In this document: in pieces, positions 1-41,153 of the stretch
How positions within the stretch are numbered: position 1 is the first letter of the stretch
Layout: every line of letters starts with the position of its first letter
Source of the DNA: a virus
Virus record (IMG/VR): IMGVR_UViG_3300032092_000076
Location: 1-41,153 of that record
DNA length: 41,153 nucleotides
Reading direction: 5' to 3' (one strand)
Notes under the pieces: generated by a model
Told to the model about the DNA's origin: nothing
The model's input: only the letters and a program-made list of their open reading frames with translations
The model's database searches: none
Position numbers and translations under genes: made by a program

Positions 1-5
1 TAAAG

Positions 6-914
6 ATGAGAATCAGCTGTGAGGAGTTTGAAAAGGCGACAGGAGAGAAGATTTTCCCGCTCGCCCAAGACTTCTTGGAAAAGAATAATCTCGAGTATAA
101 CGATCTCACCACTGATGAAACCGAGAGAGTCCTCTCCGAGATACAGCGTGTGTTATCATCACCGCTTAAGCTGTCTGGTGAATCTCGTCTCCCGGACTGG
201 GAGGCAGGTTGGTCACAAAATCTTACTAGTGAGGTAACACCTGGATCATTGATACCAGGTTACATGAACAAACATCCTATCATGCGCTGGGGTGGGAAGT
301 TCGTCAGTACAGTATCACCTAATCTTGAATACTTGATTCTTTCACTTCTGCAACTTCACCTCTTTGAGAAGTGGCTTGCTAACAGGAGCGACATATTCGA
401 GTTTGGTTGTGGCACAGGGCACAACCTCCTGAGGGCTAGAATGGCAAATCCAACAGCAAGTCTCACAGGTCTTGATTGGACAAAAGCATCCCAAGAGATC
501 ATCGGCAGGATGAATGACTCAGGAGTTCTCCTTTGCAAGGGCAGGAACTTCGACTTCTTCAAGCCTGATTACAGCATCGATTTCCCAAAGGGCAGTGCTG
601 TTTACACTTTCGCTGCCCTAGAGCAAGTTGGAAAGAATCACAAGGCTTTCGTAAAGTTCCTCCTTGATAAGGAAGTTGATATTTGTCTCTCAATAGAGCC
701 CATTACAGAACTGCTCGATAGTTCCGTTGAGATGGAGAAGCTTTGCATTGATTACTGTCAGAAGAGAAACTACCTTGACGGTTACATGACACACCTACAG
801 GAACTTGAAAGTAGTGGTCAGGTAGAGATACTTGAGGCAAAGAGAAACTACATAGGAAGCATGTTCATAGAGGGTTACATGCAGGTCGTGTGGAGACCGA
901 GGAGCAAGGTATGA
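6..914 (+). CDS. SAM-dependent class I methyltransferase
   Basis: This is a probable small-molecule or glycan methyltransferase of the class I Rossmann fold. Motif I is visible as EFGCGTGH at residues 132-139, and the acidic residue ending strand 2 is D157 in GLDW. The N-terminal ~110 residues carry no motif I recognise and may bind substrate. The 302-residue length fits enzymes that methylate sugars or lipids. There is no DPPY/NPPY motif, so a DNA amino-methyltransferase is unlikely. It overlaps the next gene (GDP-L-fucose synthase) by four bases (ATGA), which suggests translational coupling and a role in the same sugar module. A TAA at 1-3 may end an upstream gene. The substrate is unknown. 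Confidence 0.75.
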   Translation: MRISCEEFEKATGEKIFPLAQDFLEKNNLEYNDLTTDETERVLSEIQRVLSSPLKLSGESRLPDWEAGWSQNLTSEVTPGSLIPGYMNKHPIMRWGGKFVSTVSPNLEYLILSLLQLHLFEKWLANRSDIFEFGCGTGHNLLRARMANPTASLTGLDWTKASQEIIGRMNDSGVLLCKGRNFDFFKPDYSIDFPKGSAVYTFAALEQVGKNHKAFVKFLLDKEVDICLSIEPITELLDSSVEMEKLCIDYCQKRNYLDGYMTHLQELESSGQVEILEAKRNYIGSMFIEGYMQVVWRPRSKV

Positions 915-1834
915 AGGCTATTGTTACTGGTGCTGCGGGGCTTCTTGGCAGTGAGATTGTTTCTCTTGACGATTCTGTGATTGGATTGACTTCCAAGGAT
1001 TGCAACCTTGTCGAATCGGCTTCAGGACTGCAGTTATTCACACAGGCCGACACAGTCATCCACTGTGCCGCAAAGGTGGGTGGTGTGAAGGCAAATACCG
1101 ATTATGTCGCAGACTTCTTCGATGACAATGTGAAGATGAACATGAATGTCATGAGGGCGTGTAGAGAATCAGGCTTCAAGCTGGTTTCAATTCTTTCTAC
1201 TTGCATCTATCCTGATGCAAAGTATGTGAATTATCCACTGACTGAGGACCAGCTTCACCTGGGACCTCCACATGATTCGAACTTTGGCTATGCCTATGCA
1301 AAGAGAATGCTTGATGTACAGACTAGAGCCTATCGGAAGCAGCATGGCTGCAACTTCATAACTGTGATACCCAACAGTCTTTACGGAAATAACGACAACT
1401 TCGATCTTAGTAGCGGACATGTGATACCAGCGCTGATCAGAAAGTTTCATGAGGCAAAACTTCATGGTCACGATCATGTTGAGATCTGGGGGAGTGGAAG
1501 GCCGCTTCGTGAGTTCACATTTGCAAGGGATGCAGCTAAGATCATACTGTGGCTTGCTGAGAACTACGATAACCCAGAACCCATCAACATCGGAAACCCA
1601 GAACAGACTTCAATCAAAGAGCTTGCACAAACGATTGCCGAAGAGATTGGTTATGAGGGTGGAGTCAAGTTTGACAACACGAAGCCCGATGGACAGTATG
1701 AGAAGCCCTCTTCAAATGAGAAACTTCAGAGGTTGGGGTGGTCAGAATCATATACACCTCTTCGTATAGGCCTGGCTGAGTCAATAAAGCTGTTCAAAGA
1801 AAGATACCCGAACGTTCGTGGTATTACTATTTGA
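911..1834 (+). CDS. fcl: GDP-L-fucose synthase (NAD-dependent epimerase/reductase)
   Basis: The likely role is converting GDP-4-keto-6-deoxy-D-mannose to GDP-L-fucose with NADPH, the second step after Gmd. It is a short-chain dehydrogenase/reductase of 307 residues, the usual size for this family. The nucleotide-binding glycine motif is GAAGLLG at residues 7-13. The family signature STCIYP lies at 96-101, and the catalytic YxxxK is Y127/K131. VGGVKAN, typical of Fcl, follows IHCAAK. The ATG at 911 is chosen because it overlaps the upstream stop as ATGA and leaves the Rossmann motif right at the N-terminus; a GGAGCAAGG purine stretch precedes it. The next gene is Gmd, so the two steps of the pathway are adjacent but in reversed order. 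Confidence 0.88.
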
Positions 1835-1836
1835 GC

Positions 1837-2808
1837 ATGAAGACAGCACTTATTACAGGCGTCACGGGACAGGACGGTAGTTACCTTGCTGAGTTCCTAT
1901 TGGAACGAGGCTACAAGGTCATAGGCATGAAGAGAAGGACATCGCTTCTTGCCACTGACAGAATCGATCACCTCTTTCAAAACCCAAATTTTCACCTAGT
2001 CTATGGCTCTATGAACGATGTCGGTGCCTTCTATCGACTTTTCCATGAGCATCACTTTGATGAGGTCTACAACCTCGCGGCACAATCGCATGTCAGAGTA
2101 TCTTTTGATGTGCCTGAAGAGACTGTTGATGCAGTAGCAATGGGACCACTTCGTCTTCTTGAGTGCATTCGTACAATGCAGCCACACTGTCGTTTCTACC
2201 AGGCATCCTCTTCGGAGATGTACGGTGACAATCCGGAACATCCGCAGAGCGAGAACACTCGTCTCATGCCGGCATCTCCCTATGCATGCGCAAAGGTCTT
2301 TGCTCACGGTCTCACTCGAAACTATCGTGAGGGATACGGAATCCACGCATCTTCCGGCATCCTTTTCAATCATGAGAGTCCTCGCCGCGGTGAGACTTTC
2401 GTCACACGTAAGATTACCCTAGCTGCAGCGCGTATCAAGCTCGGCCTGCAAGACAAGATCGCTCTCGGCAATCTCGATGCTCTTCGTGACTGGGGATACG
2501 CAAAGGACTACGTCGAGGCAATGTGGCTCATGCTACAGCAGGAAAATCCGGACGACTATGTAATTGCTACTGGTGAGACTCACACAGTGCGTGAGTTTCT
2601 GGATGAAGTTTTCAAAATTGCAGACCTTGATGTTGACAAGCACCTCATCATCGATGACAGGCTTAGGCGTCCTCACGAGGTTCCATGGTTGGAAGGTGAC
2701 TGCTCAAAGGCCGGCGAGAAACTTGGCTGGGTCCCAAAGACAACCTTCAAAGGTCTTGCAAGGCTTATGTACGAGGCAGATCTGAAGCTTGTGAAGGGTG
2801 CACTATGA
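1837..2808 (+). CDS. gmd: GDP-mannose 4,6-dehydratase
   Basis: The enzyme should dehydrate GDP-D-mannose to GDP-4-keto-6-deoxy-D-mannose, the substrate of the upstream Fcl. The N-terminus [10 protein letters not shown] (residues 8-17) is a Gmd hallmark. The SSSEMYG segment at 124-130 and YACAK at 149-153 hold the catalytic Ser/Thr, Glu, Tyr and Lys. [15 protein letters not shown], characteristic of the family, is also present. At 323 residues it is slightly shorter than the usual 345-370. The ATG at 1837 matches known Gmd N-termini. An in-frame TTG at 1831, overlapping the previous stop (TTGA), is the alternative. Its middle part has more C/G-ending codons than the structural genes. Confidence 0.92.
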
Positions 2809-3218
2809 CATATGAGAGAGGCATAATAGCAGGTTCATTTGACATCCTACACCCAGGTTACATACGGATGTTCGAAGAGTCAAAGCGTGTAGTGAGCTAC
2901 CTCATTGTAGCCCTACAGGATGATCCGACTGTTGATAGGCCTGAGAAGTGCAAGCCTGTGCAGACATGGGAAGAAAGAGCTGAGATACTTAAATCGCTTC
3001 GATACGTTGACGATGTGGTCTACTACAACACCGAGTACGACCTCAGAAAGTTGCTTGGTTCCGTAAAGTATGATGTCAGGATTCTTGGATCTGATTACCT
3101 CGGCAGGAGATTCACGGGTGATGACCTGGAAAAACCTGTCTTCTACTGCAACAGGAACCATCAGTACAGTCTCACAGACCTAAAGGAGCGTATTGCGGAG
3201 TCTATGTTGAATAGGTGA
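2805..3218 (+). CDS. Cytidylyltransferase-fold nucleotidyltransferase
   Basis: This 137-residue protein belongs to the TagD/HldE-C type nucleotidyltransferases, which couple a phosphorylated polyol or sugar to CTP or ATP. The N-terminal GSFDILHPG motif (10-18) is the signature nucleotide-binding loop. RILGSDY in the middle and [15 protein letters not shown] near the C-terminus match the conserved later motifs. The second histidine of the HxGH motif is tyrosine here (HPGY, 16-19), which may change catalysis or mark a phage subfamily. It overlaps gmd by four bases (ATGA) and has an AAGGG ribosome binding site. Context suggests it activates a second sugar or polyol for the same glycan. Substrate and nucleotide preference are not visible. 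Confidence 0.75.
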
Positions 3219-3258
3219 AAATGTTGTCACGGTGGTATACGATTAATTTGAGGACCAC

Positions 3259-4053
3259 ATGAGCAACGAATTCCCTACTGGCAAGCCACACGTATCCTAC
3301 TCGGAGGTCAGCACATGGCATTCATGTGGATACAAGCACAAGCTTTCCTACATTGACAAGGTGGTCATCGAACAGGACTGGATTCACGCTGACTTTGGAA
3401 AGCATGTCCACTCAGGAGTTGAGAACTACCTGAAGACCCGTGTGATGGACATTCCCGCAGTTATCAAGCTCATTGAAGATGACTGGGCAGCAAAGGGCCG
3501 TCCGGATGTAGAGAAGTGGAAGTCATGGGCATCTAACATCCTCACCGACTTCCCAGGCTGGTTGGACACGGAACATCCCGGTTGGGAGCTACTCGGTGCT
3601 GAGCTTCCCCTCTATGAGGACATTCCCGAAGAGGAGACCATCAAGTTCAAGGGATTCGTTGACTCCATCGTTCGTGTTCCTCTCAACGAAGAGAGGACAA
3701 AGTGGAAGATCTGGATCCTCGACTGGAAGACAGGACCGGCATACGGATGGCGCAAAGACAAGCTAGAGAACGAACTTGTCCTCGCCCAGCTCTGGCTCTA
3801 CAAGTCATACCTTCTACGAAAGTTAGACCTTCAAAGTCGAGAGGTCGGCTGTGCCTTTGTTGTCCTGAAGAAGGGGGCGAAGCCTGGCTCTACAATTGCT
3901 CGATATGACATCTCAGTAGGACCGAAGCCGATGGAGAAGGGAGAGAAACTTGTCAAGGACATGGTCAACGGTGTCCGTCGAGGCAAGTTCCTAAAGAACA
4001 AGTACAACTGTGAATGGTGTGACTTCGCAAAGAGCGGACACTGTAAGCGGTAA
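3259..4053 (+). CDS. PD-(D/E)XK nuclease with Fe-S cluster pattern (RecB/Cas4-like)
   Basis: This is a probable DNA exonuclease of the RecB/Cas4/AddB-type PD-(D/E)XK superfamily, 264 residues. Visible elements in order are SYSEVSTWHSC (cysteine 23), HVHSGVE with the conserved histidine, GFVDSI with D135, LDWKTG with D155 and K157, and the QLWLYK motif (Q177-K182). The C-terminal cysteines are C251, C254 and C262. The four cysteines, one N-terminal and three C-terminal, match the Fe-S clasp of this group. The start has a GAGGA site four bases upstream. A 40-base gap separates it from the sugar genes, and its C/G-ending codons differ from the structural genes. The likely role is DNA-end processing in recombination or host DNA degradation. 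Confidence 0.85.
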   Translation: MSNEFPTGKPHVSYSEVSTWHSCGYKHKLSYIDKVVIEQDWIHADFGKHVHSGVENYLKTRVMDIPAVIKLIEDDWAAKGRPDVEKWKSWASNILTDFPGWLDTEHPGWELLGAELPLYEDIPEEETIKFKGFVDSIVRVPLNEERTKWKIWILDWKTGPAYGWRKDKLENELVLAQLWLYKSYLLRKLDLQSREVGCAFVVLKKGAKPGSTIARYDISVGPKPMEKGEKLVKDMVNGVRRGKFLKNKYNCEWCDFAKSGHCKR

Positions 4054-4101
4054 CTATTTACATATGCTCTCACTTGTGTGATAGTGATGCAGGTGAGCAC
4101 A

Positions 4102-5346
4102 TTGAGTAAAAAGAAAGTTATCGTCCTTTCCGATCACGCATTAAGCCCGTCGGGTGTGGGTAATCAAACCAGGCACCTGATCAACGGCCTCCTTGCAAAA
4201 GGAGGCTGGACTTTTAGGCAGTTCGGAGCTGCAATTAAGCATCAGAGCTACGAGACAATAGCTGTCAATGAGGACTTTATCATCAAGCCGATTGACGGCT
4301 TTGGTGATAGAAACCTGATTAGAGTTGCACTGGCTACTGAGAAGCCTGATGCTATTCTCATCTTCACAGACCCAAGGTTCTTCACGTGGCTGTTTGAGAT
4401 GGAAGATGAGATACATCAGGTCTGCCCAATCGCATGGTGGCACGTGTGGGATAACAACCCAGTGCCGGTCTTTAATGACCCTTACTACATGGGAACGGAT
4501 CTGCTCAATTGCCATTCTTACCTAACGTACGAGATGGTAAGCAAACTGTATCCTGAAAAGACTAACTTCATCCCACATGCATTGCCACCAGGTCTGTTTC
4601 ACAGGATGCCTTCTTACATGAGGTCACACCATCGTTCAAAGCTGTTGGGTGAATCAAGGAAGGACCACATGATTGGCCTCTGGATCAATCGAAATGCAAG
4701 AAGGAAGCGCCCATCTGACGTTATCGAGTCATGGTCAATTTTCCTTAAGAATCTTCATGAGAAGCATGGACACAGAAATGCCACGCTAATCATGCATACA
4801 GACCCATTTGATCAGGAAGGTCCAAACCTCGTTGAGGTCGCAAAACTAATGGGCGTTGATGCAAATGTCGTTTTCTCGAAAGAGCGGCTTGACTATGAGA
4901 AAATGAACATCCTGCACAACATCAGCGATTTCTGTATCAACATCTCCTACGCAGAAGGTTTCGGGCTCTCTACCCTTGAGTCAATGACTGTAGGTAATCC
5001 CATTGTTGCGATCAAGACAGGAGGCCTTACAAGGCAGGTTGTTGACCACAGGGACGGTTCTGAGAATGGTGTTGCACTCCCTGTCGAGCTTCGAACCCTC
5101 GTAGGTTCCCAGACGGTTCCATACATTTACGAGGATTACGTCACAAATGAGACGATTGCAAAAGCTTACATGCAACTCTTTGAGATGGGACCTGAAGGTC
5201 GTGAGAAGCTTGGCACAAAGGCAATGAACTATGCCAACACAGAGTTCAGTTACCAGAAGACCATTGATGAGTGGGATAGGACTCTCACCGATCTTATTGA
5301 TAACTGGAAGACGAAGAGGAAGACCTGGGAGGTTGAAAAGCTGTGA
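4102..5346 (+). CDS. GT4-type glycosyltransferase 1
   Basis: This is a GT-B fold retaining glycosyltransferase. The N-terminal half begins VIVLSDHALSPSGVGNQTR, a glycine-rich acceptor-side loop. The C-terminal half has SYAEGFGLSTLES with the EX7E pair (E285 and E293 counted from the chosen start), followed by the GGL donor-phosphate loop. The TTG at 4102 is chosen because AGGTG lies six bases upstream and it yields MSKKKVIVLSD. An ATG at 4087 adds five residues but has no visible ribosome binding site. The gene overlaps the next glycosyltransferase by four bases. The likely donor is a nucleotide sugar, possibly GDP-fucose or GDP-mannose from the upstream genes. The acceptor is unknown. Confidence 0.8.
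   Translation: MSKKKVIVLSDHALSPSGVGNQTRHLINGLLAKGGWTFRQFGAAIKHQSYETIAVNEDFIIKPIDGFGDRNLIRVALATEKPDAILIFTDPRFFTWLFEMEDEIHQVCPIAWWHVWDNNPVPVFNDPYYMGTDLLNCHSYLTYEMVSKLYPEKTNFIPHALPPGLFHRMPSYMRSHHRSKLLGESRKDHMIGLWINRNARRKRPSDVIESWSIFLKNLHEKHGHRNATLIMHTDPFDQEGPNLVEVAKLMGVDANVVFSKERLDYEKMNILHNISDFCINISYAEGFGLSTLESMTVGNPIVAIKTGGLTRQVVDHRDGSENGVALPVELRTLVGSQTVPYIYEDYVTNETIAKAYMQLFEMGPEGREKLGTKAMNYANTEFSYQKTIDEWDRTLTDLIDNWKTKRKTWEVEKL
4187..4206 (+). repeat. Perfect inverted repeat: 8-bp stem with GCAA tetraloop
   Basis: The arms GCCTCCTT and AAGGAGGC are perfectly complementary and enclose GCAA, a GNRA-type loop. It lies inside the first glycosyltransferase gene, about 90 bases after its start. A TTTT run begins seven bases after the stem. 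The right arm contains a full Shine-Dalgarno sequence (AAGGAGG), but no start codon follows at suitable distance. It may be a weak terminator, an mRNA stability element or chance. Confidence 0.5.
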
Positions 5347-6500
5347 AGAAGATTCTAGTAAGAGGTCCACTTCTCTCAAAGTCGGGATATGGAACGCATG
5401 CAAGGCAGATAGTGAGCTGGCTCATTGAGAGGGGAATTGAGTTTGCTGCCGAAATTACTCCCTGGGGCATTACCCCTTGGCACTTGAATGCAAGTGACCT
5501 AAACGGTCTCATTGGAAAGATAATGGAGGCATCCGGAAAGAAAAGCGACAGATATGACGCCTCAATCCAGATTCAATTGCCTCATGAGTGGGAGCAGATA
5601 CAGGGCTGCTACAACATTGGAGTTACAGCAGGCACCGAAACTGATTTTGCATCAAAAGATTGGGCGATTGCTGTGTCCAAGATGGATCTCGTAATCGTTC
5701 CAAGCAGTTTCACAAAGGAATCTCTTGTAAGAGGTCAAGCTCCTTCTGACAAAATCGTTGTTATCCCAGAATGTTTCAATCCTGAGATCCTATCAGTGAC
5801 GAGTGGTCTGCCACTCAAAGAGGTGGAATCGAATTTCAACTTTTTGCTCTTTGGCCAGATCACAGGCAATGATCCTGATCGTGACAGAAAGAACATCTTC
5901 TACACCGTGAAGTGGTTCTGCGAAGAGTTTGCTGGAAACAAGGACGTTGGACTTGTGATTAAGTCTAACATGGGAACAAATTGCGTGTTTCACAGGAAGG
6001 CCCTGAACGACCTGTTCAAGAAGCTCATCTCAGAAGTGAGAAAGGGCGAGTACCCAAGGGTTTACTTGTTGAACGGCGACATGTCTGAAGCCGATTGTGC
6101 CGCTCTTTACAAGAGTCCAAAGGTTCACTGCATGGTGTCCTTCACAAAGGGTGAGGGTTATGGTCTTCCTCTAGTTGATGCCGCAGCATCAGGACTGCCT
6201 GTCATAGCCACCGATTGGTCAGGCCATCTTGACTTTCTAAATCGTGGAAAGTTCTCAAAGGTGAGCTACAGTATGGTGAATGTTCCACAGTCGATCATCG
6301 ACGAAAAGATCTTTGCAAGTGGCTCAAAATGGGCTATGCCAAAGGAAGAAGACGCAAAGAAGAGAATGAAGAAGATGGTTGAGTCACGTCACACACCAAA
6401 GCAGTGGGCTGATGAACTTTCTCAAAAAGTCTTAAGTGAATTCTCACAAGAGGCCGTGAATCTTCGATATGACGATGTTCTCGGTAAGTTGCTATGTTGA
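5343..6500 (+). CDS. GT4-type glycosyltransferase 2
   Basis: This second GT-B glycosyltransferase has 385 residues. The N-terminus reads ILVRGPLLSKSGYGTHARQ, the glycine-rich loop of GT4 enzymes. The donor-site motif is GEGYGLPLVDA, with E271 followed seven residues later by D279, so the usual EX7E pair is EX7D here. ATDWSGHLDFL follows. The start is GTG (5343), overlapping the preceding stop as GTGA, with GGAGG upstream. It is not a close copy of the first glycosyltransferase, so the two probably add different sugars or act in sequence. It overlaps the small membrane-protein gene by seven bases. Confidence 0.8.
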   Translation: MKKILVRGPLLSKSGYGTHARQIVSWLIERGIEFAAEITPWGITPWHLNASDLNGLIGKIMEASGKKSDRYDASIQIQLPHEWEQIQGCYNIGVTAGTETDFASKDWAIAVSKMDLVIVPSSFTKESLVRGQAPSDKIVVIPECFNPEILSVTSGLPLKEVESNFNFLLFGQITGNDPDRDRKNIFYTVKWFCEEFAGNKDVGLVIKSNMGTNCVFHRKALNDLFKKLISEVRKGEYPRVYLLNGDMSEADCAALYKSPKVHCMVSFTKGEGYGLPLVDAAASGLPVIATDWSGHLDFLNRGKFSKVSYSMVNVPQSIIDEKIFASGSKWAMPKEEDAKKRMKKMVESRHTPKQWADELSQKVLSEFSQEAVNLRYDDVLGKLLC

Positions 6501-6790
6501 TTGAGATACTTGCTGTTATACTGCTTGTGACCAATGCCATAACAGCGACATACCTGTATCGATTTGCGAAGATAGTGCTGAACTTACAGGAAGCAGTTGA
6601 AAACGCACTTGACGTTATAGACAAACGATACGTCTCAATAAGCAAGGTCCTACAGATTCCACTTTTCTATGACTCACCTGAGATCAAGAAGGTGCACGAA
6701 GACATAAAGGCGTCACGTGATTCTCTGCTCTACATTGCAAACATAATTGGCAGAATTGAAGAAGACGTGGAGGCCGAAAATGAAAGGTAA
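6494..6790 (+). CDS. Small membrane-anchored protein
   Basis: This 98-residue protein has one hydrophobic segment at about residues 3-24, then a helical, charged C-terminal region rich in Glu, Asp and Lys. The short segment PLFYDSPEIKKVHEDIKAS looks like a conserved core. I believe similar small proteins occur near late-sigma or recombination genes of T4-like phages, but I cannot name a function. It has no signal-peptide cleavage site and only one membrane segment, so a classical holin is possible but not supported. The gene overlaps the second glycosyltransferase by seven bases and the sigma factor gene by eleven. Confidence 0.7.
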   Translation: MLIEILAVILLVTNAITATYLYRFAKIVLNLQEAVENALDVIDKRYVSISKVLQIPLFYDSPEIKKVHEDIKASRDSLLYIANIIGRIEEDVEAENER

Positions 6791-7511
6791 GAAGCGCATA
6801 AGAAAGTCTGGTACTGAGTCAAAGGCTCCCGAGAAGGAGCTTTACTTTGGTCCTGACACGCATAAGGCAATATGCCTCTTCAATGGCACGACGGACATGC
6901 AGGAACGTGAGAAGATATACACTTCCGACATTAGGCCTGCAATTGAGACACTGGTCGAGAATCTCATCAGAATTTACTCAGTGCCGCTTCAACACAACAG
7001 TTACAACGAAGTGAAGAGTGACTGTGTGAACTTCCTATATGAGAACCTCTGCAAGTTTGATGACAGTCGAGGCACAAAGGCCTTCTCTTACTTCAACGTC
7101 GTAGCACGTAACTGGCTATTCCTGTATATTCGCAAGATCAACAAGCATACAGGTAAGCATGTGTCGCTAAGTGACATGAGCCTGCTTTCAAAGAAAGACA
7201 AGAATGAGATAGCAAGGCACTCAATAGTTGAGTCACCTGAGACAGTGATGGTTGATGTTGAGAGGAAGGCAGAGATTCGAAACATCCTGAATCGAATTAA
7301 TCACAGGCTTGTTGACGACAATGAGAAGGCCTGTATGCAAGCAATCATGTCTGTGTTTGATCACGTTGAAGACATTGACATTCTGCACAAGAGGGCAATT
7401 CTCATCTACATTCGAGACCTCTCAAACCTACCTCAAAATCAGCTCTCTTCTGCCCTGGGCTCGATACGTCGACACTACAAGAAACTAGTTCAAGAGGACC
7501 TAAAGAAGTAA
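6780..7511 (+). CDS. gp55: gp55-like late-transcription sigma factor
   Basis: This is a probable T4 gp55-type sigma factor, which directs host RNA polymerase to late promoters. The core around residues 85-130, with KFDDSRGTKAFSYFNVVARN, resembles sigma region 2 as found in gp55 proteins. This is followed by NWLFLYIRKINKHTGKHVSL. The C-terminus ends in a basic helical region (LGSIRRHYKKLVQEDLKK). At 243 residues it is longer than T4 gp55 (185). The ATG at 6780 is chosen because GGAGG lies six bases upstream; in-frame TTG at 6747 lacks such a site. It lies just before the structural block it would be expected to activate. No clear TATAAATA late promoter is visible in the gene junctions here. 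Confidence 0.82.
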   Translation: MKGKKRIRKSGTESKAPEKELYFGPDTHKAICLFNGTTDMQEREKIYTSDIRPAIETLVENLIRIYSVPLQHNSYNEVKSDCVNFLYENLCKFDDSRGTKAFSYFNVVARNWLFLYIRKINKHTGKHVSLSDMSLLSKKDKNEIARHSIVESPETVMVDVERKAEIRNILNRINHRLVDDNEKACMQAIMSVFDHVEDIDILHKRAILIYIRDLSNLPQNQLSSALGSIRRHYKKLVQEDLKK

Positions 7512-7876
7512 TGTCAGCGCTAGATGATGTAATCAGAAGAAATGAAGAGAAGATGAAGAAGGTTGCTGACTTCGGTGAGCTCCTTGATTCAATGGCATCA
7601 GTCGATGACAAGCGAAAGCTTCTCTGGAAGGAGATCTACCAGAATGCAGTCACCGATAGGGAGAACGCTTACATTCTGTACATTGGCCTGTACCAGACAA
7701 TGTCAGGCTCACCAGCCGACCATGCAGCGCACGGGTCAACCTTGATGAAGTACATGGAGAGGATGAGCAAGGCAAACGACCAGATCATCAAGCTTGCTGA
7801 GATGATTCGTTCAACTGAAGAGGAGTCACAGGCCATAGATTCTGAGGATATCTTCAGCAAGATCTCAAAGGAGTGA
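7511..7876 (+). CDS. Small helical protein of unknown function
   Basis: This 121-residue, highly charged protein is predicted to be mostly helical. Visible features are an acidic/basic N-terminus, a DRENAYILYIGLYQ segment around residues 50-63, and YMERMSKANDQIIKLAEMI around 82-100 that looks like an amphipathic helix. I do not recognise the family. It starts within the stop of the sigma factor gene (TAATG) and lies directly before the gp5-like hub gene. It could therefore be a transcription accessory protein or a small structural/assembly factor. There is no membrane segment or cysteine motif. Confidence 0.7.
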   Translation: MSALDDVIRRNEEKMKKVADFGELLDSMASVDDKRKLLWKEIYQNAVTDRENAYILYIGLYQTMSGSPADHAAHGSTLMKYMERMSKANDQIIKLAEMIRSTEEESQAIDSEDIFSKISKE

Positions 7877-7879
7877 GGA

Positions 7880-9382
7880 ATGCCGCCAGGTGTATCGAGT
7901 ATCTTCGGAGGACCTCAATATCGTAAGGAGCTGCAGGTACCTGACAAGGCCCAATCAAGCCTACTTGAAAGGGCTGTGGTCATTGATGTTTGTGACGGGC
8001 TTAATCAGGGGCAAATTGCAGCCCTTGTCATGGAGTCACTTCCCAATATCGTTGCGAGTAGGATTCCAATCAATGCCTGTGTTGTTCGTCCAGTAACCGG
8101 AGGTGCACAGGCATCAAATCCTACTTTGATACTTGCCTATCCATTTTTCTCATCCCACGTTTCAATGCCTGTAAAAGTTGGAGAGACAGTCTGGATTATC
8201 TACGACAACGACCCAAACACGACGGCAAAGAATTTTGCTTTTTGGATGTCACGTGTGCATGGAGACCTGTCAAGTGAAGATGTCAACTTCTCACACCATG
8301 ACAGAAGGATTCTGCCAAACCAGCCCTCAATAGAGGGCCCAGGAACAGCCGCAAAAGCAGGAGCAATCAAAGACGAAACAGAGCCCATCGATTTTCCTGA
8401 CCTCTCTTTGACACAGCCTGACGATGAGACAAACGGCTACGATGAAATTTTCTCTCTCAATGAAAGCAAACCTGTAAAGTTTGAACCGGTCCCAAGGCTT
8501 TACAAAAGGCCAGGTGACCTGGTGCTTCAAGGTAGCAACAATGCTACGATATCTTTAACTACTGATCGTGGTTGGCATGTAGATGAAGACCCACTAGACA
8601 AGCCAAGCAATGCAATAAGCGGATCAGATGAGTTCTCGGGAACCATAGACGTAGTTGCAGGTAGGTCAAGGTGGATATCAAAGGCAGAGAAAGTCAGGAC
8701 AGTGCCGGAAACAAGGCTCAACTCGAGAGGCTTCACGGAAACTTCAAAAGAGATTGACAGCAAAAAGCCTCAGAATCCAGCAGAAGGCGATCCTGACTTC
8801 TTGAGTGACGCATCAAGGCTCTACATCTCCATGGCAACCAAACCTGACACAGGCTTTGGTCTAAAGGTATTCACTCCGAAGTTTCCTGGTGATGAAGAGA
8901 CCGATGAAGAGGAGGAGCTGGTCACTGCTTCCGTAGTTGCAAAGTCCGACTCAATTAGGATTGTTTCAAGGAAGGACGAAGATCACGGAATAAACGGAAG
9001 CATTCTCATTGTCAAAGAAGGCGACACCACTGATGCAAATGACCTCGGTGCAATATCAATCAGGCCTGACGGCTCAATCGTAGTTTCAGGCAGCAAGATC
9101 TTCATTGGACGTTCAAAGGCTGATGGTGGTCTTGGCGATGGACCTGATGATGCCCCTGACGGATCACAACCTTACGTAAAGTACAAACAGCTTGAGGATC
9201 TCCTTAAGGCAATCATGAAGGACATCAACGATTTCTGCGACACGTTAAGCAAGCATACGACACCAGGCTACGGTGCACCTTCAGTACAGATCACACAAGC
9301 TGCGGCAACACTGAAGGCTGCAATGGCTTCACGTGAGTCTGAGATTGTCAATCTAAAGTCAGAGAGAATCTTTGGAGAGTAA
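7880..9382 (+). CDS. gp5-like baseplate hub / central spike protein
   Basis: This is probably the OB-fold hub protein at the tip of the tail tube. Residues ~30-130 show the pattern of the gp5 N-terminal OB domain, including GETVWIIYDN and then FWMSRVHG. The middle (~155-320) is acidic and linker-like. The C-terminal part has a beta-rich SIRPDGSIVVSGSKIFIG segment and a helical end (YVKYKQLEDLLKAIMKDIND). I see no lysozyme domain such as T4 gp5 carries, and no long VxGxxxxV beta-helix repeat. The position directly before the gp25 and gp6 homologues supports a baseplate role. The exact T4 equivalent is inferred from weak motifs. Confidence 0.6.
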   Translation: MPPGVSSIFGGPQYRKELQVPDKAQSSLLERAVVIDVCDGLNQGQIAALVMESLPNIVASRIPINACVVRPVTGGAQASNPTLILAYPFFSSHVSMPVKVGETVWIIYDNDPNTTAKNFAFWMSRVHGDLSSEDVNFSHHDRRILPNQPSIEGPGTAAKAGAIKDETEPIDFPDLSLTQPDDETNGYDEIFSLNESKPVKFEPVPRLYKRPGDLVLQGSNNATISLTTDRGWHVDEDPLDKPSNAISGSDEFSGTIDVVAGRSRWISKAEKVRTVPETRLNSRGFTETSKEIDSKKPQNPAEGDPDFLSDASRLYISMATKPDTGFGLKVFTPKFPGDEETDEEEELVTASVVAKSDSIRIVSRKDEDHGINGSILIVKEGDTTDANDLGAISIRPDGSIVVSGSKIFIGRSKADGGLGDGPDDAPDGSQPYVKYKQLEDLLKAIMKDINDFCDTLSKHTTPGYGAPSVQITQAAATLKAAMASRESEIVNLKSERIFGE

Positions 9383-9655
9383 ATGCCAATCGTAACAGCA
9401 GCGGGTCGTGAGAAGTTAGAGTCAGATATCAGGCAGGCATTCATTAGGGCAAAGGATGATGGAGCAAAGACAGGAGCAAATCCTGACACGATCATAAGTA
9501 ATCTTGCAGAAGACCTATCCAGCGCTATAGACAGCTATGTGATTGCCTGTGTCGTTACAATACTCCCAGGTGCTCCTACCCTTACTAAGGTGACTTTGCC
9601 GACGACAGGTATTGTTCCCTTTATGGGTAATGTCGTTGGAACTTCAAGCTCGTAA
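9383..9655 (+). CDS. Small baseplate-region protein, unknown
   Basis: This 90-residue protein lies between the gp5-like and gp25-like genes. The N-terminal half is helical and charged (REKLESDIRQAFIRAKDDGAK), and the C-terminal half is hydrophobic and proline/glycine-rich (ILPGAPTLTKVTLPTTGIVP). No family is recognised. The ATG follows the previous stop after zero bases and has GGAGAG upstream. Position makes a minor virion or assembly role likely. A 39-base gap follows, with nothing notable except an AGGATAA stretch that may serve as the ribosome binding site of the next gene. Confidence 0.65.
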   Translation: MPIVTAAGREKLESDIRQAFIRAKDDGAKTGANPDTIISNLAEDLSSAIDSYVIACVVTILPGAPTLTKVTLPTTGIVPFMGNVVGTSSS

Positions 9656-9694
9656 CTTGCATGATCGCATACATACAGACAGGATAAATCGACC

Positions 9695-10174
9695 TTGTCA
9701 TCTAAGAAGTACAGTTTCAAAGCTGTGGGTGAGACACCAGACGAACTTGCACAAAGGGCGAGACAGTCTATCTCATCACCTCCAATTGGAATCGTTACGC
9801 CAATGTCGCTTGGTGAAGGTGATGATGGTATCTTCAAAATGCACCATGACCTCGGAAACACTATTGCCGACAACCTTCGAAACCTGGTATTGACAAACTG
9901 GGGAGAGAGGTTAATGGACTACAGGTTCGGTGCCAACCTCAGAGAGCTGACTTTTGAACTGGGGTCTGAAGACACGGATGCGGTTGCTATTGCAAGAATA
10001 AAAGCTGCGACTGACAGATACTTACCGTATGTCTCGCTTGATACATTCGAACCTTTCAATGAGCTCGTAGAAGAGTCAGGAATCGCTAGAATCGGAGTGA
10101 GAATAACATACACTGTCCCACTTGTTGACACTAAGACACGGTCACTAGAGGTGACTCTACACACGGCAGGATGA
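9695..10174 (+). CDS. gp25: gp25-like baseplate wedge protein
   Basis: This is a GPW/gp25 family protein, the conserved wedge subunit that docks the tail sheath to the baseplate in contractile tails. The core motif is NWGERLMDYRFGANLRELTFE around residues 68-88, equivalent to the family's (E/G)-P/E-R...DFG...L motif. The helix GIFKMHHDLGNTIADNLRNL precedes it. The C-terminal IGVRITYTVP...LEVTL strands fit the family. At 159 residues it is slightly longer than T4 gp25 (132) because of an N-terminal extension. The start is TTG at 9695 with AGGA ten bases upstream; no in-frame ATG lies before the core. It overlaps the gp6-like gene by four bases (ATGA). Confidence 0.88.
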   Translation: MSSKKYSFKAVGETPDELAQRARQSISSPPIGIVTPMSLGEGDDGIFKMHHDLGNTIADNLRNLVLTNWGERLMDYRFGANLRELTFELGSEDTDAVAIARIKAATDRYLPYVSLDTFEPFNELVEESGIARIGVRITYTVPLVDTKTRSLEVTLHTAG

Positions 10175-12003
10175 TGGCTGCAAATAGAAAGACACCCAAC
10201 CGAAACTACCTCTCGAAAGACTTTGCGGACTTTCGTCGTGACCTCCTCGGGTATGCAAGAACATTCTTCCCAGACAAGATCCAGGACTTCAGCGAAGCTT
10301 CTGTTGGTGGGCTTTTGCTAGACATGGCCGCAACGGTTGGCGACAACATGTCATTCTACCTTGACCACCAGTTCAGGGAACTGTCTTGGAGTGAAGCTGT
10401 TGAAGTGCAGAACATTGAAAGGCTGCTTCGTAATAACGGTGTCAAGATTACTGGTGCATCTCCAAGCACTGTGACCTTAACTTTCTACATTGAGGTACCT
10501 GCCGTTGATAACCTTGGTGTAGCCGTCCCAGATGAATCATCGCTCCCGGTAATACTCCCTGACACCGTTGTTGCTTCGTCAAACGGCGTATTCTTCTCAA
10601 CTGTTGCACCCGTGGATTTCACAGAGAAAGACAGGGCTGGCAACCTAATGTCTAACATAGTGGTTGGTGACACTTCAAATGATGGCACGCCACTCACGTT
10701 CATCCTCAGTAAGAATACGACTGCCGTATCAGGCAAAATCTATACTGAGAGCTTCACATTTGGATCCGGCTACAGACCATTTCAGACTATAAGTCTCTCT
10801 AACGAGAATGTCACAGAGGTGATGTCCGTTGTAGATTCTGATGGAAACCTCTGGTATGAAGTTGAAAGCCTGACACAGGACACGGTGTTCTTGGGTAACA
10901 GAAATAGAACACCTGATCGGGATGAAGTTGAGGAATCGCTTTACGTCGTTCCTGCACCACTACGTTTCATCACAACGGTTGACCTACAGAACAGGTCAAT
11001 GCAGCTCAGGTTTGGAGGTGGAGATCCAAACGCTGTCGATGATGATGTCTTTCCTGACCCTTCGAAGTTCTCCCTACCCACCTATGGAAGGAATACGATC
11101 CCGCGGTTCACTGTCGACCCTAACGCACTCTTGCGTTCAAAGACTCTTGGGGTCGCTCCTGCCTCTACAACGTTAACTGTCAACTATCGGGCTGGCGGTG
11201 GAATCTCACACAATGTTGGAGCAGGAACCATTCGATCAATCAAGACCCTTAATATGGAGTTTCGTGATGGGCCTGCGTCTTCTATTGCGACAGCTGTTAG
11301 GGCATCTGTGGATGTTGTCAATAGCACGCCTGCAACGGGAGGAGCCCAAGCACCGACAATCGATCAGCTTCGTACCCTTGTACCAGCAGCAAAGAATGCG
11401 CAGGCAAGGATAGTGACTAAATCAGACCTCATATCTAGGGTGTACTCATTGCCGTCAAAGTTTGGCAAGGTCTTCCGTGCAGGTGTGAGGCCAAACCCAA
11501 ACAATCCTCTGGCATCCCAGCTATTCGTGCTTAGCACCGATTCTAATGGGAGGCTCATACAGACACCAGACACGCTGAAACAGAACTTGAGAACCTATCT
11601 CAACGAGTATAGACTAATATCGGATGCAATTGACATTGTTGATGCCAGAGTGATAAACGTCACCTTACAGGTAACGATTGTTCCGACTGCAAACGCAGTG
11701 CCACTGAATGTTTCAAGAGACGTGATCCAGGCTCTAAGAACTTTGATGTCAACAAGCAACACGCAGATTGACCAAGCAATCGTAATATCTGATGTTCTCA
11801 ACTCAATCATAAACGTTCAAGGTGTGCTTGCGGTTACTAACATCTCAGTGCAGAGCATATCTGGCTTGCTTGATGGCAGGCAATACTCTGAGAATTACTT
11901 TGATGTTGAGGCTAACACATACAGGGGTCTCATTGTGCCTCCGCCTGGTGCAATATTTGAAGTAAGATTCCCACAATACGACATAGTCGTTACGACGGAG
12001 TAA
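10171..12003 (+). CDS. gp6: gp6-like baseplate wedge protein (baseplate J family)
   Basis: This is the T4 gp6/baseplate J-like wedge protein that, in T4, forms the inner ring of the baseplate as a dimer. The N-terminal signature is strong: NYLSKDFADFRRDLLGYA, then LLLDMAATVGDNMSFYLDHQF and the NIERLLRNNGVK helix. The middle is beta-rich. The C-terminal third, from about residue 400, has the typical ARIVTKSDLISRVYSLP segment and LRTYLNEYRLISDAIDIVDA, then alternating strands ending in VRFPQYDIVV. At 610 residues it is close to T4 gp6 (660). An alternative ATG lies three bases downstream at 10174. It immediately follows the gp25-like gene, a common order in contractile phages. Confidence 0.9.
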   Translation: MMAANRKTPNRNYLSKDFADFRRDLLGYARTFFPDKIQDFSEASVGGLLLDMAATVGDNMSFYLDHQFRELSWSEAVEVQNIERLLRNNGVKITGASPSTVTLTFYIEVPAVDNLGVAVPDESSLPVILPDTVVASSNGVFFSTVAPVDFTEKDRAGNLMSNIVVGDTSNDGTPLTFILSKNTTAVSGKIYTESFTFGSGYRPFQTISLSNENVTEVMSVVDSDGNLWYEVESLTQDTVFLGNRNRTPDRDEVEESLYVVPAPLRFITTVDLQNRSMQLRFGGGDPNAVDDDVFPDPSKFSLPTYGRNTIPRFTVDPNALLRSKTLGVAPASTTLTVNYRAGGGISHNVGAGTIRSIKTLNMEFRDGPASSIATAVRASVDVVNSTPATGGAQAPTIDQLRTLVPAAKNAQARIVTKSDLISRVYSLPSKFGKVFRAGVRPNPNNPLASQLFVLSTDSNGRLIQTPDTLKQNLRTYLNEYRLISDAIDIVDARVINVTLQVTIVPTANAVPLNVSRDVIQALRTLMSTSNTQIDQAIVISDVLNSIINVQGVLAVTNISVQSISGLLDGRQYSENYFDVEANTYRGLIVPPPGAIFEVRFPQYDIVVTTE

Positions 12004-12006
12004 AAA

Positions 12007-13506
12007 GTGATCGTCATTTTGACGGCCTCAGCCGACACTTACATAACAAACAAAATTGTCGACTCACTTGCTGCTGTTTCTGGAAATGTCGGGCAGGCAG
12101 GGACGATTGACATATTCAAGCTGTATGATGAAAGCTTTGAGGTAACTGGTGCAAATGAGTTGTCTCGTGCACTTCTACGTTTCGACTATGGCAGGCTGAG
12201 GTCACTTACTTCATCAATACTTGACCTAAACGACATGAGGGCAGTCCTCAAGTTGCGGCATATAAGTGCAGGACAGCCTGTTCCAAGTGACTTTACGATA
12301 TCGGTCTTTCCCGTCACGGCAAACTTCAGTGAAGGTTTGGGCAGGAATATCTCTTCATATTCTGACATCTCAGCAGCAAACTTTCTGTCAAGCTCTGCAA
12401 ACGTATTGTGGAATACGCCTGGCGCTGATGCAAGTGGAACTCTTGGAGACACAGGCATCGACTACATTGCAAGAGGTGACCTACTAGATGGCGCAGGAGT
12501 AAGGTCTCTAGAGTTCAAGCAGAACTTTCCGATCGGAAATGAAGACCTTGCAATCGACGTGACTTCGTTCCTATCAGCATCAATGGTCGGAATATTGCCA
12601 CAGCCTGCCATAAGATTGTCTCTTACAGGAAGCGAAGAGCAGGATGACATCACTAGGTTTGTAAAGAGATTCGCTTCAAGGCATGTCAAGGATCCAACAC
12701 TCAGGCCAAGCATTGAAGTCTACTTTGATGATGCTGTACAGGATACTCGTCAGTCAATGCTGTTCGATGTGACAGGAACTTTGTTCCTAACGAACAACGT
12801 TCGTGGTGTGAGGAAGAACATAGTCTCAGGAAGCTCGCTTACGCAGATAAACGGTGACAACTGCCTCATTGTAGATCTCATGACAGGCTCTTTCACCGCA
12901 TCATTTACGGGATCGCAGTATTCAGCTGTAGAGCCTTCTGTTGGAATGTACTATGTCAACTGTGTCATTCGATCAAATGATACGAGAATCGTCACAGGAA
13001 CCACTGGTCTTTCAAGCTTCATAAGCGCATCAGGATCTGTCACATTCAATGAAAAGTGGAGATCGATTGACGGAAGAGTCGTTTACAAGGAATCAGAGCT
13101 TACCTTCAACAAGAACGATCCTGGTGGAAATGTCTATGCAACTGATGCCCTGATTGCACACTGTAGCGGCCCACAAAACCTTCCAGGTAATCGCACGGCT
13201 GTTATTAGGGCAAAATTCTTTGACCTTGCTTCCGAAGATGCTGTTTCAAAGTTTGCAATCGAGAAAAAGCCACTACAGCTAACTTCTGTACTGTACAGAG
13301 CGTTTGATGTGAATGACAAGAGCATGATATTCGACTTCGATGCAATTGGGACTAAAGCTTCTCTAGATGAGAACGGAAACTTCTTCACAGTGTATAGCGA
13401 TACATTTCCTTACGGTAGACCAGTAACATTTGAGTTTCTTGTCGAATACAATGGCAAGCAGACAATAGTAAGTTCGAACGGTTACACGTTCATGCACGGA
13501 GAGTGA
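12007..13506 (+). CDS. Virion protein with DNRLRE-like N-terminal domain
   Basis: This 499-residue structural protein starts TASADTYITNKIVDS and continues to SRALLRFDYG. This resembles DNRLRE/CBM96-type beta-sandwich domains, in which a DTY strand is followed later by an L-R-F-D strand. Residues ~1-235 would form this domain and end at LRPSIEVYFDD. The remainder is beta-rich (VTGTLFLTNNVRG; GPQNLPGNRTAVIRAKFFD) and unrecognised. It follows gp6, where gp7 or gp8 sit in T4, so it may be a baseplate wedge or fibre-connecting component. The start is GTG (12007) with GGAG six bases upstream. The DNRLRE assignment is by pattern only. Confidence 0.65.
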   Translation: MIVILTASADTYITNKIVDSLAAVSGNVGQAGTIDIFKLYDESFEVTGANELSRALLRFDYGRLRSLTSSILDLNDMRAVLKLRHISAGQPVPSDFTISVFPVTANFSEGLGRNISSYSDISAANFLSSSANVLWNTPGADASGTLGDTGIDYIARGDLLDGAGVRSLEFKQNFPIGNEDLAIDVTSFLSASMVGILPQPAIRLSLTGSEEQDDITRFVKRFASRHVKDPTLRPSIEVYFDDAVQDTRQSMLFDVTGTLFLTNNVRGVRKNIVSGSSLTQINGDNCLIVDLMTGSFTASFTGSQYSAVEPSVGMYYVNCVIRSNDTRIVTGTTGLSSFISASGSVTFNEKWRSIDGRVVYKESELTFNKNDPGGNVYATDALIAHCSGPQNLPGNRTAVIRAKFFDLASEDAVSKFAIEKKPLQLTSVLYRAFDVNDKSMIFDFDAIGTKASLDENGNFFTVYSDTFPYGRPVTFEFLVEYNGKQTIVSSNGYTFMHGE

Positions 13507-16500
13507 TGTCAATAGCTAAGAATCGCTCGCTTGGAAACGCAATTGAGGCGGCGTCTCCATCTTTGCCCGTGTCATATCGCGGAATTGACTTCGCAGACTC
13601 AAATGTCACGACAGGATCATTTAGGCACGACACACCAGGGGCACCGCTAAGATCGACACAGCAGCTTCCCATAGATTGGTCGGATTTTTCACGACACACA
13701 TTCTTTGGCTCTGCAGAAGTCGCAGTTAACGTTGCATTTGACAAGATCATCAACGGTTTTCCCTTTGACGGTAACAGTCAAGAGATTGGAAACTTCCTTG
13801 ATGGGCTCTCTGGGTTTGAGAGGTATGTGTATGATTCGTTCCAGAAGAGCCTAAACTGCATCTTCATCACAGCAAGTCACATTGCTGTAAATGACGTGGC
13901 AGGTGGTACCGACACAGCGCTCTCAAAGAGAAAGGATGGATCGAACGTTCTAGATCCTGGCCTACAGTCTTTCTCACTACAGCTAAAGCTATTTGTTCCA
14001 TCCGATTCCAATACAGATTCTGTCATCGTCCAGCGTGTCTCAGGAACATCCGGTTACACACTAGCGTTAGAAGCAAATGCAACATCGGACATGGGTGTTG
14101 TCATGTTTATGGTGACATCTGGCAGCGCTGAAATCAGGACGAGCGCAAGTTTTGAGAAAGGCAAGTGGTTCGATCTGTGTGCGCAGACTGTGAGAAGGCC
14201 AAGTATAAACAAGCTTGCTGTAAGCATTGACGGGGTTCTTCGATCGACTTCCTCCACTGCGTATGAACTTGAAGAGTTCAGCGCAAGAGGAACTTTACTC
14301 TTGATTGGAAGTGGCGCATCACATGTTGGAACTGCCACAACATTCACACCAACATCAAACTTGTCAGCGTCGATTGATGACCTAAAGTTCTTCATTGGTA
14401 ATAGGAGTCAGGAAGACATCCTACAGGTGTCAAAAAGAGGAGTCTGGCCCCGAGATGACCTGAAGCTCCTATTCAGGTTCAACGAGCCTGCTGGTGACTA
14501 TGCTCAGAAAGACCTGCTGCTAGACTCAAGTGGAAATGGTCTTCACTCAAGAGTAACAAACTATTCCGACCCTGTGAGATCTTCACCTGACGGTCTTCCA
14601 TTCTTCTATGAAAGGCCTGAGTATAATCCCACACTCTTCCCTGATGCAGAAGAAATTGTCAATCTGAACTCCTCACTCCTGCTCTCAGCTTCACAGTACG
14701 ATGAGAAAAATCCCAACCTCATCACGAGACTGATACCACCTCACTACTTGCAAGAAGGCCAGGTCTTCCAAGGCTTAGAAACGGAAGAAGGAAAGATAGT
14801 TGAAGCTTACCCTGAATCGGGTGACACACCAAGACAGGCAAAACTAGGCTCTGCGCAGATAATATCAAGCATGCTTTACATTTGGGCCAAGCAGTTTGAT
14901 GAGTACAAGCTTTTCCTTGATCAGTTCTCACTGCTAGACGACATCAACCCAGTGTCCACCGGCTCAGTCGCAAACACATTCATACTGCGGCAGTCAAAGG
15001 AGCTTGGGTTTGAATTACCGAAGCTATTTGAGCAGAACGACCTGAAATCGTCAGAGTTCGGTGATGACATTGGAATTGACCCGTCTGCTGGAAACGTTCC
15101 TCTCTCCGAACTACAGTACCAGGCGTGGCGCAGAATAGTTTCGAACTTTCCTGATGTCATAAGCAGCAAGGGGACACTGTACTCAGTCAAAAGCCTGATT
15201 CGCTCATTCGGAGTTAATCCTGACACTGCCGTTCGAGTAAGAGAGTACGGTGGTTCAAGGAGTGGGTATATCGGCGGAAGGGTCCCAAGACGAGACTCGA
15301 TAGGTGAGCTTGTTGTCACCGGGTCATGGAGAGCGACATCCCCATTTCTATCGGGAACTCGAGTTGAACCTGGTCTGCCAAGTCCCAAGGGAACTTTCAT
15401 CAATGGCGTCTCAGATAGTCCAGACGACGGCTTGCTGACATCAGGATCATGGTCTTGGGAAGGTTCTTTCACATACCCACTGACAAGGCAAAAGAATGGT
15501 TATGAATCTCTTGTGAGGATGTATTGCACGGGTTCGTCAGGTCTGGGGATGCTTGCAAACTTGACCTTTGACACAAATGGTATCGTAGCGAGCAAAGTCG
15601 CCAACGTCAGGCTTCATGCTGCATACTCGACAGTCATACCAAACGGATTCGAGCTTCTGCTTCCAACTGCATCTGTGCTCGATGGTGATAGGTGGAGTGT
15701 CTCCTTCGGAAGGGAGAAGCTGTCACCACAAATGTCAAGATGGTTCCTCAGGGCAGGAAAAGAGATTGCAGGTGAGGTTGCAGAGTCATACTCAACCGAG
15801 ACCTATGTCACCTGCTCAGAACAGGATGACGCTTTCTCAAACAAAGGAAGCGTTTTCAATGCATCTGGAAGCTTCTTTGTCCTCGGAAATGAGCCCAACA
15901 TTGTGACTACAGGTCAGTTTGTGGAGTATGCATACCCGTCATTTGTGACCGGTGCGTTCCTGGGCAATGTCTCAAGGGTGAGGTTCTATTCAAAGTTCAA
16001 TGATGACGCTGAGTGGCTGGAGCACATTAGGGACGTGACATCGACTGGTGTCAAAGATCCACTTACTAACTTCAACTTTGTCACAACAGCATCAGGCTCA
16101 TACGAGAGGTTGAGACTCGACGTCCCATTTGACCAGGACATTACAGGATCGGATACGTCTGGTGAGATACAGTTCTTTGATTACTCTCAGAACTCTTTGC
16201 ACCTCACAGGCGTCAATTTCCCAGTATCAACAACGGTTCTTGGAAACACAGATGTTCTGTATTCTGGGCTTGACCCAAAGTTCGATGAGAGGTCAACCAA
16301 CAACAAGGTGAGAGTCAGGTCTTGGCAGAGTTACGAGAATGCCGTTAAATACGGTGGTGAAGTTGGTCACGCATACGAGGTGCCAAGGAATGAAGAAGGA
16401 GCAGATGATACTCGTTTCGGCATAGAGATAAGCGTAGTGCAGGGATTGAATGAGGACATCATGAGGATGTTTGCAGACCACAGTGCAATAGATGATGCTG

Positions 16501-16832
16501 TAGGAGAACCAAACGCCATCTTTGATGATTCTTACGCTCATCTCGACGACATTAGAGAGGTCTACTTCAATAGATTGACGGGACCCACTGATTTTCATAA
16601 TGTCTTCTTGTTCTCTAAGTGGTTCGAGGGAACCATCGGAAAATTAGTCGAACAGATCATTCCGGCTAACACAAGATATTTTGGGACAAACTTCGTGATT
16701 GAAAGTCACGTTCTCGAGAGAAATAGGATGAGATACACGTGGGGAGACTTATACCTCGGTGAGAATGATAGGCTTGGACTTCGTGGGACAATTGGTCTAA
16801 GCCAGCTTCTTGCGACAATGAGGAGGAGCTGA
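13506..16832 (+). CDS. Large LamG-containing virion protein, probable baseplate wedge
   Basis: This 1108-residue protein contains at least one LamG/concanavalin-like region (about 150-310, ending SIDDLKFFIGNRSQEDIL) and probably a second at about 620-790. Between them lies ISSKGTLYSVKSLIRSFGVN and VREYGGSRSGY (about 550-590). I associate this segment with a large baseplate-region protein in T4-like marine phages. Length and place after gp6 recall T4 gp7 (1032 residues), but I see no direct similarity. An in-frame GTG (13503, GTGA overlap) directly precedes the chosen ATG (13506); both can use the GGAGAG upstream. The likely role is baseplate wedge or receptor-contacting structure. Confidence 0.7.
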   Translation: MSIAKNRSLGNAIEAASPSLPVSYRGIDFADSNVTTGSFRHDTPGAPLRSTQQLPIDWSDFSRHTFFGSAEVAVNVAFDKIINGFPFDGNSQEIGNFLDGLSGFERYVYDSFQKSLNCIFITASHIAVNDVAGGTDTALSKRKDGSNVLDPGLQSFSLQLKLFVPSDSNTDSVIVQRVSGTSGYTLALEANATSDMGVVMFMVTSGSAEIRTSASFEKGKWFDLCAQTVRRPSINKLAVSIDGVLRSTSSTAYELEEFSARGTLLLIGSGASHVGTATTFTPTSNLSASIDDLKFFIGNRSQEDILQVSKRGVWPRDDLKLLFRFNEPAGDYAQKDLLLDSSGNGLHSRVTNYSDPVRSSPDGLPFFYERPEYNPTLFPDAEEIVNLNSSLLLSASQYDEKNPNLITRLIPPHYLQEGQVFQGLETEEGKIVEAYPESGDTPRQAKLGSAQIISSMLYIWAKQFDEYKLFLDQFSLLDDINPVSTGSVANTFILRQSKELGFELPKLFEQNDLKSSEFGDDIGIDPSAGNVPLSELQYQAWRRIVSNFPDVISSKGTLYSVKSLIRSFGVNPDTAVRVREYGGSRSGYIGGRVPRRDSIGELVVTGSWRATSPFLSGTRVEPGLPSPKGTFINGVSDSPDDGLLTSGSWSWEGSFTYPLTRQKNGYESLVRMYCTGSSGLGMLANLTFDTNGIVASKVANVRLHAAYSTVIPNGFELLLPTASVLDGDRWSVSFGREKLSPQMSRWFLRAGKEIAGEVAESYSTETYVTCSEQDDAFSNKGSVFNASGSFFVLGNEPNIVTTGQFVEYAYPSFVTGAFLGNVSRVRFYSKFNDDAEWLEHIRDVTSTGVKDPLTNFNFVTTASGSYERLRLDVPFDQDITGSDTSGEIQFFDYSQNSLHLTGVNFPVSTTVLGNTDVLYSGLDPKFDERSTNNKVRVRSWQSYENAVKYGGEVGHAYEVPRNEEGADDTRFGIEISVVQGLNEDIMRMFADHSAIDDAVGEPNAIFDDSYAHLDDIREVYFNRLTGPTDFHNVFLFSKWFEGTIGKLVEQIIPANTRYFGTNFVIESHVLERNRMRYTWGDLYLGENDRLGLRGTIGLSQLLATMRRS

Positions 16833-17675
16833 GTGGGAACGACCATAAGCGGAAGTATTGAAGCGGCAAGCTCGCGACAGGGAGTCGAGATTAATGACTT
16901 CAGTCAAGTTTATGCTTCGATGCTTCCAAGGTTTCTATCGAATGCCGCACCCAGCATCGTCATCAATGGTAGGAAGCTACAAAGCGGAGATGCATTTGAC
17001 GACAGCATATCAAGCGTACTTGCAGGCAACAAGGTATCAGTAGTTCCCAATCATCATGCAGAGGACCGGGACATTGGCATGCCAAAGTCCCACTACAGTG
17101 ACACGCCCTTTCATGAGATGGGACGCCTTGAGCCTGTTGCATACATACAGTCAGAAGACCTACATGCCCTCTATCCGGTTATTCTGGATGAGGTCTCACC
17201 AATAGACCCAGGCCTTCTCAACGGAATCATTGAGCCGCTACCAATCAGGCAGACGGCCTCCAGGACAGCCCTTGAGAATGTAAGACTGTCAAAAGGGGTT
17301 ACCAGTGACATCACGAGTCATCACATCGATGTGTTTGGTTACTCCATTCCAATAGAGCAGAAAGTGTACGACGTTGCAACGCAGAACAGCGCGAGACCAT
17401 ACCAGGAATACGGTGTTGAATCCCTTATTCAGGAAAAAGCAATGTCTTACTTTGCCGACGACCCAATCACATCATCACCATACTACGAAGACAAGTCGAA
17501 AGAATCAAGAAGTCTCTACAAGGCTGATGATGAGATGCTTGCAGTGATTGAGGCTATGGGTACGCAGTTGAGAACATTCGGTATTGATTACCGTTCTGCA
17601 GCCGCAGGATATACTTTCATAGATGGCATTAATGGGACAGATTCCATAGTGTTCATGGACAGAAAAGGACGTTGA
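16833..17675 (+). CDS. Virion-associated protein, unknown
   Basis: This 280-residue protein begins at GTG (16833), directly after the previous stop, with a very strong AGGAGGAG site. The N-terminus is helical (SQVYASMLPRFLSNAAPSIV). The middle holds a histidine-rich stretch (NHHAEDRDIGMPKSHYSDTPFHEMGR, about 73-98) and a proline-containing extended region. The C-terminus has a helix followed by TFIDGINGTDSIVFMDRKG. I do not recognise a family. It lies between two very large LamG-containing proteins, so it could be a connector or fibre-attachment protein. Confidence 0.65.
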   Translation: MGTTISGSIEAASSRQGVEINDFSQVYASMLPRFLSNAAPSIVINGRKLQSGDAFDDSISSVLAGNKVSVVPNHHAEDRDIGMPKSHYSDTPFHEMGRLEPVAYIQSEDLHALYPVILDEVSPIDPGLLNGIIEPLPIRQTASRTALENVRLSKGVTSDITSHHIDVFGYSIPIEQKVYDVATQNSARPYQEYGVESLIQEKAMSYFADDPITSSPYYEDKSKESRSLYKADDEMLAVIEAMGTQLRTFGIDYRSAAAGYTFIDGINGTDSIVFMDRKGR

Positions 17676-17678
17676 TAA

Positions 17679-20600
17679 ATGTCGAAGTTTGGTGATGCCA
17701 AGAGTCCTCTTGACCCAAGATTCCCATTCTCGGTTGAACCAGGCGGTAGCGTCATCAACCTCGCAAATAAGCTTAGCTCCCTGCTCGTTTATGACCCAGT
17801 CTCTGGAATCATCAAAAACCTAGTCGGCGGCCAACTCATGCAAGGCGTCGGAACCCTAGACATCAATAGGTTCCCGATCGCAGAACTCTTTGGTGCCCCA
17901 TACGCATGGAGGACATCAAAGGTCACAACAGGACCGAACACTATCTACGGGCACTTTGTCGGATCAGGTGCAAGTTCTATAAACCACTTCTCGACAGGCA
18001 TGACCCTGTCTTTCTGGTTTAGAAATAACAACACACCAATCGGTGCCCCGCCGACGGGCAATCTCCAAAGGACCAATAAGGTCATAGTCGTATCAGGCAA
18101 CTCGCTGTTGAACTTCAATGTTGAGCCTCAGAGAACTAAGTTCGCAGTGTATAACGTGACATCTCCTGATGGGCTTGGTGAGGAACTTGCATTTGGGTTC
18201 AACAACAATACGAGCGGCGGCACTCCACTCGTTCACACTCTAACAACGAGAGATTCAAGGGACTATCTCAACAATCCTCACACATTTGAAAGCTTTGGGT
18301 GGGGATCTGTCACATTAAACCCAATGCAGAAGCCGATCACCCTTGGATTTCAAAAGTGGCACCACATTGTGATTGCAATGTCGGCTGGCGATTCATTTAC
18401 GACAAGCGGAAGGCAGATAAGAGAGAGGACGAACCAAGGATACTCAGCCGTCTATGTCAACGGAGTTCTTGTGAATCGTTACATCGGCGGAATGGAACCC
18501 GGCGTCTTCATCAAGGGCTATGGCACGTACCCCTTTGAAAGTCTATCTCCTGATGGTTTCGTTACTGACAGAAAGTCAGACCCACTAGACAAACTATGGT
18601 TTGCTTACGACTCTGCAACAAACAACAGGCACTACACACAGTTTTGCACATGGGACAGAGTGCTAAGCACCGAGGAAGTTGAGGTCCTGTATTTTGGAAC
18701 CAGACAGGGCGTTCATACACAGGGCATTACCAATGTAAGCCAACCGCCAAGAAAACCGCGTAACCTGCCATCAAGGGTCACCAAGACAGTCAACATCGGA
18801 TTTGATGATTCACCTGGACCAAGAGGAAACTCTGCATATGATGACTCAAGATCACTCATCGGAGACGTCAGCGTTACCCTTGGTTCAAACAATCTCACAC
18901 CAGGTAACTATGGCATAAGCTATAATGCAAATCTCGACACCGACCTCAAGGGTGTCATTCCTGCAAAGCTTGCAATGGAGAGCGTTGGAAGCCTTCCAAG
19001 TGAGTTCACACTGTCACCCTTCAGTGAGAATCTTAGCCGTGAAAATCTTGTCACGCACGATGGGACCGAGGGCACAGCTCTCATAAGAATCCCGATAAAC
19101 TCAGTCACTTCCTCGAGAAACCTACAGATCGCAGGCAGGACTGATTCTGCAATGGCCAAGAGAATCAGCAACACAACATATGGGTCCTTGTTCCTCAGTT
19201 CAGCCTTCAAGGACAACCCAGGCGCTTACATTGATGTCACGACTCCAGGCAAGCCTTATGCTGGTATAGCAGGCACGGGATTCCTCTACTACTCACCACA
19301 ATATTCAACTTGGCTGGAGAAGAGGTCGACAGGCAACTGGGCTTTTAAGCTCTTTAGTGAGAAGACAGCCTCAGAGAGAAACGATGCAGTTAATTCGATA
19401 GAAGTTAACGCAAGGACCTTACCGAATCCGGGTCTGGCAGACGTACTGAGGTCTGGTTATGGTTTTGCATCTGGTGCACTTGCGATCAGTTATGCAAGTG
19501 ACGTTCTTGTCTCTTCATCGATAGCCTCAGACTACTTTGTGACAGGTGTCAATGAGACACTAGCTCAGTTCAGCGCCTCTCCTCAAATAGGCTATTTCTT
19601 ACCGTTCAAGGAAAGCCTTGAGCATTTAGGATATCACTCAATCGGAACACCTACAGTCACTTTTGGTGCTCCATTTGCTCCAAAGTATCATGCATATGAC
19701 CATGAGACTATCAAGCTAGGCAAGTACATAGACAGGCCTTTTAGATTGAAGAAGGTCATACTACGTGTGCCTGTCAAAGTTGTCAGGAAAAATGAGGTCA
19801 CAGGATCGACAACATCGGAATCGTTCACAGGTGAGTGGGCGAATAACGTTCCTGCAAGGAAAGACATGGACAATTACGTCTTCTTCCTATACAGGCAGCG
19901 ACGCTCTTCTTACGAGATAGACAGTACCAATGATGTCTCAGCATCTGTAAGGTTCTTGATCGCATCTTCAAGTGTTTGTGTCTATAACTCTCCGTCATTT
20001 GGAAGGGCATTTGAGGATGGATTTTCAGACATCTTCGGCCAGAATACTCCCATATCTGCTTCAACAGGGTATAGCACGGTTGATGAGCAGCTGAACTCTC
20101 TGTACTCAAAGATGAACAATCTTCTCATTGACCCATTGCTATCACAAAGTCTTACAAGATGGGATTCACCACTTCATGGACCAAGTGTTGCGATAGATGC
20201 CCAACTTGACAATTTTGGGTTAGGCGCACATACTTTCGAAAAAAGTTTCTATCTAGAAGCGGAGATGACACCTGCTGTAGTTCTGGGTGGTAATCCTCCT
20301 GCAACATTGACGTACTTGACTAGCTCCACTACTGCTTATTCTACTTCATTCTTCTCTGTTGACAAGTACACAGGTCCCCTTGGTGGAGGATCTCCTACTG
20401 TTGATGATCTGGTTGATCCTGCTAATTGGGCACAGCAGGGATACAACAGGCTGTTCAATAGATACCCGTACACAGGAAGCTACTTGAACCTTAACGCCAG
20501 TAACACGGCACCGCCCATAACTTCAATCATCCAGAATCAGTGGGTTGGTGGTACAAGGCAGCCAAAGCTCAACAACTCTGCAAGAGGAAGTGTCACGGCA

Positions 20601-21263
20601 TCGAATCAGTACGATGCTAAACTGATAGCGCAGCCTTACTTCTCTTTCATTCAAGGTGAACCTTATACCTTGACACAGCGAGAAACCTACTTTAATGAGG
20701 AAGTTTCTCTAAACTTAGGCCCTTGGGGAACTTTTAGAATATACAAGGCGCCTGAGTTTAATGATCCCTGCTTTGACATTGAACTTGGAAGAACAGGCAT
20801 GTCTGTGGGTGACTATGCAGACAATATCTTTAAGAAACCCTTCCCATTAACTGTAGATGGAAGGTCAGTGCCAGGTGCAACGGCCAATAGGGCAAGAGGT
20901 CCACTACCAGGAGTTTTCCAAAGAACCAATCTCATAAGGTTCATGAGCTCATCTGCTGAGAACCTTGATACCACGGTAGCTGGATCACCTGTCTTTCTTA
21001 CTGCAAGCCAGTCAAGCATTGGAACTATGTCTGGTTCTAACATGGCCGACCTTGTTTCATCGATGACAGTTGGGTTCTTTACTGCAAGTCCCAACACCAA
21101 CAAGCAGATAGTCCGGGACTACATACTTTTGCCAAGTGATGAGCTCATCCTTGGGCTTGATGCAGGAATTACACCTCCACCTGATGTGACACCCACGTAT
21201 GACGACCCACACCCAGATGCGTTGGGTGGGATAGATCCGATACTGGAGATTACTGTACCATGA
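17679..21263 (+). CDS. Giant LamG-containing virion protein
   Basis: This 1194-residue structural protein carries a LamG-like domain at about residues 104-344. Marker strands in order are STGMTLSFWFRNN, WHHIVIAMS, YSAVYVNGVLVNRYIGG and FCTWDRVLSTEEVEVLYFG. LamG domains typically bind glycans or proteins, so it may form a receptor-contacting fibre or baseplate rim. The rest is beta-rich and repetitive in Ser/Thr/Asn/Gly. The C-terminus contains DYILLPSDELILGLDAG, a segment I associate with T4-like marine phage structural proteins. It ends in an acidic, proline-rich tail. The start codon lies three bases after the previous stop. The gene overlaps the next by four bases (ATGA). Confidence 0.72.
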   Translation: MSKFGDAKSPLDPRFPFSVEPGGSVINLANKLSSLLVYDPVSGIIKNLVGGQLMQGVGTLDINRFPIAELFGAPYAWRTSKVTTGPNTIYGHFVGSGASSINHFSTGMTLSFWFRNNNTPIGAPPTGNLQRTNKVIVVSGNSLLNFNVEPQRTKFAVYNVTSPDGLGEELAFGFNNNTSGGTPLVHTLTTRDSRDYLNNPHTFESFGWGSVTLNPMQKPITLGFQKWHHIVIAMSAGDSFTTSGRQIRERTNQGYSAVYVNGVLVNRYIGGMEPGVFIKGYGTYPFESLSPDGFVTDRKSDPLDKLWFAYDSATNNRHYTQFCTWDRVLSTEEVEVLYFGTRQGVHTQGITNVSQPPRKPRNLPSRVTKTVNIGFDDSPGPRGNSAYDDSRSLIGDVSVTLGSNNLTPGNYGISYNANLDTDLKGVIPAKLAMESVGSLPSEFTLSPFSENLSRENLVTHDGTEGTALIRIPINSVTSSRNLQIAGRTDSAMAKRISNTTYGSLFLSSAFKDNPGAYIDVTTPGKPYAGIAGTGFLYYSPQYSTWLEKRSTGNWAFKLFSEKTASERNDAVNSIEVNARTLPNPGLADVLRSGYGFASGALAISYASDVLVSSSIASDYFVTGVNETLAQFSASPQIGYFLPFKESLEHLGYHSIGTPTVTFGAPFAPKYHAYDHETIKLGKYIDRPFRLKKVILRVPVKVVRKNEVTGSTTSESFTGEWANNVPARKDMDNYVFFLYRQRRSSYEIDSTNDVSASVRFLIASSSVCVYNSPSFGRAFEDGFSDIFGQNTPISASTGYSTVDEQLNSLYSKMNNLLIDPLLSQSLTRWDSPLHGPSVAIDAQLDNFGLGAHTFEKSFYLEAEMTPAVVLGGNPPATLTYLTSSTTAYSTSFFSVDKYTGPLGGGSPTVDDLVDPANWAQQGYNRLFNRYPYTGSYLNLNASNTAPPITSIIQNQWVGGTRQPKLNNSARGSVTASNQYDAKLIAQPYFSFIQGEPYTLTQRETYFNEEVSLNLGPWGTFRIYKAPEFNDPCFDIELGRTGMSVGDYADNIFKKPFPLTVDGRSVPGATANRARGPLPGVFQRTNLIRFMSSSAENLDTTVAGSPVFLTASQSSIGTMSGSNMADLVSSMTVGFFTASPNTNKQIVRDYILLPSDELILGLDAGITPPPDVTPTYDDPHPDALGGIDPILEITVP

Positions 21264-22453
21264 GCGCCTCTGTTGACCACTCTTATGTTGATATGGATGT
21301 TGAGTCAGGTGAGAAGACTTTCACGATTAGAAACAAGGGTGTGAAACCTTTGCAAATTGTATCCGCGAGCCAATCTAATCCAAGCTTTCTTTACACACCT
21401 TCCTTGACAGATATCGTTGGAACTGTGATTGAACCCGATAGTTCCTACACGGTGACAAGTAAAGTTAATCTTACTGGACAAGGAGAGCAGTCTGACACTG
21501 TGACCATAACAGCCACAGGCCTGACCGATGATCCAGACTCAGATAGGGTTTCCTCATGGTCAGGTTCAAGTAGAGTGACAGCCACAGCTATCGTAACGGA
21601 CGCTACAATACAAACCCAACAGCTCACATCCTTGGGTTTCAAGCAAATGTCATCCTTCACGTTCCCAAGCATAAAGTTCAATGAGACAAAAACTCTCAAA
21701 GTCTACATCTCAAAGAAGTCTGGAAAATTCCCGCTCAAGATAAGCAGCGTTACGCCTGTGTCCGTTTCATCTCTCTCATGGGATGTCTCGGTAAGCTCAG
21801 GAAAGCTTTATACATCAACAACATCAATTGGTAGCGCATTCACAGGCACCACACTTAGGCTTCCAAGACTCTTTGACAAGACCGCAGATGTAGCAGAGTA
21901 CACCATTACTGTGAAGGGCAAAGCACCATCTGAGGCTCTTCGTGGAAGGCTTGACATAGTGTCAAACTCGGGTGGGAAGACCGGCACAACCTCAATAAGT
22001 CTGAGCGGCTCAATGAATGAGGGTGAGATATCCTTGTACAGGACGGGTCAGGCGGTTGAGACATCCTACAGTTATGGAACGATCAACAAGGGTTCAAGCA
22101 AAACAGTCTCGTTTGACGTAGAGAATGTAGGAGGCTTTTACCTTATGCTTGACATCATCAAGCTTTCCTCAAGCTCAACAGGTGCCTCAAACTATGATAG
22201 AGGCACTAATGTCGTGGGTTTCGACCTTCTTTCTTTGCCATCACTTCCCTTGTTGCTAGCCCCAGGTGAGAAGACAACCTTCCAAGTAAAGGCGGTCAAC
22301 CAAAGGTCAACTTCAAATAATGTCAACTCAGGTGGTTCTGATTATGGTTTGAGTTCTACAGCGGGACCAACAAGCATTACTGTGTACCTTTGCGTTTATA
22401 ACCCGGACGGTGACACAAAAAAGATTACGCTCAATGGGAGCTTTAGCAGCTAA
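21260..22453 (+). CDS. Ig-like repeat virion protein (three ASH/choice-of-anchor-type domains)
   Basis: This 397-residue protein is built from roughly three Ig-like beta-sandwich repeats of the ASH/choice-of-anchor D kind. Each repeat has the same logic. SGEKTFTIRNKGVKPLQI opens the first, FNETKTLKVYISKKSGKFPLKISS the second (from about 130), and KGSSKTVSFDVENVGGFYLML the third (from about 270). Each later has a PGEK-, PDSS- or PSEA-type turn and a V-x-A-x-G/L-x-G strand. Ig-like modules on phage virions usually bind carbohydrates or decorate the particle weakly. It overlaps the upstream LamG gene by four bases. The repeat boundaries are approximate. Confidence 0.68.
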   Translation: MSASVDHSYVDMDVESGEKTFTIRNKGVKPLQIVSASQSNPSFLYTPSLTDIVGTVIEPDSSYTVTSKVNLTGQGEQSDTVTITATGLTDDPDSDRVSSWSGSSRVTATAIVTDATIQTQQLTSLGFKQMSSFTFPSIKFNETKTLKVYISKKSGKFPLKISSVTPVSVSSLSWDVSVSSGKLYTSTTSIGSAFTGTTLRLPRLFDKTADVAEYTITVKGKAPSEALRGRLDIVSNSGGKTGTTSISLSGSMNEGEISLYRTGQAVETSYSYGTINKGSSKTVSFDVENVGGFYLMLDIIKLSSSSTGASNYDRGTNVVGFDLLSLPSLPLLLAPGEKTTFQVKAVNQRSTSNNVNSGGSDYGLSSTAGPTSITVYLCVYNPDGDTKKITLNGSFSS

Positions 22454-23322
22454 TGCCAACATTTACACCACGCCCAAAGTACAATGCCTTCAATACTTCA
22501 ATTCTTCGTGAAAGGCTTCTGCACTTTGCTGGTAACTCATACCTACAGATCCTACCAGGTGATGCAGAAATCATACTTGTGGGTGAGTATGTGAGTGATG
22601 ATGAAGCCGTACAACTTCAAAGAGACCCTGTTTCTGCGGATGTTACCATTCCTGTGGGCAACGACTATGTTCTTGATGATTTTAGGGTTGCTGAAGTTGA
22701 TTCATACGTGGGCTCATACCTGTCTTTGACGTTTACAGGTTCAATGGATGATGGAACTAGAAGGGCGATATTTGATGCTGCAGTTCGAACAGGAAGTCAA
22801 GATCCCGGAAATGTGAGGTCAACTGTCAAGGCTGTTAGTCCAAGCATCGTTTCATTTGATGAGTACATGACTGGCGTTAACGATTCACCAGGACCATCCT
22901 CTAGAAATGCTCCTGGTAATTCAACAGTTCCTGCAAATCCATTCGGTTGGGGAGGTCCTGATCTGCCAAAGATCATCGGTGGCGTGCAGATAGCATCACA
23001 ATCCTTCTTCAGAAGTGCTATTGGTAACTTTAGAAGAAAGCCGAAGATTGGGATTGCCGCAAACCTCAGTCCTGTATCACATGGACAGTTGAAGGACCTT
23101 ATTAAGGGACCTGTCAATACGAAGACTTACGACGTGTCCAGACCGCATGGTGGTCAGTTTGATAATGCTCCACTTCTCGTGAAGTTTGTTGTATCCGGAA
23201 ATGTTGTCCCGCCAGCACAAACAACAAGTCAGAACATCTCGCCGACAGGAATTGTTGAAAATCCTTTCTTTGATGGTCAGGCAGTTTCTAGAGAAACTGA
23301 TGAGCTCATAGTTACAACATAA
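22453..23322 (+). CDS. Virion-associated protein, unknown
   Basis: This 289-residue protein has an N-terminal alpha/beta region (residues 1-110, with ERLLHFAGNSYLQILPGDAEI and ADVTIPVGNDYVLDDFRVAEV). A proline/glycine/asparagine-rich stretch around 150-175 (SPGPSSRNAPGNSTVPANPFG) follows and probably acts as a flexible linker. The C-terminal part is basic around FRRKPKIGIAANLSPVSHGQLKDLI. It starts inside the previous stop (TAATG) and ends the same way into the next gene. No family is recognised. Context indicates a tail or baseplate component. Confidence 0.66.
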   Translation: MPTFTPRPKYNAFNTSILRERLLHFAGNSYLQILPGDAEIILVGEYVSDDEAVQLQRDPVSADVTIPVGNDYVLDDFRVAEVDSYVGSYLSLTFTGSMDDGTRRAIFDAAVRTGSQDPGNVRSTVKAVSPSIVSFDEYMTGVNDSPGPSSRNAPGNSTVPANPFGWGGPDLPKIIGGVQIASQSFFRSAIGNFRRKPKIGIAANLSPVSHGQLKDLIKGPVNTKTYDVSRPHGGQFDNAPLLVKFVVSGNVVPPAQTTSQNISPTGIVENPFFDGQAVSRETDELIVTT

Positions 23323-24218
23323 TGGCTGGTCTACTAGATCCAAAATCGCGTGTTATAGACGCAATCATCACCGAGGTCGGAAGACAGCAGGCAGCTGCAG
23401 GTGGATTACGCATAAGGTACGTCACATTCAGTGATCAGACTTCTGCTTACGATGGCAGCGGTGGAGTTGCCATAAAATCTTCCGTGGGCCTTGGATTTGA
23501 GTCCAATCCATCGGTTTGGGACACTATCACTGTTGAGACCGACGAGAGTGGTCTACTGCTCCCATTCAGTGGAGATGATTTTACACTTACTGGTGATGGT
23601 GCTGCGATAGTCAGCGGCTCAATTGATGAAAATGCACAAGTCACGTCGATGATAGTCTCATCATCTATGGCTTCATTTGATAACATTCGAGCCCTAACAT
23701 CTCTCGAACAGGCTGTGAAGGATGAAGGCCTACATGTGACACCTGCACAGCATCAATTCACGATCAATGAGAAACTCCCTTTCACGGGTGAGCCTCCGAC
23801 TTCATCAATCGATGATGTTGAGTCATTCTTTGCAGATATGCGACTTGCAAATGTTCCAAACTTCAAGTTTCTACCACCTGTTCAAAAGCAACCGTCAGCT
23901 GCGGGTGGAACCCTCCCACTTGGAAGATACGCCGACCTATCAGAACGTGACAAGCTCACAGCAAGACCGGTTGAAGCACTTGAATCCCTAGAATGCTGCA
24001 ATTTCGAATTCAGCAGGCAGACAGAAAGGCACACGCTTGCAATACAGATGTTTGAAGAAAATAGTGTAGGTGTTAGAAAGCTTGATGTCATTCCTTATGG
24101 AAACGTCGGATTCTCCCCTGAAGGTTCTAGAAGCATGCTTTACTACGTTGGAAAGGTGTTTGAGGACGGTTTCGGAGTTCCCACCTTCGTCAATATCTTC
24201 ACAGTGGTGATAGAGTGA
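23322..24218 (+). CDS. Virion protein with conserved GRQ N-terminal module
   Basis: This 298-residue protein begins GLLDPKSRVIDAIITEVGRQ, followed by LRIRYVTFSDQTSAY. The same arrangement (short LD start, I-I-V-DA-I/V-x-T-D-x-GRQ helix, then a basic V-K/T-F-A strand) is seen in the gene at 32642. The two are therefore paralogous in the first ~45 residues. I associate this module with T4-like marine phage structural proteins. The remainder differs and ends in a strand-rich segment (YYVGKVFEDGFGVPTFVNIFTVVIE). The next gene starts inside its stop (GTGA). The likely role is a small tail or baseplate adaptor; function unproven. Confidence 0.68.
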   Translation: MAGLLDPKSRVIDAIITEVGRQQAAAGGLRIRYVTFSDQTSAYDGSGGVAIKSSVGLGFESNPSVWDTITVETDESGLLLPFSGDDFTLTGDGAAIVSGSIDENAQVTSMIVSSSMASFDNIRALTSLEQAVKDEGLHVTPAQHQFTINEKLPFTGEPPTSSIDDVESFFADMRLANVPNFKFLPPVQKQPSAAGGTLPLGRYADLSERDKLTARPVEALESLECCNFEFSRQTERHTLAIQMFEENSVGVRKLDVIPYGNVGFSPEGSRSMLYYVGKVFEDGFGVPTFVNIFTVVIE

Positions 24219-26539
24219 GAGTTAACATCAAGACATCGGGAGTCATTAAGATCGGCTCTAGCATCATCGAAAGCATTACTTGCAGAAGTGATGACATCAT
24301 GTATGCCGATATGCTTCTCGCACTTGGAGTGAACATTCCTGCTATTCTTGAGAAGGGCGGTAACAGTCTACGGTTGAGCATATTCAACAGAGAAGTTTCC
24401 TTTGAGACGAAACCCTTTGCAATAGAAGTTGTGGGTGACTCACTCGTATCCGCTACGACCGCAGAATCGATGGAAAAAGACAGGATTACAAAGATCAGGG
24501 AAGAGCTTTGTCTTTACTCTGATGTGATTGACATCACACGTTTCATCGCAAATGATCAGGCAAAATCCTCGAACTTCTCTTCAAAGAAGAACACTCTTGA
24601 TGTTGTAGCTGTGGGTTCAAGCAAAGAGTTTCAGACGGGAAACAACCTTGTCCCAGTGTTACCTGATATCTCTAGCGATATTGAAGAACTTGATGAACAG
24701 CAGATGAGGATGCTTGTATATCGAGGCTCTGATCCTGCAATGGCTTCAACAAAGTTCCCCGTGCAAGACCCAGGCAGCATACGCATAACAAAAAACGAAA
24801 ATGCACTGAAACTTGACAGTAAGGCTAAAACCAACGCGATATCAGTCTATAGAAGACTAGGCCAGCCTGGCGTGTATAGAGCCCTGAAGTACACGACCGA
24901 CTATTTTCAAGTAAAGCACACGGTATCCCTACCCTTTGCGACCCTAACAACTACGCCACAGCTTTTCTTTCACATTGAAGCTATCGATAGGTTGGGCGTG
25001 ACCCTTGATTACATTGTTAGCAAGGTTGAAGCAGTCAACATCGTTGAAGACGCTAATAGGCAGATCGCAAACTCTACAGGTTCGACAGGGGTCACAACGA
25101 CAATCTACACACGTGAAGTGCAGCCTCCAAGGACCACAAGGCTTGGATACTTTGTGCCATCACAGCTTCCACCACATACACAGCCCGGCATTATCCGTGG
25201 AAATCCAATAATTGTCCGCAGAATAAACAAGCGTGACAATGGCTTTTCCACAAGTCACATAGGAAAAGTCTTCCTACGAAAGAGGGCAATTGGGACTGAC
25301 AAATCAAAGGGCAGTGATGAAGTACCATTCTTCTTGAATAGAAAGGAAGATAACCTACAGGCTGTCATTCCAAAGTTACCGCAGGGCATAGTCGCCGTAG
25401 GACTACAAAGGAGGGACGTAAGTAGGCTGTCTGGGTTTGTAAACGTTGGTGCTATGGAGCTTGCTCAAGTCGGAAGCTCAGTGACCTTCACTGACACGGG
25501 CATGCGTGATGTGACAACTTATGAGTACAGGATAAAGTTCATAGACAACAAGTCCAACCAGCGCTATAGCACTAATACATGTTTGTATCGATTTGTCTCG
25601 TCTGTGCTATCACCAGCAGCCTTCCTATCAGTTGCCAATGTTTCTACAACGCCTGCCACGACATCAATCGGAAATGTTCCGTTAGTGACGATACAGCTGA
25701 ACTCCTCTGTTGCCGACCGTGGGATAGCCGACTCTGACACAATCCTTGCTGGGACCGGAGGAAATCGAGGAACTCTGCTTGCAGAGCAATCTTTGAATCC
25801 TGGCAACTACTCACCTGCAATGGCATACTATGTGAAAAGAGTCAACATCAGAACAGGTGAAATTGAGAACATTGGAATCTTCACTGATGCAAACATCGTA
25901 GATGACAGTGCTTTGCCTAATGGCTCTGCAAAAAGCGCAACTCCCCTAAGCTTCTTCGAGGAGTACAGGTACATCATAAGCCTCTGTCTTATCCCACCGT
26001 CTTCCTTGTCAACCAACTTGGTGACGAAAGCAGTTGACCCAAATACGGGCAGGCAGTACACCTTTAACTCATATAAGTTCAGATCAAGGAATCGATTCAC
26101 CGACCTACCGTCATCTAATGAAATGTCTAACCTTTCCTCAAGATCAGTTCTAAGAAGAAACACCGACAGCACTCAAGTTGGTATCGAGTGTTCCGTAAAG
26201 GTAAGCTTTGAAAGCCTTATGCCAAAAGTGACCAATATTGATGTGAGGAAGACTTACAACAGAAGCAATCTTGTGACGTGGAGGGTGTCTGGTGACCCAA
26301 GGCTTGTAGACCACTTTCAAGTATATGCTGAGGCTGACGGCATCAAGGCCCTGATAGGTTGCACTCATGCATTTACCAATGACGGCACATATCGATATGA
26401 TGATACACAACTTTATGAGAGGCTTGGAAGCGTGACATACAGTGTCAAGCCTGTCACACTGGACCTCACAAGAATTGACAGCGGTGCTTATGTATCTATT
26501 GTGAAGGACAGCACACTTCCCGACTATCTCAAGGTGTAG
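24215..26539 (+). CDS. Virion protein with fibronectin-III-like domains
   Basis: This 774-residue structural protein has a helical N-terminus (SDDIMYADMLLALGVNIP) and, from about residue 240 on, repeated beta-sandwich-like segments. Fibronectin-III-like signs are TYEYRIKFIDNKSNQRYS near 440 and the C-terminal domain NLVTWRVSGDPRLVDHFQVYAE (about 690-710), with its final YSVKPVTLD strand. The start is GTG (24215) overlapping the previous stop. The next gene follows after one base, and the stop is TAG. The C-terminal domain resembles one in the protein encoded at 30893. It may form part of a fibre or baseplate network. Confidence 0.67.
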   Translation: MRVNIKTSGVIKIGSSIIESITCRSDDIMYADMLLALGVNIPAILEKGGNSLRLSIFNREVSFETKPFAIEVVGDSLVSATTAESMEKDRITKIREELCLYSDVIDITRFIANDQAKSSNFSSKKNTLDVVAVGSSKEFQTGNNLVPVLPDISSDIEELDEQQMRMLVYRGSDPAMASTKFPVQDPGSIRITKNENALKLDSKAKTNAISVYRRLGQPGVYRALKYTTDYFQVKHTVSLPFATLTTTPQLFFHIEAIDRLGVTLDYIVSKVEAVNIVEDANRQIANSTGSTGVTTTIYTREVQPPRTTRLGYFVPSQLPPHTQPGIIRGNPIIVRRINKRDNGFSTSHIGKVFLRKRAIGTDKSKGSDEVPFFLNRKEDNLQAVIPKLPQGIVAVGLQRRDVSRLSGFVNVGAMELAQVGSSVTFTDTGMRDVTTYEYRIKFIDNKSNQRYSTNTCLYRFVSSVLSPAAFLSVANVSTTPATTSIGNVPLVTIQLNSSVADRGIADSDTILAGTGGNRGTLLAEQSLNPGNYSPAMAYYVKRVNIRTGEIENIGIFTDANIVDDSALPNGSAKSATPLSFFEEYRYIISLCLIPPSSLSTNLVTKAVDPNTGRQYTFNSYKFRSRNRFTDLPSSNEMSNLSSRSVLRRNTDSTQVGIECSVKVSFESLMPKVTNIDVRKTYNRSNLVTWRVSGDPRLVDHFQVYAEADGIKALIGCTHAFTNDGTYRYDDTQLYERLGSVTYSVKPVTLDLTRIDSGAYVSIVKDSTLPDYLKV

Positions 26540-26540
26540 G

Positions 26541-29500
26541 ATGCCGATAAAAAGTGCGTTCAGAAGATCGATACTGAACTCGCAACCAATTCCGCCAAGC
26601 CCAGTGCGGCAAACCCCAACATCCATGACCGATTCTGTCGCCTTGAGTGATTCACTTATTGCGACATTTGACGGTGGATTTGCAACAGCAATAACAAGAC
26701 AGGGCTCGGTTACTTCTGACAGCGCTGATGCAATACCGCTGCTTGGGAAAGGAATCAAGGACTCAAATCTTGCCGCAAGCGTCTCATCTGACCCTGAAAG
26801 ACCTGAGCTTTTGTCACTTACAGGGCACTTTAAAGAGCCTGTGGAATCTATTGATGAGGTTCTGGCTCTTCGTGACTTTGAGGCATCCATTGATGAAGCA
26901 GACCTTTCTCTCTTCTATGAGAAGATGCTAGTCGGCCAACAGGCACAAAAGATCTCAAAAAGGGTTGATGCGGCAAACGTCGCTAGAAGTGAAGCAGAGG
27001 GTAACGTTTTATCCCTATCAAGAGCAACTAACGCAATCGATACCTTTAGAGATAGCTGCGGTTTCATTACCAATCAAGACAGAATACACAAAGGAAGCAA
27101 GAAATTTCTTGAGGCTTTGCCGCTGGTCTATGGAGAGAACCCCACAGACCAGAATCTGACGATACAGCGGACACTCACAGGACTCAGTGACATCACAACA
27201 AGCTGCAACACCTCCCTTGTGACACTGTTAGCCTACAGCCTCCTCTACCCAGGATCAGTTAAGTTCGAGAAGCCAGAAGTAGGTGATAAGAAACTGCAGG
27301 CTTTCGCTGTTCCTGTGGTAACGTCAGACCCTGTCAACCAGCTCTTGGCAGCAATATCGGTAATTGACCCTAGCACACCAGACGGCTTCCTTGAAGCCGA
27401 ATCTCTCCTACCTCAAGATCCTACAGCAAGGATTGCATTGATAGCCGAGGCTCTTGCATACGAGCTGTCAATATCTGCAGGAATGTCCAGGCTTGAGATT
27501 GCTAGCCTGGCGACTTACATCAAGGAAACAGTCGGTTCAACAACTTCAGCAATAAACGGTCAACCATCTGCCGGGACGCTGCTGAGCGCGTTCAGAGATG
27601 GACAGAACTTACCGCTTGAAATTAATGACACATCGATAAACGGCAGTGATTATAAGGGCATACTCACCGCTTATGTCGATGGTCCCGTAGGAAGCGGCTC
27701 ACTTGATTTTACTGCACTTGAAAATGCAGTCAAAGCTGTGACACAGTCACTTGGAAAGCTGCTTGAGGATACCGGTAAAATTCGATGCCTTGATGATGCC
27801 TCAGAATCTTTAACTGCTGCAAACATCATATCAGAAATGGCAGCGGCTGTTTGTGAAGGTACTTCAACCCTTGGCCTAAGCGTTGATACGGCGAGGTCAT
27901 CACTACAGATTGCACAATTGCTTCTCTTCAAGGAAATTGCGACAACTGCATCAACAGGCGCAATTCTGGAGGCAAGATTCCGGACGTTCAGCTCCCTGAT
28001 AACGACCTCAAGCGAGACAGTCCAAACAGAAACATCGGCAAGTGCATCATCGGACACTAAGACTGCCTCGACTTCAAAGAGTGAATCATCAAAAACTTCA
28101 AACCAGCAATCATCAAAGTCTCTGAAAGTCACCGTTGATGGTGCTGTCACCAATGTTAAGGTTGAAGATACGACAGAAAGTAAAGTACAGGCAGTGTCTC
28201 CTGGGAGGGTTGCTCCAAGCACGCTTTCATCTTTGACGACAAGTGGTTCAAAGCTCTCATCCAGCAGATCCGCGGGAATCGGAAATGCAAGAGGAACGAG
28301 CTCTGGAAAATCAGCAGGAACTGCAGAGCAATCTGCTTCAAAGAATCAAGCTTCGTCAAAGACATCAAGTGGAAGCAGCAGCGGAACATCAACTGTCGAA
28401 AGCGTACAAGAAGATAGCGACCTTGAAAGCTTGATATACAAGACATTCACAGGCAAAGGCGGATCTGGTCACATAACAGCAAACTACAACTCCAACTTTG
28501 AGATAACCGGAGAAGAGCTTATTGCGAATCAGCAGCAATCTGTGAAAAATGACGAGTTCACAAGAGCGGGTCTAACATACTCATCGATGGGAATCTTAGA
28601 GTCAAAGGAACTTCTTCGTCGTTTCTTGATGGGTGATAGCGTTGATGTCATTAGCGTTGTAAGCCAAGCAGCCAACACTGTGACATCACCTACACCCCCA
28701 CCCTCAACTAAAGAGTCGCTAGCTTCTTCGAATCACACTAAGAAGTCACCTCACGGGATTCTGTCTCTGCTTGAAAAGTACGCGTCAGGAACAAAAACTA
28801 CAGCAACAGGTTTGCCAGGTGTAAGTTCTCCCATTTCGAAGAGAAGTTCTCCAACGTCAGGCATAAAGTCAAGAACATCAAAATGGCAATCAAGTGTCAA
28901 CAGCATCTCTTATGCAGCCAGCGCGGCCTCACCAAGGCTTGAAAATATCCTCGGAATCAGGTCAAACTCTGCAAGCCTGACCCCGGCAAAAGAATCATCA
29001 AACGTTCCAAAGAAGTACTCTGTAGGCAAGATTACGATCAAGGAAGATGATAACGATGTTATCGAGATTGTCGGTAACTTTAGTAAACAAGCAGCTCAAA
29101 CCTTTAGGGGCAGAGATCTAGTTGCAAGGCAGGCCGTTCCAAGCGAGCAGGCCGCAAATGTAAGCCCAGAGTACACCGCATTCCTCGAACTATTCCCGGC
29201 ACTCAGTCAATCAGAGTCACAGACGTCATTCAAGTTTGCAATGCAAAGCCTTCGTGATAGTCTAAAAAACGAAAGCGATGCAGGTCAAAGCCTCCTCTCG
29301 GGCGAGTTTAGAAAGGTCGTTGACGCAATTGTTTCTAACACTTCAAACATCGCAGGCAAACCAGGTCTTGTTGATAGTTCCACGATAAACTACTCACTCA
29401 GCAGGCAAACTATAGAGTTCCTCTGTTTCAGTATGTTTAGCAGCATGTGTTCGTTCATGCCATCGGTCACAGGCGCAAGCATTACATCTACTGGAAGGTC

Positions 29501-30896
29501 TGATTTTGATGTTTCGATTGACTATGACAGGAGTGTAATGCTTCGACTCTGGAACTCTATGAACGGAGTTGCAGAGCACAAAGGGAAGATATCTGAACTT
29601 CCACAGAATGTAACTGACAGTCCTGAATTTTCGCTTCTAATCAACTGCATGCGATATGCGAACAAGGTCACTGAGACCCTAAAGATTCGTTATGCCGTAA
29701 TGCAGAACTTTGTGAGCACTTACTCAACATCAGCATCGACCCTAGTTTCAACTATGAAAGATCCTTCGCTTCTTGAGCTTGTCACTAAGCTTAGAAAGTC
29801 AGGGCAAGAATCTATACTGCAAGAAATCACTCAAGAAACCGTTAGCTACGCGCAGCTGAGCCTTGCCATGATTAGAGGTCCACTGTCACTTGACAGGACT
29901 TCAAGGATGACAAGAATCGCAAAGAACATCACATCGCTTCTGCATCGTAACTTTAGTGTGCAGGAAAGCTCTGACTCACTTATTGCGTGCGTTGGATTGC
30001 CAGCAAAAACCATTGAGTTTCTACGAAGAAGCCAACCGTCAGTGGGTATCAAGACGGGACTCAGCGAGTACATTGAGATTACTTTCTCAAAACAGGACAT
30101 CCAGTTTCCTGATCTTGTGTTGAGAAACACGGTGTTCAGGTTTTGTCCTCGCCTTGAAGTCGTTCCAAACTTTACGAGTTATACGAACATCAGGGACGCG
30201 ATGAGAGACTTCTTGTACCTTTGTCATGATGGAAGTGGTTGGTTAACAAAGGGCATTGATGAAGCAATCACATTTGTGAGTGAAGTAACGGGCCTTGAAA
30301 GGATCTCAGCATATGTCATTGTCGTTAACCATGCGATAGATGCAATGTGCAGGATTGCAAGTTACGCAAGTGGAACTGCAGGCCTCTATGAGATGTCAAA
30401 TCCACAGGGTTCCAGTGTCATGTCAACGGCAGGTGCAGAGCTTGCTTTAGAAGAAATGAGAAACAATCCTGTCATGAAAGTTGCAATGGGTAATCTTCTA
30501 CCAGGAAACTTCATGCAGCAAGCCCCAGGCGGTTATAGGTTCATGAGATTTTCTGAGCTTGATGGTCGAGCGGCAGTTGTAACGGATCAGTCGAGGCATC
30601 GGTTGTTAGGCAGTATCCTTTCTGATCCGATCTTCACATATGAGAATGGGTATACTGTTTCTAGATGTTTCACACCCTTTGAAAGGGTCTACAATTGTGT
30701 AGTTGATCCTGACGAATTCATGATAGACAAGTCCCAAACACAGTCCACGGTTAGTGGAAGAACTGCATATGACAAAGTCGTAGCCGACGGTTTAGTTGAC
30801 GTTTATAGCGATGTTGCCGTATTCAGGGACACTTCATCAAGCTCTTTGTTTGACGGCTCGGCATATGCAGTAAAAGTGGAGCTCATAACAGAATGA
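26541..30896 (+). CDS. 1451-residue virion protein, unknown, with Ser/Thr-rich linkers
   Basis: This is the largest closed gene in the window and I recognise no family in it. The N-terminal ~480 residues look folded and mostly helical. Residues ~487-624 are a low-complexity Ser/Thr/Lys-rich stretch, and ~714-820 are a second Ser/Thr/Pro-rich stretch. The C-terminal ~600 residues appear folded again, with helices and several Cys and Met residues (for example FLCFSMFSSMCSFMP). It is not an obvious tape measure protein, because it lacks continuous coiled coil and hydrophobic spans, although length alone would allow it. The linkers could be flexible arms, or O-glycosylation targets given the upstream sugar genes. 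It overlaps the next gene by four bases. Confidence 0.7.
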   Translation: MPIKSAFRRSILNSQPIPPSPVRQTPTSMTDSVALSDSLIATFDGGFATAITRQGSVTSDSADAIPLLGKGIKDSNLAASVSSDPERPELLSLTGHFKEPVESIDEVLALRDFEASIDEADLSLFYEKMLVGQQAQKISKRVDAANVARSEAEGNVLSLSRATNAIDTFRDSCGFITNQDRIHKGSKKFLEALPLVYGENPTDQNLTIQRTLTGLSDITTSCNTSLVTLLAYSLLYPGSVKFEKPEVGDKKLQAFAVPVVTSDPVNQLLAAISVIDPSTPDGFLEAESLLPQDPTARIALIAEALAYELSISAGMSRLEIASLATYIKETVGSTTSAINGQPSAGTLLSAFRDGQNLPLEINDTSINGSDYKGILTAYVDGPVGSGSLDFTALENAVKAVTQSLGKLLEDTGKIRCLDDASESLTAANIISEMAAAVCEGTSTLGLSVDTARSSLQIAQLLLFKEIATTASTGAILEARFRTFSSLITTSSETVQTETSASASSDTKTASTSKSESSKTSNQQSSKSLKVTVDGAVTNVKVEDTTESKVQAVSPGRVAPSTLSSLTTSGSKLSSSRSAGIGNARGTSSGKSAGTAEQSASKNQASSKTSSGSSSGTSTVESVQEDSDLESLIYKTFTGKGGSGHITANYNSNFEITGEELIANQQQSVKNDEFTRAGLTYSSMGILESKELLRRFLMGDSVDVISVVSQAANTVTSPTPPPSTKESLASSNHTKKSPHGILSLLEKYASGTKTTATGLPGVSSPISKRSSPTSGIKSRTSKWQSSVNSISYAASAASPRLENILGIRSNSASLTPAKESSNVPKKYSVGKITIKEDDNDVIEIVGNFSKQAAQTFRGRDLVARQAVPSEQAANVSPEYTAFLELFPALSQSESQTSFKFAMQSLRDSLKNESDAGQSLLSGEFRKVVDAIVSNTSNIAGKPGLVDSSTINYSLSRQTIEFLCFSMFSSMCSFMPSVTGASITSTGRSDFDVSIDYDRSVMLRLWNSMNGVAEHKGKISELPQNVTDSPEFSLLINCMRYANKVTETLKIRYAVMQNFVSTYSTSASTLVSTMKDPSLLELVTKLRKSGQESILQEITQETVSYAQLSLAMIRGPLSLDRTSRMTRIAKNITSLLHRNFSVQESSDSLIACVGLPAKTIEFLRRSQPSVGIKTGLSEYIEITFSKQDIQFPDLVLRNTVFRFCPRLEVVPNFTSYTNIRDAMRDFLYLCHDGSGWLTKGIDEAITFVSEVTGLERISAYVIVVNHAIDAMCRIASYASGTAGLYEMSNPQGSSVMSTAGAELALEEMRNNPVMKVAMGNLLPGNFMQQAPGGYRFMRFSELDGRAAVVTDQSRHRLLGSILSDPIFTYENGYTVSRCFTPFERVYNCVVDPDEFMIDKSQTQSTVSGRTAYDKVVADGLVDVYSDVAVFRDTSSSSLFDGSAYAVKVELITE

Positions 30897-32614
30897 AGGC
30901 GTCAACATTCACATCAAACGTTCTCTCAAGGATATCGCTTGAAAAACCAGTGATAACTGAGGGTAAGTTCACATATGGCTACTTTACTCCAGACGAAGCT
31001 GTGACGGAGGGACCTGTGCCCGGTACGCAGCTGACGAGAGAAAACTCAAGAACTCAGCTACTGCTGTCACCCAGGCGGAACACAATTGCGATCATGCCTA
31101 CGAGTTCAAAACGAACATCGTTAAGCAGTGACAAAGCTGTTTCTTTAGTAAAAGAAAACATCAATAAGTTGTACTCGTCTGAAGACATTGGGAATACAGG
31201 CGCGACTACAATTGCGTCCCAAGACACTAATGTCCTTGACAGGGCATATCAGTTGATACTCAGGTCAGCTGAGTCACGTGAGATAGAAGGAAACTTTACC
31301 GACATAGCAGCAGACCTCGGCTTATCACTGCCAGACAGTGTTGACAAATCACTTCTCCAGGAACTTGGAGTCAGATATGCAAGTGCTGGAGCCCAATTCG
31401 CAGTAGATCGAAACAGGATAGAGTCAGGAAAGTTCGGTCAGGCAAGAAGCTTTACAAGCACGACTGTTGTCGCAGACAAGTTTGCCCTTGACATTGTTTT
31501 GAACACTCCGCAAGCTTCACCAGGCGTAAGTGAGACACTGCAGGAGGTCAGGAATGATGTAGCGGCAGTGCAATCTATTGCAAGGCAAGAGAATCAGCAG
31601 ATAAGCTCAAATGATTACATCACGATTGTAGATCCCGTAAGTGTCAAAGCAGGAAGTGCAAAAACTTTCGACTATGACATAAGTGCCTTGGCAAACATAG
31701 TCTATCGTAAGGAACACAGGGCGAATGGGATTACAAGCGCAAAGTTGCTGTCTGTCATACCTGTTGACTCTCAAAACTTCACGGACTTTCAGGTAATGTA
31801 TGGAACTCAGTATCACTACTGGATCCACACAGTGTATGTGATGAGAACCTCTGCCATCACTGCAAATACAGGTCAGGTCGTGACAGTCGACATTCTACTG
31901 CAGTCAGAGCCAAGTAATACAATCTCAATTCACTCCTCTGAGACAGTCCCACCACCTCCACCGGCTGATATTGCAATAAGATGGGACTATTATGAGAGAA
32001 AACCTGTCGTCACGTGGTCATTTCCACCAAACCCACAGCGCGACATAAAGTACTTTCAGGTATTCAAAAGGGCTAGTGTCAATGAGCCATTTGAACTACA
32101 GGTCGAATACGACTTTAATGACAGTCTTGTGAAACCCAAGCGCTATGAATCAATTGAGCCGACAAATACGAAACCAGTTGACACACCTGTGTTATCTTTT
32201 GTTGATGCTAACTTCAAGAAGGAAAGCACGGCAATATACGCTGTTGCATGTGTAGATGCGAGAGGACTTGTATCGAACTACTCAGCTCAAATTGAGGCTT
32301 CCTTTGACAAGATCAGGAATAGACTGTCAACAAAGTATGTGTCACCTGGCAATGCGCCAAGGCCTTACCCAAACGTCTTCTTACGTAGTGACCTCTTTCT
32401 TGATTCAATCGTGACTAAGAACAAAAGAAGAATCAAGGCTTACTTTGATCCTGAGTACCTGAAACTCGTTGACAGATTCGGCAATGACATGAAACTATTC
32501 GGAACTGTCGATGATGGAACCAGTTACAAGATCTCTGTCATTGATACTGATCGTGCTGCGGACCTTGTGATCGATATGAGCATCACGGATTTACTTCGCA
32601 CGAAAGCTGATTGA
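30893..32614 (+). CDS. Virion protein with C-terminal fibronectin-III-like domain
   Basis: This 573-residue protein has a helical N-terminal half, with HRANGITSAKLLSVIP leading into a beta region (YGTQYHYWIHTVYVMRTSAI). A short proline run (PPPPPADIAIRW, around residue 357) introduces a fibronectin-III-like domain: KPVVTWSFPPNPQRDIKYFQVFKRA, later YAVACVDARGLVSNYS. The C-terminus returns to a mixed fold (NKRRIKAYFDPEYLKLVDR). The domain parallels the C-terminal domain of the protein encoded at 24215. It starts at ATG 30893 overlapping the previous stop (ATGA). A 27-base gap with an AGGTAGTAGGA purine stretch follows, probably the next ribosome binding site. Tail or fibre role inferred. Confidence 0.67.
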   Translation: MKASTFTSNVLSRISLEKPVITEGKFTYGYFTPDEAVTEGPVPGTQLTRENSRTQLLLSPRRNTIAIMPTSSKRTSLSSDKAVSLVKENINKLYSSEDIGNTGATTIASQDTNVLDRAYQLILRSAESREIEGNFTDIAADLGLSLPDSVDKSLLQELGVRYASAGAQFAVDRNRIESGKFGQARSFTSTTVVADKFALDIVLNTPQASPGVSETLQEVRNDVAAVQSIARQENQQISSNDYITIVDPVSVKAGSAKTFDYDISALANIVYRKEHRANGITSAKLLSVIPVDSQNFTDFQVMYGTQYHYWIHTVYVMRTSAITANTGQVVTVDILLQSEPSNTISIHSSETVPPPPPADIAIRWDYYERKPVVTWSFPPNPQRDIKYFQVFKRASVNEPFELQVEYDFNDSLVKPKRYESIEPTNTKPVDTPVLSFVDANFKKESTAIYAVACVDARGLVSNYSAQIEASFDKIRNRLSTKYVSPGNAPRPYPNVFLRSDLFLDSIVTKNKRRIKAYFDPEYLKLVDRFGNDMKLFGTVDDGTSYKISVIDTDRAADLVIDMSITDLLRTKAD

Positions 32615-32641
32615 TACTTACGAAGGTAGTAGGATTCCAAC

Positions 32642-33352
32642 ATGGGTTTTCTTGACCATTCAACTTCTAACATTATCGTCGACGCAGTTCTAACTGACAT
32701 CGGCAGACAGTTCCTCGCAAGGAATGATGGCAGCTTCTCAATCGTCAAGTTTGCGCTTGCAGACGATGAGATAGACTACACAATGATTCAAAAGTACGGT
32801 AGAATCGTTGGTAAGGAAAAGATTGAGAAGAATACACCGATCTTTGAAGCGCAGACGATCGCAGGTCTTGCACTAAAGTATCGCTGCGTGTCAATCTCCA
32901 ATCCGAACCTTACCAAGATGTCAAGCATGACAATTACAGGTGAGGGACTTGATTCAAGTGGCACGACCCTGTCTATGACTGCGAGCTCCACAACTTCTTC
33001 AAGGCTTCTGACATTCACGCAATCCGTGGTTGGCGAGAACCTTGTAGATGTTGAGCTTCGTGACCAGCAGTTCCTTGTCAAGGTTCCAAACAGCTTTGTG
33101 CAGATCGCAGGTGCAGCTCCGGACTATGTCGATATCGACAATGTCGCATACTACACACTTCTTAGAAGTCCAACGACAACAGCCGCAGGTGGATCGGTGC
33201 TATCCTTCACGCTTGTTCTCAAGTCGATTACGGACACACAGTTCAGCGTCTTTGGCACGTCATCTGACAAGACTATCATAAAGGCGGTAGCTTCGGTCAC
33301 AGGCATGCAATCAGGCGCAGTGAAGGACTTCAACATCACAATCTCCAAGTGA
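32642..33352 (+). CDS. Virion protein with conserved GRQ N-terminal module (second copy)
   Basis: This 236-residue protein starts GFLDHSTSNIIVDAVLTDIG, followed by RQFLARNDGSFSIVKFALADDEIDY. This matches the N-terminal module of the gene at 23322 in order and spacing. The C-terminal half is a beta-rich segment (VLSFTLVLKSITDTQFSVFGTSSDKTI) ending in a VTGMQSGAVKDFNITI tail, a pattern I associate with T4-like marine phage structural proteins. It is preceded by AGGTAGTAGGA. Seven bases separate it from the next gene. It may attach the following LamG protein or form part of a neck or baseplate layer; unproven. Confidence 0.7.
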   Translation: MGFLDHSTSNIIVDAVLTDIGRQFLARNDGSFSIVKFALADDEIDYTMIQKYGRIVGKEKIEKNTPIFEAQTIAGLALKYRCVSISNPNLTKMSSMTITGEGLDSSGTTLSMTASSTTSSRLLTFTQSVVGENLVDVELRDQQFLVKVPNSFVQIAGAAPDYVDIDNVAYYTLLRSPTTTAAGGSVLSFTLVLKSITDTQFSVFGTSSDKTIIKAVASVTGMQSGAVKDFNITISK

Positions 33353-33359
33353 GAGGAAA

Positions 33360-34631
33360 ATGGCTACTTTCAAGGAAATAACTGCGGCCGACATACAGAC
33401 AACACGTACGGCCCTTAACCAGCTTATTGATGTCGTCCAGAACGACATATCTGGCTCCTCCTCTCGCAGGGGATATGCAGTATTTGTGACGTCCTCAACC
33501 GGAATCACGACTCTTTACTCTGTAACGTCTTCGCTGTTCCAGACTGTCTACGACCAAGATTACACACTGCAGACCGCAAACGCAATATTCGACATGACAG
33601 TTGGATTGTATGCGTCAGGTGGAACAGTGACGTCAGCCTCTGCAGGTGTGGATACTTCTGGGAAGCTGCTGTTTAGCTCCAACTCTCTCATGATGAGGGA
33701 GAAGGTTGACATGTATCGTTTGCATGCAGGAAAACTTCTTGGCGACTCAGATTCATCCTTCTTTGCACCTTTCGACTCAACAAGCGTAAGTGACAGAATT
33801 GATGAGGCGATCTTCCTTGACTTCAAGCGCCTCTTTACTCGTGACAGAATCAAGCGTGAGACGTTTGCAATGCGTTTCTACACAAGTGGTGTTCTCGACG
33901 GATCGCAGAAGGTCACGCCGTTTGAGGCTTCAATAACCAACGGTTTCACAGGATCAAACCTAACTAAGACTTCTGTATCAGGGGCTGCTATCTTTACTGA
34001 CGTCGGCGCAGCAGTGAATAGGCGCGCAACTTTCGGTGGAGATGTAGGTGACATTGTCAACTCTGCAGACTCTACGAACAAGGTTGGACTCCTCTTCTAT
34101 GAGGCAGGGATAGCTGTTCTCGATGCGAAGAAGGTGATGTGGGGGCAGCAGCACGTGTCTGGTGTAATCTCGGCGGTTACAAGCAGCTTCTTTGGTGATG
34201 CGCAGGTGAACTCTACAGTCATCGGTTCAAACTTCAACCAGTGCAATGTTAGTGCATCATTCATTCCTGACTTCTTCGTTTCTGCTTCGATCGATGACGT
34301 TGTTGACCACATAGCCTCAGCAAGATTCCAATCAGGCTCATTCACAGCAGTCACATTCCAGAACCAGACGAACATAAACTCTACACTTCTCTTCTGTAGG
34401 GCGTCGGCAGATGAGTTCAACTACTCAACAAACCCAACTTTCACGGATGAGGGTGGCAACATCGCGGTCATTGAAAGCGGTCAGGAAGACTCACAGAGGA
34501 CATTCACATTCCCAACGACGGTCGGACTGTACGATGCAAACAACAACCTTCTTGCGGTTGCAAAGTTCTCAAGACCCATCGAAAAGAGTGACGAGAGGGA
34601 CCTCACGGTACGGGTCAGGCTGGACTTCTAA
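33360..34631 (+). CDS. Virion protein sharing a C-terminal module with the next gene
   Basis: This 423-residue protein starts with a helical segment (FKEITAADIQTTRTALNQLIDV, residues ~4-25), then YAVFVTSSTGITTLYSVTSS. The middle is rich in short helices around SDSSFFAPFDSTSVSDRIDE. The C-terminal ~45 residues read LYDANNNLLAVAKFSRPIEK and end VRVRLDF. The following gene ends in a similar module (IVAKASFAQPL...RVKFDF), so the two appear to share a structural tip. The start has a clear GAGAGGAAA site. A 25-base gap containing GGAGG separates it from the next gene. Probable fibre, neck or baseplate role. Confidence 0.68.
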   Translation: MATFKEITAADIQTTRTALNQLIDVVQNDISGSSSRRGYAVFVTSSTGITTLYSVTSSLFQTVYDQDYTLQTANAIFDMTVGLYASGGTVTSASAGVDTSGKLLFSSNSLMMREKVDMYRLHAGKLLGDSDSSFFAPFDSTSVSDRIDEAIFLDFKRLFTRDRIKRETFAMRFYTSGVLDGSQKVTPFEASITNGFTGSNLTKTSVSGAAIFTDVGAAVNRRATFGGDVGDIVNSADSTNKVGLLFYEAGIAVLDAKKVMWGQQHVSGVISAVTSSFFGDAQVNSTVIGSNFNQCNVSASFIPDFFVSASIDDVVDHIASARFQSGSFTAVTFQNQTNINSTLLFCRASADEFNYSTNPTFTDEGGNIAVIESGQEDSQRTFTFPTTVGLYDANNNLLAVAKFSRPIEKSDERDLTVRVRLDF

Positions 34632-34656
34632 TGCCACGGCCTTTGGAGGCTGACCC

Positions 34657-36951
34657 ATGTCGTTTGTAAGACTTCCTGAGGGCGCCCTTGACACGTTTGG
34701 TGTTATTGCGAGGCCACATCGAACATACACGTCTTCTTCTTCTGGAATCACGGGTAGCGTAAAAGTTTACCAACGATCATCAGAAAACGAGAAGGAGAGG
34801 ACTGTATTCGAAGACAAGTTCGGAGATGACAGTCCTGATGGTAAGCTAAAGGACTTTAGGAATAGTCCAAGCCTCACAACTGCTGAAGAGTACCTCAATT
34901 CTGTGAATCTGAGTCGTGTGTCAGGTAGACATACAAAATCAGTTGGGGTCATTAGGTTTGAACCATCATTCGAGTTCACCAGTGACACTCTGAGGAAAGG
35001 TGTAATCAGGAATGTATTATACCCCTTCTACGCATCCTCATATCCCCAGTTGAACTGGGGATTCACGAATTACCTGAGTCTTCACTTCCCAAATGGTGTG
35101 GGCCCAAGCTCAGCATCGCTTGTTTACCCATCGTCAGGAGCATTTGGGTACGTTCCATCGAGTTCATTCACGATCGAGACTTACTACAAGCCTTCTTACA
35201 CTGCCGCCACCCACAGACCAGGCACGATCCTTCACGCTTCCTCATCTTTTGCGCTGTCAATAGTTTCAGGATCTAAGAAGGATCCATTTGGCAATGTAGC
35301 TTCCTATAGGGCAATGCTACAACTTAGTCACAGTACTGACATTCCGCCCAGTGAAGTCGACATTACCTTGCCGAACAATGGCAGGTCATTCCCTGAAGAT
35401 CTCATCTTTCTTTCCGATGAGAACATACGATTCAATGAGTGGTCTCATATCGCAGTCAGGTGGGGTCCAAACAACAATGGGTCGACTGGCTCCTTCTACA
35501 TTGATGGTGTCAAGTCCGGTGAGTTCTACATCCCTTCAGGATCGGTTACCTCTGGGACTATTGCAAATGAGGCAGTGTTCATCGGTAACTTCTTTGAGGG
35601 ACCTCTCACGCTTCTCAATAGGCCTTCGGGTTTCTTTAACCAGGATGCCGTAGTCAATGAAGGCGTGACTGACCTATTCAACGCGACACCGACGTATCCA
35701 GAACAGCCTACAACTTTTGATTTGCGGCATCCTCTTGTAGGTGAGATACATGAAACAAAGATCTGGGACAGGTTCCTTGGTATTGCTGAGATTCTGACAA
35801 GCTCACTTCAAGGAACGACTGCCGATGAGAACCTTCTCTTTTACTTGCCTCCATTCTTCGTCAAAGAGTCCCCTTCAAGGAAGGTCTTGCAAACTCCGTT
35901 CCAAGACACACACACAACCACGGACGATCCAATAAACGTGGCAATGAGCTTTGGAGTAGGTGGGCACCTCATAAACCTTGAGAATCATGTCAGGGAGATG
36001 GTGAAGGGTGTCTATCCAAGACTGCTTTTCCTAACGTCAAGCACGTATGACCTTGCTTCAACCTCAAACGCCGAAGCTAACGTCTACATTTATGGCAATG
36101 GCCAGATGCAAAGAAGGAATCTCACCATCTTGCCGTGTGACAATGGCAAGATGGAGCCCAACTTTGGGTTCCTCATATCAGGAAGTGACTACGGTTCAAG
36201 TGGATCCGTGACTGACAAGTTTGTCACTGACCTGGGAAGTTTTGACGCTTCGTTTGTCAACGTGAGCAACCTCGTCCCATCATCTTCCCTATTCCCGGGC
36301 CTCGTTCAAGAAAGTGATATCATTGATGAGATTGTAGGTGCAAGCCCTGAAAATCCCGGAGTTGCGCCAGGATCGGTGTTAACCATCTTTCAGAGGACAA
36401 GGGACGGAAGCTCTAATGCTGTCTCGGTCTTTGACAGTTCAAATCTCATGTACGGCGGAAGAATACACCCAGGGTCTTTTGTGCTGACTGACAATGACTT
36501 CTCAGGAAGCGACGGAACAATGACGATTCGCCTTCGTGATAACGGATTTGGTGGCCTGTATCGTGCTGATGCTTCGTCATCCCACAGCACAAAATCAATT
36601 GTCGGTTCGTGCCTGTACTCAGAGGGCATTGCCACCATCACATCACCTTACTTGGGCGAGATATTCGGCAAGAAGTCTTTCACTGTAGACATGAGGGGTG
36701 AGCAGACCTTACCAGTCCTTGAGATACAAGCAATAGCGCCTGCATGGACTCTTATGAGCAGTTCAAACCCAACATTCAAGCAGTTGCTGTCTTCCGACTA
36801 TGCTAATGACAATGTTCCAGGCTTCGTGTACATTAACAATGTGAACTTTCATGACGAGAATCTAAACATCGTTGCAAAGGCATCATTCGCACAACCGCTT
36901 GTGAAGAGGCCCAACGATAGGATGATGATTCGTGTCAAGTTCGACTTCTAG
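34657..36951 (+). CDS. LamG-containing virion protein
   Basis: This 764-residue protein carries a LamG-like domain at about residues 167-382. The marker strands in order are SSFTIETYYKPSYT, FNEWSHIAVRWGPNNN, GSFYIDGVKSGEFYIPSG and LVGEIHETKIWDRFLGIAEI. The rest is beta-rich. The C-terminus (VNFHDENLNIVAKASFAQPL, ending RVKFDF) matches the end module of the upstream protein. LamG domains usually bind glycans or proteins, so a host-contacting or virion-binding role is plausible. The start has GGAGG seven bases upstream. Two strong perfect inverted repeats lie inside the gene (35042-35062 and 36125-36154). It ends at TAG and overlaps the next gene by 20 bases. Confidence 0.75.
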   Translation: MSFVRLPEGALDTFGVIARPHRTYTSSSSGITGSVKVYQRSSENEKERTVFEDKFGDDSPDGKLKDFRNSPSLTTAEEYLNSVNLSRVSGRHTKSVGVIRFEPSFEFTSDTLRKGVIRNVLYPFYASSYPQLNWGFTNYLSLHFPNGVGPSSASLVYPSSGAFGYVPSSSFTIETYYKPSYTAATHRPGTILHASSSFALSIVSGSKKDPFGNVASYRAMLQLSHSTDIPPSEVDITLPNNGRSFPEDLIFLSDENIRFNEWSHIAVRWGPNNNGSTGSFYIDGVKSGEFYIPSGSVTSGTIANEAVFIGNFFEGPLTLLNRPSGFFNQDAVVNEGVTDLFNATPTYPEQPTTFDLRHPLVGEIHETKIWDRFLGIAEILTSSLQGTTADENLLFYLPPFFVKESPSRKVLQTPFQDTHTTTDDPINVAMSFGVGGHLINLENHVREMVKGVYPRLLFLTSSTYDLASTSNAEANVYIYGNGQMQRRNLTILPCDNGKMEPNFGFLISGSDYGSSGSVTDKFVTDLGSFDASFVNVSNLVPSSSLFPGLVQESDIIDEIVGASPENPGVAPGSVLTIFQRTRDGSSNAVSVFDSSNLMYGGRIHPGSFVLTDNDFSGSDGTMTIRLRDNGFGGLYRADASSSHSTKSIVGSCLYSEGIATITSPYLGEIFGKKSFTVDMRGEQTLPVLEIQAIAPAWTLMSSSNPTFKQLLSSDYANDNVPGFVYINNVNFHDENLNIVAKASFAQPLVKRPNDRMMIRVKFDF
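35042..35062 (+). repeat. Perfect 10-bp inverted repeat around one central base
   Basis: ATCCCCAGTT and AACTGGGGAT are exact reverse complements flanking a single G, inside the LamG gene. As RNA it would fold with a stem of about nine pairs and a three-base loop. No T-run follows, so it is not a typical terminator. It could also be a protein-binding palindrome. It codes for an ordinary part of the protein. Confidence 0.6.
36125..36154 (+). repeat. Perfect inverted repeat: 10-bp stem, 10-base loop
   Basis: CCATCTTGCC (36125-36134) and GGCAAGATGG (36145-36154) are exact reverse complements. Inside the loop a G-T and a T-A pair could extend the stem to twelve, leaving six unpaired bases. It sits in the LamG gene about 800 bases before the resolvase gene. 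No T-run follows. It may be an mRNA stability or processing element upstream of the DNA-metabolism genes, or chance. Confidence 0.6.
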
Positions 36952-37504
36952 AAACTTTCTTGGAATTGATGTAAGCACATCTTGCACGGGATTTGCCCTT
37001 GTAGATGAAAATGGCAAACTGATAGAAGCCTCGTATGTCTACCTCAGTGAGTTTTCAACGATACATGCCAAAGCCGAGCATGTAAGGCAAGAGCTTCAGA
37101 GATATTGTGACAGAAGCGTCTCTTGCATTGCCGTCGAGGAGTGCCTTCTTGGGTTTAGGCGTGGAAAGTCATCTGCACAGACCCTGATCACTCTTGCGAG
37201 ATTCAATGGCGTTGTCCACTACATTGCGTCTTCTGAGTTTGGAATTGACCCGCACACCATCAACGTCTCCACAGCAAGAAAGCAACTTGGGATTCCACTA
37301 GCAAAAGGTGAGAATCCAAAGGTTGCTGTCGCCGCTTGGATGAGACTTCAAGAGCCTGATTATCCTTGGCCTACGAAAGTCGTGAAGCGTGGCAAGCTCA
37401 AGGGTGAGACTGTGCTTGAGAAAGGTGTTGAGGACGCATCAGACGCTTATGTGATGGCAAGGGCGGCACTTCATATGAACTTGTCGTCCAATCGTATAAA
37501 ATGA
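36932..37504 (+). CDS. RuvC-fold Holliday junction resolvase
   Basis: This 190-residue RuvC-like nuclease is expected to cut four-way DNA junctions during recombination and before packaging. The RNase H-fold catalytic residues are visible: D13 in FLGIDVSTSCTGFALVD, E69 in CIAVEECLLG, and D168 and D171 in GVEDASDAYVMA. The helix LARFNGVVHYIA and the PKVAVAAWMRL segment fit the family. It would replace T4 endonuclease VII (gp49). The start is GTG (36932), inside the last 20 bases of the LamG gene, with AGGATGATG upstream. An in-frame ATG near the N-terminus is absent. It opens the DNA-metabolism block with primase next. Confidence 0.85.
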   Translation: MSSSTSRNFLGIDVSTSCTGFALVDENGKLIEASYVYLSEFSTIHAKAEHVRQELQRYCDRSVSCIAVEECLLGFRRGKSSAQTLITLARFNGVVHYIASSEFGIDPHTINVSTARKQLGIPLAKGENPKVAVAAWMRLQEPDYPWPTKVVKRGKLKGETVLEKGVEDASDAYVMARAALHMNLSSNRIK

Positions 37505-37507
37505 TTC

Positions 37508-38470
37508 GTGATAGACATCAATGAAAGGTTTGCCTTCCTAACAAAGGCCATCGGCCCAGGCGCTATCGCTAGAGACGGAGTGAATGCCGTCTTCAAGTGT
37601 CCAAACTGCGGTAAGGACCCAAAGAAGATGAAGCTCGTCGTCAAGATAGATGACGAGAGGTGGCACTGTTGGGTCTGTGATGTGAAGGGCGGATCAATCA
37701 GGGGTCTGCTACGAAAGTATGCACCTCAAACTGTCAATGACTGGGGCAGGCTTTACGGCACAAAGGGCAGGTCAACTTTCCTCGATGAGACCAAGGTCGA
37801 GGCAGAAAAAGTCGAATTCCCTGAGATGTTACCTGTCTCTGAGATTAGAGTGTCAAAGGACCCTGATGCAAAGGCCATATGTGCCTACCTCAAGTCAAGA
37901 GACATATCAGATGAACTTGCGTACAGGTATAGGTTGTGTGGTTCAATTCGAGGTAAGGCTCGTCGAAGAGTCGTGTTTCCGTCCTTTGACTCAGAGGGAT
38001 TACCCAACTATTGGACAGCAAGGTCAGTCGACAAGAGCACGACAATGAGGTATCTCAATCCAAAGATTGAGCGGAAGGACATCATCTTCAACGAAGTTGA
38101 CACTGACTGGTCAACTGAGATCACACTTGTTGAGGGACCATTTGACATGCTAAGAGCCGGCGATAACGCCGTACCATTGCTTGGCTCATCTCTCTCAAAC
38201 GAATCGCTACTATTCAGGCGAATTGTTGAAAATGCAACTCCTGTCGTACTTGCACTGGACGGAGATGTCAAGAAGAAAAGTCACAACATTGCAAGACTCC
38301 TGTACTCGTATGATGTTGAGGTTAGATTACTTGAGACAGGAAACGTAAAAGACGTTGGTGATATGACGTTTGAAGAGTTCCTCACGTGTAAAAAGCGTGC
38401 CACACACTGGAAGCCTGAGGACAGGCTTTCTTTCCTGATCCGGGGAATCTCCTCCGGCTCAATTCTCTGA
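37508..38470 (+). CDS. DNA primase (zinc ribbon plus Toprim)
   Basis: This 320-residue primase would synthesise RNA primers for lagging-strand replication. A zinc ribbon is formed by C31, C34, C54 and C57 (CPNCG ... HCWVC). The Toprim domain is complete: E209 in LVEGPFDML, then D251 and D253 in LALDGD. The length is close to T4 gp61 (342), and the domain order is the same as in T4-like and DnaG-type primases. The start is GTG (37508), three bases after the resolvase stop. The next gene begins eight bases later. Adjacency with the resolvase and the Mre11-Rad50 protein fits a recombination-replication module. Confidence 0.85.
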   Translation: MIDINERFAFLTKAIGPGAIARDGVNAVFKCPNCGKDPKKMKLVVKIDDERWHCWVCDVKGGSIRGLLRKYAPQTVNDWGRLYGTKGRSTFLDETKVEAEKVEFPEMLPVSEIRVSKDPDAKAICAYLKSRDISDELAYRYRLCGSIRGKARRRVVFPSFDSEGLPNYWTARSVDKSTTMRYLNPKIERKDIIFNEVDTDWSTEITLVEGPFDMLRAGDNAVPLLGSSLSNESLLFRRIVENATPVVLALDGDVKKKSHNIARLLYSYDVEVRLLETGNVKDVGDMTFEEFLTCKKRATHWKPEDRLSFLIRGISSGSIL

Positions 38471-38478
38471 GGTAAAAT

Positions 38479-41153
38479 TTGAGAGTAGCACACCTTGCTG
38501 ACATCCACTGGCGCGGAATGAAGCGTCACGATGAGTACGTTCTTGCCTTCAAGGAGTTCGCAGAAAAGGCAAAGAAGCTGAATGTGGATAGAATCCTCGT
38601 TGCAGGAGACATTGTTCATTCAAAGACGCAAGGAATTACTCCAGAACTAATCCAGCACCTCGTCTGGTGGTTCAATACACTGGCCGAAGTCGCTCCCACT
38701 ATCGTCACTCTTGGCAACCACGATGGTCTCATTCTCAATCGATCTCGTCTAGATGCGATCACACCCATCATCGATGCGCTGAAGAGTGATAGAATCATCT
38801 ACCTGCGTGACACAACTGTCTACTTGGACAAGGAGTTCAACGTAGCCTGGTCGAACTTCTCGTGTTTCGACGAGGAGAACTGGAAGAACCTGAAGCCCAT
38901 TCAGGGAATGACCAATATCGCTCTCTTTCACGGTGCTGTCTCAGGGGCCGAGACCGACTCTGAGTGGACCTTGGACGAAGGTGAGGTCGAAGGTCACATC
39001 TTCAACGGCTTCGACTTTGCTCTCCTCGGTGACATTCACAAGTTCCAATACCTCGACCGCCAGAAGCGAATTGCATACCCTGGCTCAACCATTCAGCAGA
39101 ACTTTGGTGAGACCGAGGACAAGGGTTTCCTCCTCTGGGAAATCGAGGACAAGGACACTTGGTCCTCTGAGAGGCACCTTATCACCTCTCCTCCGCCATT
39201 CGTCACGATTGAGTGGCAGGGTTCCATCTCTGAGACTGCAAAGATCGCTTATACGAAGAGAAAGGGAAGCCGATTCCGCATCTCCTCCAACGTCGACCTC
39301 ATGCAGGATGAGATCAAGGGTCTTGCCTCCGTCCTGAAGAACGACTGCGGTGCCATCGAGATCGCATGGAAGATCGAACCCCAGCAGTCCTCCAACACCA
39401 TCAACTTCAGCGACACCTCAATCGAGAAGGAGAGTCTCCGAGATCACAAGACTCACATGAATCTCCTTCGCAAGTACTTTCCTGAGGGTGAGTTCGATGA
39501 GGCATCCTGGAAGGAGATCGGTAACCTCATCGAGAAGAATCTCGCCGTCATCAACGAGGACGAGCAGGTAAAGAACTCGAAGTGGTCCATCAAGAGGATG
39601 GCCTGGGACAATACCTTCGTCTACGGCAAGGACAACGTCATCGATTTCAGCAAGCTACACGGGGTCGTTGGACTGTTTGGCTCAAACCGGACAGGCAAGT
39701 CATCAGTACCAGGCACCATGATGTATGCCCTCTACAATGCAACTGACCGCGGTTCCATTAAGAACATCCACATCGTGAATGCCCGCAAGGGATACTGTAA
39801 GACTTCCATCGACATTGCTGTGGACGGCAAGACCTACCGCATCACTCGCCAGACCACTAAACACACCAACAAGCGTAACCAGACGAACGCCTACACTGCG
39901 ATGAAGATGCACCTCCTCAATGAGGCAGGCGAGGAGGTCTTCGACCTCACCGGTGAGCAGAGGAGCGATTCCGACAAGGTGCTGCGAAACCTTATCGGCA
40001 CCTCTGACGACTTTCTCCTCACCTCCTTTGCATCGCAAGGTGAGATGAACACATTCGTCAAGGCAGGCGCTGCAGTTCGTAAGAACAGGCTCGGCAACTT
40101 CCTCGACCTCGGTGTCTTTGAACAGATTGCGAACAAGCTGAAGTCGGAATCTGTCATGCTCAAGGGAGCAATGAGAGGCAACTCCAACGTTGACTTTGAC
40201 AAGGAGATAGAGAAGACAGTCGAGGATGCCGACGCAGAGCAGGAGAAGATAAAGGGATACGCAGAAAAGGTTGAGTCATTGCGAAAGCTACACACCGATC
40301 TTACTGTCACACTCGCTACTCACAAGGACAAGGGTGTCGTTACCAAGAGCGACGTTGACAACTGCCAGGCAAAGGTCGATGAAGAGACTTCTGAGATTGA
40401 GAGGACTGAGAGAAGAGTTGGAGAGATTACCTCAGAGCTTAATGCAGCAAGAGAAAGATCTGCAAAGATAGCAAAGCTAAGAGAGAACTTTCCAATAGGT
40501 GAACTTAGGACAGAACTTACCTTGTTGAATGACCTCGAGAAGGCTGAGGCTCGCCTGGTTGCAAACCTCGAGAAGGAAAAGGTCGTCGCAAAGAATCAGG
40601 AGAAGTCAGTCGCAAGGCTTGAAGAAGTTCCTTGCGGAGATTCTTTCCCCACCTGTAAGTTCATTAAGGACTCTCACAGGGACAAGAAGCTCCTTGAAGA
40701 ACAGAAGAATGTCATATCCGGCATAGCGACTGAACTGAAGGGTGTTAGTTCATCACTGAGAGGACTTAGAGAAAAGTCGCTTGCTGAAAAAATAGAGAAG
40801 TACGAGAAGTTCCTGAAGGAGGAGACTCTTCTAAACGAGAAGGTTCTCTCATCCGAAAGAGAAAGAAAGCTGCTGAGTGAGTCAAAGGAGGCTAGGGAAG
40901 AAAAGCTACTCAAGCTACAGTCTGAACTGTCTTCACTCAGGCTCAGGGTTTCCGACGACAACACGGGTGAGGAAGTCGAGAGGGTCAAGGTCAAGATAAA
41001 TGAGGCTTCGCAGCTTCTCAAGAAGACACAGTCTCTCCTCGACGACTCTAACCGAAACGTTGGTATGCTGCAGGCACGCACCAAGGAGCTCAAGGCCAAC
41101 AAAGAGGAGTTTGAGGAGAAGCGTAGGAAGTGGAAGGTCTACGAATCTCTCAT
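38479..41153 (+). CDS. Mre11-Rad50 (SbcD-SbcC, T4 gp47-gp46) fusion, incomplete at window end
   Basis: One uninterrupted frame of 891 codons joins a nuclease and its partner ATPase. Residues ~1-330 are an Mre11/SbcD phosphoesterase: D8 and H10 (ADIHW), D44 (GDIVH), GNHD at 79-82, H151 (LFHG), H187 (GDIHK), then YPGSTIQQNFGE (200-211). Residues from about 375 are a Rad50/SbcC ATPase: Walker A GSNRTGKSS at 401-409 and the Q-loop SFASQGE with Q520. A charged coiled coil runs from about 575 to the window end, with C719 and C726 (CX6C) as a possible hook. In T4, E. coli and archaea these are two proteins. I read every codon and found no stop or frameshift. The start is TTG with GAGG six bases upstream. 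The second ATPase lobe lies beyond the window. Confidence 0.88.
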   Translation, partial: MRVAHLADIHWRGMKRHDEYVLAFKEFAEKAKKLNVDRILVAGDIVHSKTQGITPELIQHLVWWFNTLAEVAPTIVTLGNHDGLILNRSRLDAITPIIDALKSDRIIYLRDTTVYLDKEFNVAWSNFSCFDEENWKNLKPIQGMTNIALFHGAVSGAETDSEWTLDEGEVEGHIFNGFDFALLGDIHKFQYLDRQKRIAYPGSTIQQNFGETEDKGFLLWEIEDKDTWSSERHLITSPPPFVTIEWQGSISETAKIAYTKRKGSRFRISSNVDLMQDEIKGLASVLKNDCGAIEIAWKIEPQQSSNTINFSDTSIEKESLRDHKTHMNLLRKYFPEGEFDEASWKEIGNLIEKNLAVINEDEQVKNSKWSIKRMAWDNTFVYGKDNVIDFSKLHGVVGLFGSNRTGKSSVPGTMMYALYNATDRGSIKNIHIVNARKGYCKTSIDIAVDGKTYRITRQTTKHTNKRNQTNAYTAMKMHLLNEAGEEVFDLTGEQRSDSDKVLRNLIGTSDDFLLTSFASQGEMNTFVKAGAAVRKNRLGNFLDLGVFEQIANKLKSESVMLKGAMRGNSNVDFDKEIEKTVEDADAEQEKIKGYAEKVESLRKLHTDLTVTLATHKDKGVVTKSDVDNCQAKVDEETSEIERTERRVGEITSELNAARERSAKIAKLRENFPIGELRTELTLLNDLEKAEARLVANLEKEKVVAKNQEKSVARLEEVPCGDSFPTCKFIKDSHRDKKLLEEQKNVISGIATELKGVSSSLRGLREKSLAEKIEKYEKFLKEETLLNEKVLSSERERKLLSESKEAREEKLLKLQSELSSLRLRVSDDNTGEEVERVKVKINEASQLLKKTQSLLDDSNRNVGMLQARTKELKANKEEFEEKRRKWKVYESL

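Follow-up and report, generated by a model that had tools for sequence, protein, structure and literature searches.

A fused Mre11-Rad50 gene in a replication-recombination cassette of a marine-type bacterial virus

The fusion gene and its neighbours

The window analysed here is the whole of a 41,153-nucleotide record from a marine-type bacterial virus (IMG/VR IMGVR_UViG_3300032092_000076). At its 3′ end, positions 38479-41151 of the plus strand form one open frame of 891 codons that runs off the contig edge, an extent with a chance probability of about 6e-22 at the base composition of the window. The coding sequence (38479..41153, with the 3′ end outside the window; about 1045 aa in homologue L002) begins with a TTG codon a few bases past the stop codon of a primase gene. 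Judged from the sequence, a GAGGT that lies 5 bases ahead of the TTG and overlaps this stop codon (38469..38473, plus strand) is a possible Shine-Dalgarno element.

The initial annotation described a full set of Mre11/SbcD motifs followed, in the same frame, by Rad50/SbcC Walker A and Q-loop motifs and a coiled coil, and our examination confirms this order, with all features on the plus strand. Residues 1-240 (38479..39198) constitute an Mre11/SbcD phosphoesterase domain carrying the D-x-H motif (ADIH, residues 7-10), GDIVH (43-47), GNHD (79-82), FHG (150-152), GDIHK (184-188) and YPGS (200-203). A capping domain follows at residues 241-299 (39199..39375); over residues 1-300, a structural model aligns with the nuclease and capping domains of Staphylococcus aureus SbcD (7dog, Z 25.1) and with Thermotoga maritima Mre11 (3tho, Z 25.6). 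A predicted helix-loop-helix at residues 323-360 (39445..39558; model helices 323-333 and 341-360) is a candidate Rad50-binding segment, and in the model a short linker (residues 361-368, 39559..39582) leads from it to the Rad50 half. There, the Rad50/SbcC ATPase N-lobe (39583..40110) includes the Walker A sequence GSNRTGKS (residues 401-408, 39679-39702) and ASQGEM in the Q-loop region (residues 518-523, 40030-40047). The ascending coiled-coil arm (40111..40626; AlphaFold2 helices 545-716) rises to the apex sequence PCGDSFPTCKF (40630..40662), in which Cys719-x6-Cys726 replaces the CxxC zinc hook, and the descending arm (40666..41153) ends at the contig edge. Database models agree with this assignment: Pfam Metallophos (calcineurin-like phosphoesterase) matches residues 1-188 (E 2.5e-10) and the SbcC-like family phrog_77 of PHROGs matches residues 306-886 (E 7e-27). 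The catalytic positions are invariant or nearly so throughout the fusion family.

Two conserved neighbours lie upstream on the same strand, a DNA primase (37508..38470; phrog_47, E 3.7e-42) and a RuvC-like Holliday-junction resolvase (36932..37504; phrog_159, E 1.1e-14). Among the matches listed, 88 fused loci have at least 1.5 kb of upstream sequence; 86 of these carry a primase homologue and 79 a resolvase homologue, usually immediately upstream, and the order RuvC-primase-fusion is conserved. Downstream of the fusion in a related contig (L033) come two small ORFs, the first of them cysteine-rich, and then genes for a terminase large subunit and a portal, both T4-type. The fusion locus is thus a replication-recombination cassette beside packaging genes.

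A sugar-nucleotide block elsewhere in the window (890-6500) encodes two epimerase-like proteins, one heptose-type nucleotidyltransferase and a pair of glycosyltransferases; a PD-(D/E)XK exonuclease gene (3259-4053) sits among them. Several large genes of up to 1451 codons (13503-34631) lie between a baseplate-like gene and the replication cassette. The PHROGs and Pfam searches run here gave no matches for them, and they probably encode tail or fibre proteins.

Integrity and distribution of the fused frame

The completeness of the gene is read from two relatives, since the copy in the window has no 3′ end. The fusion of L002, which is 96% identical to that of the window in amino acids and 89% in bases, closes at about 1045 residues after a signature GSGMEK, a Walker B/D-loop LIIDEGFGALDD and an H-loop ISH. 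L033 matches the last 125 bases of the window at every position, and its frame ends with the same elements (SGMEK, LIIDEGFGALDD, ISH). Walker A is therefore present in the window itself, and the signature, Walker B and H-loop are read in L002 and L033, where the frame closes with the expected C-terminal lobe. The signature in these two is SGMEK rather than SGGE.

Codon differences between the window and L002 number 228 silent and 34 changing over the whole frame, and 16 silent and two changing in residues 300-400. Judging from these counts, the whole frame, junction included, is under purifying selection; it is a single selected gene and not an erroneous joining of two. The same comparison rules out the missed stop or frameshift at the junction that the initial annotation advised checking for with long reads.

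The fused form was then scored among relatives. An IMG/VR scan with a single protein gave 32 loci, mostly full-length matches, and two alignment-based scans gave at least 589 and at least 595 confirmed relatives. Retrieved loci were called fused or split according to which open frames hold the Mre11, N-lobe and C-lobe models. Among the matches listed, Mre11 and the N-lobe share one frame in 125 of the 196 loci of the first set, including the window locus. In the viral exceptions of this set (L033, L099 and L109) the contig starts within the gene; the remaining non-fused loci are cellular, mostly split SbcD-SbcC operons. All 79 loci of the second set, again among the matches listed, are fused. 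Nearly all viral relatives listed that have both halves are therefore fused (more than 190 loci, with L035 scored as fused through a weak second match although its Mre11 part is interrupted), whereas cellular relatives are split operons. Cultured phages also encode the fusion as a single CDS: Microcystis phage Mel-JY01, Tenacibaculum phages PTm1 and pT24, Sphingomonas phage PAU, Chryseobacterium phage MA9V-1 and Thermus phage phiLo.

These data bear on the proposal that the fusion is a sequencing or assembly artefact with a stop or frameshift missed between the halves. SPO1-like phages do carry two adjacent genes, and Listeria phage LMTA-57 has a single fused 1009-aa CDS (L288, 1407-4436) where the related A511 (L289) has two adjacent genes, which could be either an artefact or a recent fusion. 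For the window gene, however, more than 190 fused loci, a 96% identical relative in the same frame and purifying selection across the junction refute the proposal, and we consider an artefact here vanishingly improbable. The same architecture that the initial annotation suggested seeking in phage proteins is widespread, and close relatives are not split at the fusion point; among the viral loci listed with both halves, the sole irregularity is an inserted ORF in L035.

That ORF (L035 5665-6579, in the 484-kb phage LR756508.1) encodes 305 aa, interrupts the Mre11 part just after GDIHK and has the appearance of a homing element, with a domain that Pfam assigns to TnsA-like endonucleases (E 5.8e-06); an Rfam search of L035 for an intron gave no match. 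In CP070664.1, the chromosome of a WOR-3 MAG, the two ends of a phage fusion gene (L122 and L129) are separated by about 1.4 Mb, next to runs of N, and phage contigs therefore seem to have been scaffolded into this bacterial chromosome. A plasmid search with the Mre11 half returned only distant matches annotated as exonucleases or metallophosphatases.

Predicted assembly, role and relationship to known systems

An AlphaFold2 model of L002, built with 22 sequences, has a mean pLDDT of 82 and a pTM of 0.47, the latter being low probably because of the long coil. In this model, the nuclease occupies residues 1-240 and the capping domain 241-299, followed by a disordered stretch at 301-316, the helix-loop-helix at 323-360 and a linker at 361-367; the ATPase N-lobe starts at 368, the arms run to 716 and from 730, and the C-lobe extends to 1045. 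The Rad50 part matches Escherichia coli SbcC (7yzo_D, Z 30.8, rmsd 3.6, 353 aligned). A separate model of window residues 1-395 (pLDDT 85, pTM 0.73) matches SbcD/Mre11 nuclease-plus-capping structures at Z 24-26. Both halves are thus predicted to adopt the right folds, and motifs, domain matches and folds together bear out a true Mre11-Rad50 fusion with an N-terminal nuclease.

The initial annotation also supposed that fusion would constrain how a dimer can assemble. Such a constraint is not obvious in the model, which places some 20 disordered residues (301-322) between the capping domain and the helix-loop-helix, in addition to the short linker at 361-367, and the idea is weakened to the extent that this predicted flexibility is real. 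With these two linkers, a pair of fused chains should be able to adopt the canonical 2:2 geometry.

We consider it very probable that the gene comes from a tailed phage whose packaging genes are T4-type, and that it encodes in a single chain the Mre11-Rad50 machine for DNA-end processing (SbcD-SbcC, T4 gp47-gp46). For its nuclease and ATPase activities, stoichiometry, dimer geometry and biological role, we infer the following from the known systems. Most likely, two such chains would come together in the usual M2R2 assembly, in which the Mre11 domains would pair, the Rad50 heads would close on ATP and the arms would join at the hook. ATP binding and hydrolysis would gate the entry of DNA ends to the nuclease. 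The Mre11 half, with its motifs present, may act as a Mn-dependent nuclease. The first His of the GHxH motif (Pyrococcus furiosus, Pfu, His206) is Asp in the window, as it is in Mimivirus R555, and this change could alter metal binding or activity.

The likeliest job of such a machine would be resection of phage DNA ends for recombination-dependent replication, together with the co-encoded primase and RuvC-like resolvase, as for T4 gp46/gp47. Alternatively, the same protein could serve mainly to break down the host chromosome, or to clear branched or hairpin DNA ahead of packaging. SbcCD is known to cleave hairpins, and in L033 the T4-type terminase and portal genes are only two small ORFs past the fusion. 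T4 gp46/gp47 are required both for recombination and for degradation of host DNA (PMC3175470; database record notes). However, the immediate conserved neighbours are the primase and RuvC, which indicates a role in replication and recombination. Although the two roles are not exclusive, we regard the alternative as the main task as rather unlikely, and favor end resection for replication.

Fusions of this kind are not new. Yoshida, Claverie and Ogata described Mimivirus R555 and twelve other Mre11/Rad50 fusions from phage, plasmids and eukaryotes in 2011 (PMC3175470), with Bacillus phage 0305phi8-36 as the named phage example, and this answers the question, left uncertain by the initial annotation, of whether such proteins had been catalogued: they have been since 2011, and they also occur in cultured phages. 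The window gene is a genuine and well-conserved member of this known class. Relevant passages of a review of jumbo phages treat SbcC and SbcD as near-universal genes of these phages and make no mention of the fusion (PMC7824862).

R555 has the same domain order in a single chain, and the window shares both of its active-site deviations, GDxxH for GDxxD (GDIVH, 43-47) and the Asp at the Pfu His206 position (in GDIHK, 184-188). The capping domain (241-299), helix-loop-helix (323-360) and short linker between the halves in our model likewise resemble those of R555-type fusions. R555 differs in length, with 1351 aa and a longer coil against about 1045 aa for the window type, and in source, being a Mimivirus protein, whereas the sequences compared in this analysis come from bacterial viruses. 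The top viral structural matches of both models in BFVD are nevertheless Mimiviridae fusions (Tupanvirus, Yasminevirus and Harvfovirus), of which the Tupanvirus protein is 29% identical to the window over the Mre11 half. As far as these model-based matches indicate, the window fusion stands nearer to the Mimiviridae fusions than to proteins of the split type. For the R555 relatives in seawater, the 2011 paper argued that they belong to phages, with primases among their neighbours (PMC3175470). The window gene adjoins a phage primase as these aquatic metagenome homologues do, and contigs like the window, with their gene context, support the 2011 inference.

T4 gp47/gp46, T5 D12/D13, the SPO1-type proteins and bacterial SbcD/SbcC comprise the same two enzymes and probably carry out the same reaction, but they are encoded by two separate genes and occupy a separate tree branch. 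The nuclease and ATPase are distinct subunits in SbcCD and T4 gp46-gp47, while in the window type they share one frame and are also fused in the viral relatives that have both halves. Separate maximum-likelihood trees were built for the ATPase lobes and for the Mre11 domain, both without a Mimivirus sequence. In both trees, the fused phage proteins other than that of phiLo group together, apart from T4-like, T5-like, SPO1-like and cellular split proteins, with branch support of 94/90 (ATPase) and 95/92 (Mre11). This clade includes the single-CDS fusions of Mel-JY01, PTm1, pT24, PAU (gp288) and MA9V-1, which differ from the window in having CxxC hooks and, in the jumbo-phage forms, a length of about 1300 aa. 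The Mel-JY01 protein is annotated as an AAA domain containing protein.

The simplest reading of the trees is one fusion at the base of the phage clade, kept since. The phiLo protein (phiLo_161; L203 4412-7012) is also an Mre11-Rad50 fusion, of 866 aa and with a CxxC hook, but it lies outside the clade of the window in both trees on a very long branch and probably reflects a separate event; its annotation is merely endonuclease subunit. The phiLo and LMTA-57 genes suggest further fusions, that of LMTA-57 being recent or a sequencing error. In the Mre11 tree, the fused phage clade also contains an Mre11-only ORF from a Bacteroidales MAG (L130, RUG12352). Its locus has no Rad50 match, and the ORF is possibly a fission product or an orphan nuclease.

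The coiled-coil hook

The CxxC tip of Rad50 has been described as highly conserved (PMC9569753), yet the coil apex of the window carries C-x6-C. Among the matches listed, 172 distinct fused relatives have 104 wide hooks (101 with a spacing of six residues and three with seven), 64 CxxC hooks, three of the form PCxC...C and one that fits none of these. The five split phage Rad50s that were read have CPxC or CSLC hooks. No account of a Rad50 hook of the C-x6-C type turned up in the open-licence papers searched. A hinge-less SMC from the ocean, considered as a possible earlier sighting, was rejected, being an actinobacterial SMC without viral homologues (PMC12153180).

A FastTree phylogeny of Mre11 and the two ATPase lobes shows four changes of hook type. 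For L082/L084, L211 and L278, the best matches of the body segments are wide-hook proteins, but those of the hook segment (about residues 690-760) are CxxC proteins; the hook segment of L084, for example, is 58% identical to that of L211 over 52 residues. L258 is also listed among the loci with an apparent exchange between wide and CxxC hooks. These segment matches suggest at least two exchanges of the hook as a module. Module exchange is the simplest reading, and the alternatives are convergence or repeated origin of the wide hook.

The absence of CxxC, and the departure of C-x6-C from known hook geometry, could mean that the wide hook works without zinc, the arms joining by some other contact or by a disulphide, or not joining at all, which would make the protein a non-hooked nuclease. 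However, the two cysteines at the apex of the coil are almost invariant, and related proteins have true CxxC hooks in exchange for wide ones. These two features suggest an equivalent joining function, and we consider a non-zinc hook doubtful. A bolder proposal, which we put forward tentatively as plausible but somewhat short of probable, is that most members of the phage family join their arms through the C-x6-C wide hook and that wide and CxxC hooks are traded between phages as a module.

If this proposal is true, hook chemistry would be a swappable dimerisation code and not a fixed feature of Rad50. Replacing the Rad50 hook with an SMC hinge works in yeast (PMC6969161), and similar replacements seem to have arisen in nature. 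Pairs such as L065/L082 and L110/L211, natural chimeras whose bodies are similar but whose hooks differ, may thus be used to ask what job the hook performs.
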